Assembly: GCF_000397205.1 (NCBI RefSeq)
Contig: NC_021237.1
Location: forward strand, 2,543,001-2,607,000
Source: Pseudomonas protegens CHA0
GTDB taxonomy: Bacteria > Pseudomonadota > Gammaproteobacteria > Pseudomonadales > Pseudomonadaceae
DNA: 64,000 nt
Direction: 5' to 3'
A program made the position numbers and the translations under genes. Position 1 is the first letter of the stretch; the number at the start of each line of letters is the position of its first letter. This document shows, one piece after another, positions 1 through 64,000 of the stretch. Below the pieces are notes generated by a model. That model worked only from the letters and a program-made list of their open reading frames with translations, did not search any database and was not told where the DNA came from.

Positions 1-295
1 TGATTTCCTTGCGTTCCTTGGAGAAGTCGAGCACCCGGTTGAAGCCGCGCATGTCGATCTGCAAGGCCTGTTCGGTGGCGGTCTGGCCGCCCATGCTGTA
101 GCGCCCGCCGCCAATGGCGATAGGGCCGGGGTGCCCGGCCACCAGCTGGACGATCTGCTCCAGGCGGGTGGGGCGCACCACCTGGTCTACCACTATGGGG
201 TTGAGCTGGGTGATGTCGTTGACGGTTTCTGCGGCGTGGGTGGTGAGTGCGCCGCCGAGTGCCGCACATAAAAACAGGCCGATCGCGAATCTCAT
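1..295 (-). CDS. FAD-binding oxidoreductase, exported (5' part only)
   Basis: Only the first 98 codons are present; the gene runs off the left edge. The protein starts with a short signal peptide (MRFAIGLFLCAALGG, then a cleavage region ending in HAAE). After it comes the beginning of a PCMH-type FAD domain, with the IAIGGGRYSMGGQ loop that contacts the FAD pyrophosphate in aldonolactone-oxidase and vanillyl-alcohol-oxidase relatives. The preceding VVRPTRLEQIVQLV fits that fold. Substrate cannot be inferred from this fragment. Export would be unusual for aldonolactone oxidases but is common in FAD/FMN-containing dehydrogenases of pseudomonads. Confidence 0.7.
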   Translation of the reverse strand, partial: MRFAIGLFLCAALGGALTTHAAETVNDITQLNPIVVDQVVRPTRLEQIVQLVAGHPGPIAIGGGRYSMGGQTATEQALQIDMRGFNRVLDFSKERKEI

Positions 296-435
296 TCGCC
301 TTGTCCATCCCTGGTGGTGGCGCGCCGCTGATGGGCGCGCAAGTGGCGGCAGAATAACGCCGCGACGGGTCCATGACCATGGGGGCAGCGCACCGGCTGC
401 AAGGCCGGCATCGACCCGCGGGCCTGCCCTGCGCC

Positions 436-1830
436 TTAGAGCGCCGGCAGGCCCAGGGTGGCGGCGCAGTGCTCCAGGGAGCGCTGCTGGGTCTGGGCGT
501 AGAGCAGCAGTTCGTCGAGGGTGGGGCGGCCCAGGGCGGCTTCGAACGCCTGGCGGTTGGATTGCCCGGCGTAGTGGCTCTGGCTGTCGTCCCCCAGGTT
601 GGACTGGAAGATCCCGGCGGCGCTGACCGGCAGGAAATCTTCATACACCAGGGGTTCGGCGCTCAGGTGCCCGGCCGCCAGCAGCGCTGCCAGGGTGGTG
701 GGCCGCTGGGGCTGGTTGCGCGCGGCCAGCCCGGTTTCGCTGACGAAGTAGCGAAAGTAGGCCAGGCCCTGTTCGCGCATGGCCGGGTGGCTGTCGGGAA
801 ATTCCCTGAAGTGCTCTTGCATCAGTTGGTTGTAGCGTTGGGCATTGGCTTCGTTGGGGAAGTCGCCCAGGGCGTCGCGGGCGGCGTTCAGCAGGCGGTC
901 GTAGAGCTCGCGGCCCTTGGGGGTCAGCGCCGCGCCGCGCTGTTCGATCTCGCCGAAACGCGCGCTGTGGCTGCCCTGGCTCTGGGCCTGGTCGGTGAAG
1001 GCCACGGATTCCTCCAGGGCCTTGAAGCTGGTCTGGCGCAGCAGGATCGGGCATTCCCGGCGCGGCGGGCCTTCGATCACCGCCTTGGGGGTGATGCCGC
1101 GGGCAGGCATCAGCCGTTGCACTTCATCGATGTCCAGGGTGCGCGGGGTCAGGTGGTTGATGTGCGGGCCCTTGAAGGCCACCACGTCGGCGATCAGCCG
1201 GTGCTGGGCGCTGAGGCTGGCGTACTGGGCGGCGGTCACCGTGGCGTGGTGGTGCCAGCGGAAGGTTTCCAGGGCCTGGCGGATAAAGCGCTCGGCGTCT
1301 TCGGCGTCCAGGCCTCCGGCAGCCTCGGCCTGCTGGATCAGTTCCAGCACCTGGGGGGTGAAGATCTGGCGCCGGGCCAGGACCTGTTCGGCAAAGCTGC
1401 GCAGCTCCGGGTTGTCGATCAGCTCCAGGCGCAGCAGCGAGGTGAAGACCCGGAACGGGCTGACTTGCAGGGCCGCTTCGTGCACCGCGCGAAAGGCCGT
1501 GGAATGCACCGGCACCCCGGCGGGGGTCAGGTCGTAGTAGCCCACCGGCTGCATGCCCATCACCGCGAACAGCCGGGCCAGGGTCGCCAGCTCGGCGGCG
1601 CTGCCGACGCGGATCGCGCCGTGGCGCTCCAGGTCCAGGCGCTGCAGTTCACCGCTGCTCTGCAGGTGCCGGGCAAGTGCCGCCTGCCGCTCCAGGACCT
1701 GGGCGTTGACTTCGGCCACCAGCTCCATCAGGGCGCCGTAGAGCGGCACCTCCTCGCGGTACATGTCCGACATCGCCCGGGAAAATCCCTGGCGGATCAG
1801 GTCCGGGCTGACGAAGTGCTGGTTGCTCAT
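436..1830 (-). CDS. hglS: 2-oxoadipate dioxygenase/decarboxylase HglS (DUF1338, YdcJ family)
   Basis: Fe(II)-dependent VOC-fold enzyme that converts 2-oxoadipate to D-2-hydroxyglutarate in D-lysine catabolism. The start MSNQHFVSPD gives 464 residues, the length of the P. putida enzyme; an in-frame extension to 1935 lacks family similarity and was not used. The residues I recall as metal ligands in HglS are all in place: His70 (in LERHGAIRVG), His226 (in GPHINHLTPR) and Glu294 (in RFGEIEQRG). Arg74, which contacts the substrate, is also kept. No other lysine-catabolic gene is adjacent, so the gene stands alone on the minus strand. Cytosolic. The family assignment is secure; the pathway role is inferred from the family. 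Confidence 0.92.
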   Translation of the reverse strand: MSNQHFVSPDLIRQGFSRAMSDMYREEVPLYGALMELVAEVNAQVLERQAALARHLQSSGELQRLDLERHGAIRVGSAAELATLARLFAVMGMQPVGYYDLTPAGVPVHSTAFRAVHEAALQVSPFRVFTSLLRLELIDNPELRSFAEQVLARRQIFTPQVLELIQQAEAAGGLDAEDAERFIRQALETFRWHHHATVTAAQYASLSAQHRLIADVVAFKGPHINHLTPRTLDIDEVQRLMPARGITPKAVIEGPPRRECPILLRQTSFKALEESVAFTDQAQSQGSHSARFGEIEQRGAALTPKGRELYDRLLNAARDALGDFPNEANAQRYNQLMQEHFREFPDSHPAMREQGLAYFRYFVSETGLAARNQPQRPTTLAALLAAGHLSAEPLVYEDFLPVSAAGIFQSNLGDDSQSHYAGQSNRQAFEAALGRPTLDELLLYAQTQQRSLEHCAATLGLPAL

Positions 1831-1965
1831 GAACAGGCTTCCCGTGGTAGAGGGGCGAGGCGTGAAAGGGCGGATCGGCCTCGATTCTGCTGGGCCTGCC
1901 CGAGGCTGACAAACGAAGTTTCCTCTGAACTTCATTCTGCAAATGAATGCATGAGCGGGCCGCTG

Positions 1966-2892
1966 TCAGTGCCGCTGGCGTTCCAGGAACTGCTGGTACA
2001 GCCGGGCACTGCGCACCGGGCGTTCGACCATGGGCATATGCCCGATGCCCTCCCAGAGTTGCACCTGGGCCTGGGGCAGGCCCTTGGCCCAGACCTGGGC
2101 GCTGCTGGGGTGCAGCAGGCGGTCCTCGCGGCCCCAGAGCAGCAGGGTCGGGGCCTGGATCTTCGCCAGCTCGGGCTCCATGGGCGGGCTGGCCTGGAGC
2201 TCGGCGAAGATCCGCGCCAGTTGCCCGCGGCGCGCCTGATAGCGTTCGGCGATGGCCGCCAGCACTGCTTCGGGCACCCAGGGCGGGGTGGCCATGGTCA
2301 GGCTGTAGAAGTGCTGGAAGTCGGCGCGGGAGCGGACCAGGAAGGGGTTCTTGCCCTGTTCCAGCAGGTGCTGCAGGTCGCTGGTCTCGGGGGCTTCGAC
2401 GCCGGCCGGGTCGAACAGCGCCAGGCCGCTGATCCGTTGCGGGGCATGGGCGGCCAGCCAGGCGGCGATATAGCCGCCCATGGAGTTGCCGATCACCTGC
2501 ACCCGCTGGATGCCGCAGGCGTCGAGCAAGCGCAAAAGGCGCTGGGCCTGGGCCGGAACGCGGTAGTCCTGGTGGGCGGCATAGGCGGTTTCGCCATGGC
2601 CGCCCAGGTCCGGGATCAGCAACCGGTAGTCGCGGTTGAAGTGCCGGGCAAAACGCAGCCAGATGCTCTTGTCCGCGCTCAGGCCGTGCAGCAGCAGGAT
2701 CACCGGCGCCTGGGCCGGGCCGCCCTGGTAGGTCATCAGGGTCTCTTCGCCGATCTGCACCGGGACTTTCTGCAGTCGGTACAGGCGTGCTTCCAGGGCC
2801 ACGCTGGCGTCGTACAGCAGGTGGCCGATGCGCGGGTAGGTGCGGTAGCACCAGAGTGCGGCAAGGAGCAGCAGGACCAGGATCACCAGCAT
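1966..2892 (-). CDS. alpha/beta hydrolase, membrane-anchored lipase-like
   Basis: A 308-residue alpha/beta hydrolase. Residues 1-15 are a hydrophobic N-terminal segment (MLVILVLLLLAALWC), probably a membrane anchor or uncleaved signal. The oxyanion-hole motif LLLHGLSADKS lies near residue 66. The catalytic triad is visible: Ser137 in GNSMGG, Asp257 in WGREDRL and His285 in GIGHMPM. The overall pattern resembles monoacylglycerol lipases and the AbhD6-like esterases of pseudomonads, so a lipid ester substrate is plausible but unproven. It lies upstream of hglS on the same strand, separated by about 135 bp, so co-transcription is possible. Confidence 0.85.
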   Translation of the reverse strand: MLVILVLLLLAALWCYRTYPRIGHLLYDASVALEARLYRLQKVPVQIGEETLMTYQGGPAQAPVILLLHGLSADKSIWLRFARHFNRDYRLLIPDLGGHGETAYAAHQDYRVPAQAQRLLRLLDACGIQRVQVIGNSMGGYIAAWLAAHAPQRISGLALFDPAGVEAPETSDLQHLLEQGKNPFLVRSRADFQHFYSLTMATPPWVPEAVLAAIAERYQARRGQLARIFAELQASPPMEPELAKIQAPTLLLWGREDRLLHPSSAQVWAKGLPQAQVQLWEGIGHMPMVERPVRSARLYQQFLERQRH

Positions 2893-3128
2893 CGGTGGCC
2901 TCCAGGGGCAGGGTGGATCGGCTCAGGGGCGGCGCGCGCCGTGCTCGCCACTGCGAAGTCGGTTATCGGCCGCCCCTCAGTTATAGCCAAATATTCCCCA
3001 CCTGCTGGCGCTGGCAGGCCGAAACTGGGCGTTGGCAGTGATGGCGCTTTGAAACGCGACTGATAGACTTTCACCGGTTGCTTGCCACCCGCTCGTTCCA
3101 CCTTTACCCATTGCTGATCGGAGGCGAC

Positions 3129-4211
3129 TTGCTCCCTGCGCAGGACACCAGAGGGAAGGGACTGTCATTGGCCAGGAGGCTTTATCGGTCACGGACCCTG
3201 GGCCTGGCCCTGGGATTTTTCTGCGTGGCCGCGGGGATGGCGCCCCTGCAACCGGCGCCCTGGGTCTGGGGCTTCATGCTGTTCAATGCATTTGCCTGGC
3301 CGCACCTGGCCTACCAATGGGCGCGGCTGGCCCGGGTGCCGTTTCGTGCCGAGTACCGCAACCTGCTGGTGGATTCGCTGCTGGGGGGCTTCTGGGTCGG
3401 CGCCATGCACTTCAATCCGCTGCCGCTGGCCACCACCCTGGGGATGATGGCCATGAACAACATGGCCCTGGGCGGGTTACGTTTCTTCCTCGCCGGCAGT
3501 GCGGCCCAAGTGCTGGGCATGGGCGTTGCCCTGTGGCTGTTCGGGCTGGCGTTTGTCGCCCAGACCACCCCCGAGCAGGTGTATGCCTGCCTGCCGATGC
3601 TGACCCTGTACCCGCTGGCCCTGGGCTACATCTGCTATCAGCAGGCGGTGACCCTGGGCCGGCACAAGCGCGAGCTGCTGGCCCTGAGCCGCACCGACAG
3701 CCTGACCGGGCTGCTCAACCATGGCGCCTGGAAGGACCAGTTGGAGATCGAGTTCCAGCGCTGCAAGCGCCAGGCCCATGGTGGCGCCATCGCCCTGATC
3801 GACATCGACCACTTCAAGGCCATCAATGACACCTACGGCCATGTGGCCGGGGATGTGGTGCTGCGCCAGTTGAGCAAGCTGCTGCGGCAGAACCTGCGGG
3901 TCAGCGACCAGGCCGGGCGTTATGGCGGCGACGAGTTCTGCGTGATCCTGCCGGACGTGCCCCTGGCCCATGCCGCCGAACTGATGGAGGCCCTGCGCGG
4001 TCGTTTTGGGGCCCTGGGCTATGAACAGAGCCCGGCGCTGCAGGTCAGCCTGAGCATCGGCCTGGCGGCCTTCAACCCCCTGCACGACGACGCCATGGGC
4101 TGGCTCAACGATGCCGACCAGGCCCTGTATGCGGCCAAGACCTGCGGCCGCAACAACGTCACCTGCCACCCGCCGGAGCAGCCGTCCAGGCGTTTGCTCA
4201 ACTCCCTGTAG
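3129..4211 (+). CDS. MASE2-GGDEF diguanylate cyclase (AdrA/DgcC type)
   Basis: Makes c-di-GMP from two GTP at the inner membrane. About 175 N-terminal residues form a MASE2 sensor with several hydrophobic helices, beginning LARRLYRSRTLGLALGF as in AdrA. The GGDEF domain follows, with RYGGDEF intact and an RxxD inhibitory site (RVSD) exactly five residues before it, so product feedback is expected. I chose the TTG at 3129 because GGAGG sits 4 bp upstream; a TTG at 3078 would add 17 residues without a comparable ribosome site. The stop TAG at 4209-4211 is the start of a GTAGCCGCTG repeat end. No EAL domain follows. The gene stands alone. Confidence 0.88.
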   Translation: MLPAQDTRGKGLSLARRLYRSRTLGLALGFFCVAAGMAPLQPAPWVWGFMLFNAFAWPHLAYQWARLARVPFRAEYRNLLVDSLLGGFWVGAMHFNPLPLATTLGMMAMNNMALGGLRFFLAGSAAQVLGMGVALWLFGLAFVAQTTPEQVYACLPMLTLYPLALGYICYQQAVTLGRHKRELLALSRTDSLTGLLNHGAWKDQLEIEFQRCKRQAHGGAIALIDIDHFKAINDTYGHVAGDVVLRQLSKLLRQNLRVSDQAGRYGGDEFCVILPDVPLAHAAELMEALRGRFGALGYEQSPALQVSLSIGLAAFNPLHDDAMGWLNDADQALYAAKTCGRNNVTCHPPEQPSRRLLNSL

Positions 4212-4271
4212 CCGCTGTTCCTTGTGTCCCGCGAAGGCGTCTGTGGGTACGCCGAGGGATCGGGGGTGTTC

Positions 4272-4300
4272 CCTTCGCCGGCAAGCCGGCTCCTACAGGG
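4272..4300. repeat. REP element, family A
   Basis: Single copy of the Pseudomonas REP palindrome (TTCGCCGGCAAGCCGGCTCCTAC) in the convergent gap between the cyclase and btuF genes. A weaker opposing half (GCGAAGGCG) lies about 45 bp upstream. Confidence 0.85.
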
Positions 4301-4307
4301 GTGGGGG

Positions 4308-5225
4308 TCAGTCGTGGGTGGGGTGCAGGCGCCGGGCCAGTTCCAGGGCGGTGCGGCCGCTGGCGATGCCCGGCACCAGTCGGGCGAAGGGGATGTCGAT
4401 CAGCCGGTCTTCGCGCACTGCGCGCAATCGCGACAGCACAGGGTCGCTGTGCAGCAGCTGGCGTTTGCGCCGGGCCGGGGACCACAGGGCGTCGGCCAGG
4501 AGCATGGCGTCGGGGTCGTTGGCCAGCAGGGTCTCGCTGTCCACGGTCAGGCGCGGGCGGTCGATGGCGGCAAAGCTGTTGCGCGCACCGGCCGCTTGCA
4601 GCAGTACGCCGACAAACCCGCGCTGGCCCTGGCTGGCCAGGCCGTTGACTTCGCTGTCCAGGTAGAACACCGAAGGCGTCGGGCGCCCGCGGTACAGGGC
4701 CGCGGCGGCCTCCAGGTCGGCATCCATCTGGCCCACCAGTTGCTGCGCGCGGGCCTCCTGGCGCAGCAGCCGGCCCAGGGTCAGCAGGTCGCGGCGGATA
4801 TGCCCGAAGTAGTCCTGGTCATGCCCGGCGCAGGCCGATTCCAGCAGGTAGCTGCCCACGCCTATGGCCCCCAGGCGTTGCCGGGAGCTGAAGTTTTCCG
4901 GGAAGGCCGAGGCGAAGCCGCCCACCACCAGGTCGGGTTTCAGGCTATAGAGCACTTCTGCCGACGGGTACTGGCGAGCGATGACCGGCACGCCGTGGTA
5001 AAGCCCTTCGGCCTGCGCCTGGCCATCGTCGTCCAGATAGGCGACGCCGATCATCGACGGCCCGGCACCCAGGGCCAGCAGCAGGTCGGCGCTGTGCTGG
5101 TTGAGGGCGACGATGCGCTGGGGCGGGCCGTCCACCGTCCAGGTCCGGCCACAGTTCTGGTAGCTGTGTGCCAGGGCTGGCAGGGCCGCCAGCCACAGCA
5201 GCAGGCCGAGCAGTCTGCTAGGCAT
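4308..5225 (-). CDS. btuF: periplasmic corrinoid-binding protein, BtuF-like
   Basis: A 305-residue class III (helical-backbone) substrate-binding protein. A signal peptide (MPSRLLGLLLWLAALPALA) is followed by the PQRIVALNQHSADLLLALG core typical of the cobalamin/heme-type family. It should capture corrinoid after BtuB has moved it across the outer membrane. The start ATG overlaps the end of the upstream [2Fe-2S] gene by 8 bp, so the two are translationally coupled. An in-frame extension to 5321 lies inside that gene and was rejected. The gene is under the cobalamin riboswitch at 8065-8252. No BtuC or BtuD follows, so permease and ATPase must be elsewhere. A heme or siderophore ligand is less likely given the riboswitch. 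Confidence 0.85.
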   Translation of the reverse strand: MPSRLLGLLLWLAALPALAHSYQNCGRTWTVDGPPQRIVALNQHSADLLLALGAGPSMIGVAYLDDDGQAQAEGLYHGVPVIARQYPSAEVLYSLKPDLVVGGFASAFPENFSSRQRLGAIGVGSYLLESACAGHDQDYFGHIRRDLLTLGRLLRQEARAQQLVGQMDADLEAAAALYRGRPTPSVFYLDSEVNGLASQGQRGFVGVLLQAAGARNSFAAIDRPRLTVDSETLLANDPDAMLLADALWSPARRKRQLLHSDPVLSRLRAVREDRLIDIPFARLVPGIASGRTALELARRLHPTHD

Positions 5226-5970
5226 CCGCGGTTCCTCCGTAGGGCGCGGGAATCCGTAGGTCCGCCACCGGTTCGCCCTGGACCAGGTGCTGCTGCACCA
5301 GGCGCAGCACCTCGCCGTCATCGCGCACCCGGTACCAGCAGCCGTCCGGGTGCACGGTGAGTACCGGCCCCAGGTTGCACGGGAACTGGCAGGCGGTGCG
5401 GGTCAGCAGCACGCCACCGGGCGTCTCCATGTGCTCCAGGCGCAGCAGTTCGCGGCGCAGGGTCTTCCACAGCGCCAGGGCGCCGCGCCGCACGCAGCGC
5501 GGGCCGGTGCACAGGAACACCTGGCGGGCATGGGGCGGCACCCGCGACCAGTCCGGGTCGCTCTGCACCGCGTTGACGTTGTCGCAGGCCAGGTGGCGCT
5601 CGCGCTGGCCGATGCTGGCGCAGGCCAGGGCCGCGTCCAGCCCGCGCCGGCCCAGGGCCTGGGCGGTGATCCACAGCCGCGGTGCCTGGGGGTGGGCCTG
5701 GGCCAGGCGCCCCAGCTCATCGCGCAGCCAGTCCAGGTAGGCACTGTCGGAGCTGGGTTCCAGGTCCACCACCAGCAGCTTCGCGCCGTCCTCGGGCAGG
5801 GCTTCGCCCAGCGCCGCCCAGAGGCTGTCGAAGCTGTCCAGGGTGTCGATCACCCGGGTGTCGGCGCCGTCGCCGCGCAGGGCCTGGAGCTCCTTGCGAA
5901 AGGCTTCGCCGAGGGCGCCGCCGTGCAGGCCGGGGCCGACGAACAGCACCCGTTGATAGTTCTCATGCAT
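5218..5970 (-). CDS. thioredoxin-like [2Fe-2S] ferredoxin-domain protein of the corrinoid operon
   Basis: A 250-residue cytosolic protein. The C-terminal half carries Cys154 and Cys159 (VFLCTGPRCVRRG) and Cys194 and Cys198 (TACQFPCNLGP), the C-x4-C ... C-x3-C pattern of thioredoxin-like [2Fe-2S] ferredoxins. The N-terminal half (VLFVGPGLHGGALGEAF) looks like a CbiX/chelatase-type fold, though I am not certain of that. Genes of this kind recur between BtuB and BtuF in Pseudomonas corrinoid loci, and a role in reducing or remodelling imported corrinoid is plausible but not shown. It starts 12 bp after btuB and overlaps btuF by 8 bp. Confidence 0.75.
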   Translation of the reverse strand: MHENYQRVLFVGPGLHGGALGEAFRKELQALRGDGADTRVIDTLDSFDSLWAALGEALPEDGAKLLVVDLEPSSDSAYLDWLRDELGRLAQAHPQAPRLWITAQALGRRGLDAALACASIGQRERHLACDNVNAVQSDPDWSRVPPHARQVFLCTGPRCVRRGALALWKTLRRELLRLEHMETPGGVLLTRTACQFPCNLGPVLTVHPDGCWYRVRDDGEVLRLVQQHLVQGEPVADLRIPAPYGGTADA

Positions 5971-5981
5971 GTCGGTCGGCC

Positions 5982-7961
5982 TCAGAAGCGGTAGGTGTAG
6001 CGCACTTCGGTGGTGAAGGGTCGCCCCAGGTTGTCCACCGAGGGCGAGGTGCTGGTCATGCTGGTGCTGTAGTCGCGGTCGAACAGGTTCTCCACCAGCA
6101 GGCTCAGGCGGTGCTGCTGGGCCGTATCCAGGTAGCGATAGGCATCGGCGTCGACCACCGAATAGTGGCCGTAGTCGACGTTCTTCGGGCTGTCGATCTG
6201 GCCGATGTAGCGGACCGTACCACCCACGCCCCACATCCGGTCCGGGGCTTCGAAGCCCAGCCGCGAACGGGCGAAGAAACCGGGGATGTTGCTCAGGGTC
6301 ACGCCGTTGCGCGACTCCAACAGGTTGCGGGTCATGTCCGCCTGCAGGGTCCATTGCGGGCTGAACTGCCAGCGCCCGTCGAGTTCGATGCCGCGCACCT
6401 TGATCCGGCCCTGGCCGTTGCTCCAGACATCGTTGGCGTCGAGGGTGATCAGGTCGTCGATCTTGCGGTGGAAGGCGCTGACGCTGGCGTTGAATTCGCC
6501 GGCCAGCAGGCTGCCCTTGTAGTCCAGGCCGAGCTCGGCATTGAGGCTCTTTTCCGGCTTGAGGTCGGGGTTGCCTTTTTCGTAGTCCTCGTTGGCGTAC
6601 AGCTGCTCGGCGTTGGGCAGCTTGAAGGCGCTGCCGTACTGGCCGCGCAGTTGCCAGTGGGGCGTCAGGTCGTAGAGCGAGGTGAGCATGCCCACGGTGG
6701 CGCTCTCGCCGCCGCTGATTTTCTCGTGGCGCACGCCCAGGCTCGGGTGCCAGTCGGGCAGGGCGTCGAACACCGGGCGCAGTTGGGTGTACAGGGCATT
6801 GGCCTGGGCCTGCTTGTTATCGATCTTCAGCACGTCGTCCTGGCCCTTGAACCACTGGTTGTCGGTGCCCAATACCAGCACGTGGCCGCCGTCCAGCTCG
6901 GCCTTGCCCTCGGCCTGCAGGCCCCAGTCGGTGAAGCCCCAGTAGTCGTTGTGGTTGCGCACCTTGAGGCTGGCGTCGTCGAGGCTGTCGATCCTGGTGT
7001 AGCGGGTGTCCCAGTCGTTGACATGGCCCTTGACGAAGTAGCTGAAGCCTTCGTCCAGGCGCTGCTCGAAGGTCGCGGTGGCGATCTGCTGGATGCGGTC
7101 GTTGGTGGTTTTCCGGTTGTTCACCGGGCGGGCGAAATCCAGGTTGGCGTCGCTGTACTGGTAGAACAGTTCCAGCCGCGAAGCGTCGCCAAGGCCCTGG
7201 ATCGCCTTGGCGCCGAAGGTGGTCACTTCATAGCTGCGTTTCTTGTCCCGGGTGTTGGCGTTGTAGGCGCTGTTGCGAAATGGCTGGTAGCCATCGGAGA
7301 CGTTGTGGCTGACATAGGCCAACAGCCCGAGCTCGCCCAGGCCGTTGCTGAGGATCTGCTCGGCGCGGGCATCGCCGCTCGTGCCCATGAAACTGTCCAG
7401 GCCCAGGTTGACCTCGCCGGAGACGTCGCGGGTCTGCGGGCTGCGGGTGATGATGTTGATCACCCCGGACACCGCCTGTGTACCGAACAGCAGGCTCTGG
7501 CCACCCTTGAGCACCTCGATGCGCTCGATGGCGTTGGCCGGCAGGGTATCCAGGTACAGGCCGCCGTACAGGCGGTTGTTCAGGCGCACGCCGTCCAGCA
7601 GGATCAGGGTGTCGTCGTTGCGCCCGCCCAGCAGGGAGTAGGTGCCGTAGTCGAAGGGGCCATTCTTGGGCGCCACATACAGCCCCGGCACGTACATCTG
7701 CAGGACCCTGGTGATGTCGCTGCTAGGGCCGGCGCGTTCGATCTGCTGGCGGTCGATGATCTCCACCTTGCTGCCGTACCGGGCCATTTCGGCCACCGTG
7801 GTGGACTCCACCGAGGGGGCGGAAACAAATTGTCGGTCCAGCGTCAGGGGGCTGTCGTCCGCCAGCAGCAGGGGGCTGAACAGGCAGCCGAGCAGGGCGC
7901 CGCTCATGGTGCGGCGAGGTGCACGCCAGTCGCGTGCAGGCAAAGTGTCAGGTGTTGTCAT
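5982..7961 (-). CDS. btuB: TonB-dependent vitamin B12 receptor BtuB
   Basis: Outer-membrane receptor for cobalamin, 659 residues from MTTPDTLPARDW. A signal sequence ends near LLLADDSP. A plug domain follows (SKVEIIDRQQIERAG, LLGGRNDDTLILLDGVRLN, IERIEVLKGGQSLLFGT), then a 22-strand-type barrel ending in an aromatic C-terminal YRF that directs barrel assembly. BtuB is chosen over other TonB receptors because a cobalamin riboswitch lies in the leader and btuF is in the same operon. The start at 7961 was preferred to an in-frame extension that would run through the riboswitch. Expression should fall when cobalamin is plentiful. Confidence 0.92.
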   Translation of the reverse strand: MTTPDTLPARDWRAPRRTMSGALLGCLFSPLLLADDSPLTLDRQFVSAPSVESTTVAEMARYGSKVEIIDRQQIERAGPSSDITRVLQMYVPGLYVAPKNGPFDYGTYSLLGGRNDDTLILLDGVRLNNRLYGGLYLDTLPANAIERIEVLKGGQSLLFGTQAVSGVINIITRSPQTRDVSGEVNLGLDSFMGTSGDARAEQILSNGLGELGLLAYVSHNVSDGYQPFRNSAYNANTRDKKRSYEVTTFGAKAIQGLGDASRLELFYQYSDANLDFARPVNNRKTTNDRIQQIATATFEQRLDEGFSYFVKGHVNDWDTRYTRIDSLDDASLKVRNHNDYWGFTDWGLQAEGKAELDGGHVLVLGTDNQWFKGQDDVLKIDNKQAQANALYTQLRPVFDALPDWHPSLGVRHEKISGGESATVGMLTSLYDLTPHWQLRGQYGSAFKLPNAEQLYANEDYEKGNPDLKPEKSLNAELGLDYKGSLLAGEFNASVSAFHRKIDDLITLDANDVWSNGQGRIKVRGIELDGRWQFSPQWTLQADMTRNLLESRNGVTLSNIPGFFARSRLGFEAPDRMWGVGGTVRYIGQIDSPKNVDYGHYSVVDADAYRYLDTAQQHRLSLLVENLFDRDYSTSMTSTSPSVDNLGRPFTTEVRYTYRF

Positions 7962-8064
7962 TGTTGGTCTTCTCGAAAGTGTCTTCGGGAAGCACGCAGG
8001 AGAGGGTATCGGCCACGGGCACGCGACCATACCGGCCCATGCCCGCCCACCGCAGGATTGCCAA

Positions 8065-8252
8065 ACAGACGTCACAGGCCGGTCTCCGGGCTTGCGAGTC
8101 TGGCGGCATTCGCCTTCCCATACCTTGGGTACAGTGGCCTGTTGAATGCAGCACTCGCTTACCGTTGCGGGGGCAGCACCGGACTTGCCCGAAAAGGGGC
8201 GCACCGGTTTCCCGTTTCACCTCCTGCACGGCGGCAGGAGGCACCTGAAACT
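8065..8252 (-). promoter_or_regulatory. cobalamin riboswitch upstream of btuB
   Basis: On the minus strand, the leader between about 8252 and 8065 holds the conserved cobalamin aptamer parts in order. They are GGTGCCTCCTGCCG near the 5' end, GAAACCGGTGCG, the core GCTGCCCCCGCAACGGTAAG, and the B12 box AAGCCCGGAGACCGGCCTG at 8075-8093. About 110 bases then separate the box from the btuB start. Cobalamin binding would shut off btuB and the two genes behind it. The edges are approximate. Confidence 0.93.
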
Positions 8253-8336
8253 GGGCGGCATATGAACATCCGCCCCGGCGTTCGTCAACGTTGCGCCTGC
8301 CGCCAGGTGTTACCGGATTCATCGCCCTGACGCCTC

Positions 8337-8484
8337 TGTAGCCGCTGCCGAGCCCGCGAGGCTGCGCAAAGGCCTGCAGGGCCTTGCTTGGCAGTCTCAT
8401 GTCGAGCGCCTCAGCGGTCTTGAGATTTCGCGCCCCTGCGGGCCGTGCTTCCGAACGCGGCCCGAGCCTGCGGCTGCGGCTACA
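8337..8484. repeat. family B intergenic repeat, copy 1
   Basis: An element of about 148 bp with inverted ends: TGTAGCCGCTGCCGAGC at the left and the complement of that end (GCGGCTGCGGCTACA) at the right. Internal blocks GAGGCTGCGCAAAGGCC and GGCCGTGC..CGAACGCGGCCCGAGCC recur in the other copies. It lies between the btuB leader and an aruG-like gene, whose TAG stop (8480-8482, minus strand) is inside the right end. Confidence 0.8.
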
Positions 8485-9553
8485 GGAGCAGGGCGCTTTG
8501 CGGGGCCAGGTGCCGCTGTGCGTGCAGGGCCGTGCGTGACTCGCAGGCCAGCAGCGGCACCGCCCGTACCGAGTCGCCCGGCTGCAGTTGCAGGCGCTTG
8601 GCGGTCAGCCGGTCCACCAGCAGGCAACCCGAAACCAGGCGCCCGGGGGCGGCGGTGATGCGGCAGCTTTCCAGGCGCCGGTTGTGGATCAGCCACACCG
8701 GCGCCTGTGCGTCCGGAGTGCCCACCAGCAGGGGCAGGGTCTGGCTTTCGCGCACGCTGCGGATCTTCGCCACCTCGGCCTCGATCAGCGGCCCGCCATC
8801 GAAGATGTCGATGCAGCCCTGATGGCTGAAGCCTTCGTCGCGCAGGATGCTCACCGCCTGTTCGGTGCTGGCGTGGGCCTGGCCGATGGCGGCCTGCGCC
8901 TGGGGGCTGAGCAGGCAGGTGTACAGCGGCTGGCGCGGCATCAGTTCGGCGATGAAGGATTTGCTGCCGTGGCTGGACAGGCGATTGGCCTGCTGGAAAC
9001 CCATCTTGAAGAAGTGCCGCCCCAGGCTGTCCCAGAACGGCGAGCGGCCCTGGCTGTCGAGCTGGCCGCGCAGTTCGGCCACCAGCTTGTCGCCGAACAG
9101 CCGGGGGAATTCGGCGACAAACAGCAGGCGCGCCGTGGACAGCAGGCGGCCGGTGTAGCCCTGGCGGTGATCGCGGCGCAGGAACAGCGAGCACAGCAGC
9201 GACTGCCCGGTCATCTCGTTGCACAGGAACAGGGTCGGGATGTGCTTTTCGATGCCCAGCACCGGGGCGCTGCCGTGGGTGGTGCCGACCCGGTAGTTGT
9301 AGCAGGGCTCGCGCAGGCCGATGGCGCCGCTCAGGCCGCAGACCCCGATCACCTGCTGCTCGTCATCCTCCATGACGAACAGGTAGTCGGCATCGGCCCG
9401 CTCCACCTGGTTGGCGAAGGCTCGCTGCGCCCAGCGCACCCGATGGGCCAGGCGCTCGGGGTCGGTGGACAGGTTGTTCAGTTCGCGACAGCTGCCTTCG
9501 AGCAGGCTCAAGACCGCCGGCAGATCGGTGACGCGGATCGGACGGACGATCAT
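8480..9553 (-). CDS. arginine/ornithine N-succinyltransferase, beta (AruG)-like paralog
   Basis: A 357-residue AstA-superfamily acyltransferase, from MIVRPIRVTDLPAVL. It is closest to the AruG type: the block ADYLFVMEDDE, the GLREPCYNYRVG block, GRSPFWDSLGRHFFKMGF and FIAELMPRQPLYTC are all of that kind. The family transfers succinyl from succinyl-CoA to the alpha-amino group of arginine or ornithine. It sits apart from any aruCDB genes and is last in a cluster led by an RpiR regulator, so it is likely a specialised second copy. It starts 49 bp after the alpha-like gene. Its TAG stop is supplied by a family B repeat end. The true substrate is unknown. Confidence 0.85.
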   Translation of the reverse strand: MIVRPIRVTDLPAVLSLLEGSCRELNNLSTDPERLAHRVRWAQRAFANQVERADADYLFVMEDDEQQVIGVCGLSGAIGLREPCYNYRVGTTHGSAPVLGIEKHIPTLFLCNEMTGQSLLCSLFLRRDHRQGYTGRLLSTARLLFVAEFPRLFGDKLVAELRGQLDSQGRSPFWDSLGRHFFKMGFQQANRLSSHGSKSFIAELMPRQPLYTCLLSPQAQAAIGQAHASTEQAVSILRDEGFSHQGCIDIFDGGPLIEAEVAKIRSVRESQTLPLLVGTPDAQAPVWLIHNRRLESCRITAAPGRLVSGCLLVDRLTAKRLQLQPGDSVRAVPLLACESRTALHAQRHLAPQSALLL

Positions 9554-9602
9554 TGGCGGGCTCCTGGCAATGACGCCGGGCAGGGGGGCAACAGGGGCCG
9601 GT

Positions 9603-10619
9603 TCATAAGGCAACGCTCCGTACCGGCTCGCCCGGCGCCAGTTGCAGGGCCTGGAACATGGCCGGGTCGAGGCCGATTTCAGCGCCCGGGGCGGTGTCCA
9701 GCGCCGCGACTATGGCGCGAAAGCCCTGCAGCCGCTCGTTGCTCAGCAGCCACTGCTGGCCCTGGCCGCTCTGGGGGCTGGGGTAGCTGGTGGCGACCCG
9801 GCTCTGGGCGATCGAGCGCAGTTGGTGGCTGCGCCCCTGCAGGGTCGGCCCGGCATCGAACAGGTCGACGTACTGGGTCGGCGCGAAGCCTTCGTCGATC
9901 AGGATCTGGCAGGCCTCCCGGGCATCCGGGTGAACCTGGCCGATGCAGTCCTGGGCCGCCTGCGCCAGCATCGGGATGTACAGCGGATACTGGGGCATCA
10001 GTTCGGCGAGAAAGCCGCGGCCCTGCAGGGCGCACAGGCGCTCGGCCTCGACATAGGGCAGGTCGAAGAAGTGCTGGCCCACGGCTTGCCAGAACGGCGA
10101 CTCGCCGTTGGCGTCGCTGTAGCCGACGATCTCGCTGATGCAGCTGTCGGCGAAGCGCTGGGGGTGGGCGGCGATGAACAGCAACCGCCCGCGGGAGGTG
10201 AGCTGGGCCAGTGGCGTACCGCCCAGCGGCGGGTCGACATGGAAGCTGCGCAGCAGGGTCTGTTCGCTGAGGTCGTGGCACAGCGACAGGGTGGGCACCC
10301 CGTGCTGGATGTTCAGCTCCCGGGAACTGCTGATGAACGGGCGGTTGCGCAGGCTGTAGAACGGGCTGGCAAAACCGGCAGTGGCGAGGATGTCCGAGCA
10401 GCCGCGCAACTGGCCGCTGTCGAGGTCCTCGAGCACCAGGAAATAGTTCTCCGGGCCCTGGCTGGCCTCGCTCTTGGCGAAGGAGGCCTGGGAATCGAGG
10501 ATCTTGTCCCGCAGGCAGGTTTCGTCAGCCACCAGGGAGGTGACGCCCAGCAGGCGTTCGCGGGCCAGGCGCCGCAGTTGGGGCAGATCGGATAACGCCA
10601 CCGGACGCAAGGCCAGCAT
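9603..10619 (-). CDS. arginine/ornithine N-succinyltransferase, alpha (AruF)-like paralog
   Basis: A 338-residue protein of the same superfamily as the next gene but of AruF type: MLALRPVALSDLPQL, ENYFLVLEDL, ASPFYSLRNRPF, ISEIVGYSDANGESPFWQ, FLAELMPQYPLYIP and SIAQSR at the end of the catalytic core. Together with the beta-like gene it should form the heteromeric enzyme. About 50 C-terminal residues beyond the AruF core (from SYPSPQSGQG) resemble the tail region of AruG and are not usual for AruF as I know it. It lies 172 bp downstream of the APC permease. This is presumably not the housekeeping AST-pathway copy, because no AruC, AruD, AruB or AruE homolog is nearby. Confidence 0.85.
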   Translation of the reverse strand: MLALRPVALSDLPQLRRLARERLLGVTSLVADETCLRDKILDSQASFAKSEASQGPENYFLVLEDLDSGQLRGCSDILATAGFASPFYSLRNRPFISSSRELNIQHGVPTLSLCHDLSEQTLLRSFHVDPPLGGTPLAQLTSRGRLLFIAAHPQRFADSCISEIVGYSDANGESPFWQAVGQHFFDLPYVEAERLCALQGRGFLAELMPQYPLYIPMLAQAAQDCIGQVHPDAREACQILIDEGFAPTQYVDLFDAGPTLQGRSHQLRSIAQSRVATSYPSPQSGQGQQWLLSNERLQGFRAIVAALDTAPGAEIGLDPAMFQALQLAPGEPVRSVAL

Positions 10620-10791
10620 GGGTGTACTCCTGTATCAAGGGCCGCTTGCCCCGGGGGGCAGGCACTGGCCAGACATCACTGTCGGTTACCACGCAGTTCC
10701 ACGGCCGCGGCATCCGGCGGCCAGTCCCCGGGCCGCTCTTGCTGGCAGCGCCGGGATTGGCGCGACGCCCTGGGGCGCCGCGCGGGTGCAA

Positions 10792-12141
10792 CTAGTGCTT
10801 GAGCGGGTCGGGCAGGGCGGCGCCGCTGCCCAGCTTGTTCAGCAGGAACAGGTAGACCAGCCCGGCAAGGATCCAGATGGCGCCGAGTTTCTGCGCATCC
10901 ACGCCCATGTTGTACATGATGGCGCTGACGATCACGAAGCCGATTACCGGGCAGATCAGGTGGCGCACCACCTGGCCGGACTTCTGCCGGCGCCAGTAGA
11001 AATTGATCACGGTGATGTGCAGCAGCATGAAGCCGCTCAGGGCGCCGAAGTTGACCAGGGAGGTCAGGGTGTCCACCGAGTTGATGAACAGGTAGCAGAT
11101 CAGCAGCGACAGCACCGCCACCAGGTAGATGCTGATGTGCGGGGTGTTGTGCTTGGGGTGGACCTTGGCCAGCACCTTAGGCAGCTTGCCGTCGCGGGCC
11201 ATGCCGAACAGCAGGCGCGATACCGCGGCCTGCGAGGTGATGGCCACCGCCACGCCCCAGGCCAGCGCGGTGGCCACTCCGGTGAGGGTCGCCAGCCAGC
11301 TGCCGGCGGCCAGTTCGGCGATTTCATAGAAGGCGGTGTCGGCGGACTTGAAGCCCATGCCGGCGGCCAGGTCGGTGGCGATCCAGGTCTGTACCACGAA
11401 GATCGCGCCCATCACCACCAGGGTGATCAGCGCGGCGCGGCCGACGCTGCGGCCCGGGTCGCCCTTGACCTCTTCGGCGAGCGTGGAGATGGCATCGAAG
11501 CCGAGGAACGACAGCACCGCAATCGAGACGCCCTGCATCAGCATGCCGAAGTGGAAGTTCTCCGGGTTGTACAGCGGCGCCAGGGTCAGCTGGCCGTTGC
11601 CGGCGCCACCGTGCAGGGCATTCCAGGCGTAGAACAGGAAGATCCCCAGGACCGCCAGTTGCGCCAGCAGGAACAGGATGTTCATCCGCGCGGTGAAGGT
11701 GATGCCGCGCAGGTTGACGAAGGTGGCGCTGACCAGGAACGCCAGGATGAAGCCGACCTTGGGCACTTCCGGGTACAGGTGGTTGAGCGCCATGGCCGCG
11801 TAGACGTAGAGCAGCGGCGGGATCAGCAGGTAGTCCAGGAGCATCAGCCAGCCGGCAAGAAAGCCCACATGGGGGTTGAGGCCGCGCTGGGCGTAGGAAT
11901 ACACCGAACCGGCGATGGGAAAGGCGCGGGCCATGGCGCCGTAGCTCAGGGCGGTGAAGACCATCGCCACCATGCCGATGATGTAGGCCAGGGGCACCAT
12001 GCCCGGGGCTTCCTGGTTGACGTAGCCGTAGACCCCGAACGGGGCGATGGGAATCATGAAAATCATCCCGTAGACCACCAGGTCACGCAGGCTCAGCCCG
12101 CGCTTGAGTTCCTGTTTGTAGCCGAATTCTTCAATCTCCAT
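10792..12141 (-). CDS. APC-family amino acid/amine permease
   Basis: A 449-residue inner-membrane transporter with about 12 hydrophobic helices. The N-terminal motif GLSLRDLVVYGMIFMIPIAP and the FLGFDAISTLAEE block are typical of the amino acid-polyamine-organocation family; putrescine importers of the PuuP group look similar. The ATG at 12141 has AAGGAG 9 bp upstream; an in-frame start at 12252 was rejected. It stands between the formylglutamate-hydrolase-like gene and the succinyltransferase pair, so it probably imports the substrate of the cluster. The ligand is not evident from sequence. Confidence 0.88.
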   Translation of the reverse strand: MEIEEFGYKQELKRGLSLRDLVVYGMIFMIPIAPFGVYGYVNQEAPGMVPLAYIIGMVAMVFTALSYGAMARAFPIAGSVYSYAQRGLNPHVGFLAGWLMLLDYLLIPPLLYVYAAMALNHLYPEVPKVGFILAFLVSATFVNLRGITFTARMNILFLLAQLAVLGIFLFYAWNALHGGAGNGQLTLAPLYNPENFHFGMLMQGVSIAVLSFLGFDAISTLAEEVKGDPGRSVGRAALITLVVMGAIFVVQTWIATDLAAGMGFKSADTAFYEIAELAAGSWLATLTGVATALAWGVAVAITSQAAVSRLLFGMARDGKLPKVLAKVHPKHNTPHISIYLVAVLSLLICYLFINSVDTLTSLVNFGALSGFMLLHITVINFYWRRQKSGQVVRHLICPVIGFVIVSAIMYNMGVDAQKLGAIWILAGLVYLFLLNKLGSGAALPDPLKH

Positions 12142-12356
12142 GAAGCCGTTCTCCTTGAGCCTGTGTAAGTGGGTAAAGGCGGGGCCCTGCGGGTCGTCAT
12201 TGACACCTCGGGCCGCGCTTTCGTGTTTGAACCTGGCAGGGTTTAAAGACACACCACAGCGGTTTTTCTAGTTGTTGTACCGGTCCTGCAAACAGCGTTT
12301 TGGCGCGCCGGGTGAGTCCTTCGGGGCGCGCCGGTGAAACCTTCCTCTCGCCGCGG
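12142..12356. other. intercistronic gap inside the RpiR cluster
   Basis: A gap of 215 bp without a gene. It holds a short palindrome-rich stretch around 12296-12330 (GGCGCGCCGGGTG..GGGGCGCGCCGGTG) that could be a processing or attenuation hairpin for the downstream permease. I see no clear promoter. Confidence 0.3.
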
Positions 12357-13118
12357 CTACAGCAGCGGCGCCAGTGTATCGCTCCAGTGCTGCACCGCTT
12401 CAGGGGTACGCAGCAGATCGTTGCGCACCTCGATCAATACCGACGCCAGGCCACGGGCGTCGCCGTGCACCGGCACGGTCATGTCGCTCAACGGATCGAT
12501 CTCGTAGGGCTGGTTGCCCGCCACCTTGATCGGCAGCCTCCACAGCCCTTCGAGGATCCGCGCCGCGTAGTCGGTGGCGCTGCCATACAGCACGCCGATT
12601 TCCAGCGCGCGCGGCTGCCCGTAGTAGACCGGGGTGAAGCTGTGGATCCCCACCACCCGCACTTCACGGCCCTGGGCCAGGCGCCGGTCGATGATCCTTT
12701 GCAGGCGCTGGTGAAACGGCGTGAACAGCTGCTGGCGGCGGTACTCGCGAGTGGCCTCGTCCAGCTGCTGGTTGCCCGGCACCTGATAGATCTCGCTTTG
12801 CAGCGGGATGCTGTCGGGGGCGTGGCGCGGCCGGTTGAGGTCGATCAGCAGGCGCGAGTAATTGGCCGCGATCAGGGTCGCGCCCAGGGCCTGGGACAGG
12901 CTTTGGGCCAGTTCCAGGGCGCCCGGGTCCCAGGCGATGTGTTCGCGGGCCGCCAGCGGGTCCAGGCCCAGGTCGTGCAGGGCCGGTGGAATGTAGTGGC
13001 TGGCGTGTTCGCACACCAGAATCAGCGGGTGCTCGGAGTCTTCACGGATCAGGCGGTAGGCCGGCTCGGTGTAGAACCCCAGCTCGGCGGATTTAGTACA
13101 GGTGTCCATAGTGCTCAC
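12357..13118 (-). CDS. N-formylglutamate amidohydrolase-like hydrolase
   Basis: About 253 residues. Shows the family's N-terminal motif LILVCEHASHYIPP (residues 32-45), then HIAWDPGA (60-67), RLLIDLNRP and VGIHSFTPVY, which carry the usual metal and substrate contacts. HutG-type enzymes hydrolyse N-formylglutamate to formate and glutamate, but this group is broad and no hut genes are present. The GTG at 13118 overlaps the ligase gene by 26 bp; an ATG at 13109 is the alternative start. The position in the cluster suggests it releases an acyl or formyl group from a glutamate-like intermediate. The reaction is an inference. Confidence 0.82.
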   Translation of the reverse strand: MSTMDTCTKSAELGFYTEPAYRLIREDSEHPLILVCEHASHYIPPALHDLGLDPLAAREHIAWDPGALELAQSLSQALGATLIAANYSRLLIDLNRPRHAPDSIPLQSEIYQVPGNQQLDEATREYRRQQLFTPFHQRLQRIIDRRLAQGREVRVVGIHSFTPVYYGQPRALEIGVLYGSATDYAARILEGLWRLPIKVAGNQPYEIDPLSDMTVPVHGDARGLASVLIEVRNDLLRTPEAVQHWSDTLAPLL

Positions 13119-14448
13119 AGAGTTGGGCAGCGGTCAGGTGCTCGGTCAGGGACACTTCCTTTTGTTTGACGGCGAAGTAGGTGGCCAGCAGGTCCTGGGG
13201 CAGGAACTGCAGCAGTTCAGTGTTGCCGCGCAGGCATTCCAGGGCCTGGGGCAGGGAGCCCGGCAGCGGCACGATGCCACTGGCCAGGCGTTGCTCGGCG
13301 CTCAGGTCCGAGGGTGCCTTGTCGGTCACCGCATTGAGCACCCGTTGCTGTTCGAGGCCCAGGCGCCCGGCCATCAGGATGACCGCCATGGCCAGGTGCG
13401 GCGAGGCGGTGGCATCCAGGGCGCGGAATTCCAGGTTGTACTGCGGCGCCACCGGCTTGCCGCCCAGGCTCAGGGTCGGGCAGATGCGCAGCGAGGCTTC
13501 GCGGTTGCGCAGGCCCAGGCAGGCGTAGGAGGCGCTCCAGTGATGGGGCTGCAGGCGCTGGTAGGAAATCGGCGTCGGCGCGGTGAAGGCGCACAGCGCC
13601 GGCAGGTGCCTGAGCACCCCGGCGGCCCAGTGCTGGCCCAGGCTCGACAGGTCGTCGCCACTCACCGCGTGGGGGTCGTAGAGCAGTGGCTCGCCGTCCA
13701 GGTTTTGCAGACTCAGGTGCAGGTGCACCCCGTTGCACACCGCGTCGTCGGCAGTCTTGGGCGCGAAGCTGACCCGGTGCCCCAGTTGCCGGGCGATTTC
13801 CCGGGTGATCTCGCGCACGTTCACCGCCCGGTCGGCAGCGGCCAGGCCCTGGGTCGGCCGGCAGGTGATCTCGTACTGCTGCTTGCCGTATTCGGGGAGG
13901 AACATTTCCGGTTCGGCGCCGGCGGCCCGCAACGCCGCCAGCAGCCAGCCACCGAAGGCCGCGCCCTGGCGCTGGGCTTCCAGGGAGAAGGCCAGGTGTT
14001 CGCGCTGGCCGGTGCCGGTGTCGAGGTTGAATTCATGCTCGAAGGCCGCGGTGATCTGGATGCCCAGCTCGCGGTAGCGCTCGATTTCCTTGCGCAGCAG
14101 GGTGCGCGGGCAGGCCGCCCAGGGCGTGCCGTCGGTCTCGCAGATGTCGGCGTGGATGAAATCCAGCGGCGCCGCGCTGGCATCCGGCCCGGCGCCGACA
14201 CTGACCCGGCTGTCCAGGTCGGGGATCAGTCGCAGGTCGCCATAGGCGCCCCAGGGGTTGTCCTCGGCGATCAGGTCCTGGGGCGTCAGCGCGCTGTTGG
14301 CCGGCACCCAGCCGCAGCCGCCGACCTTGTAGCGCTCCAGTTCGTCGCTGGGAAAGGAGCGGCCACGGGTGACGCCGATCAGGTCGGTGGTGACGATGCT
14401 GGTCATGGCCACCGGGGTCAGGGCCTCGATGCCCTGGCCGCGGCTCAT
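13093..14448 (-). CDS. glutamine-synthetase-like ligase (gamma-glutamylamide synthetase group)
   Basis: A 451-residue class I GS fold. The active-site landmarks are present: AAFEHEFNL (Glu137/Glu139), KQQYEITCRP (Glu193), NGVHLHLSL (His244), the GLRNREASLRI arginine loop, and YNLEFRALDATASPHLAMA with the late glutamate. The tyrosine-adenylylation region of the housekeeping enzyme is not obvious. Proteins like this join glutamate to amines (PauA/PuuA-type) or act on related acids. ATG at 14448 overlaps the stop of the cysteine hydrolase (ATGA), so translation is coupled; the 510-residue extension lies inside that gene and was rejected. In this cluster it presumably activates or traps the imported amine. 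Confidence 0.85.
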   Translation of the reverse strand: MSRGQGIEALTPVAMTSIVTTDLIGVTRGRSFPSDELERYKVGGCGWVPANSALTPQDLIAEDNPWGAYGDLRLIPDLDSRVSVGAGPDASAAPLDFIHADICETDGTPWAACPRTLLRKEIERYRELGIQITAAFEHEFNLDTGTGQREHLAFSLEAQRQGAAFGGWLLAALRAAGAEPEMFLPEYGKQQYEITCRPTQGLAAADRAVNVREITREIARQLGHRVSFAPKTADDAVCNGVHLHLSLQNLDGEPLLYDPHAVSGDDLSSLGQHWAAGVLRHLPALCAFTAPTPISYQRLQPHHWSASYACLGLRNREASLRICPTLSLGGKPVAPQYNLEFRALDATASPHLAMAVILMAGRLGLEQQRVLNAVTDKAPSDLSAEQRLASGIVPLPGSLPQALECLRGNTELLQFLPQDLLATYFAVKQKEVSLTEHLTAAQLCEHYGHLY

Positions 14449-15089
14449 CCGCGGATCTCCCGCAGGCGGCCGAGCACGGTGTCGGTGTCGGTGATCCAGC
14501 AGTAGCCCTTGATTGCGTTGAGGCAGGCCTGGTGCCGGGTATCGCCGTAGGTGGCGCAGGCATCTTCCACCAGGGTCACCAGGTAGCCGCGGTCGGCGGC
14601 GTCGCGCACGGCCATGTCCACGCACTGGTCGGTGACGATCCCGGCGATGATCAGGTGGCGGGTTTCCAGGTTGCGCAGCACGTAGTCGATGTTGGTGGAG
14701 TTGAACACCCCGGAGGAGGTCTTGGGCAGCACGATCTCGTTTTCAACCGGTTCGAGCTCGGCAATGATCGCCGCCTGGGGGCTGCCCTTGGGCAGGTGCA
14801 TGTCCGACAGCTTGTGGTCCAGGGAGCGGTCACGGCCATCGGCGGTCAGGCTTTCGATAATGGTGTGCAGCACGTTCTGCCGCGCCTCGCGCACCGCCGC
14901 CAGCAGCCGTTGCTGGTTGGGGATCACCCGCTCTCGTGCGCGCTTGAGAAAGGCCTCGCCCTCGGGCCCTTGCAGGTGCGGGTCGAACTGCGGTTCAAGC
15001 CACGCCCGCTGCATGTCCACCAGCAGCAGGGCGGTGTGGTCGACGACGAAGGGCAGGTCCCGGGGCGAACGGTGGGGCAGGCTGAACAT
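14445..15089 (-). CDS. isochorismatase-family cysteine hydrolase
   Basis: A 214-residue amidohydrolase of the cysteine-hydrolase superfamily. The catalytic triad is Asp25 (LLLVDMQRAW), Lys123 (VLPKTSSG) and Cys156 (GIVTDQCVDMAVRDA). Known relatives hydrolyse nicotinamide, biuret, maleamate or carbamoyl amides; true isochorismatase is unlikely without siderophore genes nearby. It begins 2 bp after the RpiR gene ends and overlaps the ligase by 4 bp, so all three are one transcript. The likely job is to split an amide or carbamoyl group in the pathway of the cluster. Confidence 0.85.
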   Translation of the reverse strand: MFSLPHRSPRDLPFVVDHTALLLVDMQRAWLEPQFDPHLQGPEGEAFLKRARERVIPNQQRLLAAVREARQNVLHTIIESLTADGRDRSLDHKLSDMHLPKGSPQAAIIAELEPVENEIVLPKTSSGVFNSTNIDYVLRNLETRHLIIAGIVTDQCVDMAVRDAADRGYLVTLVEDACATYGDTRHQACLNAIKGYCWITDTDTVLGRLREIRG

Positions 15090-15091
15090 CC

Positions 15092-15946
15092 TTATTTTTC
15101 CTCCAGCACATGGGTAGCAAATTCCGCCCGCAGGGCATCGATGCCCTCCAGGCGTTGATCAAGATGAGGGCTGCGCGGGGTCAGGCAGGCGACCAGCGCC
15201 TCGACCTGGGCCAGCGCCGGCACCAGGGTGTCGAATGGCGACAAGGATTCCACCGGTGCACTGATGACCAGGTCCGCCAGCTCCCGCAGCGGCGAGGCAT
15301 AGATATCGGTGAACAGCACCACCCGGGCGTTGCGTGCCTTGACCGCACTGGCCACGCGCATGGCCTGGGACTGGTAGCGGCGGTAGTCGAACAGCAGCAC
15401 CAGGTCCTGGCGCTGGACATCGAACAGGCGGTCCGGCAGTTGGGCGTTGTCGTCAAGGAAGAAACAGCCCGGGCGCATCAGCCGCAGGTGGTTGAACAGG
15501 TAGAGGGCGAGGAAGCTGCTGAAGCGGCCGCCGAAGCAGTACACCGAATGCCGGCTGTCCAGCAGCCAGTCCATGAGCACGCGGATGTCTTCGGGCTGGG
15601 TCAGGGCCTGGGTGTCCTGCAGTACGCGCTGGCTGTCGGCCAGGTAGCGGCCCCAGGTATCGCCCTGGGCCACTTGCGAACGCGGGCGCAGCAGGGTGCT
15701 GGGGGAGCGCAGGCGGTCATCCATGTCACTGAGCAGGGCTTCCTGGAATTCGCCGTAGCCGCTGAAACCGAGCTTCTTCACCAGGCGCACGATGGTCGGA
15801 TCGCTGACCCCGGCGTGTTCCGCCAGGCGTGACATCGGCCCCAGCCCATTGCGCGGGTAGTGATCGAGCAGGGCCCGCACGACCTTGCGCTCGGAGGGCG
15901 TGAGGTCGAGGGCGGGGTCGGTGATCAGGTCTCTGAGAGAGGGCAT
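15092..15946 (-). CDS. RpiR-family transcriptional regulator, first gene of the catabolic cluster
   Basis: A 284-residue protein with an N-terminal HTH_6 domain (LTPSERKVVRALLDHYPRNG, then AEHAGVSDPTIVRLVKKLGF) and a C-terminal SIS domain from about residue 120 (VYCFGGRFSSFLALY, DLVLLFDYRRY, VVLFTDIYASPLRELAD). SIS domains in this family usually sense phosphosugars, but the amino-acid linked members sense other ligands. ATG at 15946 with AAGG 8 bp upstream. It leads the operon and so is probably autoregulated through the AT-rich palindrome just upstream. The regulated genes are likely the six behind it. Confidence 0.88.
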   Translation of the reverse strand: MPSLRDLITDPALDLTPSERKVVRALLDHYPRNGLGPMSRLAEHAGVSDPTIVRLVKKLGFSGYGEFQEALLSDMDDRLRSPSTLLRPRSQVAQGDTWGRYLADSQRVLQDTQALTQPEDIRVLMDWLLDSRHSVYCFGGRFSSFLALYLFNHLRLMRPGCFFLDDNAQLPDRLFDVQRQDLVLLFDYRRYQSQAMRVASAVKARNARVVLFTDIYASPLRELADLVISAPVESLSPFDTLVPALAQVEALVACLTPRSPHLDQRLEGIDALRAEFATHVLEEK

Positions 15947-15976
15947 CGGGGTGCCTTGGAAAGTGATGTCGTTTTT

Positions 15977-15996
15977 ATTTCATAAAATGGCGAAAT
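15977..15996. promoter_or_regulatory. candidate RpiR operator/promoter region
   Basis: An inverted repeat ATTTC-N10-GAAAT in a conspicuously AT-rich stretch (about 15970-16040) directly upstream of the rpiR start. It is the only such AT-rich island near the cluster, so operator and promoter are likely here. Assignment is by position and symmetry only. Confidence 0.4.
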
Positions 15997-16300
15997 GGAT
16001 ATTTATGTAATAGACGCTACATGTCTAGTGAATTTTCCTCTGATATCAAATTGCCCTGAAATGGGGCGGTTTCAGGTGGGAATCTGTTGTTGGCGGGGCG
16101 GGAAGCCACGGTGCGGGACGCAGGGGAGCGATCGCAACAGGGTCTGGCTTACGCCGAGCAGGCCGAATACAGTGGCGCGACCGCACCGGACAGGCACCGG
16201 CGTGCTGTTTTGCAATGAACCTTGGAGGCGGTTGCAGCAAAGATGTTGCATCTGCCCGGCCCGTGTAGGTTTGCCAATCGATAACGCCAGAGTAAACACC

Positions 16301-16876
16301 GTGCAGGCCACCCGTCTGACCCTGATCTGCCATGCCCGTACCGCCGCCCAGAAGCTGGCGCGTTTTCCCCGGGACGAACCCCTGGAGCTGGACTGGCAAG
16401 CCCAGGCCCTGAGCCGCGCCGGTGATTTCAAGCGCAGCATCCGGGTGTTGTGCGGGCCCGAGCTGCGTACCCGCCAGAGCGCCCAGCTGTTCAGCGCCGA
16501 GCATGAGGTGCAGGACGCCTTGCGTGACTGTGATTTCGGCGCCTGGCAGGGGCTGCGCATCGATGAACTGCAAGAGCGTGAACCCGAGGCGCTGCAGGCC
16601 TGGCTCAGGGACCCGCAGCTGGCGCCACCGGGAGGCGAATCCCTGGCCCAGTTGTGCCAGCGCGTGTCGCAATGGCTGGAGGTCATGGCGCAGCGCCCGG
16701 GCCACTGGCTGGCGGTGACCCATCCCTTCGTCATCCGCGCCGTGCTGGTGCAGGTGCTGCAGGCGCCGCTGGCCAGCTTCAACCAGATCGACATCGAGCC
16801 CCTGTCCCGGCTCGACCTGAGCCACGCCGGCCGCTGGCGCCTGCGCCTGCCCGGCCCCCCGACGCCATCCCGGTAG
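16301..16876 (+). CDS. histidine-phosphatase-family protein with altered RHG motif (CobC-like position)
   Basis: A 191-residue phosphoglycerate-mutase-fold protein. The phosphohistidine motif, normally RHG, reads CHA (His11 kept, arginine replaced by Cys10). Downstream elements are normal: GPELRTRQSA, DFGAWQG and the second histidine in VTHPFVIRAVL. The GTG at 16301 begins the conserved region; the in-frame sequence back to 15995 shows no family similarity and was rejected, and the ribosome site is weak. It lies upstream of cobF on the same strand, so a role as alpha-ribazole-phosphate phosphatase (CobC-like) is possible. Loss of the first arginine casts doubt on catalysis. TAG stop comes from a family B repeat end. 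Confidence 0.7.
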   Translation: MQATRLTLICHARTAAQKLARFPRDEPLELDWQAQALSRAGDFKRSIRVLCGPELRTRQSAQLFSAEHEVQDALRDCDFGAWQGLRIDELQEREPEALQAWLRDPQLAPPGGESLAQLCQRVSQWLEVMAQRPGHWLAVTHPFVIRAVLVQVLQAPLASFNQIDIEPLSRLDLSHAGRWRLRLPGPPTPSR

Positions 16877-17002
16877 CCGCTGCCGAGCCCGCGAGGCTGC
16901 GCAAAGGCCCCGGGGGCCTTGCCTGGCCATCTCCAGCCGGACATGCGACGGCCTCCAGGCCAGCATCGCCGCGCCGATGCCCGCCGCCCCAGAGGGCTAC
17001 AG
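16873..17002. repeat. family B intergenic repeat, copy 2 (diverged)
   Basis: Begins GGTAGCCGCTGCCGAGCCC, with the block GAGGCTGCGCAAAGGCC, and ends near AGGGCTACAG. The right half is diverged from the other copies. Its left end supplies the stop codon of the histidine-phosphatase gene (TAG at 16874-16876). Confidence 0.65.
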
Positions 17003-17067
17003 AAGCATTTCTCATCAGGCCAAAGCGCCGCATACTGGCCCGCTGGCAAAACAGCGAGAGCAAGCCC

Positions 17068-17829
17068 ATGAAAACCCTCCTGGTGATCGGCATCGGCGCC
17101 GGCAACCCCGACTACATCACGATCCAGGCGATCAAGGCGCTGAACCGCAGCGACGTGGTGTTCCTCATGGACAAGGGGCCGAGCAAGGATTCCCTGATCG
17201 ACCTGCGGCGCGAGCTGTGCGAGCGCTACCTCACCGAGCGGCCCTTTCGTTACGTCGAGGCGCAGAACCCCGAGCGCGAGCGCGGCGACGTGGACTACCA
17301 GGCCAGTGTGCAGACCCTGAACCGCGACAAGCAGCAGGTCTTCGAGCGGCTGATCAACCAGGAACTGGCGGACGGTGAAACCGGCGCTTTTCTGGCCTGG
17401 GGCGATCCGGCGCTGTACGACAGCACCCTGCGCATCCTGCAGCAGATCCTGGCCAGCGGTACGGCGTCGTTCGAGTACGAAGTGATCCCCGGCGTCACCA
17501 GTGTCCAGGCCCTGACGGCCCGGCACAAAGTGCCGCTGAACCGCATTGGCCGCTCCGTGGAAATCACCACCGGACGCCGCCTGGCAGCGGGGCAGGCCGG
17601 CTCCGCCGACAGCCTGGTGGTGATGCTCGACGCCGAGGATTCCTACCGCCACCTGCGCAACCAGGGCCTGGACATCTACTGGGGGGCCTACCTGGGCACC
17701 GCGGATGAAATCCTCATCAGCGGCCCCTTGGACCAGGTGGCCGATGAAATCCGCCGTGTACGCCTGCAGGCCCGCCAGACCCATGGCTGGATCATGGACA
17801 CCTACCTGCTGCGCAAACCCCAGGACTGA
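17068..17829 (+). CDS. cobF: precorrin-6A synthase (deacetylating) CobF
   Basis: SAM-dependent methyltransferase of the aerobic cobalamin pathway; it methylates C1 of precorrin-5 and removes the acetyl group. 253 residues, the usual length. The tetrapyrrole methylase N-terminus VIGIGAGNPDYITIQAIKAL, the AFLAWGDPALYDSTLRIL block and the VIPGVTSVQALTA block are all present. ATG at 17068 starts the family alignment. Other cob genes are not in the window, so cobF is separated from the main cluster here. No cobalamin riboswitch is visible upstream. Cytosolic. Confidence 0.93.
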   Translation: MKTLLVIGIGAGNPDYITIQAIKALNRSDVVFLMDKGPSKDSLIDLRRELCERYLTERPFRYVEAQNPERERGDVDYQASVQTLNRDKQQVFERLINQELADGETGAFLAWGDPALYDSTLRILQQILASGTASFEYEVIPGVTSVQALTARHKVPLNRIGRSVEITTGRRLAAGQAGSADSLVVMLDAEDSYRHLRNQGLDIYWGAYLGTADEILISGPLDQVADEIRRVRLQARQTHGWIMDTYLLRKPQD

Positions 17830-17853
17830 CGCCCCGCCGGACCAGCGTCGCCC

Positions 17854-17879
17854 CCTTCGCCGGCAAGCCGGCTCCTACG
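17854..17879. repeat. REP element, family A
   Basis: Single REP half (CTTCGCCGGCAAGCCGGCTCCTAC) in the convergent gap between cobF and ftrA. Its TAG, read on the minus strand, is the stop codon of ftrA. Confidence 0.85.
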
Positions 17880-18861
17880 GGCGCGGTGGTGTGGTGCTTT
17901 CCAGGCCGCGGCCGAAGCGTTCGCGGTACACCGACGGCGGTACGCCCACCAGGCCGCGAAAGGCCACTCGAAAGCTCTCCACCGAGCGATAACCGCAGCG
18001 CAGGGCAATGCTTTCGGTACTCTCGCTGCCGCTTTCCAGCAGTTCCCTGGCCCGGGCCAGCCGTTCATGCTGCAGCCAGGCCTTGGGCGAGGCGCCAGTG
18101 GCGTCGTGGAAACGCCGCAGGAAGGTGCGTTCGCTCATCAGCGCCCGGGCCGCCAGTTCGCTCACGCTCAGCGGTTGATGCAGGCGCTCCCGGGCCCATT
18201 GCATGATTCGCGACAGGTCGCTGCGCGGGGTACGGCTGACCGGTGCGGGAATGAACTGCGCCTGGCCGCCGGTGCGCTGCGGCGACATCACCAGACGCCG
18301 GGCCACGCTGTTGGCCACCTGGGTGCCGAAATCCCGAGCCACCAGGTGCAGGCAGGCATCGATACCGGCGGCGCTGCCGGCGGAAGTGATCAGTTGCCCG
18401 GCATCGACATAGAGCACATCCGGGTCCACCCGGATATTCGGGAAACCCTCGGCCAGCTCGCGGGCGTAGCGCCAGTGAGTGGTGGCGCTACAACCATCCA
18501 GCAGCCCGGTCGCCGCCAGAACGAACACCCCGGAGCAGATCGACAGCAGCCGCGCACCGCGTTGGTGGGCCTGGCGCAGCGCTTCCAGCAACTTCGGCGG
18601 CGGCGCCTGCTCGCGGCTGCGCCAGCCGGGAATGATGATGGTCCGCGCCTGCTCCAGCAGCTCCAGGCCCCCGTCGGCCAGCACCTGGATCCCGCCCAGG
18701 GCACGCATCGGGCCGGGGTCCACGGCGGCGATGGTTTGCCGGTACCAGGGGAAATCGAACTCCGGCCGGGCCAGGCCGAAGATCTCCACGGCAATGCCGA
18801 ACTCGAAGGTGCAAAGGCCGTCGTAGGCCAGGATCGCGACCAAACCGGGAGGATTGTGCAT
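17875..18861 (-). CDS. ftrA: FtrA-type transcriptional regulator (DJ-1/PfpI + AraC)
   Basis: A 328-residue protein. Residues 1-190 form a GATase-1/DJ-1-like domain (VAILAYDGLCTFEFGIAVEI, then LLSICSGVFVLAATGLLDG with the elbow cysteine). Residues 215-315 are an AraC HTH pair (LSVSELAARALMSERTFLRR and SIALRCGYRSVESFRVAF). This architecture next to a divergent rhodanese gene is the FtrA arrangement. The divergent promoter region is only about 100 bp (18862-18964), so FtrA probably controls the rhodanese gene and itself. The stop codon TAG falls in a REP element. Confidence 0.85.
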   Translation of the reverse strand: MHNPPGLVAILAYDGLCTFEFGIAVEIFGLARPEFDFPWYRQTIAAVDPGPMRALGGIQVLADGGLELLEQARTIIIPGWRSREQAPPPKLLEALRQAHQRGARLLSICSGVFVLAATGLLDGCSATTHWRYARELAEGFPNIRVDPDVLYVDAGQLITSAGSAAGIDACLHLVARDFGTQVANSVARRLVMSPQRTGGQAQFIPAPVSRTPRSDLSRIMQWARERLHQPLSVSELAARALMSERTFLRRFHDATGASPKAWLQHERLARARELLESGSESTESIALRCGYRSVESFRVAFRGLVGVPPSVYRERFGRGLESTTPPRP

Positions 18862-18964
18862 TTGGCGGAAAGTTACCAGTCAGTGTCCGGGTCGCCACTT
18901 TAGCGTGGTGGGGCAGGGCCTATAAAGTCCTTCCCACCCTAATCGCAAGCTTCTGGAGACGCCC

Positions 18965-19399
18965 ATGACCAGCCTGGTCCGCAGCACTGCCGCCGCCCCT
19001 TCGGCCATTGCCCTGATGCATTTTTGCAACCGCCTGACCTTTGAAACCGACTGTTCCGACGTCCACAGCAGCCAGGAGGCCGGTGAAGTGGATTTTGTCC
19101 TGGTGGATGTGCGTGGCCCCGAAGCCTTTGCCCGTGGCCATGTCCCCGGGGCGATCAATCTGCCCGGGCGCTTGCTCACCGCCGAACACCTGGCCGGTTA
19201 TCCTCGCGACACCCTGTTCGTGGTGTATTGCGCCGGCCCTCACTGCAATGGCGCGAACAAGGCGGCGGTCAAGCTGGCGGCCCTGGAATACTCGGTCAAG
19301 GAGATGATCGGCGGTGTCACCGGCTGGCTCGATGAGGGCTTCCAGCTCAGCACCGGGCAACCGCGCCGCGAGGGAGCGGATCTGTCCTGCGCCTGCTGA
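18965..19399 (+). CDS. single-domain rhodanese-like sulfurtransferase
   Basis: A 144-residue rhodanese homology domain. The CH2A-type region VDFVLVDVRGPEAFARGHVP and the active-site loop CAGPHC (Cys89 to Cys94) are present. The loop is six residues long, as in sulfurtransferases rather than Cdc25 phosphatases. The C-terminus ends in SCAC, a second exposed thiol pair. There is no signal peptide. It is divergently transcribed from ftrA and is the usual partner of that regulator. The physiological sulfur acceptor is unknown. Confidence 0.88.
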   Translation: MTSLVRSTAAAPSAIALMHFCNRLTFETDCSDVHSSQEAGEVDFVLVDVRGPEAFARGHVPGAINLPGRLLTAEHLAGYPRDTLFVVYCAGPHCNGANKAAVKLAALEYSVKEMIGGVTGWLDEGFQLSTGQPRREGADLSCAC

Positions 19400-19673
19400 A
19401 GGGCTGACTCCGCTGGTAGCGGCCTTGGGCTGCGGCTAGCGGGGATGTGTCGGTAAAAATGGCCCGTTCTGAGGCGAACGTCGGGATTTTCAGGGACAAA
19501 CGCATCATGCCTGGGCGAGGGAGGAGGTAGAGGATCGCGGGCGCATATTTTTTATAAGTATTTGTCGCATAAACACAATTTGCATCCCGGGAGCCGCTCT
19601 AGACTGCTGGCCACTTCGATTTGCCCCCCAATCGAAACCAGCCAATAAAAGCCTCCGTCTCCTGGAGTTATAA
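19400..19673. promoter_or_regulatory. intergenic leader of the arginine/lysine-type binding protein
   Basis: About 270 bp without a gene. The distal part is AT-rich (TATTTTTTATAAGTATTTG near 19547-19565) and probably holds the promoter. A hairpin TTCGATT..AATCGAA lies at about 19616-19637, shortly before the ribosome site CTGGAG. No other signal is obvious. Confidence 0.4.
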
Positions 19674-20453
19674 ATGAACAAGTTTGCGCTGTTCGGTGCC
19701 CTGGCACTGTCGCTGTTTTCCTTTACCGCTTCGGCCGACGAGGCCAAGCCGATCCGTATCGGTATCGAAGCCGGCTACCCGCCGTTCTCGATGAAGACCC
19801 CCGACGGCAAGCTCACCGGTTTCGATGTCGACCTGGGCAACGCCCTGTGCGAGCAGATGCAGGCCAAGTGCACCTGGGTCGAGCAGGAGTTCGACGGCCT
19901 GATCCCGGCGCTGAAGGTGAAGAAGATCGACGCCATCCTGTCGTCCATGACCATCACCGACGACCGCAAGAAGAACGTCGATTTCACCATCAAGTACTAC
20001 CACACCCCGGCGCGCTTCGTGATGAAGGCCGGCACCAGCATCAAGGACCCGCTGACCGAGCTCAAGGGCAAGAAAGTCGGTGTGCTGCGGGCCAGTACCC
20101 ATGACCGCTTCGCCACCGAAGTGCTGGTGCCGGCGGGTATCGACCTGGTGCGCTACGGCTCCCAGCAGGAAGCCAACCTGGACATGGTCTCCGGCCGCGT
20201 CGACGCGCTGCTGGCGGATTCGGTGAACCTCGACGATGGCTTCCTGAAAACCGACGCCGGCAAGGGCTTCGCCTTCGTGGGCCCGGAGTACAACGATCCG
20301 AAATACTTCGGCGGCGGTGCCGGCATTGCCGTGCGCAAGGGGGATCAGGAACTGGCCGGGAAATTCAACAAGGCCATCACCGAGATCCGTGCCAACGGCA
20401 AGTACAAGCAAGTGCAGGACAAGTACTTCGATTTCGACGTCTACGGCGAGTAA
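19674..20453 (+). CDS. periplasmic basic-amino-acid binding protein (ArgT/AotJ family)
   Basis: A 259-residue family 3 solute-binding protein. A signal peptide ([21 protein letters not shown]) is followed by [20 protein letters not shown], the usual N-lobe start, then [13 protein letters not shown] and a [14 protein letters not shown] segment. The sequence resembles lysine/arginine/ornithine binders. No permease or ATPase gene follows, and a strong terminator lies 13 bp downstream, so it is an orphan binding protein sharing a transporter encoded elsewhere. A CTGGAG ribosome site lies 9 bp before the ATG. Confidence 0.88.
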
Positions 20454-20465
20454 GCCCGGACGTTG

Positions 20466-20503
20466 AAAAAGGTGGTTGCCGGGGGCCGGCAGCCACCTTT
20501 TTT
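20466..20503 (+). terminator. rho-independent terminator after the binding protein
   Basis: A near-perfect stem AAAAAGGTGGTTGCC / GGCAGCCACCTTTTTT with one wobble and a short G/C loop, running into a T tract. Because the arms are A- and T-flanked it may work in both directions. Confidence 0.9.
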
Positions 20504-20556
20504 GTGCGCCACTGTTTTATTCTGCGCCACGCCTTTTTCTGATCTCCGGAGTTGCC

Positions 20557-21669
20557 ATGCAACGCATCGACCATTCCTTGCCCTGGGGCCACCTGGGCAC
20601 CCAGCGCCAGCTCAGTGTGTTCCGCTTTGGCAGCGGCCCGCGCAAGGTGTACATCCAGGCCAGCCTGCACGCCGACGAACTGCCCGGCATGCGCACTGCC
20701 TGGGAGCTCAAGCAGCGCCTGGCGCAGCTGGAGAACCATGGGCGCCTGCAGGCAGTGGTCGAACTGGTGCCGGTGGCCAATCCCATCGGCCTCGACCAGC
20801 AGGTGCAGGGCAGCCACCTGGGGCGTTTCGAGCTGGGCAGCGGCAAGAATTTCAATCGCGCCTTCGTCGAGCTCAGCGGCCCGGTGGGCGACTTGATCGG
20901 CAAGCAACTGGGGGACGACGCCACGGCCAATATCGCCCTGATCCGCCGGGCCATGGTCCAGGTGCTGGATGAGCTGCCAGCGGCTGATTCGCAGCTGCAA
21001 GCCCTGCATCGCTTGCTGTTGCGCCATGCCTGCGACGCCGACATCACCCTCGACCTGCATTGCGATTTCGAAGCGGCGATCCACCTCTATGCCTTGCCCC
21101 AGCACTGGCCTCGCTGGCAATCCCTGGCGGCGCGGCTCAAGGCCGGGGTGGCGCTGTTGTGCGAAGACTCCGGCGGCAGCTCTTTCGATGAATCCTGTTC
21201 CGCGCCCTGGCTGCGCCTGGCCCGGGACTTTCCGCGGGCGGCGATTCCCCCGGCAAACCTGGCCGCCACCCTGGAGCTGGGCAGCATGGGCGACACCCGG
21301 GTGCAGCAGGCCCGGGCCAACTGCGAAGCCATCCTGGGGTTTCTCGCCGAACAGGGGCTGATCAGCGGCGAGTGGCCGGCCGCTGCGCAGCAGTGCTGTG
21401 AAGGCATGCCCTTCGAAGGCACCCAGTACCTGTTCGCCCCCCACCATGGCGTGGTCAGTTTCCTGCGCGATGCCGGAGAGTGGGTGGAGCGTGGCGATGC
21501 GTTGTTCGAAGTGGTGGACCCCTTGAGCGATCGCGTCAGCACCGTGTGTGCCGGCACCAGCGGCGTGCTCTTTGCCCTGGACCGTGGGCGCTACACCCAG
21601 CCGGGCATCTGGCTGGCCAAGGTGGCCGGCCGCGAGGCGATTCGTGAAGGCAAGCTGATCAACGACTGA
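20557..21669 (+). CDS. succinylglutamate desuccinylase/aspartoacylase-family zinc hydrolase
   Basis: A 370-residue member of the M14-like acylase family. The zinc site is visible: His38 and Glu41 in SLHADELPG, and His168 in TLDLHCD. A C-terminal beta-rich part (GVVSFLRDAGEWVERGDALFEVVDP) is typical of the AstE/AspA fold. It hydrolyses an N-acyl amino acid; the acyl group and amino acid are not determined. ATG at 20557 is the start of similarity; the upstream in-frame extension runs through the terminator and was rejected. It follows an arginine-type binding protein, which hints at acylated basic amino acids as substrates. Confidence 0.85.
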   Translation: MQRIDHSLPWGHLGTQRQLSVFRFGSGPRKVYIQASLHADELPGMRTAWELKQRLAQLENHGRLQAVVELVPVANPIGLDQQVQGSHLGRFELGSGKNFNRAFVELSGPVGDLIGKQLGDDATANIALIRRAMVQVLDELPAADSQLQALHRLLLRHACDADITLDLHCDFEAAIHLYALPQHWPRWQSLAARLKAGVALLCEDSGGSSFDESCSAPWLRLARDFPRAAIPPANLAATLELGSMGDTRVQQARANCEAILGFLAEQGLISGEWPAAAQQCCEGMPFEGTQYLFAPHHGVVSFLRDAGEWVERGDALFEVVDPLSDRVSTVCAGTSGVLFALDRGRYTQPGIWLAKVAGREAIREGKLIND

Positions 21670-21748
21670 ACCGCCACCGCAGGGGTCGATCGGGCGTTGG
21701 CTGGCCAGCGCAAGCTGCAGCGCGCCCACCCCTTGATCCGGCGTCACG

Positions 21749-21775
21749 CCCTGCGCCGGCCAGCCGGCTCCTATG
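21749..21775. repeat. REP half-site, family A (GGCC variant)
   Basis: A REP half with the centre GCCGGCCAGCCGGCTCCTA just before a small membrane-protein gene. Because ATGACA at 21773 is part of the repeat end, an internal ATG is the more likely start of the next gene. Confidence 0.7.
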
Positions 21776-21787
21776 ACAGATGTGCCC

Positions 21788-22162
21788 ATGCCCCGAGTGT
21801 CGCTGTGTATCCGCCTGCTGTTCGCCCTGTGTCTGCTGGCGGCGACGTTCAATCACCTGCGCGCCGCCTTCGAGCATGGCCTGCTCTGGGATTATGGCTA
21901 CGGCGCCGCCACGCCCCTGGCCAGCCGGGCCTTCTGGGGCTCCCTGACGCTGTTCGATCCGCTGGCGGCGCTGCTGCTGTTGGTGCGCCCGCGCTGGGGC
22001 CTGCTGCTGACCCTGGCAATCATCCTGCTGGATGTGCTGCACAACAGCCTCTACGTGGCGGCCCATGGCCAGTGGCTGGAGACCTTCTACCTGTCCCAGG
22101 TGGGGTTTGCACTGGCGGTGCTGCTGTGCTTGCCGCTGGCCTGGCGCGGGCTGGGCAGATGA
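21788..22162 (+). CDS. small integral membrane protein, function unknown
   Basis: About 124 residues with four predicted hydrophobic segments (CIRLLFALCLLAATF; FWGSLTLFDPLAALLLLV; WGLLLTLAIILLDVLHNSLY; VGFALAVLLCLPLAW). Alternative in-frame starts at 21773 (ATG) and 21782 (GTG) exist; the first overlaps a REP element, so I prefer 21788. I do not recognise a named family. It lies 62 bp before a secreted esterase gene on the same strand, so the two may be co-transcribed. Confidence 0.7.
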   Translation: MPRVSLCIRLLFALCLLAATFNHLRAAFEHGLLWDYGYGAATPLASRAFWGSLTLFDPLAALLLLVRPRWGLLLTLAIILLDVLHNSLYVAAHGQWLETFYLSQVGFALAVLLCLPLAWRGLGR

Positions 22163-22224
22163 ACGCTCGGGACTGGCAGTGCTAGGCTCTGGCGACCCGT
22201 TTTTACCCCTTCAAGGAGCTACAC

Positions 22225-22941
22225 ATGATCCGCTACCTGGCGCTGTTGGCGCTGCTGGCCGCGCCTTGGGTGCAGGCCGCCGATGTACTGCACGATGACC
22301 TGCCGCTCAAGTACCTGGAGCAGGCCCCGGCCGAGCCGCGCAACCAGCCGCTGGTGATTTTCCTGCATGGCTACGGCAGCAACGAGGCCGACCTGTTCGG
22401 CCTTCGCCAGCGCCTGCCGGCGAGCTACACCTATGTGTCGGTGCGGGCACCGCAGACCCTGGAGGAGGGCAGCTACCAGTGGTTCCACCGCAAGGGCCAG
22501 GGCCCCTACGACGGTGTGACCAGCGAGCTGGCCAGCGGCGTCGAGCTGATCGGCCAGTTTGTCCGCGCGGCGCTGGCCAAGTACCAGACCCAGCCGGACA
22601 AGGTGGTGCTGGTGGGGTTCAGCCAGGGCGCGGTGATGGCCTATGAAGTGGGCCTGCGCCATCCGCAGTCGGTGCGGGGCATCGCCGCCTTGAGCGGGAA
22701 GATCCTGCCGGTGCTGGCAGCGCAGGTGAAGAACAACCCGAGCCTGCAGCGCCTGGGCATCTTCATCGGCCATGGCACCCTTGACCAGCGCCTGCCCTAC
22801 AGCGATGCGGTGGATGCCCAGCGCTTGCTGCAGGGGTTGTCACTGCAACCGCAGTTCCATGCCTACCCGGGCCTGGGGCACAGCATCAGCGAAGCGGAGA
22901 TCGACGACCTCAAGGGCTGGCTGCAGGGGCTCAACCCCTGA
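22225..22941 (+). CDS. exported carboxylesterase/phospholipase-type alpha/beta hydrolase
   Basis: A 238-residue protein with a signal peptide (MIRYLALLALLAAPWVQAA). Oxyanion motif LVIFLHGYGSNEADLF and nucleophile Ser133 in GFSQGAVMAY match the carboxylesterase II/acyl-protein-thioesterase group. The acid is probably in IGHGTLDQRLPY and the histidine in GLGHSISE. Unlike cytosolic EstB-type esterases, this one is exported, so it probably works in the periplasm. AAGGAG lies 9 bp before the ATG. The natural substrate is unknown. Confidence 0.85.
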   Translation: MIRYLALLALLAAPWVQAADVLHDDLPLKYLEQAPAEPRNQPLVIFLHGYGSNEADLFGLRQRLPASYTYVSVRAPQTLEEGSYQWFHRKGQGPYDGVTSELASGVELIGQFVRAALAKYQTQPDKVVLVGFSQGAVMAYEVGLRHPQSVRGIAALSGKILPVLAAQVKNNPSLQRLGIFIGHGTLDQRLPYSDAVDAQRLLQGLSLQPQFHAYPGLGHSISEAEIDDLKGWLQGLNP

Positions 22942-22954
22942 GCCGGCACGGGGT

Positions 22955-23533
22955 CTACTGACCGAGGATCTGCTTCATCAGCGCGGTGTGGCCGGCCTTG
23001 TCGGTGGCCCGGGAAATTATCTGGATCACCGCCATGCGTGTGCCGGAGCCGGCAATCAGGGTGGAGTTCAGGGTCAGGCCGCCGCCCATGGTGGCGGTGC
23101 TGTCGATCTGGCGCACGCCAAGGCCCTTGAGGGTCATGTTCTTTTCGCTTTGCTTGCTGAAATCCGGCAGCGCCGCGGCCTGTTGCGCGAGAAAGCCGCT
23201 GACCGCGTCATCGAGAAAGGCGGCGTCGTTGTCCTGGACCTTGGCCCCATGGGGAATGGTGTTCTGCGCCGCAATCACCACGGTACGGGTGGTGGCGTTG
23301 GAATACAGGGTGCCGCTGGCGCCCTCGGTGCCATTGGCCTCGCTGCCGGCCGGCAGTACCGAAGCGCTGAACCCCTTGGGCAGGGTGAAGGCGAGCTTGC
23401 CGTCGAGGACTGCGACCTTCTCCCCCGAGGCCTGCCTGGCCGCGGATTTGCTGGCGGCGACCGCGTTCAGCGCGCCCAGGCCCGCCACGGCGGCGAACAC
23501 CAGGACCAGGGCTTTTCTAGCGAAAGATGACAT
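22955..23533 (-). CDS. exported protein of unknown function (possible DcrB/PsbP-like fold)
   Basis: 192 residues from MSSFARK. A signal peptide (residues 1-27, ending NAVAA) is followed by VAVLDGKLAFTLPKGFSA and a mixed alpha/beta body. The opening beta hairpin resembles the DcrB/DUF1795 family, but I cannot confirm this by eye. It contains no cysteine, so it is soluble or peripheral in the periplasm. It is convergent with the esterase gene and no operon partner is clear. Confidence 0.65.
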   Translation of the reverse strand: MSSFARKALVLVFAAVAGLGALNAVAASKSAARQASGEKVAVLDGKLAFTLPKGFSASVLPAGSEANGTEGASGTLYSNATTRTVVIAAQNTIPHGAKVQDNDAAFLDDAVSGFLAQQAAALPDFSKQSEKNMTLKGLGVRQIDSTATMGGGLTLNSTLIAGSGTRMAVIQIISRATDKAGHTALMKQILGQ

Positions 23534-23637
23534 GCGCAATCTCCGGGCAGTGATCAAAGGCGCGCATCATCCCACGGCCGTTGCGGCCTGCTCCACAAGG
23601 ATTTTTCAGCGCGACTCCGATGACGGCCAGCCAAGGC

Positions 23638-23724
23638 TCGTAGGAGCTGGCTGGCCAGCGAAAACTTCCGCCAGCCCGGTGCAAGACTCAAGAGCCCCTG
23701 CGCCGGCCAGCCGGCTCCTGCACA
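23638..23724. repeat. REP pair (BIME), family A
   Basis: Two opposing REP halves: CGTAGGAGCTGGCTGGCCAGCGA at about 23638 and GCGCCGGCCAGCCGGCTCCTGCA at 23701-23723. The second overlaps the last codons of the downstream membrane-protein gene, whose C-terminal GRRRG sequence is therefore repeat-encoded. Confidence 0.8.
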
Positions 23725-24473
23725 GTGGCTCGCAACAGCCGCTTGCTCAGCCCCAGGACCAGCATCGACGCTGCCAGCGCCACCGCGAAAGCGAGCATGC
23801 CCAGCGGGGGCAGGGCCAGTGCCAGGGCCAGGCAGAAGGCGGCGAAGGCGTACAGGCCGGTGGTCAGGGAGCGCAGCAGGACAGTGGTGAAGGCCACGCC
23901 ACGACTCTGATGGGAGAACACCGCAAGGACGCTGCCAAGCACCGGGAACACCGCGAGCATGCCGCTCCAGCGTTCGCCGACGGTGCTGGCCAACAGGGTC
24001 ACGGCCAGGGTCAGCAGGGCCCCGGCGAGCATCCGGTAGGGCAGTTTGTCGGAGCGCGGCCCAGGGCTGGCGGGCAGTTCGCCCACCGGCGGAAACAGCC
24101 GTGGGGCCAGGAGCAGGGCGCTGGCGGCGCAGAGGCTGGAAAAACCCAGGGATGGCGGCACCTGGGCGATGACCGTGGCCAGCAAGGCCCACACCAGGGT
24201 CGCAATGGCCAGGGCCCCGGGCCAGGAGAAGCGCTGCGCGGCATGGGTATAGGCGACGCTGAAGGCGATCATCGCGAACACCGCCGACAGGGCCGCCACC
24301 GCGGCATGGGTGGCGAACACCTGGCCCTGCTCCAGGGCCAGGAACAGCAGGATCGGCCCCACCACCACGGGAAATCCCGCCAGCCAGCCAGCGACATTCG
24401 GGCCCCAGCGCTTGCTCGCCAGGGAGATCAACCACAGAAATCCGGGAACGGTCAGCAGTTTCAACAGCAGCAT
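23688..24473 (-). CDS. integral membrane protein, nine or so helices, unknown function
   Basis: 261 residues from MLLLKLLTVPGFLW. Hydrophobic helices run through most of the protein (GWLAGFPVVVGPILLFLAL, FAMIAFSVAYTHAA, and others). The GFPVVVGPI loop near residue 35 is a recurring feature of a family of uncharacterised Pseudomonas membrane proteins. It is divergent from folE across a 420 bp AT-rich region with TGTACA sites, so it may belong to the same regulon. The last ten residues are encoded by a REP element. No transport motif is recognised. Confidence 0.75.
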   Translation of the reverse strand: MLLLKLLTVPGFLWLISLASKRWGPNVAGWLAGFPVVVGPILLFLALEQGQVFATHAAVAALSAVFAMIAFSVAYTHAAQRFSWPGALAIATLVWALLATVIAQVPPSLGFSSLCAASALLLAPRLFPPVGELPASPGPRSDKLPYRMLAGALLTLAVTLLASTVGERWSGMLAVFPVLGSVLAVFSHQSRGVAFTTVLLRSLTTGLYAFAAFCLALALALPPLGMLAFAVALAASMLVLGLSKRLLRATVQEPAGRRRGS

Positions 24474-24583
24474 GGGCGCACTCGGCGGATGAACGGTGCG
24501 CCACGCTAGCATCCAACGAAGCGATTGGCGCGTATCTGCAGGCAGGGAAGTGGTCGGGAGTGAAGTGCAGGGTCGTTTTTTCT

Positions 24584-24692
24584 TGTACGGATAAAAAGTA
24601 TTGAATCGATTAAAGGCTTATTTGTACAAGTATTTTGGCTTAAAAGGCATTTTTAGCCGATAAAAATTGTACAAAAATTAAATTGTCGTATA
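24584..24692. promoter_or_regulatory. TGTACA sites, candidate LitR/PplR (MerR-type, light-responsive) operators
   Basis: The AT-rich divergent region carries TGTACG (24584-24589), TGTACA (24623-24628), and TGTACA (24668-24673) followed 13 bp later by CGTATA (24687-24692). The P. putida PplR1 site is a direct repeat T(G/A)TACA-N12-TGTA(C/T)A, and folE is one of its light-inducible targets. The last pair resembles that site but has one mismatch and one extra spacer base. Binding is inferred. Confidence 0.45.
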
Positions 24693-24739
24693 GGTTTTTA
24701 AGGTGTGGGATGTGCCGATAGCTGCTCAGTTTTCAAGGG

Positions 24740-24838
24740 GCGGCGGTCGCTGCCCACGCTTTTTGGGCTCCGAGGTCAGGCCCGGGTGGAACCGGGGCTG
24801 GGTCAGTTAGGTGGTCGACCACCTCGGAGGCCTTTTTT
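24740..24838 (+). ncRNA. structured folE leader with attenuator-type terminator (candidate THF-II/folE motif)
   Basis: Between 24740 and 24838 the RNA can form several helices. GCCCGG-GTGGAA-CCGGGGC (about 24779-24797) is a hairpin. AGGTGGTCGACCACCT (24809-24824) is a perfect 16 bp palindrome. GGGCTCCGAGG (24765-24775) pairs with CCTCGGAGGCC (24822-24832), directly before six Ts. The last two share bases 24822-24824, so they compete. The end is therefore a terminator 55 bp before folE. A THF-II riboswitch, known upstream of folE in Gram-negative bacteria, is the first candidate; I cannot confirm its consensus by eye. Confidence 0.55.
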
Positions 24839-24893
24839 CCTTGGCACGTGCAAGGAATTGCCCGCCCTGCCAGCCTTTCGGAAGCCATGCGCC

Positions 24894-25454
24894 ATGCACG
24901 ATCCTCTCTCCCAGCACTTTCACGGCATTTTGCAGGGGCTGGGTGAAGACCCGACCCGCGAGGGCTTGCGGGACACCCCGCAGCGAGCCTCAAAAGCCTT
25001 GCGTTATCTGTGCCACGGTTACGAAACCAGCCTCGAAGAACTGGTCAACGGTGCGTTGTTCAGCTCCACCAGCGACGAGATGGTGATGGTCCAGAACATC
25101 GAGTTGTATTCCCTGTGCGAGCACCATTTGCTGCCGTTCATTGGTCAGGCTCATGTGGCTTACATCCCCACCGGCAAAGTGCTGGGCCTGTCCAAGGTGG
25201 CGCGGATCGTCGACATGTATGCGCGACGCCTGCAGATCCAGGAGAACCTCACGCGGCAGATTGCCGAGGCGATCCAGGAAGTGACCCGGGCGGCCGGGGT
25301 GGCGGTGGTCATCGAAGCGCGGCACATGTGCATGATGATGCGCGGGGTCGAGAAGCAGAACTCGCTGATGAACACCTCGGTAATGCTGGGGGCCTTTCGC
25401 GAGTCGGCCAGCACCCGCCAGGAGTTTCTTCAGCTGTTGCGCAGGCAGCCTTGA
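24894..25454 (+). CDS. folE: GTP cyclohydrolase I (FolE, type IA)
   Basis: Converts GTP to 7,8-dihydroneopterin triphosphate, the entry to tetrahydrofolate and pterin synthesis. 186 residues. The zinc ligands are Cys75 and His78 in [10 protein letters not shown] and Cys146 in [23 protein letters not shown] and [19 protein letters not shown] are family blocks. The start at 24894 matches the usual N-terminus; a weak ribosome site (GGAAG) precedes it. It is followed without a gap by a chalcone-isomerase-like gene. Pseudomonads often carry more than one folE. The leader RNA and TGTACA sites suggest this copy is specially regulated. Confidence 0.93.
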
Positions 25455-25982
25455 ATGAAACGCATGCGGCGAGTGGGCGTGGCCCGGTTGCTGTGGCTGC
25501 TGGTGCTGCTCAGCGCTACGGCCAGTGCCGGTTGGCAAGAGTCGTTGCCCAATGCGCGGCTGCTGGGCAGCGGTGAGTTCAGCTGGTTCGGCTTCAAGGT
25601 CTACACCGCGCGGCTCTGGGGCACGACGTTGCCATTGACGGCCGATAGCCCCTTCGCCCTGGAACTGACCTACCGGCGCACGATCAGCCGCGGCGATCTG
25701 GTGCAGTCCAGCCTCGACGAGATCCAGCGCCTGTCCGGCAGCGCGGTGAGCCCGGCGCAACTCAAGGACTGGCAGGCGCAGATGCAGCGCGCCTTCGTCG
25801 ATGTCGAACCGGGCCAGCGCATCACCGGGGTGTTCCTGCCCGGGCGCGGGGTGCAGTTCTTTGTTGACCAGCGCTTGCAGTACAGGGTCGAGGACGAAGC
25901 CTTCGCCCGAGCGTTTTTCGCCATCTGGCTCGACCCGCGCACGCGCAATCCGCAGTTGCGCGCACAACTGCTGGGCCAATAG
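25455..25982 (+). CDS. chalcone-isomerase-like exported protein
   Basis: A 175-residue protein with an N-terminal signal or anchor (VGVARLLWLLVLLSATASA). The body begins WQESLPNARLLGSGEFSWFGFKVYTARLWG and contains FALELTYRRTISRGDLVQSSLDEI, the pattern of the bacterial chalcone-isomerase-like family. Those proteins are thought to bind fatty acids rather than isomerise chalcones. Its ATG follows the folE stop directly (TGAATG), so expression is coupled. In P. putida and alphaproteobacteria, such genes sit with folE, DUF3833 and cyclopropane-synthase genes in light- or singlet-oxygen-induced sets. Confidence 0.85.
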   Translation: MKRMRRVGVARLLWLLVLLSATASAGWQESLPNARLLGSGEFSWFGFKVYTARLWGTTLPLTADSPFALELTYRRTISRGDLVQSSLDEIQRLSGSAVSPAQLKDWQAQMQRAFVDVEPGQRITGVFLPGRGVQFFVDQRLQYRVEDEAFARAFFAIWLDPRTRNPQLRAQLLGQ

Positions 25983-26006
25983 CGGGCGCAGCACAGGAGA
26001 TATTCC

Positions 26007-26534
26007 ATGCTCAAGCAATACTTGCTAGTGCTGTGCGTCGGCCTGGTCGCATGCAGCGACACCGACGTCAAGCAGTACCGTGACCAGAAGCCCGAGCTGG
26101 AACTGCGGCAGTTCTTCAGTGGTCGTGTCGAGGCCTGGGGCCTGTTCCAGAAGCGCTCCGGCGAGGTGATCAAGCGTTTTCATGTGCAGATCGACAGCCG
26201 CAGCGAAGGCGAGAAATTCATCATGCACGAAGACTTCACCTACAGCGACGGCACCCGCCAGACCCGGGTCTGGACCCTGGTCCCCGCGGGGCCCGGCCTG
26301 TGGCGCGGGACCGCCGACGATGTGGTCGGCGAGGCCCGGGGTGAGGTCGCCGGCAATGCCCTGCGCTGGCGCTACGTGCTCAACCTGCCGGTGGATGGCA
26401 AGACCTACCAGGTGCACTTCGACGACTGGATGTACCTGTTGGACGAAAACACCCTGGCCAATCGTTCCTACATGACCAAGTTCGGCTTCGAGCTCGGGCA
26501 GGTGACGCTGTTCTTCCGGCGTCAGCCCGGCTGA
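26007..26534 (+). CDS. DUF3833 lipoprotein
   Basis: A 175-residue DUF3833 protein. It has a lipoprotein signal with the lipobox LVAC at Cys16. The family blocks QFFSGRVEAWGLFQKRSGEV, HEDFTYSDGTRQTRVW and FDDWMYLLDENTLANRSYMTKFGF are clear. Position 2 of the mature lipoprotein is Ser, so outer-membrane sorting is likely. It follows the chalcone-isomerase-like gene by 24 bp with AGGAG before the ATG. Function is unknown; the family is commonly grouped with the lipid-modifying genes of the photo-oxidative response. Confidence 0.88.
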   Translation: MLKQYLLVLCVGLVACSDTDVKQYRDQKPELELRQFFSGRVEAWGLFQKRSGEVIKRFHVQIDSRSEGEKFIMHEDFTYSDGTRQTRVWTLVPAGPGLWRGTADDVVGEARGEVAGNALRWRYVLNLPVDGKTYQVHFDDWMYLLDENTLANRSYMTKFGFELGQVTLFFRRQPG

Positions 26535-26552
26535 TCGGGCCGGGTCGCGGCC

Positions 26553-27008
26553 TCAGGACGGGTCGTCGAGAAAGCGCCCCTGGTGATCCGGGCTTGGCAG
26601 TAAACAGACGTCGAGACGGCCGAACAACCGATAGCGATTGCGCGCAATAAGGTCGTAGACCCAATCCCGCAGCGGCCGGGGAACCCCGCGCAACAGCCGC
26701 AGCCAGCGCCAGGGCGCCGGCAGTTGCGCCATCAGGCGGATAAACGCATCGGAGCGCTGGGACAGCCGGCCTTCCTCGATCAGCAGCACGCTGTCGAACT
26801 GTTCGGTGGGCAGGCCGAACCAGACCAGCAGCGCCTGGCCCTGGGGCGATTGCACCGAGGCCAGCTTGATCCGCCGCTGGCTGTCGTGGCGGATGACGAA
26901 GCGCACCGAGGCATTGCACAGCTTGCACACGCCATCGAACAGCAGGACCCGGTCGCCGGGTTGCAGGAAAGGGGGCAGAGGTTCGGGGGGCGTCGCAGTG
27001 CTGTTCAC
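26553..27008 (-). CDS. DCC-family thiol-disulfide oxidoreductase-like protein (DUF393)
   Basis: 151 residues from the GTG at 27008, which has AAGG 9 bp upstream; an ORF start at 27062 would add 18 residues. The family motif is LLFDGVCKLCN, with Cys28 and Cys31. The blocks KLASVQSPQGQALLVWFG and RDWVYDLIARNRYRLFG are typical. It is convergent with the DUF3833 gene and divergent from mntH. A redox role is predicted from the CxxC motif only. DUF393 genes often accompany the folE/photolyase type of gene set, but the strand here is opposite. Confidence 0.82.
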   Translation of the reverse strand: MNSTATPPEPLPPFLQPGDRVLLFDGVCKLCNASVRFVIRHDSQRRIKLASVQSPQGQALLVWFGLPTEQFDSVLLIEEGRLSQRSDAFIRLMAQLPAPWRWLRLLRGVPRPLRDWVYDLIARNRYRLFGRLDVCLLPSPDHQGRFLDDPS

Positions 27009-27165
27009 AGGGCTACCTTGGGCCAGAAAATACTCACTGCCGAAGGTTTCGGCGCAGGGCACAACCTGTGCAGCATACTCGCCTTGGCGGGGTAAACTCA
27101 GGCTTGGGTGCCCGCATTGAAACGTCTAAGCTGGGCCCCTGCGCCAATCCGCCTGGGAAATATCC

Positions 27166-28485
27166 GTGAAATTCAGCTTGCCGAAAATCGCCACCGCGCC
27201 CTTTTGCCCGCCGGAGGTGGCGGGTTCCGTCGCCGTCGACCCCGGCGCTTCCCTGTGGCGCCGCCTGCTGCGCTTTGCCGGCCCCGGGCTGCTGATTTCC
27301 ATCGGCTACATGGACCCCGGCAACTGGGCCACGGCCATCGAGGCCGGTTCGCGCTACGGTTACAACCTGCTGTTCGTGGTACTGCTGGCGAGCCTGGCGG
27401 GGATGGCGGTGCAGTGCCTGTGTTCCCGCCTGGGGATCGCCACCGGGCGCGACCTGGCCCAGCTCTGCCGCGAGCGCTACAGCACCCGTTCGGCGCGCAC
27501 CCAGTGGCTGCTGGCAGAGGTTTCGATCATCGCCACCGACCTGGCCGAAGTGCTGGGCTGCGCCCTGGCGTTCCACCTGCTGCTGGGGGTGTCCCTGAGC
27601 ACCGGGATCGTCATCACCGCCTTCGACACCCTGCTGGTGCTGGCCCTGCAGAACCGCGGCTTCCGCCGGCTGGAGGCGATCATGCTGGCGCTGGTGGCGA
27701 CCATTGGCGTGTGCTTCTTCATCGAGCTGCTGCTGATCAAGCCCTACTGGCCGGACGTGGCCCGGGGCTTTGTACCCTCGCTCTCGGCCATCGGCGACGC
27801 CGCGCCGCTGTACCTGGCCATCGGCATCCTCGGCGCCACGGTCATGCCCCACAACCTCTACCTGCACACCTCCGTCGTGCAAACCCGGCTGGTGGGCAAC
27901 GACCGCGCCAGCCGCGCCGACGCCATCAAGCTGGCGCGGATCGACACCATCGGCTCGCTGGCCCTGGCGCTGCTGGTGAACGCGGCGATCCTGATCCTCG
28001 CCGCCGCGGCCTTCCACAACACCGGCCACAGCGATGTGGTGGAGATCCAGGACGCCTACCACCTGCTCGACCCGCTGGTGGGCGGGGCCCTGGCCAGCGT
28101 GCTGTTCGGCGTGGCGCTGCTGGCTTCGGGGCAGAGCTCGACCTTCACCGGGACCATTGCCGGGCAAGTGATCATGGAGGGTTACCTGAACCTGCGGATT
28201 CCCTGCTGGCAGCGGCGCCTGATTACCCGTGGGCTGGCCCTGATCCCGGCGTTCATCGGCGTCTGGCTGCTGGGTGACGGCGCCGTGGGCCAGTTGCTGG
28301 TGCTGAGCCAGGTGGTGCTCAGCCTGCAACTGCCGTTCGCCCTGTACCCGCTGATCCGCATGACCAACGACCGGCGCCTGATGGGCGAGTTCGTCAACCG
28401 CTGGCCGACCCGGATCCTCGCCTGGAGCCTGTTCGCCATCATCAGCGCGGCCAATGCCTGGCTGATCCTGCAAATGGCCCTGTAG
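27166..28485 (+). CDS. mntH: Mn(II)/Fe(II) Nramp transporter MntH
   Basis: Proton-coupled divalent metal importer of the inner membrane, 439 residues with about 11 helices. Metal-site motifs are present: DPGNWAT (Asp50-Asn53) in helix 1 and the helix 6 motif MPHN at 227-230. The GTG start at 27166 is preceded by a short leader; no MntR or Fur box was obvious to me. The TAG stop is the first TAG of a REP element, so the repeat array begins inside the gene's last codons. Confidence 0.93.
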   Translation: MKFSLPKIATAPFCPPEVAGSVAVDPGASLWRRLLRFAGPGLLISIGYMDPGNWATAIEAGSRYGYNLLFVVLLASLAGMAVQCLCSRLGIATGRDLAQLCRERYSTRSARTQWLLAEVSIIATDLAEVLGCALAFHLLLGVSLSTGIVITAFDTLLVLALQNRGFRRLEAIMLALVATIGVCFFIELLLIKPYWPDVARGFVPSLSAIGDAAPLYLAIGILGATVMPHNLYLHTSVVQTRLVGNDRASRADAIKLARIDTIGSLALALLVNAAILILAAAAFHNTGHSDVVEIQDAYHLLDPLVGGALASVLFGVALLASGQSSTFTGTIAGQVIMEGYLNLRIPCWQRRLITRGLALIPAFIGVWLLGDGAVGQLLVLSQVVLSLQLPFALYPLIRMTNDRRLMGEFVNRWPTRILAWSLFAIISAANAWLILQMAL

Positions 28486-28773
28486 GAGCCGGCTTGCCGG
28501 CGAACGGCCCCTGGATCCTGCGCAAGCCTTGCCGCCGCCTTCGCTGGCAAGCCAGCTCCTACGGATGGGTGAATGGCGTGCTCTTGTAGGAGCCGGCTTG
28601 CCGGCGAAGGGGCCTCTGGATCCTGCGCAAGCCTTGCCGCCGCCTTCGCTGGCAAGCCAGCTCCTACGGGGCGGGTGAATGGCGTGCTCTTGTAGGAGCC
28701 GGCTTGCCGGCGAAGGGGCCCTTGGACTCTGCACAAGTCTTGCCGCTGCCTTCGCTGGCAAGCCAGCTCCTAC
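28482..28773. repeat. array of three REP pairs (BIME), family A
   Basis: Three near-identical units of about 81 bp at 28482-28562, 28586-28667 and 28692-28773, spaced about 105 bp. Each is GTAGGAGCCGGCTTGCCGGC, a linker containing CTGCGCAAGCCTTGCCGC or a close variant, and then TTCGCTGGCAAGCCAGCTCC. The array fills the convergent gap between mntH and a LysR gene and supplies the TAG stops of both. Confidence 0.92.
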
Positions 28774-29714
28774 GGGGCGGGGCGGCGGTCCCAGTAGGGC
28801 TCGGGGCCGAATTTCTCGACGAAGAAGTCGATCACCGTGCGCACTTTCACTGACAGCCGTCGGCTGCCGGGCCAGAGGGCGGCGATCTGTTGCGGTTCGA
28901 GGCTGGTGGCCACGTCGAAGTCTTCGAACAGCGCCACCAGCCGGCCCTGGTGCAGGGCTTCGCCAATCAGCCAGGAAGGGAACATCACCAGCCCCAGGCC
29001 CTGTTCGGCGGCCTGGGTCAGGGTGTCGGCGTGGTTGCCGGTCAGCGGGCCCTTGACGCTGTAGGGCGTCCAGTCTGCCCGCCCCTGGCGGAAGAACCAG
29101 CGTTGCTGGCCGGTCTCGCCCTTGTAGGCCAGGCACTGGTGCCGCTGCAGTTGCTCCGGATGGTGCGGGGTGCCGTGCCGGGCCAGGTACGCCGGGCTGG
29201 CCGCTACCCGGTAGCGCTGCGGGGCCAGCAGGCGCGCCTGCATCGAGGAGTCTTCCAGGGTGCCGATGCGAAATAGCAGGTCAGTGCCGTCCTGCAAGGG
29301 GTCGATGTAGCTGTCGGTCTGCTGGATATCCAGCTGCAGCTTCGGGTAGCGCCCGTGCAGTTCACCGAGCCAGGGCGACAGGTGGCGCTGGCCAAAGACC
29401 ACCGGGGCGTTGATCCGCACCAGCCCGGCCGGTTCGTCCTGCTGTTCCTGCAACGCCTGTTCGGCTTCCTCCCACTGCGCCAGCACCCGCCGCGCGTGGT
29501 GCCCCAGCAGGCGCCCGGCCTCGGTGGGGCTGACGGCGCGGGTGTGGCGGTAGAGCAACTGCTGGCCCAGGGCCTGTTCCATCAGTTGGATCTGCCGTGA
29601 AATGGACGAGGGCGCCAGCCCTTCGCGGCGCGCCACGGCAGAAAAACTGCCCTGGTCGAGCACGGCAATAAACAGGCGCAGGGCCTTGAAACCGAGGTCG
29701 TTGAAGCCGTGCAT
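28770..29714 (-). CDS. LysR-family regulator divergent from the DMT transporter pair
   Basis: 314 residues from MHGFNDLGFKALRLF. N-terminal winged HTH (residues 5-65: GSFSAVARREGLAPSSISRQ), then a periplasmic-binding-like effector domain (VRINAPVVFGQRHLSPWLGE). The sequence is of the CrgA/DhcR-like LysR group. It lies back to back with two DMT-family genes; the 113 bp between them has TTGCGCAA palindromes, so it most likely controls that pair. An in-frame start at 29786 was rejected as it crosses the promoter region. The stop is in a REP. Confidence 0.88.
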   Translation of the reverse strand: MHGFNDLGFKALRLFIAVLDQGSFSAVARREGLAPSSISRQIQLMEQALGQQLLYRHTRAVSPTEAGRLLGHHARRVLAQWEEAEQALQEQQDEPAGLVRINAPVVFGQRHLSPWLGELHGRYPKLQLDIQQTDSYIDPLQDGTDLLFRIGTLEDSSMQARLLAPQRYRVAASPAYLARHGTPHHPEQLQRHQCLAYKGETGQQRWFFRQGRADWTPYSVKGPLTGNHADTLTQAAEQGLGLVMFPSWLIGEALHQGRLVALFEDFDVATSLEPQQIAALWPGSRRLSVKVRTVIDFFVEKFGPEPYWDRRPAP

Positions 29715-29735
29715 GGGTCGATCCTGCCGTGCGTT

Positions 29736-29793
29736 TTGCGCAAAGGTGTTGTCGGTATGCTCCCATTTATCGCAAAGCTTGCGCAATCGATAA
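29736..29793. promoter_or_regulatory. paired TTGCGCAA palindromes, candidate LysR operators
   Basis: Two exact TTGCGCAA palindromes (29736-29743 and 29779-29786) lie 43 bp apart. The second overlaps an inverted repeat TTATCG ... CGATAA (29767-29793). They sit in the divergent gap between the LysR gene and the DMT pair. Two sites about four helical turns apart suit a LysR tetramer. Positional inference. Confidence 0.5.
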
Positions 29794-29827
29794 TGTCGGC
29801 CATTCCTTGATGTCGAGCAGGTGTTGC

Positions 29828-30331
29828 ATGTCCTCTGAAACGATAGAAGTACCGCTGCCCAACCCGGTGGCGAACGCTGTACCCGCTGCCGGCTGGCAGC
29901 GTCTGATGCTGTTGCCGCTGGTGATCCTGGCGGGCATGGGCCTGTCGGTGGAGGCCGGTCTGCTGGGCCCGCTGGGGAGCCAGGTGGGCCATTTGTGGGC
30001 GACCCTGAGCATCTTCGGCGTGGGCACGGCGCTGCTGTTGCTGCTGCTGTTGTTCAGCGGCCCGCAGCCCGGGCCGGCCTTCAGCCAGTTGCCGCGCTGG
30101 CAGTTGCTGGGCGGGGTGCTGGGGCCGATCTACGTGGTGGTGCTGACGTTGGCCACGCCCCATATCGGCATTGCCATGACCATGATCGCGATCCTTTCCG
30201 GGCAGGTGGGCAAAAGCGTGCTGATCGACCATTTCGGCTGGTTCGGCAGCGCCCGCAAGCCGGTCAATGCCGAACGCTGGCTGGCCCTGGCGCTGATTGT
30301 GCTGGCCCTGATCCTGATTGCCCGAGGTTGA
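29828..30331 (+). CDS. DMT-family transporter subunit (DUF606/YdcZ), first of a pair
   Basis: A 167-residue inner-membrane protein with five hydrophobic segments (LMLLPLVILAGMGLSVEAGL, ATLSIFGVGTALLLLLLLF and others). The motifs GPIYVVVLTLATPHIG and LIDHFGWFGSARKPVN are DUF606 signatures. Half-size DMT proteins of this group work as pairs. The next gene is a homolog with the same motifs, starting 3 bp downstream, so they probably form a heterodimer. Substrate unknown. Confidence 0.85.
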   Translation: MSSETIEVPLPNPVANAVPAAGWQRLMLLPLVILAGMGLSVEAGLLGPLGSQVGHLWATLSIFGVGTALLLLLLLFSGPQPGPAFSQLPRWQLLGGVLGPIYVVVLTLATPHIGIAMTMIAILSGQVGKSVLIDHFGWFGSARKPVNAERWLALALIVLALILIARG

Positions 30332-30333
30332 AG

Positions 30334-30786
30334 ATGAATCTGTTTCTATTGCTGGTTGTGGTGGTGGCCGCCGGTGCGGTGCTGAGTGTGCAGGCGGCGA
30401 TCAATGGCCGCCTGGGGGAAAGCGTCGGTGTGTTGCGCAGCAGCCTGCTGACCTTTGCCGTGGGTGCCCTGATCACCGGGCTGCTGATCGTGTTTTTCCA
30501 GCCGCCCCAGGCCATGAGCCTGCTGCAGGCGCCGAAATGGCAACTGACCGGCGCGTTGTTCGGCGTGGTCTACATGCTGGTGATGGTGGGGGCCGTGCCC
30601 CGGGTCGGCACTGCGGTGGCCACGGTGGCGGTGATTCTCGGGCAGTTGGGCATGGGCATGCTGATCGACAACTTCGGCTGGTTCGGCAACCCGGCCATCG
30701 AACTGTCGCCCAGCCGCCTGCTGGCGATGCTGTGCCTGGCCCTGGCGCTGCTGTTCATGTACCGCAGCAGCGTGCGCCGCGCCTGA
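30334..30786 (+). CDS. DMT-family transporter subunit (DUF606/YdcZ), second of a pair
   Basis: 150 residues, five hydrophobic segments. It shares with its neighbour GVVYMLVMVGAVPRVGTA and LIDNFGWFGNPAIELSPSR. The gap to the first gene is 2 bp, with GAGG before the ATG, so translation is coupled. There is no cleaved signal peptide. Probably the partner half of the transporter, regulated by the divergent LysR protein. Confidence 0.85.
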   Translation: MNLFLLLVVVVAAGAVLSVQAAINGRLGESVGVLRSSLLTFAVGALITGLLIVFFQPPQAMSLLQAPKWQLTGALFGVVYMLVMVGAVPRVGTAVATVAVILGQLGMGMLIDNFGWFGNPAIELSPSRLLAMLCLALALLFMYRSSVRRA

Positions 30787-30793
30787 ACCCGCT

Positions 30794-31201
30794 TCAATCG
30801 CGCTCCAGGCACGCGGCGCCAGCCAGTGCCACCTGGGCGTCTTCACCGGCTTTGACCCCGGAAACCCCCACCGCGCCGACCACCTGGCCGCCGACGCGGA
30901 TCGGCACGCCGCCTTCCAGGGAGGTGAGCAGCGGCGCCGAGAGAAAGGCGCTGCGCCCGCCATTGACCATGTCCTCGTAGGCCTTGGTTTCGCGCCGGCC
31001 GAGGGCCGCGGTGCGGGCCTTTTCGGTGGCGATATAGGCACTGATCGGCGCGCAGCCGTCGAGGCGTTCCAGGGCCAGGGGATGGCCGCCGTCGTCGACC
31101 ACGGCGATGCTCACCGCCCACCGGTGGCGCTGGGCCTCGGCGCGGGCGGCGGCGAGGATGCGGCGGGCTTCGTCTTGACCCAGTACGGCTTTGTGCTGCA
31201 T
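30794..31201 (-). CDS. glcG: GlcG, heme-binding-like DUF336 protein of the glycolate operon
   Basis: 135 residues. The GlcG/HbpS fold is evident from AVSIAVVDDGGHPLALERLDG, SAYIATEKARTAALGR and GGVPIRVGGQVVGAVGVSGV. GlcG proteins are encoded at the end of glycolate oxidase operons; their biochemical role is not established. It lies 23 bp downstream of glcF on the same strand, and it is convergent with the DMT pair. Confidence 0.9.
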   Translation of the reverse strand: MQHKAVLGQDEARRILAAARAEAQRHRWAVSIAVVDDGGHPLALERLDGCAPISAYIATEKARTAALGRRETKAYEDMVNGGRSAFLSAPLLTSLEGGVPIRVGGQVVGAVGVSGVKAGEDAQVALAGAACLERD

Positions 31202-31224
31202 GGCGAGCTCCAGGGGCGTGAGGT

Positions 31225-32442
31225 TCAGGGCAGGGCGGCTTCCAGCACTTCGATCCAGTGCCGTACCGGGGTCCGGCCGGCGCCGTCGAGGTGGCTCTGG
31301 CAGCCGATATTGGCGGTGGCAATGAGGTCCGGCTGGCCGCTTTCCAGGGCCTGCAGCTTGTCGTTCCGCAGTTGCCGCGCCAGCGCCGGCTGGGTCAGCG
31401 AATAGGTGCCCGCCGAACCGCAGCACAGGTGGCTGTCGGGCACCGCGGTGAGGTGAAAGCCCAGGCGTTGCAGCAGGCTTTCCACGGCGCCGCCGAGCTT
31501 CTGCGCGTGCTGCAGGGTGCAGGGGCAGTGGAAGGCCAGGCGCTGGCCGCTGTGGGCGCCGAGCTGTTCCAGGGGTTCGTCCCGCAGCACTTCCACCAGG
31601 TCCCGGGCCAGGGCACTGACGCGCTGGGCCTTGCTGCGGTAGGCCGGGTCATGGGCCAGCAGGTGCTGGTAATCCTTGATGAAGGCGCCGCAGCCGCTGG
31701 CGGTCTGGACGATGGCTTCGGCCCCCAGTTGCAGGTGCGGCCACCAGGCGTCGATATTGCGCCGGGCGCGCTGCAGACCGGCTTGCTGGGCATCCAGGTG
31801 ATAGTCCACTGCGCCGCAGCAGCCGGCCTCGCTGACCGGTTGCACGCTGATGCCCAGGCGATCCAGGACCCGCGCTGCGGCGGCGTTGGTATTGGGTGAC
31901 AGCCCCGGCTGCACGCAGCCTTCGAGCAGCAGCACGCGCCGTGGATGGCGCAGGGGCGGACGCGGTTTGGCGCTGGGCACCTGGCGCGGCAGCTTGTCCT
32001 GCAGGGCCTGGGGCAGCAGCGGGCGCAGGCGGCTGCCGCCATGGATCAGGGCCTTGAACAGCTGCGGGTTGGCGCTCAGCGCCCGCAGGCCGCGGCGCAA
32101 CAATTGCTGGCCGGCGGGCCGGGGCAGGGCGGCATCCACCGCGGCGCGGCCGATGTCCAGCAGGTTGTGGTAGTCGACCCCGGAAGGGCAGGTGCTTTCG
32201 CAGTTGCGGCACGACAGGCAGCGGTCCAGGTGCTGCTGCGTCTGGGCGGTGGCCGGGGCGCCTTCGAGCACCTGCTTGATCAGGTAGATGCGCCCCCGCG
32301 GGCCGTCCAGCTCATCGCCCTGCAACTGGTAGGTGGGGCAGGTGGCGTTGCAGAAGCCGCAATGCACGCAACTGCGCAGGATGCGCTCGGCTTCGGCGGC
32401 CCGGGGCAGTTGCCGGGCCTCGGGGCTGAGGGTGGTCTGCAT
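31225..32442 (-). CDS. glcF: glycolate oxidase iron-sulfur subunit GlcF
   Basis: A 405-residue iron-sulfur subunit. Two 4Fe-4S motifs lie at the N-terminus: Cys25, 28, 31, 35 (CVHCGFCNATCP) and Cys75, 78, 81, 85 (CLSCRNCESTCP). Two CCG domains follow, with SEAGCCGAVDYH and SHLCCGSAGTYS. It takes electrons from the GlcD/GlcE flavoprotein half and passes them to the respiratory chain at the inner membrane. It begins 3 bp after glcE ends. Confidence 0.95.
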   Translation of the reverse strand: MQTTLSPEARQLPRAAEAERILRSCVHCGFCNATCPTYQLQGDELDGPRGRIYLIKQVLEGAPATAQTQQHLDRCLSCRNCESTCPSGVDYHNLLDIGRAAVDAALPRPAGQQLLRRGLRALSANPQLFKALIHGGSRLRPLLPQALQDKLPRQVPSAKPRPPLRHPRRVLLLEGCVQPGLSPNTNAAAARVLDRLGISVQPVSEAGCCGAVDYHLDAQQAGLQRARRNIDAWWPHLQLGAEAIVQTASGCGAFIKDYQHLLAHDPAYRSKAQRVSALARDLVEVLRDEPLEQLGAHSGQRLAFHCPCTLQHAQKLGGAVESLLQRLGFHLTAVPDSHLCCGSAGTYSLTQPALARQLRNDKLQALESGQPDLIATANIGCQSHLDGAGRTPVRHWIEVLEAALP

Positions 32443-32445
32443 GGT

Positions 32446-33510
32446 CTAGAGCTCCACGTAGAGTCGGCCGGGGTTGAAGATCCCTTGCGGGTCCAGCTGG
32501 GCCTTGAGGCGCTGGTGGTAGTGCAGCAGGGTCGGCGCCAGGGGCTGGAACGGGCTGTCCAGCAGGCCGTGGCTGTAGCAACTGGCGTGGCCGCCAACGG
32601 CGCTGACAACGGCGCGGATGTCGGCGGCCGTGGCATCGGTCTTCAGCCAGCGCTGGGCGCCGCCCCAGTCCAGCAGTTGTTCGCCGGGCAGGGGCAGCAG
32701 CGGGGTGTTGTGCGGCACCGACAGGCGCCACAGCGGCAGGCCGGGGTTGAAGAAGTCCAGTTGCTGCTCGTTGAGCTGGCTCCAGTAGCCCGGGTCCAGG
32801 GGCTCGCCGCCGAGCCGGTCATGGGCCGCCGCCACCGAGCCTTCACCGCCCTCCAGGCGCAGGTGCAGGCGTTCGCCGTCATGGCAGGCGGCGCTGATGG
32901 GCAAGGGCTGCTGGCCCCATTCGGCAAGCTGGGCGAGGGCCCGCTGGCGGTCCATTTCCAGGCTCAGGCTCAGGCATTGCCGGGGCTTGGGCAGGACCTT
33001 CAGCGAGACCTCGGTGACCAGCCCCAGGCAGCCGTAGCTGCCGGCCATCAGCCGTGACAGGTCATAGCCGGCGACGTTCTTCATCACCTCGCCGCCAAAC
33101 CGCAGGTGTTGGCCGCTGCCGCTGATGACCCGGGTGCCGAGGACGAAATCGCGCACCGCCCCGGCCCAGGGCCGGCGCGGCCCGGACAGGCCGCTGGCGA
33201 GCATGCCGCCCAGGGTCGCGCCCGCGCCGAAGGACGGCGGTTCGCAGGGCAGCATCTGCCCGGCGGCGTCCAGGGTGGCGTGCAGCTCGGCGAGCGGCGT
33301 ACCGGCCCGGGCGCTGATCACCAGCTCCGTGGGGTCGTAGCTGACGATGCCGCGATGGCTGCGGGTATCGAGTATTTCCCCGGCACTCTCGCGGCCGAGA
33401 AAGGCCTTGCTGTTGGAACCCTGGATGCGCAGCGCGGTGTCGCTCGCCAAGGCATCGCGCACCTGTTCCAGCAAGGTCTCGGCGGCGTCGAAATCGCTGG
33501 CCACGTTCAT
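32446..33510 (-). CDS. glcE: glycolate oxidase FAD-binding subunit GlcE
   Basis: 354 residues. A PCMH FAD domain without the full catalytic half of GlcD: ISARAGTPLAELHATLDAAG, GAGATLGGMLASGLSGPRR and EVMKNVAGYDLSRLMAGSYG. It pairs with GlcD and GlcF to oxidise glycolate to glyoxylate. The ATG at 33510 overlaps the glcD stop by one base (TGATG arrangement), so translation is coupled. The longer in-frame reading to 33753 lies inside glcD and was rejected. Confidence 0.95.
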   Translation of the reverse strand: MNVASDFDAAETLLEQVRDALASDTALRIQGSNSKAFLGRESAGEILDTRSHRGIVSYDPTELVISARAGTPLAELHATLDAAGQMLPCEPPSFGAGATLGGMLASGLSGPRRPWAGAVRDFVLGTRVISGSGQHLRFGGEVMKNVAGYDLSRLMAGSYGCLGLVTEVSLKVLPKPRQCLSLSLEMDRQRALAQLAEWGQQPLPISAACHDGERLHLRLEGGEGSVAAAHDRLGGEPLDPGYWSQLNEQQLDFFNPGLPLWRLSVPHNTPLLPLPGEQLLDWGGAQRWLKTDATAADIRAVVSAVGGHASCYSHGLLDSPFQPLAPTLLHYHQRLKAQLDPQGIFNPGRLYVEL

Positions 33511-35009
33511 CAGAATCGCTCCAGTTCGGGGAAGGGCAGTTGCCCGTGGTGGATGTGCATGGCGCCAAATTCGGCGCAGCGGTGCAGGGTCGGGATGTTC
33601 TTCCCCGGGTTGAGCAGGCCGCTGGGGTCGAAGGCCGCCTTGATGGCGTGGAACAGGGTCAGCTCGTGGTGGTTGAACTGGGCGCACATCTGGTTGATTT
33701 TCTCCCGGCCCACCCCGTGTTCGCCGGTGATGCTGCCGCCCACTGCCACGCACAGTTCGAGGATCTTGCCCCCCAGGGCCTCGGCCCGCTCAAGCTCGCC
33801 GGGCTGGTTGGCGTCGAACAGGATCAAGGGGTGCATGTTGCCGTCGCCGGCATGGAACACGTTGGCCACCCGCAGCTGGTGTTCGTCGGCCAGGCGGGCG
33901 ATGCCCCGCAGCACCCCCGGCAGCTCGCGGCGGGGAATGGTGCCGTCCATGCAGTAGTAGTCCGGGGACAAGCGCCCCACCGCCGGGAAGGCGTTCTTGC
34001 GCCCGGCCCAGAAACGCACGCGCTCGGCCTCGTCCCGGGCCAGGCGCACCTCGCTGGCGCCGGCCTGTTCCAGCACCTGGCGCACCCGCTCGCAATCGTC
34101 GTGGACATCGGCTTCCACGCCGTCCAGCTCGCACAGCAGGATGGCCTCGGCGTCCACCGGGTAGCCGGCATGGATGAAGTCCTCGGCGGCGCGGATCGCC
34201 AGGTTGTCCATCATCTCCAGGCCGCCGGGGATGATGCCCGCGGCAATGATGTCGGCCACGGCGCGGCCGGCGGCTTCCACTGAGTCGAAGGCCGCCAGCA
34301 GCACCTTGGCGATCTGCGGCTTGGGCAGCAGCTTGACCGTGACTTCGGTGATCACCCCCAGCAGGCCTTCGGAGCCGGTGAACAGCGCCAGCAGGTCGAA
34401 GCCCGGCGCGTCCAGGGCCTCGCTGCCCAGGGTCAGGGGCTGGCCTTCGACGCTGAGCATCTGGACCTTGAGCAGGTTGTGCACGGTCAGGCCGTATTTC
34501 AGACAATGCACGCCGCCGGCGTTTTCCGCGACATTGCCGCCAATCGAACAGGCGATCTGCGAAGAGGGGTCGGGGGCGTAGTACAGGCCCCAAGGCGCGG
34601 CGGCCTGGGAGATCGCCAGGTTGCGCACCCCGGGCTGGAGCCGGGCGCAACGGGCGGCGGGGTCGATCTGGAGGATTTCCTTGAAGCGCGCCATCACCAG
34701 CAGCAGGCCCTTTTCCAGGGGCAGGGCGCCACCGGACAGGCCCGTGCCGGCGCCCCGGGCCACCACCGGCACCCGGTGGGCGTGGCAGATCTGCAGGATG
34801 CGCTGCACTTGGTCCAGGTGCCGGGGCAGGGCCACCAGCATCGGCGTGCTGCGGTAGGCGCTCAGGCCATCGCATTCGTAGGGTTTGAGCTGTTGCTCCT
34901 GGTCCAGCAGCTCCAGCTCCGGTAGCTGCTGGCGCAGGGCCTGGATCAGGGCCTGGCGGTCGACGTCGGGCAGGGTGCCATCGAGGCGTTCGTCGTAGAG
35001 AATCGTCAT
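33510..35009 (-). CDS. glcD: glycolate oxidase catalytic subunit GlcD
   Basis: A 499-residue FAD-linked oxidase. FAD motifs: VPVVARGAGTGLSGGALP and SIGGNVAENAGGVHCLKYG. The C-terminal catalytic domain ends with the NVFHAGDGNMHPLILFD and GEHGVGREKI histidine motifs of the D-lactate/glycolate dehydrogenase group. First gene of glcDEFG, with its promoter facing glcC. Oxidises glycolate to glyoxylate; some members also accept D-lactate. Confidence 0.96.
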   Translation of the reverse strand: MTILYDERLDGTLPDVDRQALIQALRQQLPELELLDQEQQLKPYECDGLSAYRSTPMLVALPRHLDQVQRILQICHAHRVPVVARGAGTGLSGGALPLEKGLLLVMARFKEILQIDPAARCARLQPGVRNLAISQAAAPWGLYYAPDPSSQIACSIGGNVAENAGGVHCLKYGLTVHNLLKVQMLSVEGQPLTLGSEALDAPGFDLLALFTGSEGLLGVITEVTVKLLPKPQIAKVLLAAFDSVEAAGRAVADIIAAGIIPGGLEMMDNLAIRAAEDFIHAGYPVDAEAILLCELDGVEADVHDDCERVRQVLEQAGASEVRLARDEAERVRFWAGRKNAFPAVGRLSPDYYCMDGTIPRRELPGVLRGIARLADEHQLRVANVFHAGDGNMHPLILFDANQPGELERAEALGGKILELCVAVGGSITGEHGVGREKINQMCAQFNHHELTLFHAIKAAFDPSGLLNPGKNIPTLHRCAEFGAMHIHHGQLPFPELERF

Positions 35010-35109
35010 GGCGGCTAAGGACCTTGTGTGGTTTTTATCAGGTCGCGAATGCTGTACGGCTGCCTTGCATGATTGGCCCGGCGGGCTTTAGTGTCCATGT
35101 GCGTTGGCA

Positions 35110-35122
35110 GTGGTCGAACCAC
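35110..35122. promoter_or_regulatory. palindromic operator GTGGTCGAACCAC between glcD and glcC
   Basis: A perfect inverted repeat GTGGT-N3-ACCAC, matching the TNGTNNNACNA core of FadR-subfamily GntR operators (TGGTCGAACCA). It lies about 100 bp upstream of glcD and 120 bp upstream of glcC, so it is placed to control both promoters by GlcC. No binding data. Confidence 0.65.
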
Positions 35123-35240
35123 TTTGTTTTCCAGGGCAGGCCGGGCTTTTTCCAAAAAATCAGTTTTTTCAAACGCTTGGCGGGCACGCAGCAATAGCCG
35201 GACAAATGGCACAGGGCTGGTCATACCAGTGGGAGGAAGC

Positions 35241-36008
35241 ATGCAGGACACGCAAGCGGGGCGTCGGCCCCAGGTGGCGGACCTGGTCTGCGCACGGATC
35301 GAGCGGCTGATCGTCGACGGGGTATTCAAGACCGGCCAGTTGCTGCCCTCGGAACGGCGCCTGACGGCCAAGCTCGGGGTTTCGCGCACGGCCCTGCGCG
35401 AGGGCCTGAAACTGCTGCGGGCGCGGGGCATCATCGACACTCGACAGGGCCGCGGCTCCCAGGTGGCGCAACTGTCGGCCCCGGCGGCGCAGTCGCCGCT
35501 GATGCATCTGTTCAGCTCCCAGCCCCGCACCCTCTACGACCTGCTGGAAGTGCGCAGCCTGCTTGAAGGCGAGTCGGCGCGGCTGGCGGCCCTGCGCGGC
35601 ACCGAAGCGGATTTCGTGCTGATCGAGCGCGCCTACCAGGCCCTGCTGCAGGCCCATGAACAGGCCCTGGAGCCCGCCGCCCTGGCGCGCCTGGACCACG
35701 CCTTTCACCTGGCGATCTGCGAGGCCTCGCACAACCCGGTGCTGGTGCAGACCCTGGGCTCGCTCACCGACCTGCTGCTGAACTCGGTGTTCGCCTCGGT
35801 CAACAACCTCTATCACCGCCCGGCGCCCAAGCGCCAGATCGACCGCCAGCATGCGCGGCTGTACAACGCAGTCACCGGGCGCCTGCCGGAACAAGCGCGC
35901 AAGGCGGCGGTGGCGCATATCCAGGGCATTGCCCGCAACCTCAGGGACATCGAGGACGAAGAACAGCGGCTGGTGCGCGCTACCTTGCGTTTGCAGGGCT
36001 GGGAGTGA
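35241..36008 (+). CDS. glcC: GlcC, GntR/FadR-family activator of glycolate use
   Basis: 255 residues from the ATG at 35241, which has GGGAGG 5 bp upstream; the ORF reading to 35073 lacks similarity. N-terminal wHTH (LPSERRLTAKLGVSRTALRE, then RGIIDTRQGRGSQV) and a C-terminal FCD domain of helices (LLEVRSLLEGESARLAAL, RLDHAFHLAICEASHNPVL with the metal/ligand histidine, VAHIQGIARNLRDI). It is divergent from glcD with a FadR-type palindrome between. GlcC senses glycolate or a related acid and turns on glcDEFG. Confidence 0.92.
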   Translation: MQDTQAGRRPQVADLVCARIERLIVDGVFKTGQLLPSERRLTAKLGVSRTALREGLKLLRARGIIDTRQGRGSQVAQLSAPAAQSPLMHLFSSQPRTLYDLLEVRSLLEGESARLAALRGTEADFVLIERAYQALLQAHEQALEPAALARLDHAFHLAICEASHNPVLVQTLGSLTDLLLNSVFASVNNLYHRPAPKRQIDRQHARLYNAVTGRLPEQARKAAVAHIQGIARNLRDIEDEEQRLVRATLRLQGWE

Positions 36009-36140
36009 GGGGCCGACCATCAGTCGCGTGCGCCGTGGCCGGGCGGTGCCTTGGCCTAACCTGTGGGGACTCGGCCCGAGCGGGGCGCTCGGTGAAGCAC
36101 CCGCTCAAAGGCCCGAGCCTTGAACCCGAGGAGCCATGCC

Positions 36141-36311
36141 ATGTCCACGCAAACCTGTGCCTGCCCGGCCTGCACCTGCAAGCTGGGCGCCCATGCCATC
36201 GTCCGTCACGGCAAGCACTACTGCTGCCAGGCGTGCGCCGACCATCACGCCCACGGCGAGCCTTGCGCTTCCACCGAAGGCTGCAAATGCGCCAAGGGCG
36301 CCCACGGCTGA
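36141..36311 (+). CDS. bacterial metallothionein (SmtA/BmtA type)
   Basis: A 56-residue cysteine-rich protein with ten Cys (6, 8, 11, 13, 28, 29, 32, 42, 48, 50) and seven His. The order CACPACTC, HYCCQACADHHAHG and GCKCAKG is the Pseudomonas metallothionein pattern with a zinc-finger-like core. It binds Zn(II)/Cd(II) in the cytoplasm. GAGGAG lies upstream of the ATG. The final His-rich tail is short. No regulator such as SmtB is adjacent. It lies 132 bp after glcC on the same strand, probably with its own promoter. Confidence 0.92.
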   Translation: MSTQTCACPACTCKLGAHAIVRHGKHYCCQACADHHAHGEPCASTEGCKCAKGAHG

Positions 36312-36360
36312 GGGGGGATCGGCGGGTGGGGCCGTGCGGCTCCACCCGCGTTGCTGCGTC

Positions 36361-36588
36361 CTAGACCGAAGGGCGCCAGGTGACGTTTTCGATACCGAAC
36401 TTTTCGGCCATGGGCTTGCTGGTCTTCTTCACCCGTTCGCGGCCGAAACGTCCTATCCGACCCACTCCAGCGTCGCAACTGGCCCAGTGCCAGGCCTCGG
36501 CGTTGTCCATCTTTTCCTGGCGGATGATGAAGGACTTGGGGGCGCCGTGGAGGGTGTATTCGATGACGAAAAGTTTTGCGTTGTTCAT
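36361..36588 (-). CDS. small conserved protein, DUF6555 type
   Basis: 75 residues: MNNAKLFVIEYTLHGAPKSF, IIRQEKMDNAEAWHWASCD and KPMAEKFGIENVTWRPSV as successive blocks. I recognise it as the conserved Pseudomonas protein of the DUF6555 family. No signal peptide or membrane segment. Function unknown. It is convergent with the metallothionein gene and has no operon partner. Reads cleanly as coding, in a region where other frames give no credible product. Confidence 0.8.
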   Translation of the reverse strand: MNNAKLFVIEYTLHGAPKSFIIRQEKMDNAEAWHWASCDAGVGRIGRFGRERVKKTSKPMAEKFGIENVTWRPSV

Positions 36589-36812
36589 AAAGCCTTGGTT
36601 CCTCCCTGTGATCTTTTAGTGATCCTGGCGCGGCGGAAAAATTCACTCTGATTGTCCGCCCGGGCTACCGACGGTCATGGGCCGCCAGCCGCTCTATCCG
36701 AATGGATTCCCGAGCGGCGCCCAGGCCTTCATCCGGATGGGTGCGGCAGCGGTTGGCGGCGCCCCGGGCGGCTGGTTACCATGGGCGCCCGCCGACCTGC
36801 CGCGACCTTGCC

Positions 36813-37586
36813 ATGGCCCTAGCCGCACCCCCCGACCTCAGCGACCCCGCGATCCCGGTGCAACCCCTGGCCCGCACCTATCTGCGGGGCTTGTTCATCG
36901 AGCCCCATGAACACGATTGGGGCCAGTTGCTCTACGCCATGAGCGGGGTGATGTGGGTCGAGACGCCCCATGAAGCCCTGGTGGTGCCGCCCCAGCGCGC
37001 GGTGTGGTTGCCGTCGGGCGTGAGCCACGGGATTCGCGTGGTCAGCGACCTGCAGATGCGCAACATCTACTTGCGCCCGTCCCTGGCGGCGACCCTGGAC
37101 CCCAGCGTCCAGGTGCTGCAGGTGGACAACCTGCTGCGCGAATTGATCGTGCGCCTGGTGGAACTCGACCCGCCGCAGCCGGAGTACTACGAGGCGCTGG
37201 TGGGGCTGGCCCTGCTGGAACTGCGCCGGGCTCGCCGCTCGCAATTGAAGATAGCCCTGCCGGACGCCTCCGACCGGCGCCTGGGCAGCCTGTGCCAGGC
37301 GGTGATGGCGGCGCCGTCCCTGGCCATCTCCTTTGAACAGCACGCCGATGCGGCGGGGGCCAGCGTGCGCACCCTGGCGCGGCTGTTCAAGGAGCAGTTG
37401 GGCGTGGGCTTTGCCGAATGGCGGCGCCAGGTGCAACTGGCCACCGCTGCCGCGGAACTGATCCAGGGTGTACCGGTGAGCCGCATTGCCCGGGAGCTGG
37501 GTTATTCCCCCAGCAGCTTCAGCGACATGTTCCGCCGGGAACTGGGGGTCGCGCCTTCCCAGTACGCCAGCGCCAGCCAGGTGTAG
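36813..37586 (+). CDS. AraC-family regulator with cupin sensor
   Basis: 257 residues from MALAAPPDLSD. The N-terminal cupin half (FIEPHEHDWGQLLYAMSGVM and VPPQRAVWLPSGVSHGI) probably binds a ligand. The C-terminal AraC DNA-binding part includes ASVRTLARLFKEQLGVGF and VSRIARELGYSPSSFSDMFR. It is followed on the same strand by XapX and a quinone oxidoreductase, which are its likely targets. The 295-residue in-frame reading to 36702 was rejected for lack of family similarity. The TAG stop is the first TAG of a GTAGCCGCTG repeat end. Confidence 0.85.
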   Translation: MALAAPPDLSDPAIPVQPLARTYLRGLFIEPHEHDWGQLLYAMSGVMWVETPHEALVVPPQRAVWLPSGVSHGIRVVSDLQMRNIYLRPSLAATLDPSVQVLQVDNLLRELIVRLVELDPPQPEYYEALVGLALLELRRARRSQLKIALPDASDRRLGSLCQAVMAAPSLAISFEQHADAAGASVRTLARLFKEQLGVGFAEWRRQVQLATAAAELIQGVPVSRIARELGYSPSSFSDMFRRELGVAPSQYASASQV

Positions 37587-37640
37587 CCGCTGCCACAGGC
37601 TCGGGCCGCGTTCGGACGAACGGCTCCGCAGGAGACGTGA
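37583..37640. repeat. family B repeat, truncated copy 3
   Basis: Begins GTAGCCGCTGCCACAGGCTCG and contains GGCCGCGTTCGGACGAACGG, the same internal block as copies 4 and 5. A matching right end was not found, so this copy is truncated. It provides the stop codon of the AraC gene. Confidence 0.6.
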
Positions 37641-37694
37641 AGATCCGGAGAGCGCCGGATGTGCATCAGGCGGACGCCAGCCAAGCGACCGCCA

Positions 37695-37718
37695 GGGTTT
37701 CGGCCTTGGCCGAAATCC
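37695..37718. promoter_or_regulatory. hairpin/palindrome upstream of xapX
   Basis: Inverted repeat GGGTTTCGGCC-TT-GGCCGAAATCC (11 bp arms, one mismatch, two-base loop). It is about 100 bp before the xapX start and may be an operator for the neighbouring AraC protein or an mRNA hairpin. Confidence 0.35.
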
Positions 37719-37815
37719 TGAAGCACTTGGCCGATGCCGCGGGACCGTGCCACCTAGACTGTGCCGCACACGCCACTTCACCCCGGCATGAGCCGCACGG
37801 CCTCTGGAGCGCAGC

Positions 37816-37989
37816 ATGAACTACCTGATTTCCCTGGCCGCCGGCCTGTTGGTCGGCCTGCTTTACGGCGCCTTGCAGGTGCGTTCTCCGGCGCCGCCGG
37901 CAATCGCCCTGGTCGGCCTCTTGGGCATGCTCGGCGGTGAGCAGTTGTGGCCCCTGGGGCGCCAGTTGCTCGGCAGCTGGCTGTCCTGA
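37816..37989 (+). CDS. XapX-domain small membrane protein
   Basis: A 57-residue protein: MNYLISLAAGLLVGLLYG, then LQVRSPAPPAIALVGLLG, MLGGEQLWPLGRQLLGSWLS. Two hydrophobic segments with a short loop (residues 5-18 and 31-42) match the XapX (DUF1427) family. Function unknown. It lies 42 bp before a quinone oxidoreductase gene and may be co-transcribed with it. The AraC gene just upstream is a plausible regulator. Confidence 0.85.
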   Translation: MNYLISLAAGLLVGLLYGALQVRSPAPPAIALVGLLGMLGGEQLWPLGRQLLGSWLS

Positions 37990-38030
37990 ACAGGCATTTT
38001 TCCTTTCTCCCCCGACTCATGGAACCGACG

Positions 38031-38987
38031 ATGAAAGCACTGCAATTTTCCGCCACCGGCGACCTCGCGGCCCTGCACGTAGTGGACCTGCCCACCCCGG
38101 TGCCGGGTGCTGGCCAGGTGCTGGTGCGCATCAAGGCCGCGGGCCTCAACCCCAGTGATGTGAAGAACGTCCTCGGGCGCTTTCCCTACACCACACTGCC
38201 GCGGGTGCCCGGGCGGGACTTTGCCGGGGTGGTGGAGCAGGGGCCGGCGCAACTGCTGGGCCAGGAAGTCTGGGGCACCGGTAAGGAGCTGGGCTTCTTC
38301 GCCGACGGCAGCCATGCCCAGTACGTGGTGCTGTCCGCCCAGGGCGTGGCCCGCAAGCCACGGCACCTGAGCTTTGCCCAGGCCGCAAGCCTCGGGGTGC
38401 CCTACACCACGGCCTGGGATGCCCTGGAGCGCAGTGGCGTAGCCCGTGACACCCGGCTGCTGGTGATCGGCGGCGGCGCGGTGGCCTCGGCGGCCCTGGC
38501 CCTGGCCAAGGTGCGCGGCGCCCGGGTGCTGGCGGCGGCGCGCCGGGTGGAGCAGGTCCAGGCGCTTGAAGCCCAGGGCTACCCGACCTTGCACCTGCAA
38601 CAGCCGGAAACCCTGGCGGCCCAGGTGGCCGAAGTCTATGCCGGCGGTGCCGAGGTGATCTTCGACACCACCGGCTTCTGGCTGCCGGCCTCGGTGCCGG
38701 CCCTGGCCACCTTTGGCCGCATCGCCATCATCGCCGCCCCGGTGGACGGCCATGTGCAACTGCCGGCCCTGGCGCTGTACCGCAAGGGTGGCTCGGTGGT
38801 GGGGATCAACTCGCTGTTGTATGGCGTAGAGGCGTGCGCGGCGATGCTGGAGCAGTTCGGCCGCTATTTCGATGAAGGCCTGCTGCCGCTGCCGGAAGGC
38901 CTGGTGGAATCGCCGCTGGAGCGGGGGCTGGAGCGTTATGCCGAAGTGAACCAGGGGCGCGGCGAAAAAATCATCCTCATCCCCTGA
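38031..38987 (+). CDS. zinc-independent quinone oxidoreductase (MDR superfamily)
   Basis: 318 residues. Medium-chain dehydrogenase/reductase fold: MKALQFSATGDLAALHVVDL, AAGLNPSDVKNVLGRFPY, PRVPGRDFAGVVEQG, then the nucleotide motif LLVIGGGAVASAALALAKV. No structural-zinc Cys cluster, so it belongs to the QOR group, which reduces quinones or alkenals with NADPH. ATG at 38031; a second ATG at 38019 would add four residues. It follows xapX and ends just before a REP array. Confidence 0.85.
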   Translation: MKALQFSATGDLAALHVVDLPTPVPGAGQVLVRIKAAGLNPSDVKNVLGRFPYTTLPRVPGRDFAGVVEQGPAQLLGQEVWGTGKELGFFADGSHAQYVVLSAQGVARKPRHLSFAQAASLGVPYTTAWDALERSGVARDTRLLVIGGGAVASAALALAKVRGARVLAAARRVEQVQALEAQGYPTLHLQQPETLAAQVAEVYAGGAEVIFDTTGFWLPASVPALATFGRIAIIAAPVDGHVQLPALALYRKGGSVVGINSLLYGVEACAAMLEQFGRYFDEGLLPLPEGLVESPLERGLERYAEVNQGRGEKIILIP

Positions 38988-39006
38988 GCGCAGCGGCCAT
39001 CCCTGC

Positions 39007-39333
39007 GTAGGAGCCCGCCTGCTGGCGAAGGGGCCCTGAGATCGCCTTCGCCGGCAAGCCGGCTCCTACGGGGGATGCGTGCGCCGTGTGTTCTGTGTAG
39101 GAGCCCGCTTGCTGGCGAAGAGGGCCCAGAGATCGCTTTCGCCGGCAAGCCGGCTCCTACGGGGGATGCGCGCGCTGTGTGTCCTGTGTAGGAGCCCGCT
39201 TGCTGGCGAAGGGGCCCTTGAGATCGCTTTCGCCGGCAAGCCGGCTCCTACGGGGGATGCGTGCGCTGCGTATTCTGTGTAGGAGCCAGCTTGCTGGCGA
39301 AGAGGGCCTTGAGACCTCCATCGCCGGCAAGCG
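39007..39333. repeat. array of four REP pairs (BIME), family A
   Basis: Four units of about 63 bp at 39007-39069, 39097-39160, 39188-39251 and 39279-39333, spaced about 91 bp. Each has GTAGGAGCCCGCTTGCTGGC, a linker ending GAGATCGC, and CGCCGGCAAGCCGGCTCCTAC; the fourth lacks its right end. Spacers between units (GGGGATGCGTGCGC..) are also nearly identical. It fills the gap between the quinone oxidoreductase and NUP genes. Confidence 0.92.
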
Positions 39334-39364
39334 GAACGCCGCCTGGCCGCTCCCGGGAGAGAAA

Positions 39365-40393
39365 TCAGGTCTCGGGCACGCCCTTTTCCCAGGCCGACCA
39401 GTTGCCGAGGATGTCCTGCACCAGGGGGTTGCCCGCCCGGTAGAGGTTTTCCAGGGCCGGGACAAAGCCGCCCTGGTCGGCGTACTTGAGCAGGTTGTCC
39501 ACTTCGCTGGCCCCCGGGGCCGGGCGGTCGAAGTCGGAACCGGCGCGCACCACCGCCAGGCGCTGGATGTCCAGCAGGCCCTCGCGGCTGGCCCGCAGCA
39601 AGGCTTCGTAGGTGGAGTTGTCTTCCTGCTGGGTGGTGCAATAGGTGCCTTTGTTGTCGGTCAGCAAGCGGGTCCAGACCTCCGCCCGTTCGCTCAGGCG
39701 GGTGCCGGAAAACCAGGTGTTGCCCGCCAGGGTGTCGCAACGGGTCACCACCGGTGGCTGGTTGGCCGGGGCCTTGGGGTATTTCAGGCGCCAGGCCGCC
39801 GACTCCTTGCTCTCGCTCAGGGCCACGTTGCGGCTCAGGGCGAAGGCCTTGGCCTGGAGCTTGGGGTTCAGCTCGAAGACTTCGGTCTTGTAGTCCAGGG
39901 GCGGTTTTTCGTTGGGGCCCTTGGTGTTGATCCCCAGGTAGCCGGTGGGCCAGCCCTCGGGCGCATCCCGGGAGTCGATTTCCCACTGGGTGCCGAACTC
40001 CACCAGGTAATGGGCCCAGGCGGCGGTGCCGATGGTGCCGTGCTGGGGGCTGATGCCGGCGATCCCGGCAATCAGGAAATAGCTCTTGCGCAGGTCGAAT
40101 TTGGGCGACAGCGCCAGGGCCAGGGTCGACGCCGCGGCATTGGTCTGGCCCATGCCCGTGGTCAACAGGCACACCTCCCGGTCGTTGCAGCGAATCACCG
40201 GATACTCCGCCGCCAGCCCCGGCACGCGGATCTCGCGCTTGAGCTCCAGGCGCTCGATCCAGTGCTGCGCTTCCGGCGCGAACATGCTGATCAGCACCAC
40301 CTTGGGCTTGATCGGTGCCTCACTGGCCCAGGCGCCGCTAGCCACCAGTGCGCTCAAGCCCATTGCCCACGAAACCTTTTGAATCCCACGCAT
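39365..40393 (-). CDS. purine nucleoside permease (NUP family)
   Basis: 342 residues with a signal peptide (MGLSALVASGAWASEAP at about 11-27) and the NUP-family body: IKPKVVLISMFAPEAQHWIER, LTTGMGQTNAAASTLALAL, SYFLIAGIAGISPQHGTIG and DNSTYEALLRASREGLLD. NUP proteins resemble nucleoside phosphorylases; yeast NUP takes up purine nucleosides, while the bacterial form is periplasmic. It lies just downstream of a tsx gene on the same strand, which supports a role in nucleoside uptake. Confidence 0.85.
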   Translation of the reverse strand: MRGIQKVSWAMGLSALVASGAWASEAPIKPKVVLISMFAPEAQHWIERLELKREIRVPGLAAEYPVIRCNDREVCLLTTGMGQTNAAASTLALALSPKFDLRKSYFLIAGIAGISPQHGTIGTAAWAHYLVEFGTQWEIDSRDAPEGWPTGYLGINTKGPNEKPPLDYKTEVFELNPKLQAKAFALSRNVALSESKESAAWRLKYPKAPANQPPVVTRCDTLAGNTWFSGTRLSERAEVWTRLLTDNKGTYCTTQQEDNSTYEALLRASREGLLDIQRLAVVRAGSDFDRPAPGASEVDNLLKYADQGGFVPALENLYRAGNPLVQDILGNWSAWEKGVPET

Positions 40394-40439
40394 ACAACCT
40401 CCATGACTGCCGTTAATTGGCGCTTATCCTGCCTGATCC

Positions 40440-40461
40440 AGGTTGCAACTCAGCGCAACCT
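40440..40461. promoter_or_regulatory. intercistronic hairpin between tsx and nup
   Basis: Inverted repeat AGGTTGC-N8-GCAACCT in the 87 bp tsx-nup gap, without a T tract. It could reduce read-through or protect the 3' end of the tsx message. Confidence 0.35.
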
Positions 40462-40480
40462 GTTCCGTCTTGGCACTGCT

Positions 40481-41437
40481 CTAGAACTGATAGCCCACCC
40501 CCGCGTAATAGCCCCAGCCATTGGAGCGGGCACGGAACTCGCCATCACCGAAATTCAGCACGCTGCCATCCTCCCAGTTGCCGCCGTTGTGGAAGTAGCG
40601 GCCCACCAGGGTGAAGCGCAGGTGGGTGAAGGAATAGAGCAGCACGTTGGTGGCCACCGTGGCATTGGCGGTGCGGGCCGGGTTGTCCTTGTGCAGGTCG
40701 GAGCCGAAATCGAAATTGGTGAAGCCGATGTAGGTCAGCGAGGCGCCGTTGCTGAAGCTGTCGATGGGCACGATGTATTTCAGCTGGGCGCGATAGCCGT
40801 CCCAGGAATACTCGTTGCTGGCGCCGTAGTTTTCCCACTGGTAGCGGCCGTAGAAGTTGGCCGAGAGGTTGACCCGCGAATGGGTGTCGATGTCGGTGCC
40901 CAGGCCGCTGTACAGGGTGTTGGCGCGGTTGGCGGTGCGGCTGCCGTGGTCGTAGATCCAGTCGAAGGCCACGTACCACTCCTTGAACGGGCCGATGGCC
41001 AGGCTGCGGCCGGCCAGGTAGTCGATGGAGATTCGCGGCTCGTGCTCCATGAACAGCGGCGAGCCGTGGTCCCAGATGCCCTTGTCGTGGCTGTTGCCGA
41101 TGTCGAGGATCTTCGGCAGGTCGATGTAGCCGTACAGCTCGAAGGGGCCCTTGCGCCCGAAGTATTCGTATTCCAGGTAGATGTCGTCTGCCGGGCGCGG
41201 GCCGAAGCTGATGTCCTTGCTGCCGATGAGCATCAGGTCCTGGTTGTACCAGTCGGAGAGGTAGGCGCCCTGTTTGGCCGGTTGTACATCGGCGCTCAGG
41301 CTTTCGCCCTGGGCCGAGTCGTCCGCCGGGGCGGCGGGGGGCTGGGCGAAGGCGCTGGGTAGACCCGTAACGCCGGCCAGCCACAACGAAACAGCCAGGG
41401 TACGGCAGGACGCATGGCGTCGCAGAGGGTTGAGCAT
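40481..41437 (-). CDS. tsx: nucleoside-specific outer-membrane channel, Tsx-like
   Basis: 318 residues from MLNPLRRHASCRT. The signal peptide ends at about AFAQPPA. Tsx-type barrel sequence follows: YLSDWYNQDLMLIGSKD, YLEYEYFGRKGPFELYGYID, RISIDYLAGRSLAIGPFKEW and a C-terminal aromatic YQF. It forms the outer-membrane pore for nucleosides and pairs functionally with the periplasmic NUP protein downstream. A PurR-like palindrome is about 85 bp upstream. The in-frame start at 41482 was rejected. Confidence 0.88.
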   Translation of the reverse strand: MLNPLRRHASCRTLAVSLWLAGVTGLPSAFAQPPAAPADDSAQGESLSADVQPAKQGAYLSDWYNQDLMLIGSKDISFGPRPADDIYLEYEYFGRKGPFELYGYIDLPKILDIGNSHDKGIWDHGSPLFMEHEPRISIDYLAGRSLAIGPFKEWYVAFDWIYDHGSRTANRANTLYSGLGTDIDTHSRVNLSANFYGRYQWENYGASNEYSWDGYRAQLKYIVPIDSFSNGASLTYIGFTNFDFGSDLHKDNPARTANATVATNVLLYSFTHLRFTLVGRYFHNGGNWEDGSVLNFGDGEFRARSNGWGYYAGVGYQF

Positions 41438-41520
41438 GGAAAGTCCCTGTTCTTGCAGTGTGAAGTCCCTTGTGCTCGACACTTCGAAAGAAGGCGGCGA
41501 ACACCCACAAAATTACAACT

Positions 41521-41534
41521 CGCAAACGTTTGCA
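41521..41534. promoter_or_regulatory. PurR/LacI-type operator CGCAAACGTTTGCA upstream of tsx
   Basis: Core GCAAACGTTTGC is a perfect 12 bp palindrome and matches the E. coli PurR consensus ACGCAAACGTTTGCNT in its centre. It lies about 85 bp upstream of tsx. A nucleoside- or purine-responsive LacI-family repressor is the expected binder; none is encoded in the window. Confidence 0.6.
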
Positions 41535-41735
41535 TATGGCGTACCAACTTGAAACAGCGGCTTGCGACAAAGGCGTGAATGGCCGCGGGATTGGCGCTTG
41601 GGGCGGGGTGCGTGCCGATGGCGGGGAGGGCCGGGCGCTGCAGGCCTGGGCAATGCCCGGCCCCCAGGCCCGGCGCTGGTGCAGGCGCGCAATGCTAGAG
41701 TGCGCCACTTACCCGCCACCACCTCGGGAGTGACC

Positions 41736-42101
41736 ATGGAGCTGTCCGACCACCTGCTGATGCTTGAACGCCAGTTGCAACAGGCCGAAGTGCGTGCCGA
41801 TCGCCAGGCGCTGGAGGCCTTGCTGGCCGATGACTTTCTTGAATTCGGCGTCAGCGGCGGGCGCTGGGACAAGGCCCAGGTGCTGGCCAGCCTGCCGCAG
41901 CAGGTGTTCATCGAACGGCGCATCAGCGAGTTCGCCGTGCAGTGCCTGGGGGCCGACCTGGCCCAGGTCACCTACCTGTGCCATAACGCCGCAGCGCCCG
42001 GGCGGGCGGCCAGCAGTGCCTGGCGCAGCTCGCTGTGGCGCTGCCAGGAGGGGCGCTGGCAGATGCTGTTCCATCAGGGCACGCCGCGGCCAAGTGCCTG
42101 A
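41736..42101 (+). CDS. DUF4440/SnoaL-like (NTF2-fold) protein
   Basis: 121 residues. The NTF2-like fold is indicated by [39 protein letters not shown] and [20 protein letters not shown], typical of DUF4440. No signal peptide. GGGAG precedes the ATG. It is 43 bp upstream of selD on the same strand, so it may be co-transcribed with selD and selU, though the family has no known link to selenium. Confidence 0.82.
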
Positions 42102-42144
42102 GGGCTCTGCTAGAATCCCCGTCCCAGACTTGACGAGGTGCCCC

Positions 42145-43179
42145 ATGAGCGAGCCGATTCGCCTGACCCAGTACAGCCACGGAGCCGGTTGCGGCTGCAA
42201 GATTTCCCCCCAGGTACTGGAGGTGATCCTGGCCGGCAGCGGGGCGCAGAACCTCGACCCCAAGCTCTGGGTCGGCAATGCCTCGCGCGATGACGCGGCG
42301 GTGTACGCCATCGATGAAGAGCGCGGCGTGGTCTCCACCACCGACTTCTTCATGCCCATCGTCGACGACCCCTTCGACTTCGGCCGCATCGCCGCCACCA
42401 ACGCCATCAGCGACATCTACGCCATGGGCGGCGACCCGCTGATGGCGATTGCCATTCTCGGCTGGCCGGTGAACGTGCTGGCCCCGGAAATCGCCCGGGA
42501 GGTGATCCGCGGCGGCCGCGCCGTATGCGACGCCGCGGGCATTCCTCTTGCGGGCGGGCACTCCATCGATGCGCCGGAGCCGATCTTCGGCCTGGCGGTC
42601 ACCGGGCTGGTGGAAAAGCGCTTCATGAAGCGCAACGACACCGCCACCGCCGGTTGCCTGCTGTACCTGACCAAGCCCCTGGGGATCGGCGTGCTCACCA
42701 CCGCCGAGAAAAAGGGCAAGCTGCGCAGCGCCGACATCGGCCTGGCCCGGGACTGGATGTGCACCCTGAACAAGCCCGGCAGCCGTTTCGGCAAGCTCGA
42801 AGGGGTGACCGCGATGACCGACGTCACCGGTTTCGGCCTGCTCGGGCACCTGGTGGAAATGGCCGACGGCAGTGGCCTGACCGCGCGCATTCACTACGAC
42901 CGCGTACCGCGCCTGCCGGGGGTCGAATACTACCTGGACCAGGGCTGTGTGCCCGGTGGCACCTTGCGCAACTACAGCAGCTACGCCGACAAGGTCGGGC
43001 GAGTGCAGGAACTGCACAAGCGCGTGCTCTGCGACCCGCAGACCAGTGGCGGGCTGCTGGTGGCGGTAACCCCGCAAGGCAATGCCGAATTCCTGGCCCT
43101 GGCGGCGGAACTGGGCCTGGAACTGGCGCCGATTGGCGAGCTGGTAGAGCGACAGAGCCACGCGGTCGAGGTGTTCTGA
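42145..43179 (+). CDS. selD: selenide, water dikinase SelD
   Basis: Makes selenophosphate from selenide and ATP. 344 residues. The active-site motif is GAGCGCK with Cys16 and Lys19 (Cys at the first position, not selenocysteine). The blocks [35 protein letters not shown] and [11 protein letters not shown] are typical of the AIR-synthase fold. It overlaps selU by one base. No selA, selB or selC is in the window, so the product is at least used for 2-selenouridine tRNA modification. Confidence 0.95.
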
Positions 43180-44276
43180 TGTCTCTGGACTGCACCGACT
43201 ACCGCGAGATCTTCCTCAACGACCGGCCGATGATGGACACCCGCGCGCCGATCGAATTCACCAAGGGCGCCTTTCCCGGGGTGCTCAACCTGCCCCTGAT
43301 GACCGACCAGGAGCGCCAACGGGTCGGCACCTGCTACAAGCAGCAGGGCCAGCAGGCGGCGATTGTCCTGGGGCATCAACTGGTGTCCGGCGCGATCAAG
43401 GAACAGCGCATCCAGGCCTGGGCGGATTTTGCCCGGGCCCATCCCGACGGCCTGCTGTACTGCTTTCGCGGCGGCCTGCGCTCGCAGATCGTCCAGCAGT
43501 GGCTCAAGGACGAAGCAGGCATCGCTTACCCGCGGGTCGGCGGCGGCTACAAGGCCATGCGTACCTTCCTCCTGGACACCACCGAGCAGGCCCTGCAGCA
43601 GTGCGATTTCGTCCTCCTGGGGGGCATGACCGGCACCGGCAAGACCCAAGTGCTGGGCCAGTTGGACAACGCCCTGGACCTGGAAGGCCACGCCAACCAC
43701 CGCGGCTCCAGCTTCGGCCGCCGCGCCACCGGCCAGCCGAGCAACATCGACTTCGAAAACTGCCTGGCGGTGGACCTGCTGAAAAAGCGTGAGCGCGGCG
43801 TGCAGAGCTTTGTTCTGGAAGACGAGAACCGCATGATCGGCAGTTGCGCCTTGCCGCTGCCGCTGTACCAGAGCATGCAGGGCTTGCCCATGGTCTGGCT
43901 GGAGGACAGCCTGGCCAACCGGGTGCAAAGGATCCTTGACGACTACGTGGTCAACCTCTGCGCCGAGTTTGTGGCGGTGCATGGCGAACAGGGCTTCGCG
44001 CTGTTCGCCGAGCGCCTGCTGGAAAGCCTGAACAAGATCCACAAGCGCCTCGGTGGCGAGCGTCACCAGCGCCTGTTCCTGCTGATGGAAGCCGCGCTGG
44101 CGGAACAGGCCCGCAGCGGCGACGTGGAACGGCACCGGGCCTGGATCAAAGGCTTGCTGGGTGAATACTACGACCCGATGTACGCCTTCCAGCGCGAGAG
44201 CAAGGGCGCGCGGATCGAGTTCAGCGGCGAGCACGGCGCCGTGCTCGATTACCTGCGCCAGCGCTCACCGCGCTGA
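43179..44276 (+). CDS. selU: tRNA 2-selenouridine synthase SelU (MnmH)
   Basis: 365 residues. An N-terminal rhodanese domain with active Cys95 in [11 protein letters not shown], then a P-loop domain ([12 protein letters not shown], about residues 148-159) and [20 protein letters not shown]. It converts 2-thiouridine to 2-selenouridine at the wobble position of tRNAs for Lys, Glu and Gln, using selenophosphate from SelD. The start codon overlaps the selD stop, so the two are translated together. Confidence 0.95.
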
Positions 44277-44279
44277 TTC

Positions 44280-44434
44280 GTTCGCCGGCAAGCCGGCTCC
44301 TGCAGGGCCGCTCCCACCGACCGTAGGAGCTGGCTTGCCAGCGAAGGGGCCCGCGAGATCGCCTTCGCCGGCAAGCCGGCTCCTACATGGGCAGCTCCCC
44401 ACCGACCGTAGGAGCTGGCTTGCCAGCGAAAGGG
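44280..44434. repeat. REP cluster, family A
   Basis: Four REP half-sites in alternating orientation: TTCGCCGGCAAGCCGGCTCC at 44281, CGTAGGAGCTGGCTTGCCAGCG at about 44322, CTTCGCCGGCAAGCCGGCTC at about 44362, and GTAGGAGCTGGCTTGCCAGCG at about 44408. It fills the convergent gap between selU and the DUF318 permease. Confidence 0.88.
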
Positions 44435-44444
44435 CCCTCCAGCC

Positions 44445-45500
44445 CTACAACAACACCGCACCAATCAACCCGCAGACAATCCCCACCAGCATGGTCAGCA
44501 CGGCCACGGTCACCAGTACCCGGGCATCGAAATCCTTGCGCAGCATCAGCAGCGACGGCAGGCTGATGCTCGGCAGGGTCATCAGCAGGGCCACCGCAGG
44601 CCCGGTGCCCAGGCCCAGGGTCATCATGGTCTGGACGATGGGAATCTCTGCCGCCGTGGGGATCACGAACAGGGTCCCGGCGATCGCCAGCGGCACCAGC
44701 CACCACAGGCTGTCACCCATGGCGCCGTCGATATGCGGAAACAGCCAGACCCGCGCCGCGCCCAGCACCAGTACCGCCAGTACGTAGATCGGAATGGTGC
44801 TCCAGAACAGTTGCCACAGGGTCTTGCCCCAGCGGCTGAGGAACGGCTGGTCGTTCACCGTGCTGGCTTCCACCACCGCATCCACCGCGGCTTCGGGCAG
44901 TTGCTCGGGGCCGGCGACACGCTGCGCCACCAAGGACACGCCCAACACCAGGACAATGCCCGCCACCAAGCGCAGGGCGGAAAAGCCCCAGCCCAGGACA
45001 AAGCCCATGAACACCAGGGTGGCCGGGTTGAGCACCGGGTTGGCGATCCAGAACGCCAGGGCCGCACCCACCGAAACCTTCTGCCGGCGCAGGCCAGCAG
45101 CCACCGGCGCGGCGCAGCAGGAACACATCATGCCCGGCAGGGCGAACAGCCCGCCGCGCAGGGTCGAGCCGAAGCCGGCGCGGCCGAACAGGCGCAGCAG
45201 CCAATCCCGGGGAATCAGCACCTGCAGCAGGGAACCCAGGATCACCGCCAGCACCGCAGCCTTCCAGATGGCCAGGAAGTACACCTGGGAATAGGCCAGG
45301 GCGGCGCTCCAGGGCGAGCTCTGCTGATCGTTGAGGATCGAGGCTCCGATGCTGTGGCTGTCGGCGGCGACAAAGGCCTTGAGGTAGTAGGGCGACCACT
45401 TCACGTAATACAGGCCGATGGCGGCGACCAGCAGGAACAGCAGGGGTTTGCACCAGAACGCCCAGCCGCGGTTGGGCTGGGTGGAGGCGAGGTTGGACAT
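44445..45500 (-). CDS. DUF318-family permease with CSCC motif (SO_0444/YraQ-like)
   Basis: 351 residues with eight or so hydrophobic helices. The signature GMMCSCCAAPVAAGLRR (Cys126, 128, 129) and a second conserved block WIANPVLNPATLVFMGF are typical of the group annotated as permease or Cu/Zn efflux proteins. The cysteines in the helix suggest a soft-metal or thiolate substrate. Start MSNLAST at 45500; the in-frame upstream reading lies inside a repeat and was rejected. No regulator is adjacent. Direction of transport is unknown. Confidence 0.82.
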   Translation of the reverse strand: MSNLASTQPNRGWAFWCKPLLFLLVAAIGLYYVKWSPYYLKAFVAADSHSIGASILNDQQSSPWSAALAYSQVYFLAIWKAAVLAVILGSLLQVLIPRDWLLRLFGRAGFGSTLRGGLFALPGMMCSCCAAPVAAGLRRQKVSVGAALAFWIANPVLNPATLVFMGFVLGWGFSALRLVAGIVLVLGVSLVAQRVAGPEQLPEAAVDAVVEASTVNDQPFLSRWGKTLWQLFWSTIPIYVLAVLVLGAARVWLFPHIDGAMGDSLWWLVPLAIAGTLFVIPTAAEIPIVQTMMTLGLGTGPAVALLMTLPSISLPSLLMLRKDFDARVLVTVAVLTMLVGIVCGLIGAVLL

Positions 45501-45535
45501 GAAAGGTATTCCGCACGAAGACAATAAGCGCGAAT

Positions 45536-45681
45536 TGTAGCCGCTGGCGCCGGCGCGCTGCGAACCGATCTCGTCCGGCCTTGCCTGGCGATCCCCCGTC
45601 GGGAGCTCATCGGCCTTGAGAACGCCGCGTCCCTGCGAGCCGTTCGTCCGAACGCGGCCCGAGCCTGTGGTAGCGGCTACA
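45536..45681. repeat. family B intergenic repeat, copy 4
   Basis: About 146 bp with ends TGTAGCCGCTGGCGCCGG and GTGGTAGCGGCTACA. The internal blocks CGGCCTTGCCTGGCGATCCC, GGCCTTGAGAACGCCGCGTC and GTTCGTCCGAACGCGGCCCG recur in copy 5. It is in tandem with copy 5. Confidence 0.85.
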
Positions 45682-45705
45682 CAAATCCTTGATCGGCACT
45701 GGCCC

Positions 45706-45854
45706 TGTAGCCGCTGCCGAGCGTCAGCGAGGCTGCGCAAAGGCCCGCAGGGCCTTGCCTGGCGATCCCCCGTCGGAACTCTGTCGGCCTTGAGAGCGTC
45801 GCGTCCCTACGGGCCGTTCGTCCGAACGCGGCCCGAGCCTGCGGCAGCGGCTAC
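45706..45854. repeat. family B intergenic repeat, copy 5
   Basis: About 149 bp, the best-preserved copy, with perfect ends TGTAGCCGCTGCCGAG and CTGCGGCAGCGGCTACA. It directly follows copy 4 with 24 bp between them, forming a tandem. The whole region 45501-45867 contains no gene. Confidence 0.88.
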
Positions 45855-45867
45855 AGGAGAGTGATTT

Positions 45868-46644
45868 TCAAAGGGTGCGAATCGAGGTGCGGATGGCCCT
45901 GGCGCATTCGATCACCGAGGGCGCGAGCTTGCGTTCGGCTTCTTCCAGGGTCCAGCGGCTGCTGGGCACCACCACGTGCACCGCGGCCACCGGCAAGCCC
46001 TTGCCATCGAGGATGGGCGCGGCTATCGCCATGTCGCCCAGGAACAGTTCTTCCGGGTTCAGGGCATAGCCGCGGCGCTGGGTGGCGTCGATCTCGCGCT
46101 GGATCTCGTCCAGGTCGGTGCGGGTGTGCCGGGTGTGGGCCTTGCGGTCGCTGGCCTGGAGGATCTGCAAGGCCTCGGCGGCGGGCAGGGCGCTGAGGTA
46201 GGCGCGGCCCGAGCCGGTGCAGTACATCGGGATACGACTGCCGATGGGCATGTGGATGGGGATGAACTTGGGCGCCACGAAGCGCGCTACATAGACCATG
46301 TCCAGGCCATCGGGCTCGGTGAGGTTGGTGGTTTCCCCGGTGACCTGGGCCAGCTCGGCGAGGAAGGGGTTGGCCACGTCCACCAGGGTGTCGGCGGCCA
46401 GGTAGTTGTAGCCGATCTCCATCACCCGCGGGGTCAGCTGGAAGCGCTTGGTCTGCGGGTGCTTACGCACGTAGCCCAGCTGTTCCAGGGTGTGGATCAT
46501 GCGCTGCGCCGAGCTTTTGTTGATGTCGGCGGCCGTGGCGATTTCCGCCAGGTTCATGGTCCGTTGCGCGGCGTTGAAGGCCCGCAGCACCGCCAGGCCT
46601 TTCTCCAGTGACTGGTTGAAAAGGGAGTTGTTGTTATCGCTCAT
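45868..46644 (-). CDS. IclR-family regulator of the adjacent ABC/oxidase operon
   Basis: 258 residues. N-terminal wHTH (residues 12-72: SLEKGLAVLRAFNAAQRT, ADINKSSAQRMIHTLEQLGY) and an IclR effector domain (LAELAQVTGETTNLTEPDG, MPIGSRIPMYCTGSGRAYL, AIAAPILDGKGLPVAAVHVV). It is back to back with an ABC-transporter operon across 171 bp containing an ATATCG-N5-CGATAT palindrome, so it probably controls that operon and itself. Ligand unknown. Confidence 0.9.
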   Translation of the reverse strand: MSDNNNSLFNQSLEKGLAVLRAFNAAQRTMNLAEIATAADINKSSAQRMIHTLEQLGYVRKHPQTKRFQLTPRVMEIGYNYLAADTLVDVANPFLAELAQVTGETTNLTEPDGLDMVYVARFVAPKFIPIHMPIGSRIPMYCTGSGRAYLSALPAAEALQILQASDRKAHTRHTRTDLDEIQREIDATQRRGYALNPEELFLGDMAIAAPILDGKGLPVAAVHVVVPSSRWTLEEAERKLAPSVIECARAIRTSIRTL

Positions 46645-46674
46645 GACCAGTCCTTTCAGGTTATTTTGTGTTTT

Positions 46675-46693
46675 GAATATCGATATTCGATAT
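46675..46693. promoter_or_regulatory. palindromic operator near the IclR start
   Basis: Two nested symmetries: GAATATCGATATTC (46675-46688, perfect) and ATATCG-N5-CGATAT (46677-46693). They are 30 bp upstream of the iclR start, in an AT-rich stretch (46650-46735). Likely the IclR binding site. Confidence 0.6.
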
Positions 46694-46815
46694 TTATAAA
46701 TCTCTTTACGATTTTTGTAAATTGTTTATAGTCGGGCTCATGCCTCCTGCCTTCCACAACAGAGGCTATCCATCACGGACTTCAAACAATAAAACCGTCC
46801 AATGGGAGATTCGCC

Positions 46816-47586
46816 ATGCACACCCGCACTCGCGTCCTTGCACCCGCTGTTTTCGCATTCTGTTGCGCCCTTGGCCTGGGCCTTTCGGCGTCGGCCCAGG
46901 CCGAGCCGCTGTACAAGGTCGGGGCCACCGCCACCGGCATTCCCTTCACCTTCCTTGACGTCAAGAGCCAGAGCATCGAGGGCATGATGATCGATGCCGC
47001 CCGGGCCGTGGGCAAGGCCGGCGGTTTCGCCGTGGACATCCAGCAGACCACCTTCGCCGCACTGATCCCCTCACTGACCTCGAACAAGATCGACATCATT
47101 TCCGCTGCCATGCTGCGCACCCCGGTGCGCGAGAAAGTGGTGCAGTACTCCGACCCGGTGTTCAGCTACGGCGAGGGCCTGATCGTCAAGGCCGACGACG
47201 CCAGCGACTACCGCCGCATGGAGGACCTGGCCGGGGAAACCGTCGGCGCCCAGGTCGGCACGGTGTTTATCGACGAGTTGAACAAGCGCGGGATCTTCAA
47301 GGAAGTGCGCGGCTACGACTCGATTCCCGATCTGATGCGCGACCTGGCCCTGGGGCGGATCAAGGCCGGTTTCGCCGACCGGCCGATCCTCGCCTACCAA
47401 CTGGCCCAGGGCACCCAGAACAAGGTGCGGCTGGTCAAGGGCTACCAGCCGGTGGTCATGGGCGATGTCTGCCTGATCGTGCGCAAGGGCGATGCCCAGA
47501 CCCTGGCCGAGGTCAATCGCGGGATCGCCGCGATCAAGGCCGACGGTACCCTGGACCGCATCATCGAGCACTGGAAGCTCAACTGA
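46816..47586 (+). CDS. periplasmic amino-acid-type binding protein (family 3)
   Basis: 256 residues. A signal peptide (AVFAFCCALGLGLSASAQA, residues about 11-29) leads into PLYKVGATATGIPFTFLDV and SQSIEGMMIDAARAVGKAG, the family 3 solute-binding pattern. SDPVFSYGEGLIVKADD and RDLALGRIKAGFADRPIL follow. The usual arginine-aspartate ligand pair of amino-acid binders is not obvious by eye, so the ligand may be an amine or opine-like compound. It is the first gene of a four-gene operon. Possible stalling upstream is not evident. Confidence 0.88.
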   Translation: MHTRTRVLAPAVFAFCCALGLGLSASAQAEPLYKVGATATGIPFTFLDVKSQSIEGMMIDAARAVGKAGGFAVDIQQTTFAALIPSLTSNKIDIISAAMLRTPVREKVVQYSDPVFSYGEGLIVKADDASDYRRMEDLAGETVGAQVGTVFIDELNKRGIFKEVRGYDSIPDLMRDLALGRIKAGFADRPILAYQLAQGTQNKVRLVKGYQPVVMGDVCLIVRKGDAQTLAEVNRGIAAIKADGTLDRIIEHWKLN

Positions 47587-47646
47587 TCCAGTCGCGGCCC
47601 GGCGCCTGGCCCGGGTCCCTTTCCTGCTGATTAAACGGGTCTCTCC

Positions 47647-48303
47647 ATGTTTCTCCAGAACGCTCTGGACTTCCTGCCCATTCTGTTGAAAGGCGCAGTG
47701 GTCACCCTGCAGGTCACCGTTGGCTCCTTCGTGCTCAGCTCGCTGATCGGCCTGGTCTTCGCCTTGATGATGGTGTCCAAGGTGCGCTCGGTGGCGTTGT
47801 TCGCCATCGGCGTGGTCAACGTCATTCGCGGGCTGCCGATCATCGTCCAGCTGTTTTACATCTACTTCGTGCTGCCGGATTTCGGCATCCAGCTCACCGC
47901 CATGCAGGCCGGGGTGATCGGCCTGGGCATCGCCTACTCGGCGTACCAGGCGGAAAACTTCCGCGCCGGTATCCAGGCCATCCACCAGGGGCAGATCGAG
48001 GCCGCCGAATCCATCGGCATGCGCGGGCCGATGATCATGCGTCGGGTGGTACTGCCCCAGGCCCTGCGCATCGCCTTGCCGCCCTACGGCAACACCCTGG
48101 TGATGATGCTCAAGGACTCGTCCCTGGTGTCGACCATCACCGTGGCCGAGATGACCCGGGCCGGGCAGCTGATCGCTTCCTCGACCTTCGAGAACATGAC
48201 CGTCTACACCCTGGTGGCCTTGCTCTACCTGGCCCTGAGCCTGCCGCTGTCCTTTGCCCTGCGCCGCCTGGAAGCGCGCATCAGCACCCGGAGAAAGCCA
48301 TGA
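47647..48303 (+). CDS. amino-acid-type ABC transporter permease
   Basis: 218 residues, five helices. Includes the HisM/ArtQ-type cytoplasmic loop EAAESIGMRGPMIMRRVVLP and the start FLQNALDFLPILLKGAVVTL. The last codons overlap the ATPase gene by 4 bp. A single permease gene is present, so the channel is probably a homodimer. It sits in the inner membrane. Confidence 0.92.
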   Translation: MFLQNALDFLPILLKGAVVTLQVTVGSFVLSSLIGLVFALMMVSKVRSVALFAIGVVNVIRGLPIIVQLFYIYFVLPDFGIQLTAMQAGVIGLGIAYSAYQAENFRAGIQAIHQGQIEAAESIGMRGPMIMRRVVLPQALRIALPPYGNTLVMMLKDSSLVSTITVAEMTRAGQLIASSTFENMTVYTLVALLYLALSLPLSFALRRLEARISTRRKP

Positions 48304-49046
48304 TCCAGATCAAGGGCGTACACAAGAGCTTTGGCAACGTGGCGGTGCTCGAAGGCATCGACCTACAGGTGCACAGCGGTGAAGTGGTGTGCCTGATCGG
48401 GCCCTCGGGGTCCGGCAAGTCGACCCTGCTGCGCTGCATCAACGGCCTGGAAAGCTACGAGCAGGGCGACATCCTGGTGAGCGGGGCGCGGGTCGACCGG
48501 CAGGCCAAGAGCATCCATGAACTGCGTACCCGGGTGGCCATGGTGTTCCAGCGCTTCAACCTGTTTCCCCATCGCACGGCCTTGCAGAACGTCACCGAGG
48601 GGCCGATCTACGTCAAGAAACAGGACCCCCGGCAAGCACGCCTGCGGGCCGAGGCGCTGCTGGAAAAGGTCGGCCTGGCCCATCGCATGCACGCCTACCC
48701 GGACGAGCTCTCCGGCGGCCAGCAGCAACGGGTGGCCATTGCCCGGGCGCTGGCCATGGACCCGGAGGCGATTCTCTTCGACGAACCGACTTCGGCGCTG
48801 GACCCGGAACTGGTGGGCGAGGTGCTGGCGGTGATGCGCAAGCTGGCCGACGAGGGCATGACCATGATCGTGGTCACCCATGAAATGGGCTTTGCCCAGG
48901 ACGTGGCAGACCAGGTGTGCTTCCTCCACAGCGGGCGCATCGTCGAGGCCGGGCCGGCGCGTACCGTGCTCAGCACCCCGAGCCATCCGCGCACCCAGGA
49001 CTTCCTGCGGCGCCTGCTCAACCAGGGCACGGAGGTGCAGGCATGA
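48300..49046 (+). CDS. amino-acid-type ABC transporter ATPase
   Basis: 248 residues. Walker A GPSGSGKST (34-42), Q loop VFQRFNLFPH, signature LSGGQQQR (137-144) and Walker B ILFDEPTSALDPE (158-170), in the GlnQ/HisP family pattern. Overlaps the permease by 4 bp and the FAD oxidase gene by 4 bp (ATGA), so all are made together. Confidence 0.95.
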   Translation: MIQIKGVHKSFGNVAVLEGIDLQVHSGEVVCLIGPSGSGKSTLLRCINGLESYEQGDILVSGARVDRQAKSIHELRTRVAMVFQRFNLFPHRTALQNVTEGPIYVKKQDPRQARLRAEALLEKVGLAHRMHAYPDELSGGQQQRVAIARALAMDPEAILFDEPTSALDPELVGEVLAVMRKLADEGMTMIVVTHEMGFAQDVADQVCFLHSGRIVEAGPARTVLSTPSHPRTQDFLRRLLNQGTEVQA

Positions 49047-50332
49047 GTGTGTCCCAGACCCTGCGCATGCCGCCCTCGCTGTGGGCCGCCACGGCCAGGC
49101 CGGCCGAGCACACCCCGGCACTGGCCGAGGACCGGGAGGTCGATGTGGCGATTGTCGGCGCCGGCTACACCGGGCTGGTGAGCGCCCTGCGCCTGGCCCA
49201 GAGCGGCGCCAGCGTCTGTGTGCTGGATGCCGGCGAGCCCGGTTGGGGCGCCTCCGGGCGCAACGGTGGGCAAGTGATCCCCGGGCTCAAGTTCGACCCC
49301 GAGCAACTGCTGGCCAAGTTCGGCCCGGTACAGGGCGAGGCGCTGATCGATGCCGTGGGTGGCGCGGCCGATGAAGTGTTCGAGCTGATCAAGGAACACG
49401 GCATTCGCTGCGACGCCACCCGCAAGGGCTGGATCCAGCCGGCGTTTTCCGGCGCGGCGATGCACACCCTGGAGCAGCGCGCCGAGCAGTGGCGCCAGCG
49501 CGGCGTGGCCGTGGAGTTGCTGGACAAGGCCGCCGTGAGCCAGCGCATCGGCAGTTCGCAATACCTGGGCGGCTGGGTCGACCCGCGGGCCGGCAGCCTG
49601 CACCCGCTGAACTACGCCCGGGGCCTGGCCCGGGTGGCGATGGGGCTGGGGGTGAGCATTCACGGCCAGAGCCGGGTCCGGAAGCTGCAGCGCGATGGCG
49701 GGCGCTGGACCCTGGAGACCGACCGCAGCGCTCGGGTGCGTGCCTCGAAGGTACTGCTGGCGACCAATGGCTACACCGACGACTTGTGGCCGGGGTTGCG
49801 CCAGACGGTGATCGCCGCCAACAGTTTCATCATCGCCACCCGGCCGCTGCCTGCCGAGCTGCGCCAGAGCATCCTGCCGGGCGGCGAGGTGTGTTCCGAT
49901 GCCCGGCGCCTGCTGCTGTATTTCAAGCAGGACGCCCAGGGGCGCCTGCTGCTGGGTGGGCGCGGGCCGTTTTCCGAGCCGCGCCGGGATGCCGACTGGA
50001 ACCACCTGGAGCGTTCGTTGCTGAACCTGTTTCCGCAATTGGCGGGCGTCCCCATCGAGTATCGCTGGAGCGGGCGCGTGGCCCTGACCCCGAGTTTTCT
50101 GCCGCAGTTGCACGAGCCGGCGCCGGGGCTGTCGATCCTGCTGGGCTACAACGGGCGCGGCATTGCCTTGTCGACCCTGCTGGGCAAGCACCTGGCGGCG
50201 CGGCTGACGGGAGCGGGGCAGGGTTTTCCTTTCCCGGTCACGCCATTGCGGCCGATTCCGCTGCACGGCCTGCAACGCCTCTACCTGGGAGCGGGGATAG
50301 CCTGGTACCGGTTGCTCGACGCCCTGGGCTGA
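49043..50332 (+). CDS. FAD-dependent amine oxidase-like protein (PuuB/OrdL group)
   Basis: A 429-residue DAO-type oxidoreductase. FAD Rossmann motif DVAIVGAGYTGLVSALRLAQ with GWGASGRNGGQVIPGLK, and a C-terminal ILLGYNGRGIALSTLLGKH loop. Closest in pattern to gamma-glutamylputrescine oxidase and related N-methyl- or secondary-amine oxidases. It is translationally coupled to the ABC ATPase, so the transported compound is probably its substrate or precursor: an amine, an N-alkyl amino acid or a gamma-glutamyl amine. No ligase gene is in this operon. Confidence 0.88.
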   Translation: MSVSQTLRMPPSLWAATARPAEHTPALAEDREVDVAIVGAGYTGLVSALRLAQSGASVCVLDAGEPGWGASGRNGGQVIPGLKFDPEQLLAKFGPVQGEALIDAVGGAADEVFELIKEHGIRCDATRKGWIQPAFSGAAMHTLEQRAEQWRQRGVAVELLDKAAVSQRIGSSQYLGGWVDPRAGSLHPLNYARGLARVAMGLGVSIHGQSRVRKLQRDGGRWTLETDRSARVRASKVLLATNGYTDDLWPGLRQTVIAANSFIIATRPLPAELRQSILPGGEVCSDARRLLLYFKQDAQGRLLLGGRGPFSEPRRDADWNHLERSLLNLFPQLAGVPIEYRWSGRVALTPSFLPQLHEPAPGLSILLGYNGRGIALSTLLGKHLAARLTGAGQGFPFPVTPLRPIPLHGLQRLYLGAGIAWYRLLDALG

Positions 50333-51007
50333 TCAGCTCGGGCAATCCTGCTCGCCGCCGTCCAGGCCCTGTTTGTAGCTCTGGCTGTGCAGGCTGGCCT
50401 TGCCGTTGCGCCAGGTCAGGGTCAGCACGTACAGCGAGTCGAAGTCGCTGGAGGCCCAATCCTCGGTAATCGGGCGCTTCTCGCCCACGGCTTCTTCGGC
50501 GACCTTGTTGATCAGCTCCGGCAGGTAGCCGTGGGACCAGGCGGTGTAGATGATCGAGTTGTGGTAGCGGTCATGCAGCAGCTCGTCCGCCAGGTCGCTG
50601 GTGTCATTGGCGGCAAAGTCGATGTTCACCGGCAGGCCGAGCTTGATGGCGCTGGGGCTGATGGTCATCAGCGGGCGGATATAGCTGTAGGAGTTGTCCA
50701 GCTCGCCTTCCTCGACGTTGCGCGTGGGGTTGGCGGCGAACACGTACTGCGCCTTGCCGAATTTCTCCGGCAGCAGCGAGGCCAGGTCGATGGCCCGGTT
50801 CAGGCCCTGGCAGTTGAGCTGCCCGAGGCCGCCGGCGGGCTTTTCCGCGTGGCGCAGGAACACCAGGGTCTGGGTGCCGTCCACCGGTTGCGCGCGGCTG
50901 GCGCTGGATTCCAGGGACAGGCACAGGGCGCCGCCCAGCAACAGGGCCGGCAACGGCAGGTAGCGGCGGTGCTTGAAGTGGCGGGCAAGGCGGCGGGGCA
51001 GGTTCAT
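50333..51007 (-). CDS. exported histidine-phosphatase-fold protein
   Basis: 224 residues from MNLPRRLARHF. A signal or anchor segment (LPLPALLLGGALCLSLES) is followed by TLVFLRHAEKPAGGLG, an RHA variant of the phosphohistidine motif with Arg and His kept, and a second His in TAWSHGYLP. It is a periplasmic relative of phosphoglycerate mutase/acid phosphatases. The stop is directly adjacent to that of the convergent FAD oxidase gene. A TTG at 51025 is an alternative start. Substrate unknown. Confidence 0.78.
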   Translation of the reverse strand: MNLPRRLARHFKHRRYLPLPALLLGGALCLSLESSASRAQPVDGTQTLVFLRHAEKPAGGLGQLNCQGLNRAIDLASLLPEKFGKAQYVFAANPTRNVEEGELDNSYSYIRPLMTISPSAIKLGLPVNIDFAANDTSDLADELLHDRYHNSIIYTAWSHGYLPELINKVAEEAVGEKRPITEDWASSDFDSLYVLTLTWRNGKASLHSQSYKQGLDGGEQDCPS

Positions 51008-51234
51008 GGTGCGGTCATTCTTCAAGTGCGATGCGTGAGGCTGACAAACCCATGTTCCCTGTCGTTGCTCATGGCCTGATCGGGCCGTGGCTTATGAGTC
51101 CCTGAACGGCTTTTGGTTCGATTGCAGGCAGCTTAAGCGCTGCATGTTGCCGATTTAAGAAAACCCGGCGGATAATTCCCCGCCGTTGCCCATCCGTGGC
51201 GCCGCCCCCTTTTGATTGAGACTGGAAGCCTGTC

Positions 51235-51939
51235 ATGAGCGATCTTTCCGCCTTTGCCGTCACCCAGAAATGGCCTGCGCAATTCCCTGAGTGGATTCAG
51301 TTGTATTCCTTGCCGACCCCCAACGGGGTCAAGGTCTCGATCATGCTCGAAGAGATCGGCCTGCCCTACGAGGCGCATCGGGTCAGCTTCGAGACCCAGG
51401 ACCAGATGACCCCGGAGTTCCTCAGTGTCAGCCCGAACAACAAGATCCCGGCGATTCTCGACCCCCACGGCCCGGGGGACCAGCCGCTGGCGCTGTTCGA
51501 GTCGGGGGCGATCCTGATCTACCTGGCGGACAAGAGCGGGCAACTGCTGGCCCAGGAGTCGGCGGCGCGTTATGAAACCATCCAGTGGCTGATGTTCCAG
51601 ATGGGCGGCATCGGCCCGATGTTCGGGCAGGTGGGGTTCTTCAACAAGTTTGCCGGCAGGGAGTACGAGGACAAGCGGCCGCTGGAGCGCTACGTGAACG
51701 AGGCCAAGCGTCTGCTGGGGGTGCTGGACAAGCACCTGGGGGGGCGCGAGTGGATCATGGGCGAGCGCTACACCATTGCCGATATCGCGACCTTTCCGTG
51801 GATTCGCAATCTGATCGGGTTCTATGAGGCGGGTGAATTGGTGGGCATCGACAACTTCCCCGAGGTCAAGCGAGTGCTGGCCAAATTCGTGGCGCGCCCG
51901 GCGGTGATCCGCGGGTTGGAGATTCCCAAGATTTCTTGA
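51235..51939 (+). CDS. glutathione S-transferase family protein (YfcG/Ure2p-like)
   Basis: 234 residues with a thioredoxin-like N-terminal half and a helical C-terminal half. IQLYSLPTPNGVKVSIMLEE, SVSPNNKIPAILDP and LFESGAILIYLAD are the Nu-class pattern, in which Thr/Asn residues replace the usual Tyr or Ser at the glutathione thiol. Those enzymes show disulfide-bond reductase activity. No operon partner is apparent. The region between it and phzF is a family B repeat. Confidence 0.9.
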   Translation: MSDLSAFAVTQKWPAQFPEWIQLYSLPTPNGVKVSIMLEEIGLPYEAHRVSFETQDQMTPEFLSVSPNNKIPAILDPHGPGDQPLALFESGAILIYLADKSGQLLAQESAARYETIQWLMFQMGGIGPMFGQVGFFNKFAGREYEDKRPLERYVNEAKRLLGVLDKHLGGREWIMGERYTIADIATFPWIRNLIGFYEAGELVGIDNFPEVKRVLAKFVARPAVIRGLEIPKIS

Positions 51940-51952
51940 CGCACGCACGCCC

Positions 51953-52103
51953 TGTAGCCGCAGCCGCAGGCTGTGCACGAGCGCGCAGCGGTGGCGGCGA
52001 TCCCAAGAATGCCAGGGGGGTGTCTGGGGGCGCCCAGCCAGGGCCTGCGTACCGAACGCAGCCCGCTCTTTCGCAGCCTCACCCTGGCTCGGCAGCGGCT
52101 ACA
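51953..52103. repeat. family B intergenic repeat, copy 6
   Basis: About 151 bp with left end TGTAGCCGCAGCCGCAGGC and right end CTCGGCAGCGGCTACA. Internal GATCCCAAGAATG and CCGAACGCAGCCCG are diverged versions of the other copies. It fills most of the gap between the GST and phzF genes. Confidence 0.75.
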
Positions 52104-52156
52104 GCCAACGTTGTGCCTCATAACGCTGGGCCTTATTAAGAAACAGGAATTTTTGC

Positions 52157-53059
52157 ATGCGCCCCTTAAGTTTCAAGCAAGTCGATGTCTTCAGCTCGAC
52201 TCCCCTCAAAGGCAACCCCTTGGCCGTGGTATTCAACGCTGACGAGCTCAGCACCGAGCGCATGGCCACCTTCGCCAACTGGACCAACCTCAGCGAAACC
52301 ACCTTTCTGCTCCAGCCCCGCGATCCCCGGGCCGACTACCGCCTGCGGATCTTCACCACCACCCAGGAATTGCCCTTCGCCGGCCACCCGACCCTGGGCA
52401 GTTGCCACGCCTGGCTCGAAGCCGGCGGCGTGCCCCGGGGCGAGGAGATCATCCAGGAGTGCGAAGTGGGCCTGGTGCGCATCCGCCGCCAGGGCGATCA
52501 GTTGGCCTTTCTCGCGCCGCCGCTGCTCAAGGCCGGCCCGGTGGAGCCCCAGGTGCTGGAGCAGGTGCGCCGTGGCCTGCGCCTTACGCCCGGGGACATC
52601 GTGCAGGCGCAGTGGGTCGACAACGGCGCCGGCTGGCTGGCGGTGATGCTCGGCGAACGCCAGCAGGTGCTGGACCTGCAACCGGACTACCCGGCGCTGA
52701 TCGGTCTGGCGGTCGGGGTGATCGCGCCCTGTGACCCCGAGCGTGATGACAGCGACGCGCAGTTCGAGGTACGGGCCTTTATCGCCGGTGATGGCATGCC
52801 CGAAGACCCGGCCACCGGCAGCCTCAATGCCGGCATCGCCCAGTGGTTGCTGGGCGCCGGGCTGGCACCGGCTCGCTACCGCGTCAGCCAGGGCCTGAGC
52901 ATGGGCCGGGCAGGGCGGATTGACGTGGAACAGATCGGCGATGAAATCTGGATCGGCGGCACGGCACGAACCTGCATCGAAGGGCACCTGCGGCTTTTCC
53001 CAAGCAGTGAGCAAACGTGCGAGAACACACCTTCGCCCACTGGACCGAGGCATCCATGA
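52157..53059 (+). CDS. PhzF-family isomerase/epimerase-like protein
   Basis: 300 residues. The PhzF fold is shown by QVDVFSSTPLKGNPLAVVF, the catalytic glutamate in LSETTFLLQ (Glu47), FTTTQELPFAGHPTLGS and EDPATGSLNAGIA. PhzF itself works in phenazine synthesis, but no other phz genes are here, so this is one of the general members of unknown reaction. The last codons overlap the next gene by 4 bp (ATGA). Confidence 0.88.
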   Translation: MRPLSFKQVDVFSSTPLKGNPLAVVFNADELSTERMATFANWTNLSETTFLLQPRDPRADYRLRIFTTTQELPFAGHPTLGSCHAWLEAGGVPRGEEIIQECEVGLVRIRRQGDQLAFLAPPLLKAGPVEPQVLEQVRRGLRLTPGDIVQAQWVDNGAGWLAVMLGERQQVLDLQPDYPALIGLAVGVIAPCDPERDDSDAQFEVRAFIAGDGMPEDPATGSLNAGIAQWLLGAGLAPARYRVSQGLSMGRAGRIDVEQIGDEIWIGGTARTCIEGHLRLFPSSEQTCENTPSPTGPRHP

Positions 53060-53652
53060 GCGCGCTGGCACCTGGCGATTTTGCAGGCACCGGCACGCAC
53101 AAGCCGGCACGGCTCCTGTGCGCCTGGGCCCAGGTTGTGTCCTGGAAGGGCTGGATGCTGCGGGCAGGCCTGCTGGGTTTGCTGGCGCTTGATCCACTGC
53201 TTTGCATTGCACAAACCACAGCGGTCAAACAACCGCCCGGCCCGGCAACCTTGCCTGGTAATACACCGCGCAGCGAATCCGCGGCATCCGCCAGCGTGGC
53301 GGCCACGCCAGGGGACAACGGCGTGGCGGTGAATGCCACGTGCAACCTGCCGGTCAAGCCATCAGCCGGCAAAGTCGTGGAGATATATTGGACCCAGGGC
53401 CCGGAAAATCGTCGCGTGGTGGGCCGCGAGGCTGACCATTACGTCGATCTCAATCTGATCGTTCGAACTGTGGGTTACCGGCCTGGCGAGTGCATCGAAG
53501 CGACGATTCAGTCCGAAAACGCTGCCGATGAAGTTGCCGACCGGATCAAGAAAATCGTGCTCAGGGGAAAGGTTGACGATACCGGCATGGCCTACTTCAA
53601 AACGCCTCTGAAGGACTACACCCTCAATTTGCAGGGCAGTGAGCCGCCGTAG
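53056..53652 (+). CDS. exported protein of unknown function coupled to phzF
   Basis: 198 residues from the ATG at 53056. The first 30 are hydrophilic, then MLRAGLLGLLALDPLLCIA is a good signal or anchor segment, so an internal start near 53155 is also possible. The mature part has DNGVAVNATCNLPVKPSAG, VVEIYWTQGPENRRVVGREAD and a C-terminal TGMAYFKTPLKDYTLNLQGS, beta-rich in appearance. I recognise no family. ATG overlaps the phzF stop, so translation is coupled. The gap of about 290 bp to hemB contains nothing I can name. Confidence 0.65.
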   Translation: MSALAPGDFAGTGTHKPARLLCAWAQVVSWKGWMLRAGLLGLLALDPLLCIAQTTAVKQPPGPATLPGNTPRSESAASASVAATPGDNGVAVNATCNLPVKPSAGKVVEIYWTQGPENRRVVGREADHYVDLNLIVRTVGYRPGECIEATIQSENAADEVADRIKKIVLRGKVDDTGMAYFKTPLKDYTLNLQGSEPP

Positions 53653-53938
53653 TGTGCACACCCGTGCGGGAGCCAGGAGCTGCTGCAAGCGGTCAACCGC
53701 CGGATTTGTCGCACGTAGGTTTTTCAATGGCGGCTGCCGCTGTTGCGTCAGATGGTCGCAGGCTGGCCGCGTCGAGTGGCCGATACCCCCTGGATCGCGG
53801 GGCCTCAAGGGCATTGTTACGGCTTGGGCAAGACTCTCTTGAGCCGTGCGGGTTTGTACCGGGGCGGCTGCGGGCATAAGCTTTCAGCCTTTTTTCGCCA
53901 TAGCTCGTGTTGTTTCGCGCTCAGCCTTAGGAAAAATC

Positions 53939-54913
53939 ATGTCCAGCCAGTTCCCAGAAGCCCGTCCGCGTCGCCTGCGTCGCTCCGAACAACTGCGCAG
54001 CCTGTTCCAGGAAACCGAATTCACCCTCAACGACCTGGTGCTGCCGATTTTCGTCGAGGAAGAAATCGACGATTTCGTGCCGATCAAGAGCATGCCCGGG
54101 GTGATGCGCATTCCCGAATCCAGGTTGGCCGGCGAGATCGAGCGCTACGCCCGCGCCGGGATCAAGTCGGTGATGACCTTCGGCGTCTCCCACCACCTGG
54201 ACTGCGACGGCAGCGATACCTGGAAGGAAAACGGCCTGGTGTCGCGCATGTCGCGCATCGCCAAGGATGCGGTGCCGGAGATGATCGTGATGTCCGACAC
54301 CTGCTTCTGCGAATACACCGATCACGGCCACTGTGGCGTGATGCACGGCCATGAAGTGGACAACGACCAGACCCTGCTCAACCTCGGCAAGCAGGCGGTG
54401 GCCGCGGCCCGTGCCGGCGCCGATGTGATCGCGCCGTCGGCGGCCATGGACGGTCAGGTCCAGGCCATCCGCCGCGCCCTGGACGCCGCCGGCTTCACCC
54501 AGACGCCGATCATGGCCTATTCCACCAAGTTCGCCTCGGCGCTCTATGGCCCGTTCCGTGAAGCCGGCGGCAGCGCGCTCAAGGGCGATCGCAAGAGCTA
54601 CCAGATGAACCCGATGAACCGCCGCGAAGCGGTGCGCGAGTCCTTGCTGGACGAGCAGGAAGGCGCCGACTCGCTGATGGTCAAGCCCGCCGGGGCCTAC
54701 CTGGACATCATCCGCGACATCCGCGAGGCTTCGCGCCTGCCGGTGGCGGCGTACCAGGTCAGCGGCGAGTACGCGATGATCAAGTTCGGCGCCCAGGCCG
54801 GCGCCATCGACGAGCAGCGAGTGGTGCGCGAAACCCTGGGTTCGATCAAGCGCGCCGGTGCCGATCTGATCTTCACCTACTTCGCCATGGACCTGGCCCT
54901 GGCCGGGATCTGA
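53939..54913 (+). CDS. hemB: delta-aminolevulinic acid dehydratase HemB, zinc-type paralog
   Basis: 324 residues; condenses two 5-aminolevulinate to porphobilinogen. Catalytic lysines Lys197 (AYSTKFASA) and Lys249 ([10 protein letters not shown]) are present. The metal-site loop reads [14 protein letters not shown] with Cys122, 124 and 132, the catalytic zinc site of the E. coli/human type. The well-studied P. aeruginosa HemB lacks those cysteines and uses magnesium, so this is likely a second, zinc-dependent copy. A hairpin follows, and then a FecI-type sigma gene behind a Fur box. No other hem gene is near. Confidence 0.93.
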
Positions 54914-54930
54914 TCAGGCCCCGCAGCACT

Positions 54931-54956
54931 GCCACGAACGTCGCCCGGCGTTCGTG
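54931..54956 (+). terminator. hairpin after hemB
   Basis: Perfect 9 bp arms CCACGAACG / CGTTCGTGG with an 8-base loop, 17 bp after the hemB stop. There is no T tract, so termination would be weak or of another type. Confidence 0.6.
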
Positions 54957-54984
54957 GCTATTGCCAAGACTTCCGCCTCTACAT

Positions 54985-55003
54985 GACAATGCGATTCATT
55001 ATC
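54985..55003. promoter_or_regulatory. Fur box upstream of fecI-like sigma gene
   Basis: GACAATGCGATTCATTATC matches the 19 bp Fur consensus (GATAATGATAATCATTATC) at 15 of 19 positions. It lies 21 bp before the sigma gene start, so Fe-Fur should repress the sigma, anti-sigma and, indirectly, receptor genes. Confidence 0.85.
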
Positions 55004-55023
55004 AAATATGAATCCTTACTGTC

Positions 55024-55545
55024 ATGCCCGCCGACGACTTATCCCTGCGCTGTGCCGTCACCGACCTCTACACCCATCACCATGGCTGGCTGCAGGGCTG
55101 GTTGCGCCAGCGCCTGGGCAACGCCTTCGATGCCGCCGACCTGGCCCAGGACACCTTCGTGCGGGTGCTCAAGGCGCGCAACGCAGTGGAGATCCGTGAG
55201 CCGCGGCCCTACCTGTCGCGCATTGCCCGGGGCCTGCTGATCGATCTGTTTCGCCGACGTTCCCTGGAGCAGGCCTACCTCGAAGCCCTGGCCCTGGTAC
55301 CCGAGGGCGAGCACCCGTCGCCGGAGGAGCAGAGCGTGCTGTTCCAGGCGCTGATGGAAATCGACCGGCTGCTGGATGGCCTGGGGCCCAAGGTGAAACA
55401 GGCTTTCCTTCTGTCCCAGTGCGACGGCCTGACCTACGAACAGATCGCCGAGCGCCTGCAGATTTCCGTGCGCAGCGTGAGCAACTACATGGCCAAGGCC
55501 ATGGAGCATTGCTGCCTGATGCAGATGCGGATGCAGCTGTCATGA
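55024..55545 (+). CDS. FecI-family ECF sigma factor
   Basis: 173 residues. Sigma-70 region 2 (DAADLAQDTFVRVLKARNAV, RPYLSRIARGLLIDLFRRR) and region 4 (VKQAFLLSQCDGLTYEQIAE, QISVRSVSNYMAKAMEH). It directs transcription of the siderophore receptor gene downstream when the ferric siderophore is bound. A Fur box lies just upstream and the fecR start overlaps its stop by 4 bp, so regulator and sigma are translated together. Confidence 0.93.
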   Translation: MPADDLSLRCAVTDLYTHHHGWLQGWLRQRLGNAFDAADLAQDTFVRVLKARNAVEIREPRPYLSRIARGLLIDLFRRRSLEQAYLEALALVPEGEHPSPEEQSVLFQALMEIDRLLDGLGPKVKQAFLLSQCDGLTYEQIAERLQISVRSVSNYMAKAMEHCCLMQMRMQLS

Positions 55546-56513
55546 GTTTCGCCGGCCTGCAACTGAGCGTCGGCGAGCGCCAGGCCATCAGCGGCGCGGC
55601 ACGCTGGTACGCGCAATTGCGCTCCGGCAGCGCCAGCGAGCAGGAGCAGGCCGCCTGGCGCGAATGGCTGGCCGCCGATCCCTTGCACCGCCAGGCGTGG
55701 GAACGCATGCAGCAACTGGGCGAGCAGATGTCGGCGCTGCCCGGCGGCCTGGCCGGTTCCGCCTTGCGCGGGGCAGGGCGCTCGCGCCGCGAGCTGATGC
55801 GCAACCTGGTGGTGCTGGCCTCGGCCGGTTCCCTGGGCTGGCTGGGCTGGCGCAGCGACAGCGCCCAGCAACTGCTGGCGGACTACCGGACCCAGATCGG
55901 CGAGCGCCGGCAAGTGCGCCTGGCGGACGGCACTTCGCTGCTGCTCAACACCAACACCTCGATCAACGTGCAGTTCGACAGCCAGCAACGCAAGGTGCAG
56001 CTGTTGTGGGGCGAGATGCTGGTCAGCACCGCTGCCGATCCCTTGCAGCGGCCGTTCCGGGTCTTCACCCGGGACGCCGAGGTGCTGGCCCTGGGCACTC
56101 GCTTCGTGCTGCGCAGCGATGAGCGTGAGGAGCAGGTGGCGGTGCTGGAGCACGCGGTGCAGGTCAGCCTGGGCGCAGGCCTTGCGCCGCGTCGGGTCGA
56201 GGCCGGCCAGCAACTGGCGTTCAGCGCCGGGGGCTTTGCCGCGCTGCGGCCCAACGATGCCGCTGTGGGTGCCTGGCGCCAGGGCAGCATCATCGCCATC
56301 GACCGGCCCCTGGGGGAATTGCTGGCCGACCTGTCGCGCTACCGCCGCGGGGTTGTGCAGTGCGATCCGCAGATTGCCGGGCTGAAGATCTCCGGGGCCT
56401 TCCCCGTCGATGACACCGACCGCGCCCTGGCGGCGCTGGAAAGCGGTTTCTCCCTGCAGATCAAGCGCTACACCCGCTACTGGGTACGGGTTTCCGATAG
56501 CCGCGTGGGTTGA
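55542..56513 (+). CDS. FecR-family anti-sigma/sigma regulator
   Basis: 323 residues. A cytoplasmic N-terminal domain (AISGAARWYAQLRSGSASEQ, EWLAADPLHRQAWERMQQL), one inner-membrane helix (LMRNLVVLASAGSLGWLGW, about residues 85-103), then a periplasmic FecR domain (RRQVRLADGTSLLLNTNTS) and a C-terminal STN-interacting part. It relays the signal from the N-terminal domain of the receptor to the sigma factor. Confidence 0.92.
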   Translation: MSFAGLQLSVGERQAISGAARWYAQLRSGSASEQEQAAWREWLAADPLHRQAWERMQQLGEQMSALPGGLAGSALRGAGRSRRELMRNLVVLASAGSLGWLGWRSDSAQQLLADYRTQIGERRQVRLADGTSLLLNTNTSINVQFDSQQRKVQLLWGEMLVSTAADPLQRPFRVFTRDAEVLALGTRFVLRSDEREEQVAVLEHAVQVSLGAGLAPRRVEAGQQLAFSAGGFAALRPNDAAVGAWRQGSIIAIDRPLGELLADLSRYRRGVVQCDPQIAGLKISGAFPVDDTDRALAALESGFSLQIKRYTRYWVRVSDSRVG

Positions 56514-56615
56514 ATCCGCGGGGCGAAAAAAAATTCAAGGGTCTTTGCATGTTTGCCCCTCCTGGTCCGGCTTATCCCCCAGTGGATTCATTTTCGTTAG
56601 CGGGGAAGGCAAAGC

Positions 56616-59090
56616 ATGTCTGATGTTCACAAGTCGAAGTTGGCCCAGGCGATCAAGGTCGGGCTTTGGGGCGCACTGGCGGTCTACGGTGCGGCACTGC
56701 TGCCGTTGACCGCAGTGGCGGCCAGCGAACAGACCGCGGTGCGCCGCTTCGATATTGCCGCCGGTGACCTGACCGAGGTGCTGAGCCGTTACGCCAGCGC
56801 TGCCGGCGCGGCAATTTCCTTCGATGCCCGGCAGACCGCCGGCCTGCGTTCGGCGGGGCTCAAGGGTGAATACGGGGTACAGGAAGGCTTTGCGCGGATT
56901 CTCGCCGGCAGCGGCTGGCAGGCCGAGCCACAGAGCAACGGCAGCTTCGTGCTGCGCCCCGTACCCCAGGGCAGCGGCGCTCTGGAGCTGGGCACGACCC
57001 AGGTGCAGGGCCAGGAGCTGGGGGCCACCACCGAGTATTCCGGTTCCTACACCACCGGCGCGGTCACCATCGGCAAGGGCCAGCACTCGCTCAAGGAAAC
57101 CCCGCAGTCGGTGACCGTGATCACCCGCAAGATGCTCGATGACCAGAACCTCAACACCATTGACCAGGTGATGGAGAAGACCCCGGGCATCACCCTTTAC
57201 GACTCGCCCATGGGCGGCAAGTATTTCTACTCCCGGGGCTTTCGCATGACCGGCCAGTACCAGTACGACGGCGTGCCCCTGGACATGGGTAGCAGCTACG
57301 TACAGGCCGACAGCTTCAGCAGCGACATGGCCTTCTATGACCGGGTGGAGATCCTGCGCGGCGCTGCCGGCATGCTCAAGGGCGCGGGCGGCACGGCCGG
57401 CTCGGTGAACTTCGTGCGCAAGCGCGGCCAGGCCACGCCGCACACCGAACTGACGATGTCCGCCGGCAGCTGGGACAACTACCGGGCCCAGGTGGACACC
57501 GGCGGGCCGTTGAACGATGCCGGTACCGTCCGCGGCCGGGCGGTGGTGACCCAGCAGACCCGGCAGTACTTCTACGACTTGGGCGAGCGCAAGGACCAGG
57601 TCTACTACGGCGCCCTGGATTTCGACCTCAGCGACGCCACCACCCTGGGCCTGGGCATGGCCTATGAAGACGTCGACTCGCGCCCGTGCTGGGGCGGCCT
57701 GCCGCGCTACAGCGACGGCAGCGACCTCAAGCTGGGCCGCTCCACCTGCCTGAACACCGCCTGGAACAATTCGCGCAGCAAGCGCGCGACCTATTTCGCC
57801 GACCTGCGCCAGCAACTCAACGATGACTGGGCGCTGAAGGTAGCCGGGGTCTACACCCGCAACACCCAGGATATCGAGTACGCCTTCCCCAGCGGTTCGG
57901 TGCCGGTGGGGGCCAGCCGTTCCAGCACCCTGATGCTGGGCAGCATCTACGACTACGACCAGGTGGACTACGGCTTCGATGCCTATGTCGACGGGCACTT
58001 CCAGGCCTTTGGCCAGGAGCACGAGCTGACCTTCGGCGCCAACGCCAGCCGCTCGATCAAGGACGACTTCTACGCCGTGGCCGGCTTGCCCCAGCGGCAG
58101 AACGTGCTGGACCCCGATCACCACCTGCCCAAGCCAGATGACAGCTACTACGAAAGCAACTCCACCCGGGGCGGCCCCACTGATCTGCGGATCCAGCAGC
58201 AAGGGTTGTATTCCACTGTGCGCCTGAAGCTGGCCGACCCGCTGACCCTGGTCATGGGCAGCCGGGTCAGCTGGTACAAGTCGCAGAACGATTCGGTGGC
58301 CTACTGGCGCGATACGCGCACGCCCAGCAGTGCCCGATCCAAGGAAACCGGCGAGGTCACGCCGTTCGCCGGGGTGCTGTACGACCTCAACGACAACCTC
58401 ACGGCCTACGCCAGCTACTCCAGCATCTTCACCCCCCAGGGCAGCTATCGGACCCTGGACGGCGCCTCCCTCAAGCCGCTGGTGGGCAAGAGCTACGAGC
58501 TGGGGATCAAGGGCGAGTGGTTCGATGGCCGCCTCAACAGCGCCTTCAGCCTGTTCCGCACCATCCAGCAGGACGCGCAGCAGGACGACCCGGCCTGCCC
58601 GGACAGCACCTGCTCGCTGAACTCGGGCAAGGTCCGCGCCCAGGGCTTTGAAGCGGAGCTCAGCGGTGAGGTGATCGAACGCCTGCAAGTGCTGGCCGGC
58701 TACACCTACACCCAGACCAAGACCCTGGAAGACGCCAACAGCGCCAACAACGGCTTGCCGTTCACCACCTACGTGCCGCGGCACCTGCTGCGGGTCTGGG
58801 GCGACTACCAGCTGGGCGGTGCCCTGGAGCGCTTCACCGTGGGGGCCGGGGTCAACGCCCAGAGTGACAACTACCGGGTCTCGCCCACCAGCGGCAACCA
58901 CATCCGCCAGGCCGGCTATGCGATCTGGAACGGACGCATCGGTTACCGCATCGACGACACCTGGTCCCTGGCGCTGAACGGCAACAACCTGCTGGACAAG
59001 CGCTACTACACCACCATCGGCACCGAAGGCTTCGGCAATTTCTACGGTGACCCGCGCAACCTCACCCTGTCGGTCAAGGCCGACTTCTAA
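56616..59090 (+). CDS. TonB-dependent siderophore transducer receptor (FpvA/FhuE-like)
   Basis: 824 residues. A signal peptide ends near VAAS; the STN signalling domain follows (RRFDIAAGDLTEVLSRYASA, about residues 43-115). Then the plug (KETPQSVTVITRKMLDDQNL and DRVEILRGAAGMLKGAGG) and a barrel ending in DF. The STN domain and upstream FecI/FecR make it a transducer: it imports a ferric siderophore and reports its presence. No siderophore synthesis genes are nearby, so a foreign hydroxamate is likely; the ligand is not identified. The end overlaps a convergent LysR gene by 4 bp. Confidence 0.93.
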   Translation: MSDVHKSKLAQAIKVGLWGALAVYGAALLPLTAVAASEQTAVRRFDIAAGDLTEVLSRYASAAGAAISFDARQTAGLRSAGLKGEYGVQEGFARILAGSGWQAEPQSNGSFVLRPVPQGSGALELGTTQVQGQELGATTEYSGSYTTGAVTIGKGQHSLKETPQSVTVITRKMLDDQNLNTIDQVMEKTPGITLYDSPMGGKYFYSRGFRMTGQYQYDGVPLDMGSSYVQADSFSSDMAFYDRVEILRGAAGMLKGAGGTAGSVNFVRKRGQATPHTELTMSAGSWDNYRAQVDTGGPLNDAGTVRGRAVVTQQTRQYFYDLGERKDQVYYGALDFDLSDATTLGLGMAYEDVDSRPCWGGLPRYSDGSDLKLGRSTCLNTAWNNSRSKRATYFADLRQQLNDDWALKVAGVYTRNTQDIEYAFPSGSVPVGASRSSTLMLGSIYDYDQVDYGFDAYVDGHFQAFGQEHELTFGANASRSIKDDFYAVAGLPQRQNVLDPDHHLPKPDDSYYESNSTRGGPTDLRIQQQGLYSTVRLKLADPLTLVMGSRVSWYKSQNDSVAYWRDTRTPSSARSKETGEVTPFAGVLYDLNDNLTAYASYSSIFTPQGSYRTLDGASLKPLVGKSYELGIKGEWFDGRLNSAFSLFRTIQQDAQQDDPACPDSTCSLNSGKVRAQGFEAELSGEVIERLQVLAGYTYTQTKTLEDANSANNGLPFTTYVPRHLLRVWGDYQLGGALERFTVGAGVNAQSDNYRVSPTSGNHIRQAGYAIWNGRIGYRIDDTWSLALNGNNLLDKRYYTTIGTEGFGNFYGDPRNLTLSVKADF

Positions 59091-60037
59091 GGCCCGGTGG
59101 CGGTCGCGCAGGCCTTCTGCACGGCCGCGTCAGGCTTTGGGAGCCCGGCGTCGAGCAAGGCCATGAATCGCTGCAGCTGTGGCGAAGGGTTGTCCCGGTG
59201 CCAGTTCATGTACAGCCCGATGCTTGGCCCGGGCTGCGTGCCCATGGCCCGCAGCGGGCGGTAGGCGACGCTGCCCTGCAGCACCGCATCGGCCATCGAG
59301 CGGGGTACCAGGGCCACGCCGAAACCGCAGCCCACCAGGCCCAGCTGGGTCTGGACCCGGGCCACTTCCTGGACCACCTTCGGGGTGAACCCGGCCGCGC
59401 TGCACAGCGCCATCAGCTGGTTGTGGTAGCCGCTGCCCAGGGCCTGGGGCGTGAACACGAAGTCGTCGTTGGCCAGCTCCCGCAGGTCCACCTCTGGCGC
59501 CTGGGCCTGGGGGTGGTCGTGGGGCAGGGCGATGACGATCGGCTCATCGAGGATCAGGCGCGAGGCTATCTGCCCTTCGGGCAGCGGCAGCTCACGCATG
59601 AACGCCAGGTCGATGTCGCCGCCGAGCAAGCCCTTGAGCTGCTCGGCCGAAGGCAGTTCCCGCAGTTCCAGGCGCACCTCGGGCAAGGCCTGGCGAAAGC
59701 CCCGCAGGCTGGCGAGCAAGCTCGGGTAGCCGGCCAGTGACAGGCTACTGACGCGCAGGCTGCCGGCCAGGCCCTGGGCAATATGGCGCGCCTGCTCGAT
59801 GCCCTGTTCCAGGGTAGCCAGGGTGCGCCGGGCGCTGTGCAGAAAATCCGCCCCGGCCGGGGTCAGGGCCACGCCTCGACGATTGCGCCGCAGCAGGCTG
59901 AAACCGAGTTTTTCCTCCAGGCGGGCGATGGCCTGGCTCAGGGGCGGCTGGGCCATGTGCAGGCGCGTGGCGGCCTTGTGAAAGTGCAGTTCTTCGGCGA
60001 CGGCGATGAACTGGCGCAACAGGCGCGTTTCGATCAT
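59087..60037 (-). CDS. LysR-family regulator divergent from the SDR gene
   Basis: 316 residues. N-terminal wHTH (LRQFIAVAEELHFHKAATRL, AQPPLSQAIARLEEKLGFSL), then an effector domain (GSLRVSSLSLAGYPSLLASL, ELPSAEQLKGLLGGDIDLAF). Of the BenM/CatM-like group by its N-terminal pattern. It is divergent from the SDR gene over 161 bp, with a GCCTTGGG-N9-CCCAAGGC palindrome. It likely regulates the SDR and perhaps the FAD monooxygenase. Confidence 0.9.
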   Translation of the reverse strand: MIETRLLRQFIAVAEELHFHKAATRLHMAQPPLSQAIARLEEKLGFSLLRRNRRGVALTPAGADFLHSARRTLATLEQGIEQARHIAQGLAGSLRVSSLSLAGYPSLLASLRGFRQALPEVRLELRELPSAEQLKGLLGGDIDLAFMRELPLPEGQIASRLILDEPIVIALPHDHPQAQAPEVDLRELANDDFVFTPQALGSGYHNQLMALCSAAGFTPKVVQEVARVQTQLGLVGCGFGVALVPRSMADAVLQGSVAYRPLRAMGTQPGPSIGLYMNWHRDNPSPQLQRFMALLDAGLPKPDAAVQKACATATGP

Positions 60038-60058
60038 GGCGATGCTTCCTGGCTGGGG

Positions 60059-60083
60059 GCCTTGGGACTGTAAACCCCAAGGC
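60059..60083. promoter_or_regulatory. palindrome GCCTTGGG-N9-CCCAAGGC, candidate LysR operator
   Basis: Perfect 8 bp arms with a 9-base centre, 21 bp upstream of the LysR start and 115 bp before the SDR gene. CCTGGAATT is repeated at 60130 and 60171 nearer to the SDR gene. A LysR site is plausible by position. Confidence 0.5.
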
Positions 60084-60198
60084 TCATGGTTTCACAGCGA
60101 ATTCATTGATATCAAAAACCTCTCACAGAACCTGGAATTTAGTATTAAGTCACTGATTTTCATGCTGTTACCCTGGAATTCACACAGGAGGGAAGAGC

Positions 60199-61056
60199 AT
60201 GGATTTCAGCGGCAGAACGGCGATTGTCACCGGCGCCGGGCGCGGCCTGGGCTTGAGTTATGCACGGGCCCTGGCCCGTCGTGGTGCCCAGGTGGTGATC
60301 AGCGATTGCGGGAGTGACGGCAGCGGTAGCGGGGCGGATGACAGTGTCGCCCATGATGCGGTGCGGGCCTTGCGGGCCAGCGGTGCCAGGGCGCTGGCCG
60401 ACACCGCCGACCTGGGCACCGAGGCCGGTTGCCAGGGGCTGGTGCAGCGCACCCTGGAGGCCTTTGGCAGCCTGGATATCCTGATTCACAACGCCGGCTG
60501 GGTTGGCTACCAGGCGCTGGAGCAGACCGACGCCGGGTTTCTCGAGCGCATGCTGGGGATCAACCTGTATGCGCCCATCTGGCTGGCCAGGCATGCCTGG
60601 CCCCATCTGCGGCAGTCCGCCGCACCGCGGCTGCTGTTGACCACCTCCGACCGTGCGCTGTACCCGGAATATGCCCAGCCGGGGCTGCTGGCCTACTGCG
60701 CGGGCAAGATGGCCCAGGTCGGGATCATGAATGCCCTGGGCCAGGAAGGGGCGGAGCACGGGATCCGGGTCAACGCGGTGTCGCCGGTGGCCAAGACCCG
60801 CATGTGGGGCGTCAGCGAGGAGCCGCCGGAACTCAAGCCGGACTGGGTGACGCCGGGGGTGCTGTTTCTGGTCAGCGAGCAGTGCCAGGACAGCGGCTAC
60901 ATCCTGCGGGCCAGCAATGGCCAGTTCAGTGCCTGGCGCCCCCAGGAGGCCCCCGGTGTGGATTACCCCCGGGACCTGAAGCGGATCGCGGCGGCCACGC
61001 CGGAGCAGTTCGCCCGGCGCTGGGGGCAGATCAAGCAGCCTTTCATCGGGGCTTGA
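60199..61056 (+). CDS. short-chain dehydrogenase/reductase
   Basis: 285 residues. Cofactor motif TAIVTGAGRGLGLSYARALA (TGxxxGxG), NAG at DILIHNAGWVG, and catalytic YCAGK at about residue 165 with the serine in TTSDRALYPEY. NAD(P) preference is not clear. It overlaps the end of the convergent FAD monooxygenase gene by 14 bp. An aromatic or alicyclic alcohol substrate is a guess from the neighbourhood. AGGAGGG lies 8 bp before the ATG. Confidence 0.88.
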   Translation: MDFSGRTAIVTGAGRGLGLSYARALARRGAQVVISDCGSDGSGSGADDSVAHDAVRALRASGARALADTADLGTEAGCQGLVQRTLEAFGSLDILIHNAGWVGYQALEQTDAGFLERMLGINLYAPIWLARHAWPHLRQSAAPRLLLTTSDRALYPEYAQPGLLAYCAGKMAQVGIMNALGQEGAEHGIRVNAVSPVAKTRMWGVSEEPPELKPDWVTPGVLFLVSEQCQDSGYILRASNGQFSAWRPQEAPGVDYPRDLKRIAAATPEQFARRWGQIKQPFIGA

Positions 61057-62593
61057 GGGAGGGGGCGGCGCTCTGCGGGGAGATCTCCCGTTCGCGGAAG
61101 TAGCGCTCCAGCACGCGCGGGTCGGCCGAGCGCTCGGCCAGGGCCACGTAGGTGTCCGGGCGCAGCAGGTAGAAGGCGTTGCGCGCCAGCCCCGCGGCGG
61201 CATGGGCCGGGCGCCAGTCGAAGGTGCGCAACGGCACCTGGTGCGCGGTGCACCAGTCGCGCAGGGCGTCACTGGTGACGCCGTAGACATGCACCTGCCA
61301 GCCCAGGTACTCCAGGCTGTCGAAGTTGTCGTGTTCACCATCGCGCACCCAGGGCAGGCGGTCGCCGCCGTGCACCGGGCCGACGCCGCCGGCGCTCAGG
61401 GGCATGCCGCGGTAGTTCAGGGTGATCTGCGACACGGTACGGAAGAGAAACTCCCGGGCGCTGTCGAAGGCGGCGATCTTCGGCAGCAGCAGGGGCGCCA
61501 GGCGGGTGCGCGCCAGGTAGGCCACCGGGCCGTCGGCGGTGGCGAAGCTGAACACCCGGTCGGTGGTGGCCACCAGGCGCCGGGCGAACTCCATGCGTTC
61601 GGTGGCGTAGGTTTCCAGCAGGCGTTCGGCACTCTTGCCGCTCAGTACCGCTGCCAGTTTCCAGGCCAGGTTGATGGCGTCGCCGATCCCGGTGTTCATG
61701 CCCTGGCCGCCGGCCGGGCTATGCACGTGGGCGGCGTCCCCGAGGAGGAACACCCGGCCGGTGCGAAACTGCTCGGCCACCCGGTGATGCACCTTGTAGG
61801 TGGAGAACCAGTTGACCTGGGCCACCTCGACCTTGAGCTGGCGCATGGCGCGCTGGCTGACATCCTCGAAGCGCAGGTTCTCCGGGTGCTCGGCACGCTC
61901 GTCGCGCACCGTGCCGATCAGCCGTGCGCGGCCGCTCTGGGCCAGGGGGAACACCGCGAGAAAGTCGGCGTCGTCCAGGTCCACGTGCAACTGGCCGTCG
62001 ATGCTCGGGCCGCTGGCCTGCACATCCGCGACGTAGAACACCTGCTGGTAGGTGCCGCCGGGAAAGCTGGTGCCCAGGGTCTTGCGCACCGTGGAGCGGG
62101 CGCCGTCGCAGCCGGCCAGGTAGAAGGCCTGGCAGTGTTCTTCGCGCCCGTCGGGGCCGCGCAGGCGGGCGTTGATCAGGTGGCCGTGGTCGGTGAAGGC
62201 CAGCAGCTCGGTGTTGCGTTCGACCTCCACCCCCTGCAGCGCCAGGCGTTCGATCAGCAGTTGCTCGTGTTCGTCCTGAGGAAAGATCTGCAGGAAGGGG
62301 TAGGGCGTCAGGTCTTCGCCGATGGCGTTGAACGGCAGGTGGGCGGCGCGCTCGCCCTTGACCCAGAGGTTCACCGCCGGCACATGGTGGCCGCGCTCGA
62401 CGATGGCCCGGGTCAGGTCCAGCTGGCGGTACAGCTCAAGGGTTCGCGCCTGCACCGCCAGGGCCCGGGAGGTAGTGCCCGGGCCCGGGGTCTTGTCGAT
62501 GATCCGCACCTTGACCCCCTGCCGGCGCAGCCAGAGCGCCAGGACCAGGCCGGTGGGGCCGGCGCCGATGATCAGTACGTCGCTGCAATTCAT
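61043..62593 (-). CDS. FAD-dependent aromatic monooxygenase (PHBH fold, MhpA-like)
   Basis: 516 residues. FAD motif DVLIIGAGPTGLVLALWLRR, the DG motif in YLAGCDGARSTVRKTLG, and the GD motif FLLGDAAHVHSPAGGQGMNT. A thioredoxin-like C-terminal region of about 130 residues is typical of MhpA, PgaE and phenol-hydroxylase relatives. It hydroxylates an aromatic ring using NAD(P)H and O2. It is convergent with the SDR gene and followed by a LysE exporter on the same strand. Substrate unknown. Confidence 0.88.
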   Translation of the reverse strand: MNCSDVLIIGAGPTGLVLALWLRRQGVKVRIIDKTPGPGTTSRALAVQARTLELYRQLDLTRAIVERGHHVPAVNLWVKGERAAHLPFNAIGEDLTPYPFLQIFPQDEHEQLLIERLALQGVEVERNTELLAFTDHGHLINARLRGPDGREEHCQAFYLAGCDGARSTVRKTLGTSFPGGTYQQVFYVADVQASGPSIDGQLHVDLDDADFLAVFPLAQSGRARLIGTVRDERAEHPENLRFEDVSQRAMRQLKVEVAQVNWFSTYKVHHRVAEQFRTGRVFLLGDAAHVHSPAGGQGMNTGIGDAINLAWKLAAVLSGKSAERLLETYATERMEFARRLVATTDRVFSFATADGPVAYLARTRLAPLLLPKIAAFDSAREFLFRTVSQITLNYRGMPLSAGGVGPVHGGDRLPWVRDGEHDNFDSLEYLGWQVHVYGVTSDALRDWCTAHQVPLRTFDWRPAHAAAGLARNAFYLLRPDTYVALAERSADPRVLERYFREREISPQSAAPSLKPR

Positions 62594-62644
62594 GGGCTTG
62601 CCCTCGGTAGACGATCAAGGTCATGCAGGCGGCTGCCGCCGGGC

Positions 62645-63259
62645 TCAGCGCTGGGCGAAGGCCAGGTTCAGGCCGAGCCCGGCGAAGCTTGCGGCAAAAC
62701 TGCGGCGCAGCCAGTTCTGCACCTGGGGCGACTCGATCACCGCGGTGCGGAACAGGTTGGCCAGCAGGCCATAGAGCACGAACACGAAGAAGGTCATGGC
62801 CATGAACACGCCGCTCAGGAGCAGCATCTGCGGGATCGGGTCGCTGCCGTCATGGGCGATGAACTGGGGCAGGAAGGCCAGGAAGAAGAGGGTCAGCTTG
62901 GGGTTGAGGATATTCAGCAGGCAGGCCTTGAGCATCAGCGCGCCGGGGCCATGGCTGACGGCGTTGCTGTCCACGGCGAAGGCCGAGCGGTCGCGCCAGG
63001 TGGCGTAGGCCAGGTACAGCAGGTAGGCGACGCCGGCGAACTTCAGGCCCTGGAAGGCCAGCGCGCTGGAGTGCAGGATGGCCGACAGGCCGAGGATCGA
63101 GGCCAGCAGGTGCGGGACAATCCCGGCGGTGCAGCCGATGGCGGTGAACAGGCTGGCGCGCTTGCCGGCCACCAGGGCGGTGGAAATGGTCAGGATCACG
63201 CCGCTGCCGGGAATCAGCACGACGATCAGGCTGGTGATCAGGAAATCCAGGGTCAACAT
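62645..63259 (-). CDS. LysE/RhtB-family exporter
   Basis: 204 residues with six hydrophobic helices. N-terminal LITSLIVVLIPGSGVILTIS and NILNPKLTLFFLAFLPQFI are LysE superfamily signatures. Normally exports amino acids or homoserine lactone-like compounds. It precedes the monooxygenase gene on the same strand by 51 bp, so co-transcription is likely; the link may be incidental or may serve to remove an aromatic product. Start ATG at 63259. Confidence 0.88.
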   Translation of the reverse strand: MLTLDFLITSLIVVLIPGSGVILTISTALVAGKRASLFTAIGCTAGIVPHLLASILGLSAILHSSALAFQGLKFAGVAYLLYLAYATWRDRSAFAVDSNAVSHGPGALMLKACLLNILNPKLTLFFLAFLPQFIAHDGSDPIPQMLLLSGVFMAMTFFVFVLYGLLANLFRTAVIESPQVQNWLRRSFAASFAGLGLNLAFAQR

Positions 63260-63369
63260 CCGGGCATCACTCCATTGAGGGCAGGCGCGGGGTTAGGGCT
63301 GGGCGCCACACCGAGGTCGGGGGTCATCAAAATACACCCAGCCACACCGCCAATAGAAGGATTCTAGCC

Positions 63370-63494
63370 TGTAGCCGCTGCTGAGCCCGCGAAGCTGCGC
63401 AAAGGTCCGCAGGACCTTGCCTGGCGATCTCCCGCCGATCGCGCAGAGGCCTCAGGGTCGCGGCGTCTGCTGCGCAGCCTGCGGCAGCGGCTAC
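63370..63494. repeat. family B intergenic repeat, copy 7
   Basis: About 125 bp with left end TGTAGCCGCTGCTGAGC and right end TGCGGCAGCGGCTACA, and the internal blocks GAAGCTGCGCAAAGG and CCTTGCCTGGCGATC. It lies between divergently transcribed lysE and the DUF1615 lipoprotein genes. Confidence 0.85.
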
Positions 63495-63591
63495 AAGGGC
63501 CGCGGCGGGAACAGCGCTCGCATTCCTTGGTCGAACGCCCCAGCCGCTGCTTTACTTGCACGGCCCTCGCCCAGCCATCTCGCGGAGCCCC

Positions 63592-64000
63592 ATGATTTCC
63601 TCTCGTCTTCTCAGTTGCTTCCTGGGCCTGTCGCTGCTGGCCGGTTGCGCCAGCCAGCGCGGCCCCCAGGCACCAACACTGACCCCCGAACAGACCCAGG
63701 CCCGGATCCTGCGCCTGCTGCCGGCCCAGGTGGCGGACCGCCCGGGCTGGGCCCGGGACATCCAGGTGGCCTTCAGCGCCCAGGGCCTTGAGCCGAGCCA
63801 GAGCAACCTGTGCGCGGTGCTGGCGGTGACCGAGCAGGAGTCCACCTTCCAGGTCGACCCGACGGTGCCGGGCCTGGGGCGCATCGCCCGGCAAGAGATC
63901 GACCGCCGCGCGGCCAAGGTGCATGTGCCGGCGCTACTGGTCAGCGCCGCCCTGCAAGTGCGCGGCCCGGACGGCCAGTCCTACAGCCAGCGCCTGGCCA
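63592..64000 (+). CDS. DUF1615 lipoprotein (5' part only)
   Basis: 136 codons visible; the gene continues past the right edge. Lipoprotein signal (LLSCFLGLSLLAGC, lipobox LAGC) then TLTPEQTQARILRLLPAQVA, AFSAQGLEPSQSNLCAVLAV and TEQESTFQVDPTVPGLGRIA, recognisable as the DUF1615 family of gammaproteobacteria. Function unknown; the TEQESTFQ block resembles a lytic-transglycosylase-like fold. Confidence 0.8.
   Translation, partial: MISSRLLSCFLGLSLLAGCASQRGPQAPTLTPEQTQARILRLLPAQVADRPGWARDIQVAFSAQGLEPSQSNLCAVLAVTEQESTFQVDPTVPGLGRIARQEIDRRAAKVHVPALLVSAALQVRGPDGQSYSQRLA

Follow-up and report, generated by a model that had tools for sequence, protein, structure and literature searches.

The seven-gene cluster headed by an RpiR-type regulator in Pseudomonas protegens CHA0 is probably made up of two modules side by side, a catabolic operon for an amine or amide that extends from the RpiR gene to the APC permease gene, and an AruF2-AruG2 succinyltransferase; we hold this reading with moderate confidence. 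In the window analysed, a stretch of 64,000 nucleotides (contig NC_021237.1, positions 2,543,001 to 2,607,000), the minus strand carries seven ORFs, which encode in turn RpiR, a cysteine hydrolase, a GS-like ligase, an FGase, an APC permease and the AruF-like and AruG-like subunits, and all seven proteins score above curated Pfam cut-offs, so that the genes and order proposed in an earlier sequence-only reading are real. Genes 1-5 form the core. The regulator (15092..15946, 284 aa) has HTH_6 and SIS domains (PF01418 and PF01380 above cut-off) and passes no NCBIfam equivalog; its start at 15946 moves the cluster limit, formerly placed at 15996, inwards. The isochorismatase-like cysteine hydrolase (14445..15089, 214 aa) and the GS-like gamma-glutamyl-amine ligase (13093..14448, 451 aa) follow with a 2-bp gap and a 4-bp overlap, both correctly read before, and the 26-bp overlap given for the third junction holds for the alternative GTG start of the FGase at 13118, but is 17 bp with its ATG (12357..13109, 250 aa). 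This protein belongs to the N-formylglutamate-amidohydrolase family (PF05013, 141.8 bits; 2odf, 180 bits). The permease (10792..12141, 449 aa from ATG, ORF open to 12252; PF13520/PF00324) is separated by 215 bp from the FGase gene and by 172 bp from AruF2 (9603..10619, 338 aa), and tight coupling is therefore limited to genes 1-4. AruG2 occupies 8480..9553 (357 aa from ATG, ORF open to 9613).

The two modules are separable, and they are commonly found together. Among 149 genomes of the genus, ligase and pair were both present in 36, the ligase only in 3, the pair only in 9 and neither in 101 (Fisher p 1.4e-22, a value that ignores kinship). In a group of soil Pseudomonas the seven genes are as a rule found together: of the 59 Pseudomonas loci fetched, among which at least three contigs are counted twice, from two collections, 55 preserve the order and spacing of the whole set, and permease identity across these 59 is 81-99%. 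AruG2 is present in 36 of the 39 ligase-bearing genus genomes, and co-occurrence in related strains is thus borne out. This conservation and the skewed occurrence table count against two modules and fit one seven-gene pathway, in which the core would release an arginine- or ornithine-like amino acid for AruF2G2 to succinylate for the AST route. Such a pathway is also favoured by genes for an AotJ-like binding protein and an AotO-like protein 5 kb from the cluster, and by AruG3, a third copy in the genome, which adjoins a citrulline hydrolase gene and therefore provides a precedent for a succinyltransferase next to a feeder enzyme. However, the core is found without AruFG in 3 of the 39 ligase-bearing genus genomes, in same-family, same-order, P. 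aeruginosa-like and other gammaproteobacterial loci, and in the alphaproteobacterial loci read; the pair is kept after core loss in 9 of the 45 pair-bearing genomes; and AruF2 has a separate leader. On these grounds we doubt a dedicated seven-gene route and regard one pathway as rather unlikely. Of the sequence-only reading, the view of the cluster as a catabolic set for a nitrogenous compound stands, while its single dedicated route ending in succinylation for AST is disfavoured. Collinearity within a well-populated genus need not equal one pathway. Outside the genus, the core enzymes lie together in 15 of 19 loci, which were drawn by ligase similarity and include two from each of two genomes; on plasmids, 7 of the 8 loci read have them together (the 45 Klebsiella records among 112 plasmid records being left out).

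All nine genomes that have only the pair fall into a single clade (SH-aLRT 95) nested among core-bearing genomes. In all nine, compared with L052 as the only reference, a deletion scar is seen: the sequence matches the RpiR promoter and start and then passes directly into the 115-173 bases that immediately precede AruF2. The pair-only state presumably arose by one core deletion, and these species, having retained the succinyltransferase pair, offer a natural knock-out comparison. Omega is 0.04-0.12 for the core genes (8 relatives) and about 0.13 for the pair without the core, consistent with maintained purifying selection. The values with and without the core are 0.106 and 0.131 for AruF and 0.082 and 0.127 for AruG; the AraC neighbour moves likewise (0.056 and 0.084) and two neighbour genes hardly shift, the CobI and Hist rows of this comparison being void, with queries out of frame, and CobF being in frame. 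Constraint on the pair may have somewhat loosened after core loss, in a shift that is small and partly common to a neighbour gene.

Within the core, the ligase is the ortholog of P. aeruginosa PA5508/PauA7 (PDB 4hpp), which it matches with 618.9 bits over 443 residues (9-451), the next PDB match scoring 115 bits. All six GS metal ligands are kept (E137, E139, E186, E193, H242 and E340), as was supposed for the GS ligand residues, and R298, R321 and R342 are also retained. The places of the catalytic (ammonium-site) acids of true GS are occupied by W304 and G46. The ligands and W304 are invariant in 60/60 loci compared, all chosen for having the core enzymes; five of the 27 non-genus loci (L153, L169, L174, L175 and L176), each without one enzyme, were left out of the residue comparison. 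In the mBio report, PauA7 has W296 and G40 in place of the GS acids (PMC6529630). The sixth ligand is printed there as E322, and E340 of the ligase aligns opposite chain residue 332 (PMC6529630). Since the ammonium-site acids are absent, the ligase is predicted most likely to gamma-glutamylate an amine, and it falls below the glutamine synthetase equivalog TIGR00653 (158.9 against 429.15 bits). Published in vitro work describes a preference of PA5508 for bulky or aromatic amines (PMC6478659, PMC6529630), and the arginine-like substrate earlier envisaged for the core is not borne out; the open-access texts searched give no in vivo substrate or role for PA5508. The Puu/Pau pathway for putrescine and polyamines, in which the amine is captured by glutamate (PMC9397018), likewise has a GS-like ligase and an APC-type permease, but the cluster is without PuuB oxidase, PuuC dehydrogenase and PuuD hydrolase. 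Two observations led us to reject polyamine catabolism of this type as the specific role: the ligase misses the gamma-glutamylputrescine synthetase equivalog NF045547 (246.3 against 650 bits), and polyamines reportedly do not induce PA5508 (PMC6478659).

The cysteine hydrolase is a member of the isochorismatase-like class (PF00857, 123.5 bits), and its triad, Asp25, Lys123 and Cys156, is as previously assigned and invariant in the same 60/60 loci, selected for the presence of these enzymes. It was aligned to 6xix/6xj4, with Ser at the Cys position in 6xj4. Triuret and biuret hydrolases and RutB share its fold family and Asp-Lys-Cys triad, but the equivalogs are far off (84.6 against 370; 72.7 against 378). 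The FGase misses the HutG equivalog TIGR02017 by far (40.3 against 278.75 bits), and as such a HutG-type histidine route was rejected; it is a member of the wider PF05013 family, in which we know of no deglutamylase activity. In P. aeruginosa, PA5506-PA5510 are a set of five genes of the core kind. The likeness lies in the ligase ortholog and in the five-gene order of same-family and P. aeruginosa-like loci, and the difference is that the AruFG pair is not adjacent in P. aeruginosa. Papers on P. aeruginosa list PA5506-PA5509 as genes regulated together and describe PA5510 as a transporter. The earlier statement that no pathway with this set had been described is accurate insofar as none was found for the core in the open-access papers searched, but the kind of gene set is known as PA5506-PA5510.

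For the order of steps, the bonds cut, the regulation and both substrates of the two modules, we infer the following scheme. The first module would be a regulated catabolic operon for the use of some amine or amide as a nitrogen source. The APC permease would bring the compound in, the PA5508-type ligase would use ATP to join glutamate to its amine, the cysteine hydrolase would cut an amide or ureido bond, and the FGase-family metallohydrolase would act on the product to free glutamate or a different acyl group. Until bound by an inducer, RpiR would keep its own promoter repressed. The candidate operator, a dyad TGTAG-N6-TTACAT in the RpiR promoter region (16005..16021, minus strand) that RpiR would bind, is the sole exact TGTAGNNNNNNTTACAT match in the window; the N6 form matched and the form with N7 spacing did not, and no second exact dyad of this type lies before AruF2 or APC. 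The dyad is visible in the upstream regions of relatives. It is conceivable, albeit improbable, that the set of RpiR, cysteine hydrolase, PA5508-type ligase and FGase represents an undescribed and widespread gamma-glutamyl catabolic pathway of Pseudomonadota, with the FGase as a deglutamylase replacing PuuD and an exchangeable transporter (an APC permease in the gammaproteobacteria, an ABC system of the branched-chain or PotD type in the alphaproteobacteria), whose product in the P. fluorescens complex is also routed through a neofunctionalised AruFG with a non-arginine substrate. The core companions of the ligase (cysteine hydrolase, FGase and RpiR), found across two classes, narrow the role of PA5508 to one testable pathway.

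There are five AstA-family genes in the genome, and AruF2 and AruG2 are therefore a second copy, not the only one, as was suspected. The AST genes other than the transferase are indeed missing from the cluster, with no aruC, D, B or E between 8480 and 15946; a complete canonical aruCFGDBE set is found at 5.17-5.18 Mb (locus L177). The pair resembles the AST pathway in that AruF2 (346.3) and AruG2 (385.4) both pass the subfamily TIGR03243 (284.35), and differs from it in lacking C, D, B and E, in identity to canonical AruF and AruG (52.8% and 57.7%, respectively) and in missing the equivalogs: AruF2 scores 373.6 against 458.8 for TIGR03245 and AruG2 narrowly falls short of TIGR03244 (389.0 against 391), while both cut-offs are cleared by the canonical pair (557.2 and 522.7). 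AruF2 and AruG2 each group as a single clade, set apart from their canonical counterparts by 33 and 22 fixed differences, and among arginine succinyltransferases the pair makes up a separate paralog clade. The Asn of the LTGNS motif is present in 58/58 canonical and 0/118 second copies, and Val stands at this position in a distant AstA, that of L220, the only one checked and the sole one of six loci matching the search expression. The Asn is therefore not universal, and was retained as a clade difference and rejected as a specificity residue. These clade differences argue against the least probable reading, that the neighbourhood is mostly old, vertically inherited synteny and the pair a redundant copy of the canonical AOST, acting on the same substrate but controlled differently, although AraC/FtrA-like and AotJ/AotO-like flanking genes likewise remain in place in many loci and AruG2 is still within TIGR03243.

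In the favoured two-module arrangement, the second module would be an AruFG-type paralog that has a leader to itself and takes an arginine- or ornithine-like amino acid as its substrate, and the canonical AruC, D, B and E encoded elsewhere would carry its product through the remaining steps. The AruF2 leader (10620..10692, minus strand; 37 aligned sequences) comprises an invariant CGACAGTGAT, a small GAC/GTC stem, a covarying hairpin and an RBS. In the hairpin 39 cells are changed on both sides, a count reached by 0/500 shuffles. A link of the leader to the canonical aru genes was rejected, as its covariance model gave a single match in the genome, at its own site. The short pattern of the leader had 14 near matches, compared with 3 for the control.

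The seven genes lie on the minus strand (8480-15946) in the order that the sequence-only reading gave, namely RpiR regulator, cysteine hydrolase, GS-like ligase, FGase (N-formylglutamate-amidohydrolase family), APC permease, AruF and AruG, and all seven families score above their Pfam cut-offs. The tight coupling read for the first four genes held for a 2-bp gap and a 4-bp overlap, but the third overlap is either 17 or 26 bp; wide gaps lie upstream of APC (215 bp) and AruF (172 bp). The first five genes, here the core, probably form a catabolic operon of the gamma-glutamylation type. The remaining pair, AruF2 (9603-10619) and AruG2 (8480-9553), is a diverged succinyltransferase that occupies the same site as the core but does not depend on it.

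The core ligase matches PA5508 (PauA7) of P. aeruginosa (PDB 4hpp) at 618.9 bits, against 115 bits for the second-best PDB match, and is the sole PA5508-type ortholog in the genome, the six other GS homologs scoring at most 64.5 bits. Its metal and glutamate ligands are all present, as had been proposed, and so is the cysteine-hydrolase triad (Asp25, Lys123, Cys156). W304 and G46 of the ligase stand where true GS has its ammonia-related acids, and a report in mBio describes the same replacements in PauA7 (PMC6529630). The FGase falls inside PF05013 and outside HutG. Across 60 loci chosen for carrying the enzymes (38 from the genus and 22 of 27 from outside it), there was no variation in the triad, the six ligase metal ligands or FGase H35, H57, D61, H156, H215 and E227. 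The ligase match of Pseudomonas sp. ANT_J12 is in two pieces, reflecting a frameshift or sequencing error.

That AruF2 and AruG2 form a second pair was confirmed: the single-contig genome (6,867,980 bases) has five AstA-family genes, including a canonical pair within a complete aruC-F-G-D-B-E set and a further gene, AruG3. Identity to the canonical subunits is 52.8% for AruF2 and 57.7% for AruG2, with 33 and 22 fixed differences, respectively, at the thresholds used, and each forms one clade in a tree of 177 sequences. Both pass the subfamily model and miss the equivalogs, AruG2 narrowly. AruG3 (L178:7726-9653, at ~3.44 Mb in this genome) passes TIGR03244 and directly adjoins a CtlX citrulline hydrolase gene, accompanied by genes for an AsnC regulator and for an amino-acid ABC system; AruG3 and CtlX possibly form a citrulline-to-succinylornithine route.

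The sequence-only reading proposed one dedicated seven-gene pathway, and such a pathway may exist in core-bearing species. Ligase and AruG2 occur together in 36 of 149 Pseudomonas genomes (ligase only in 3, AruG2 only in 9, neither in 101; totals 39 and 45). Cut-offs were E 1e-100 for the ligase and 1e-140 for AruG2, canonical AruG scoring at about 1e-130 to 1e-135, and Fisher's p was 1.4e-22 with genomes counted without kinship correction. However, nine genomes keep the pair without the core, each with AruF2 immediately upstream of AruG2, and in the reverse case one genome (G073) carries the core at this site but lacks a neighbouring AruFG pair. AruG matches are of canonical type only in the three genomes with the ligase alone and in three others that are more distant, G073 having an extra 54% match. 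In a tree of the 45 joined pairs, several of whose supporting branches lie between 83 and 90, the nine AruG2-only genomes form one clade nested in core-bearing ones. Compared with a core-bearing reference locus (L052), all nine carry a scar in which the RpiR promoter and first codons are followed by the last 115-173 bases before AruF2, implying a loss of ~4.9 kb. The selection measure omega of the pair without the core is 0.13, and in eight core-bearing neighbours it is 0.106 (AruF2) and 0.082 (AruG2). The pair and the core perhaps share a niche.

In a phylum-wide sample of 398 genomes, 19 have a ligase match with an E-value of 1e-45 or better. All three enzymes (ligase, cysteine hydrolase and FGase) lie within the fetched stretch in 15 of 19 loci taken from 17 of these genomes, all outside the genus, the remaining four missing one or two of them, and in 7/8 annotated plasmid loci. 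The plasmid exception is Terrarubrum flagellatum, where an RpiR/SIS regulator and the ligase share a single 753-codon reading frame (L153:8041-10302). Transporters differ by locus: the three gammaproteobacterial relatives have APC, most of the remaining loci have ABC systems of the branched-chain or PotD type, and a class III aminotransferase or ArgE/DapE deacylase is a frequent neighbour. AruF/AruG, sought by search scripts or annotation, were found in none of the 27 non-genus and plasmid loci.

Pair and core each have upstream elements. On the minus strand before AruF2 (10620-10692), an invariant 10-base CGACAGTGAT accompanies a covarying hairpin with 93.7% of cells paired and both-side changes in 39 cells, against a shuffled mean of 10 (0/500 shuffles as high), a signal that drops once partners are slid. 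Its covariance model finds one site in the whole genome, and the hairpin matches no Rfam family. Upstream of RpiR, the dyad TGTAG-N6-TTACAT is the sole exact match in the window and is also visible in relatives. An A-rich stretch upstream of APC (about 12261-12278, minus strand) recurs in relatives and resembles an Hfq/Crc target. In P. aeruginosa, published reports describe over-expression of PA5506-PA5509 in PAO1 with several plasmids (PMC6246594), changes in PA5507 and PA5509 in an nrdR mutant (PMC4409342), and a Crc regulon that, by a post-transcriptional measure, includes PA5508 and PA5510 (PMC6235884). The candidate Hfq/Crc-like stretch before APC would be in keeping with the effect of Crc that was reported for PA5510.

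The cluster lies between cobalamin genes, with a cobalamin riboswitch (8060-8263, minus strand, 120.4 bits) preceding a TonB-dependent receptor gene on one side and CobF (17068-17829) on the other; cobF likewise adjoins the cluster in Nitratireductor thuwali, perhaps by chance. On the plus strand (19674-21669), an arginine/lysine-type binding protein gene is followed by a gene for an AstE/AspA-domain protein resembling one in the canonical aot-aru region, and this duo stays near the cluster in many relatives.
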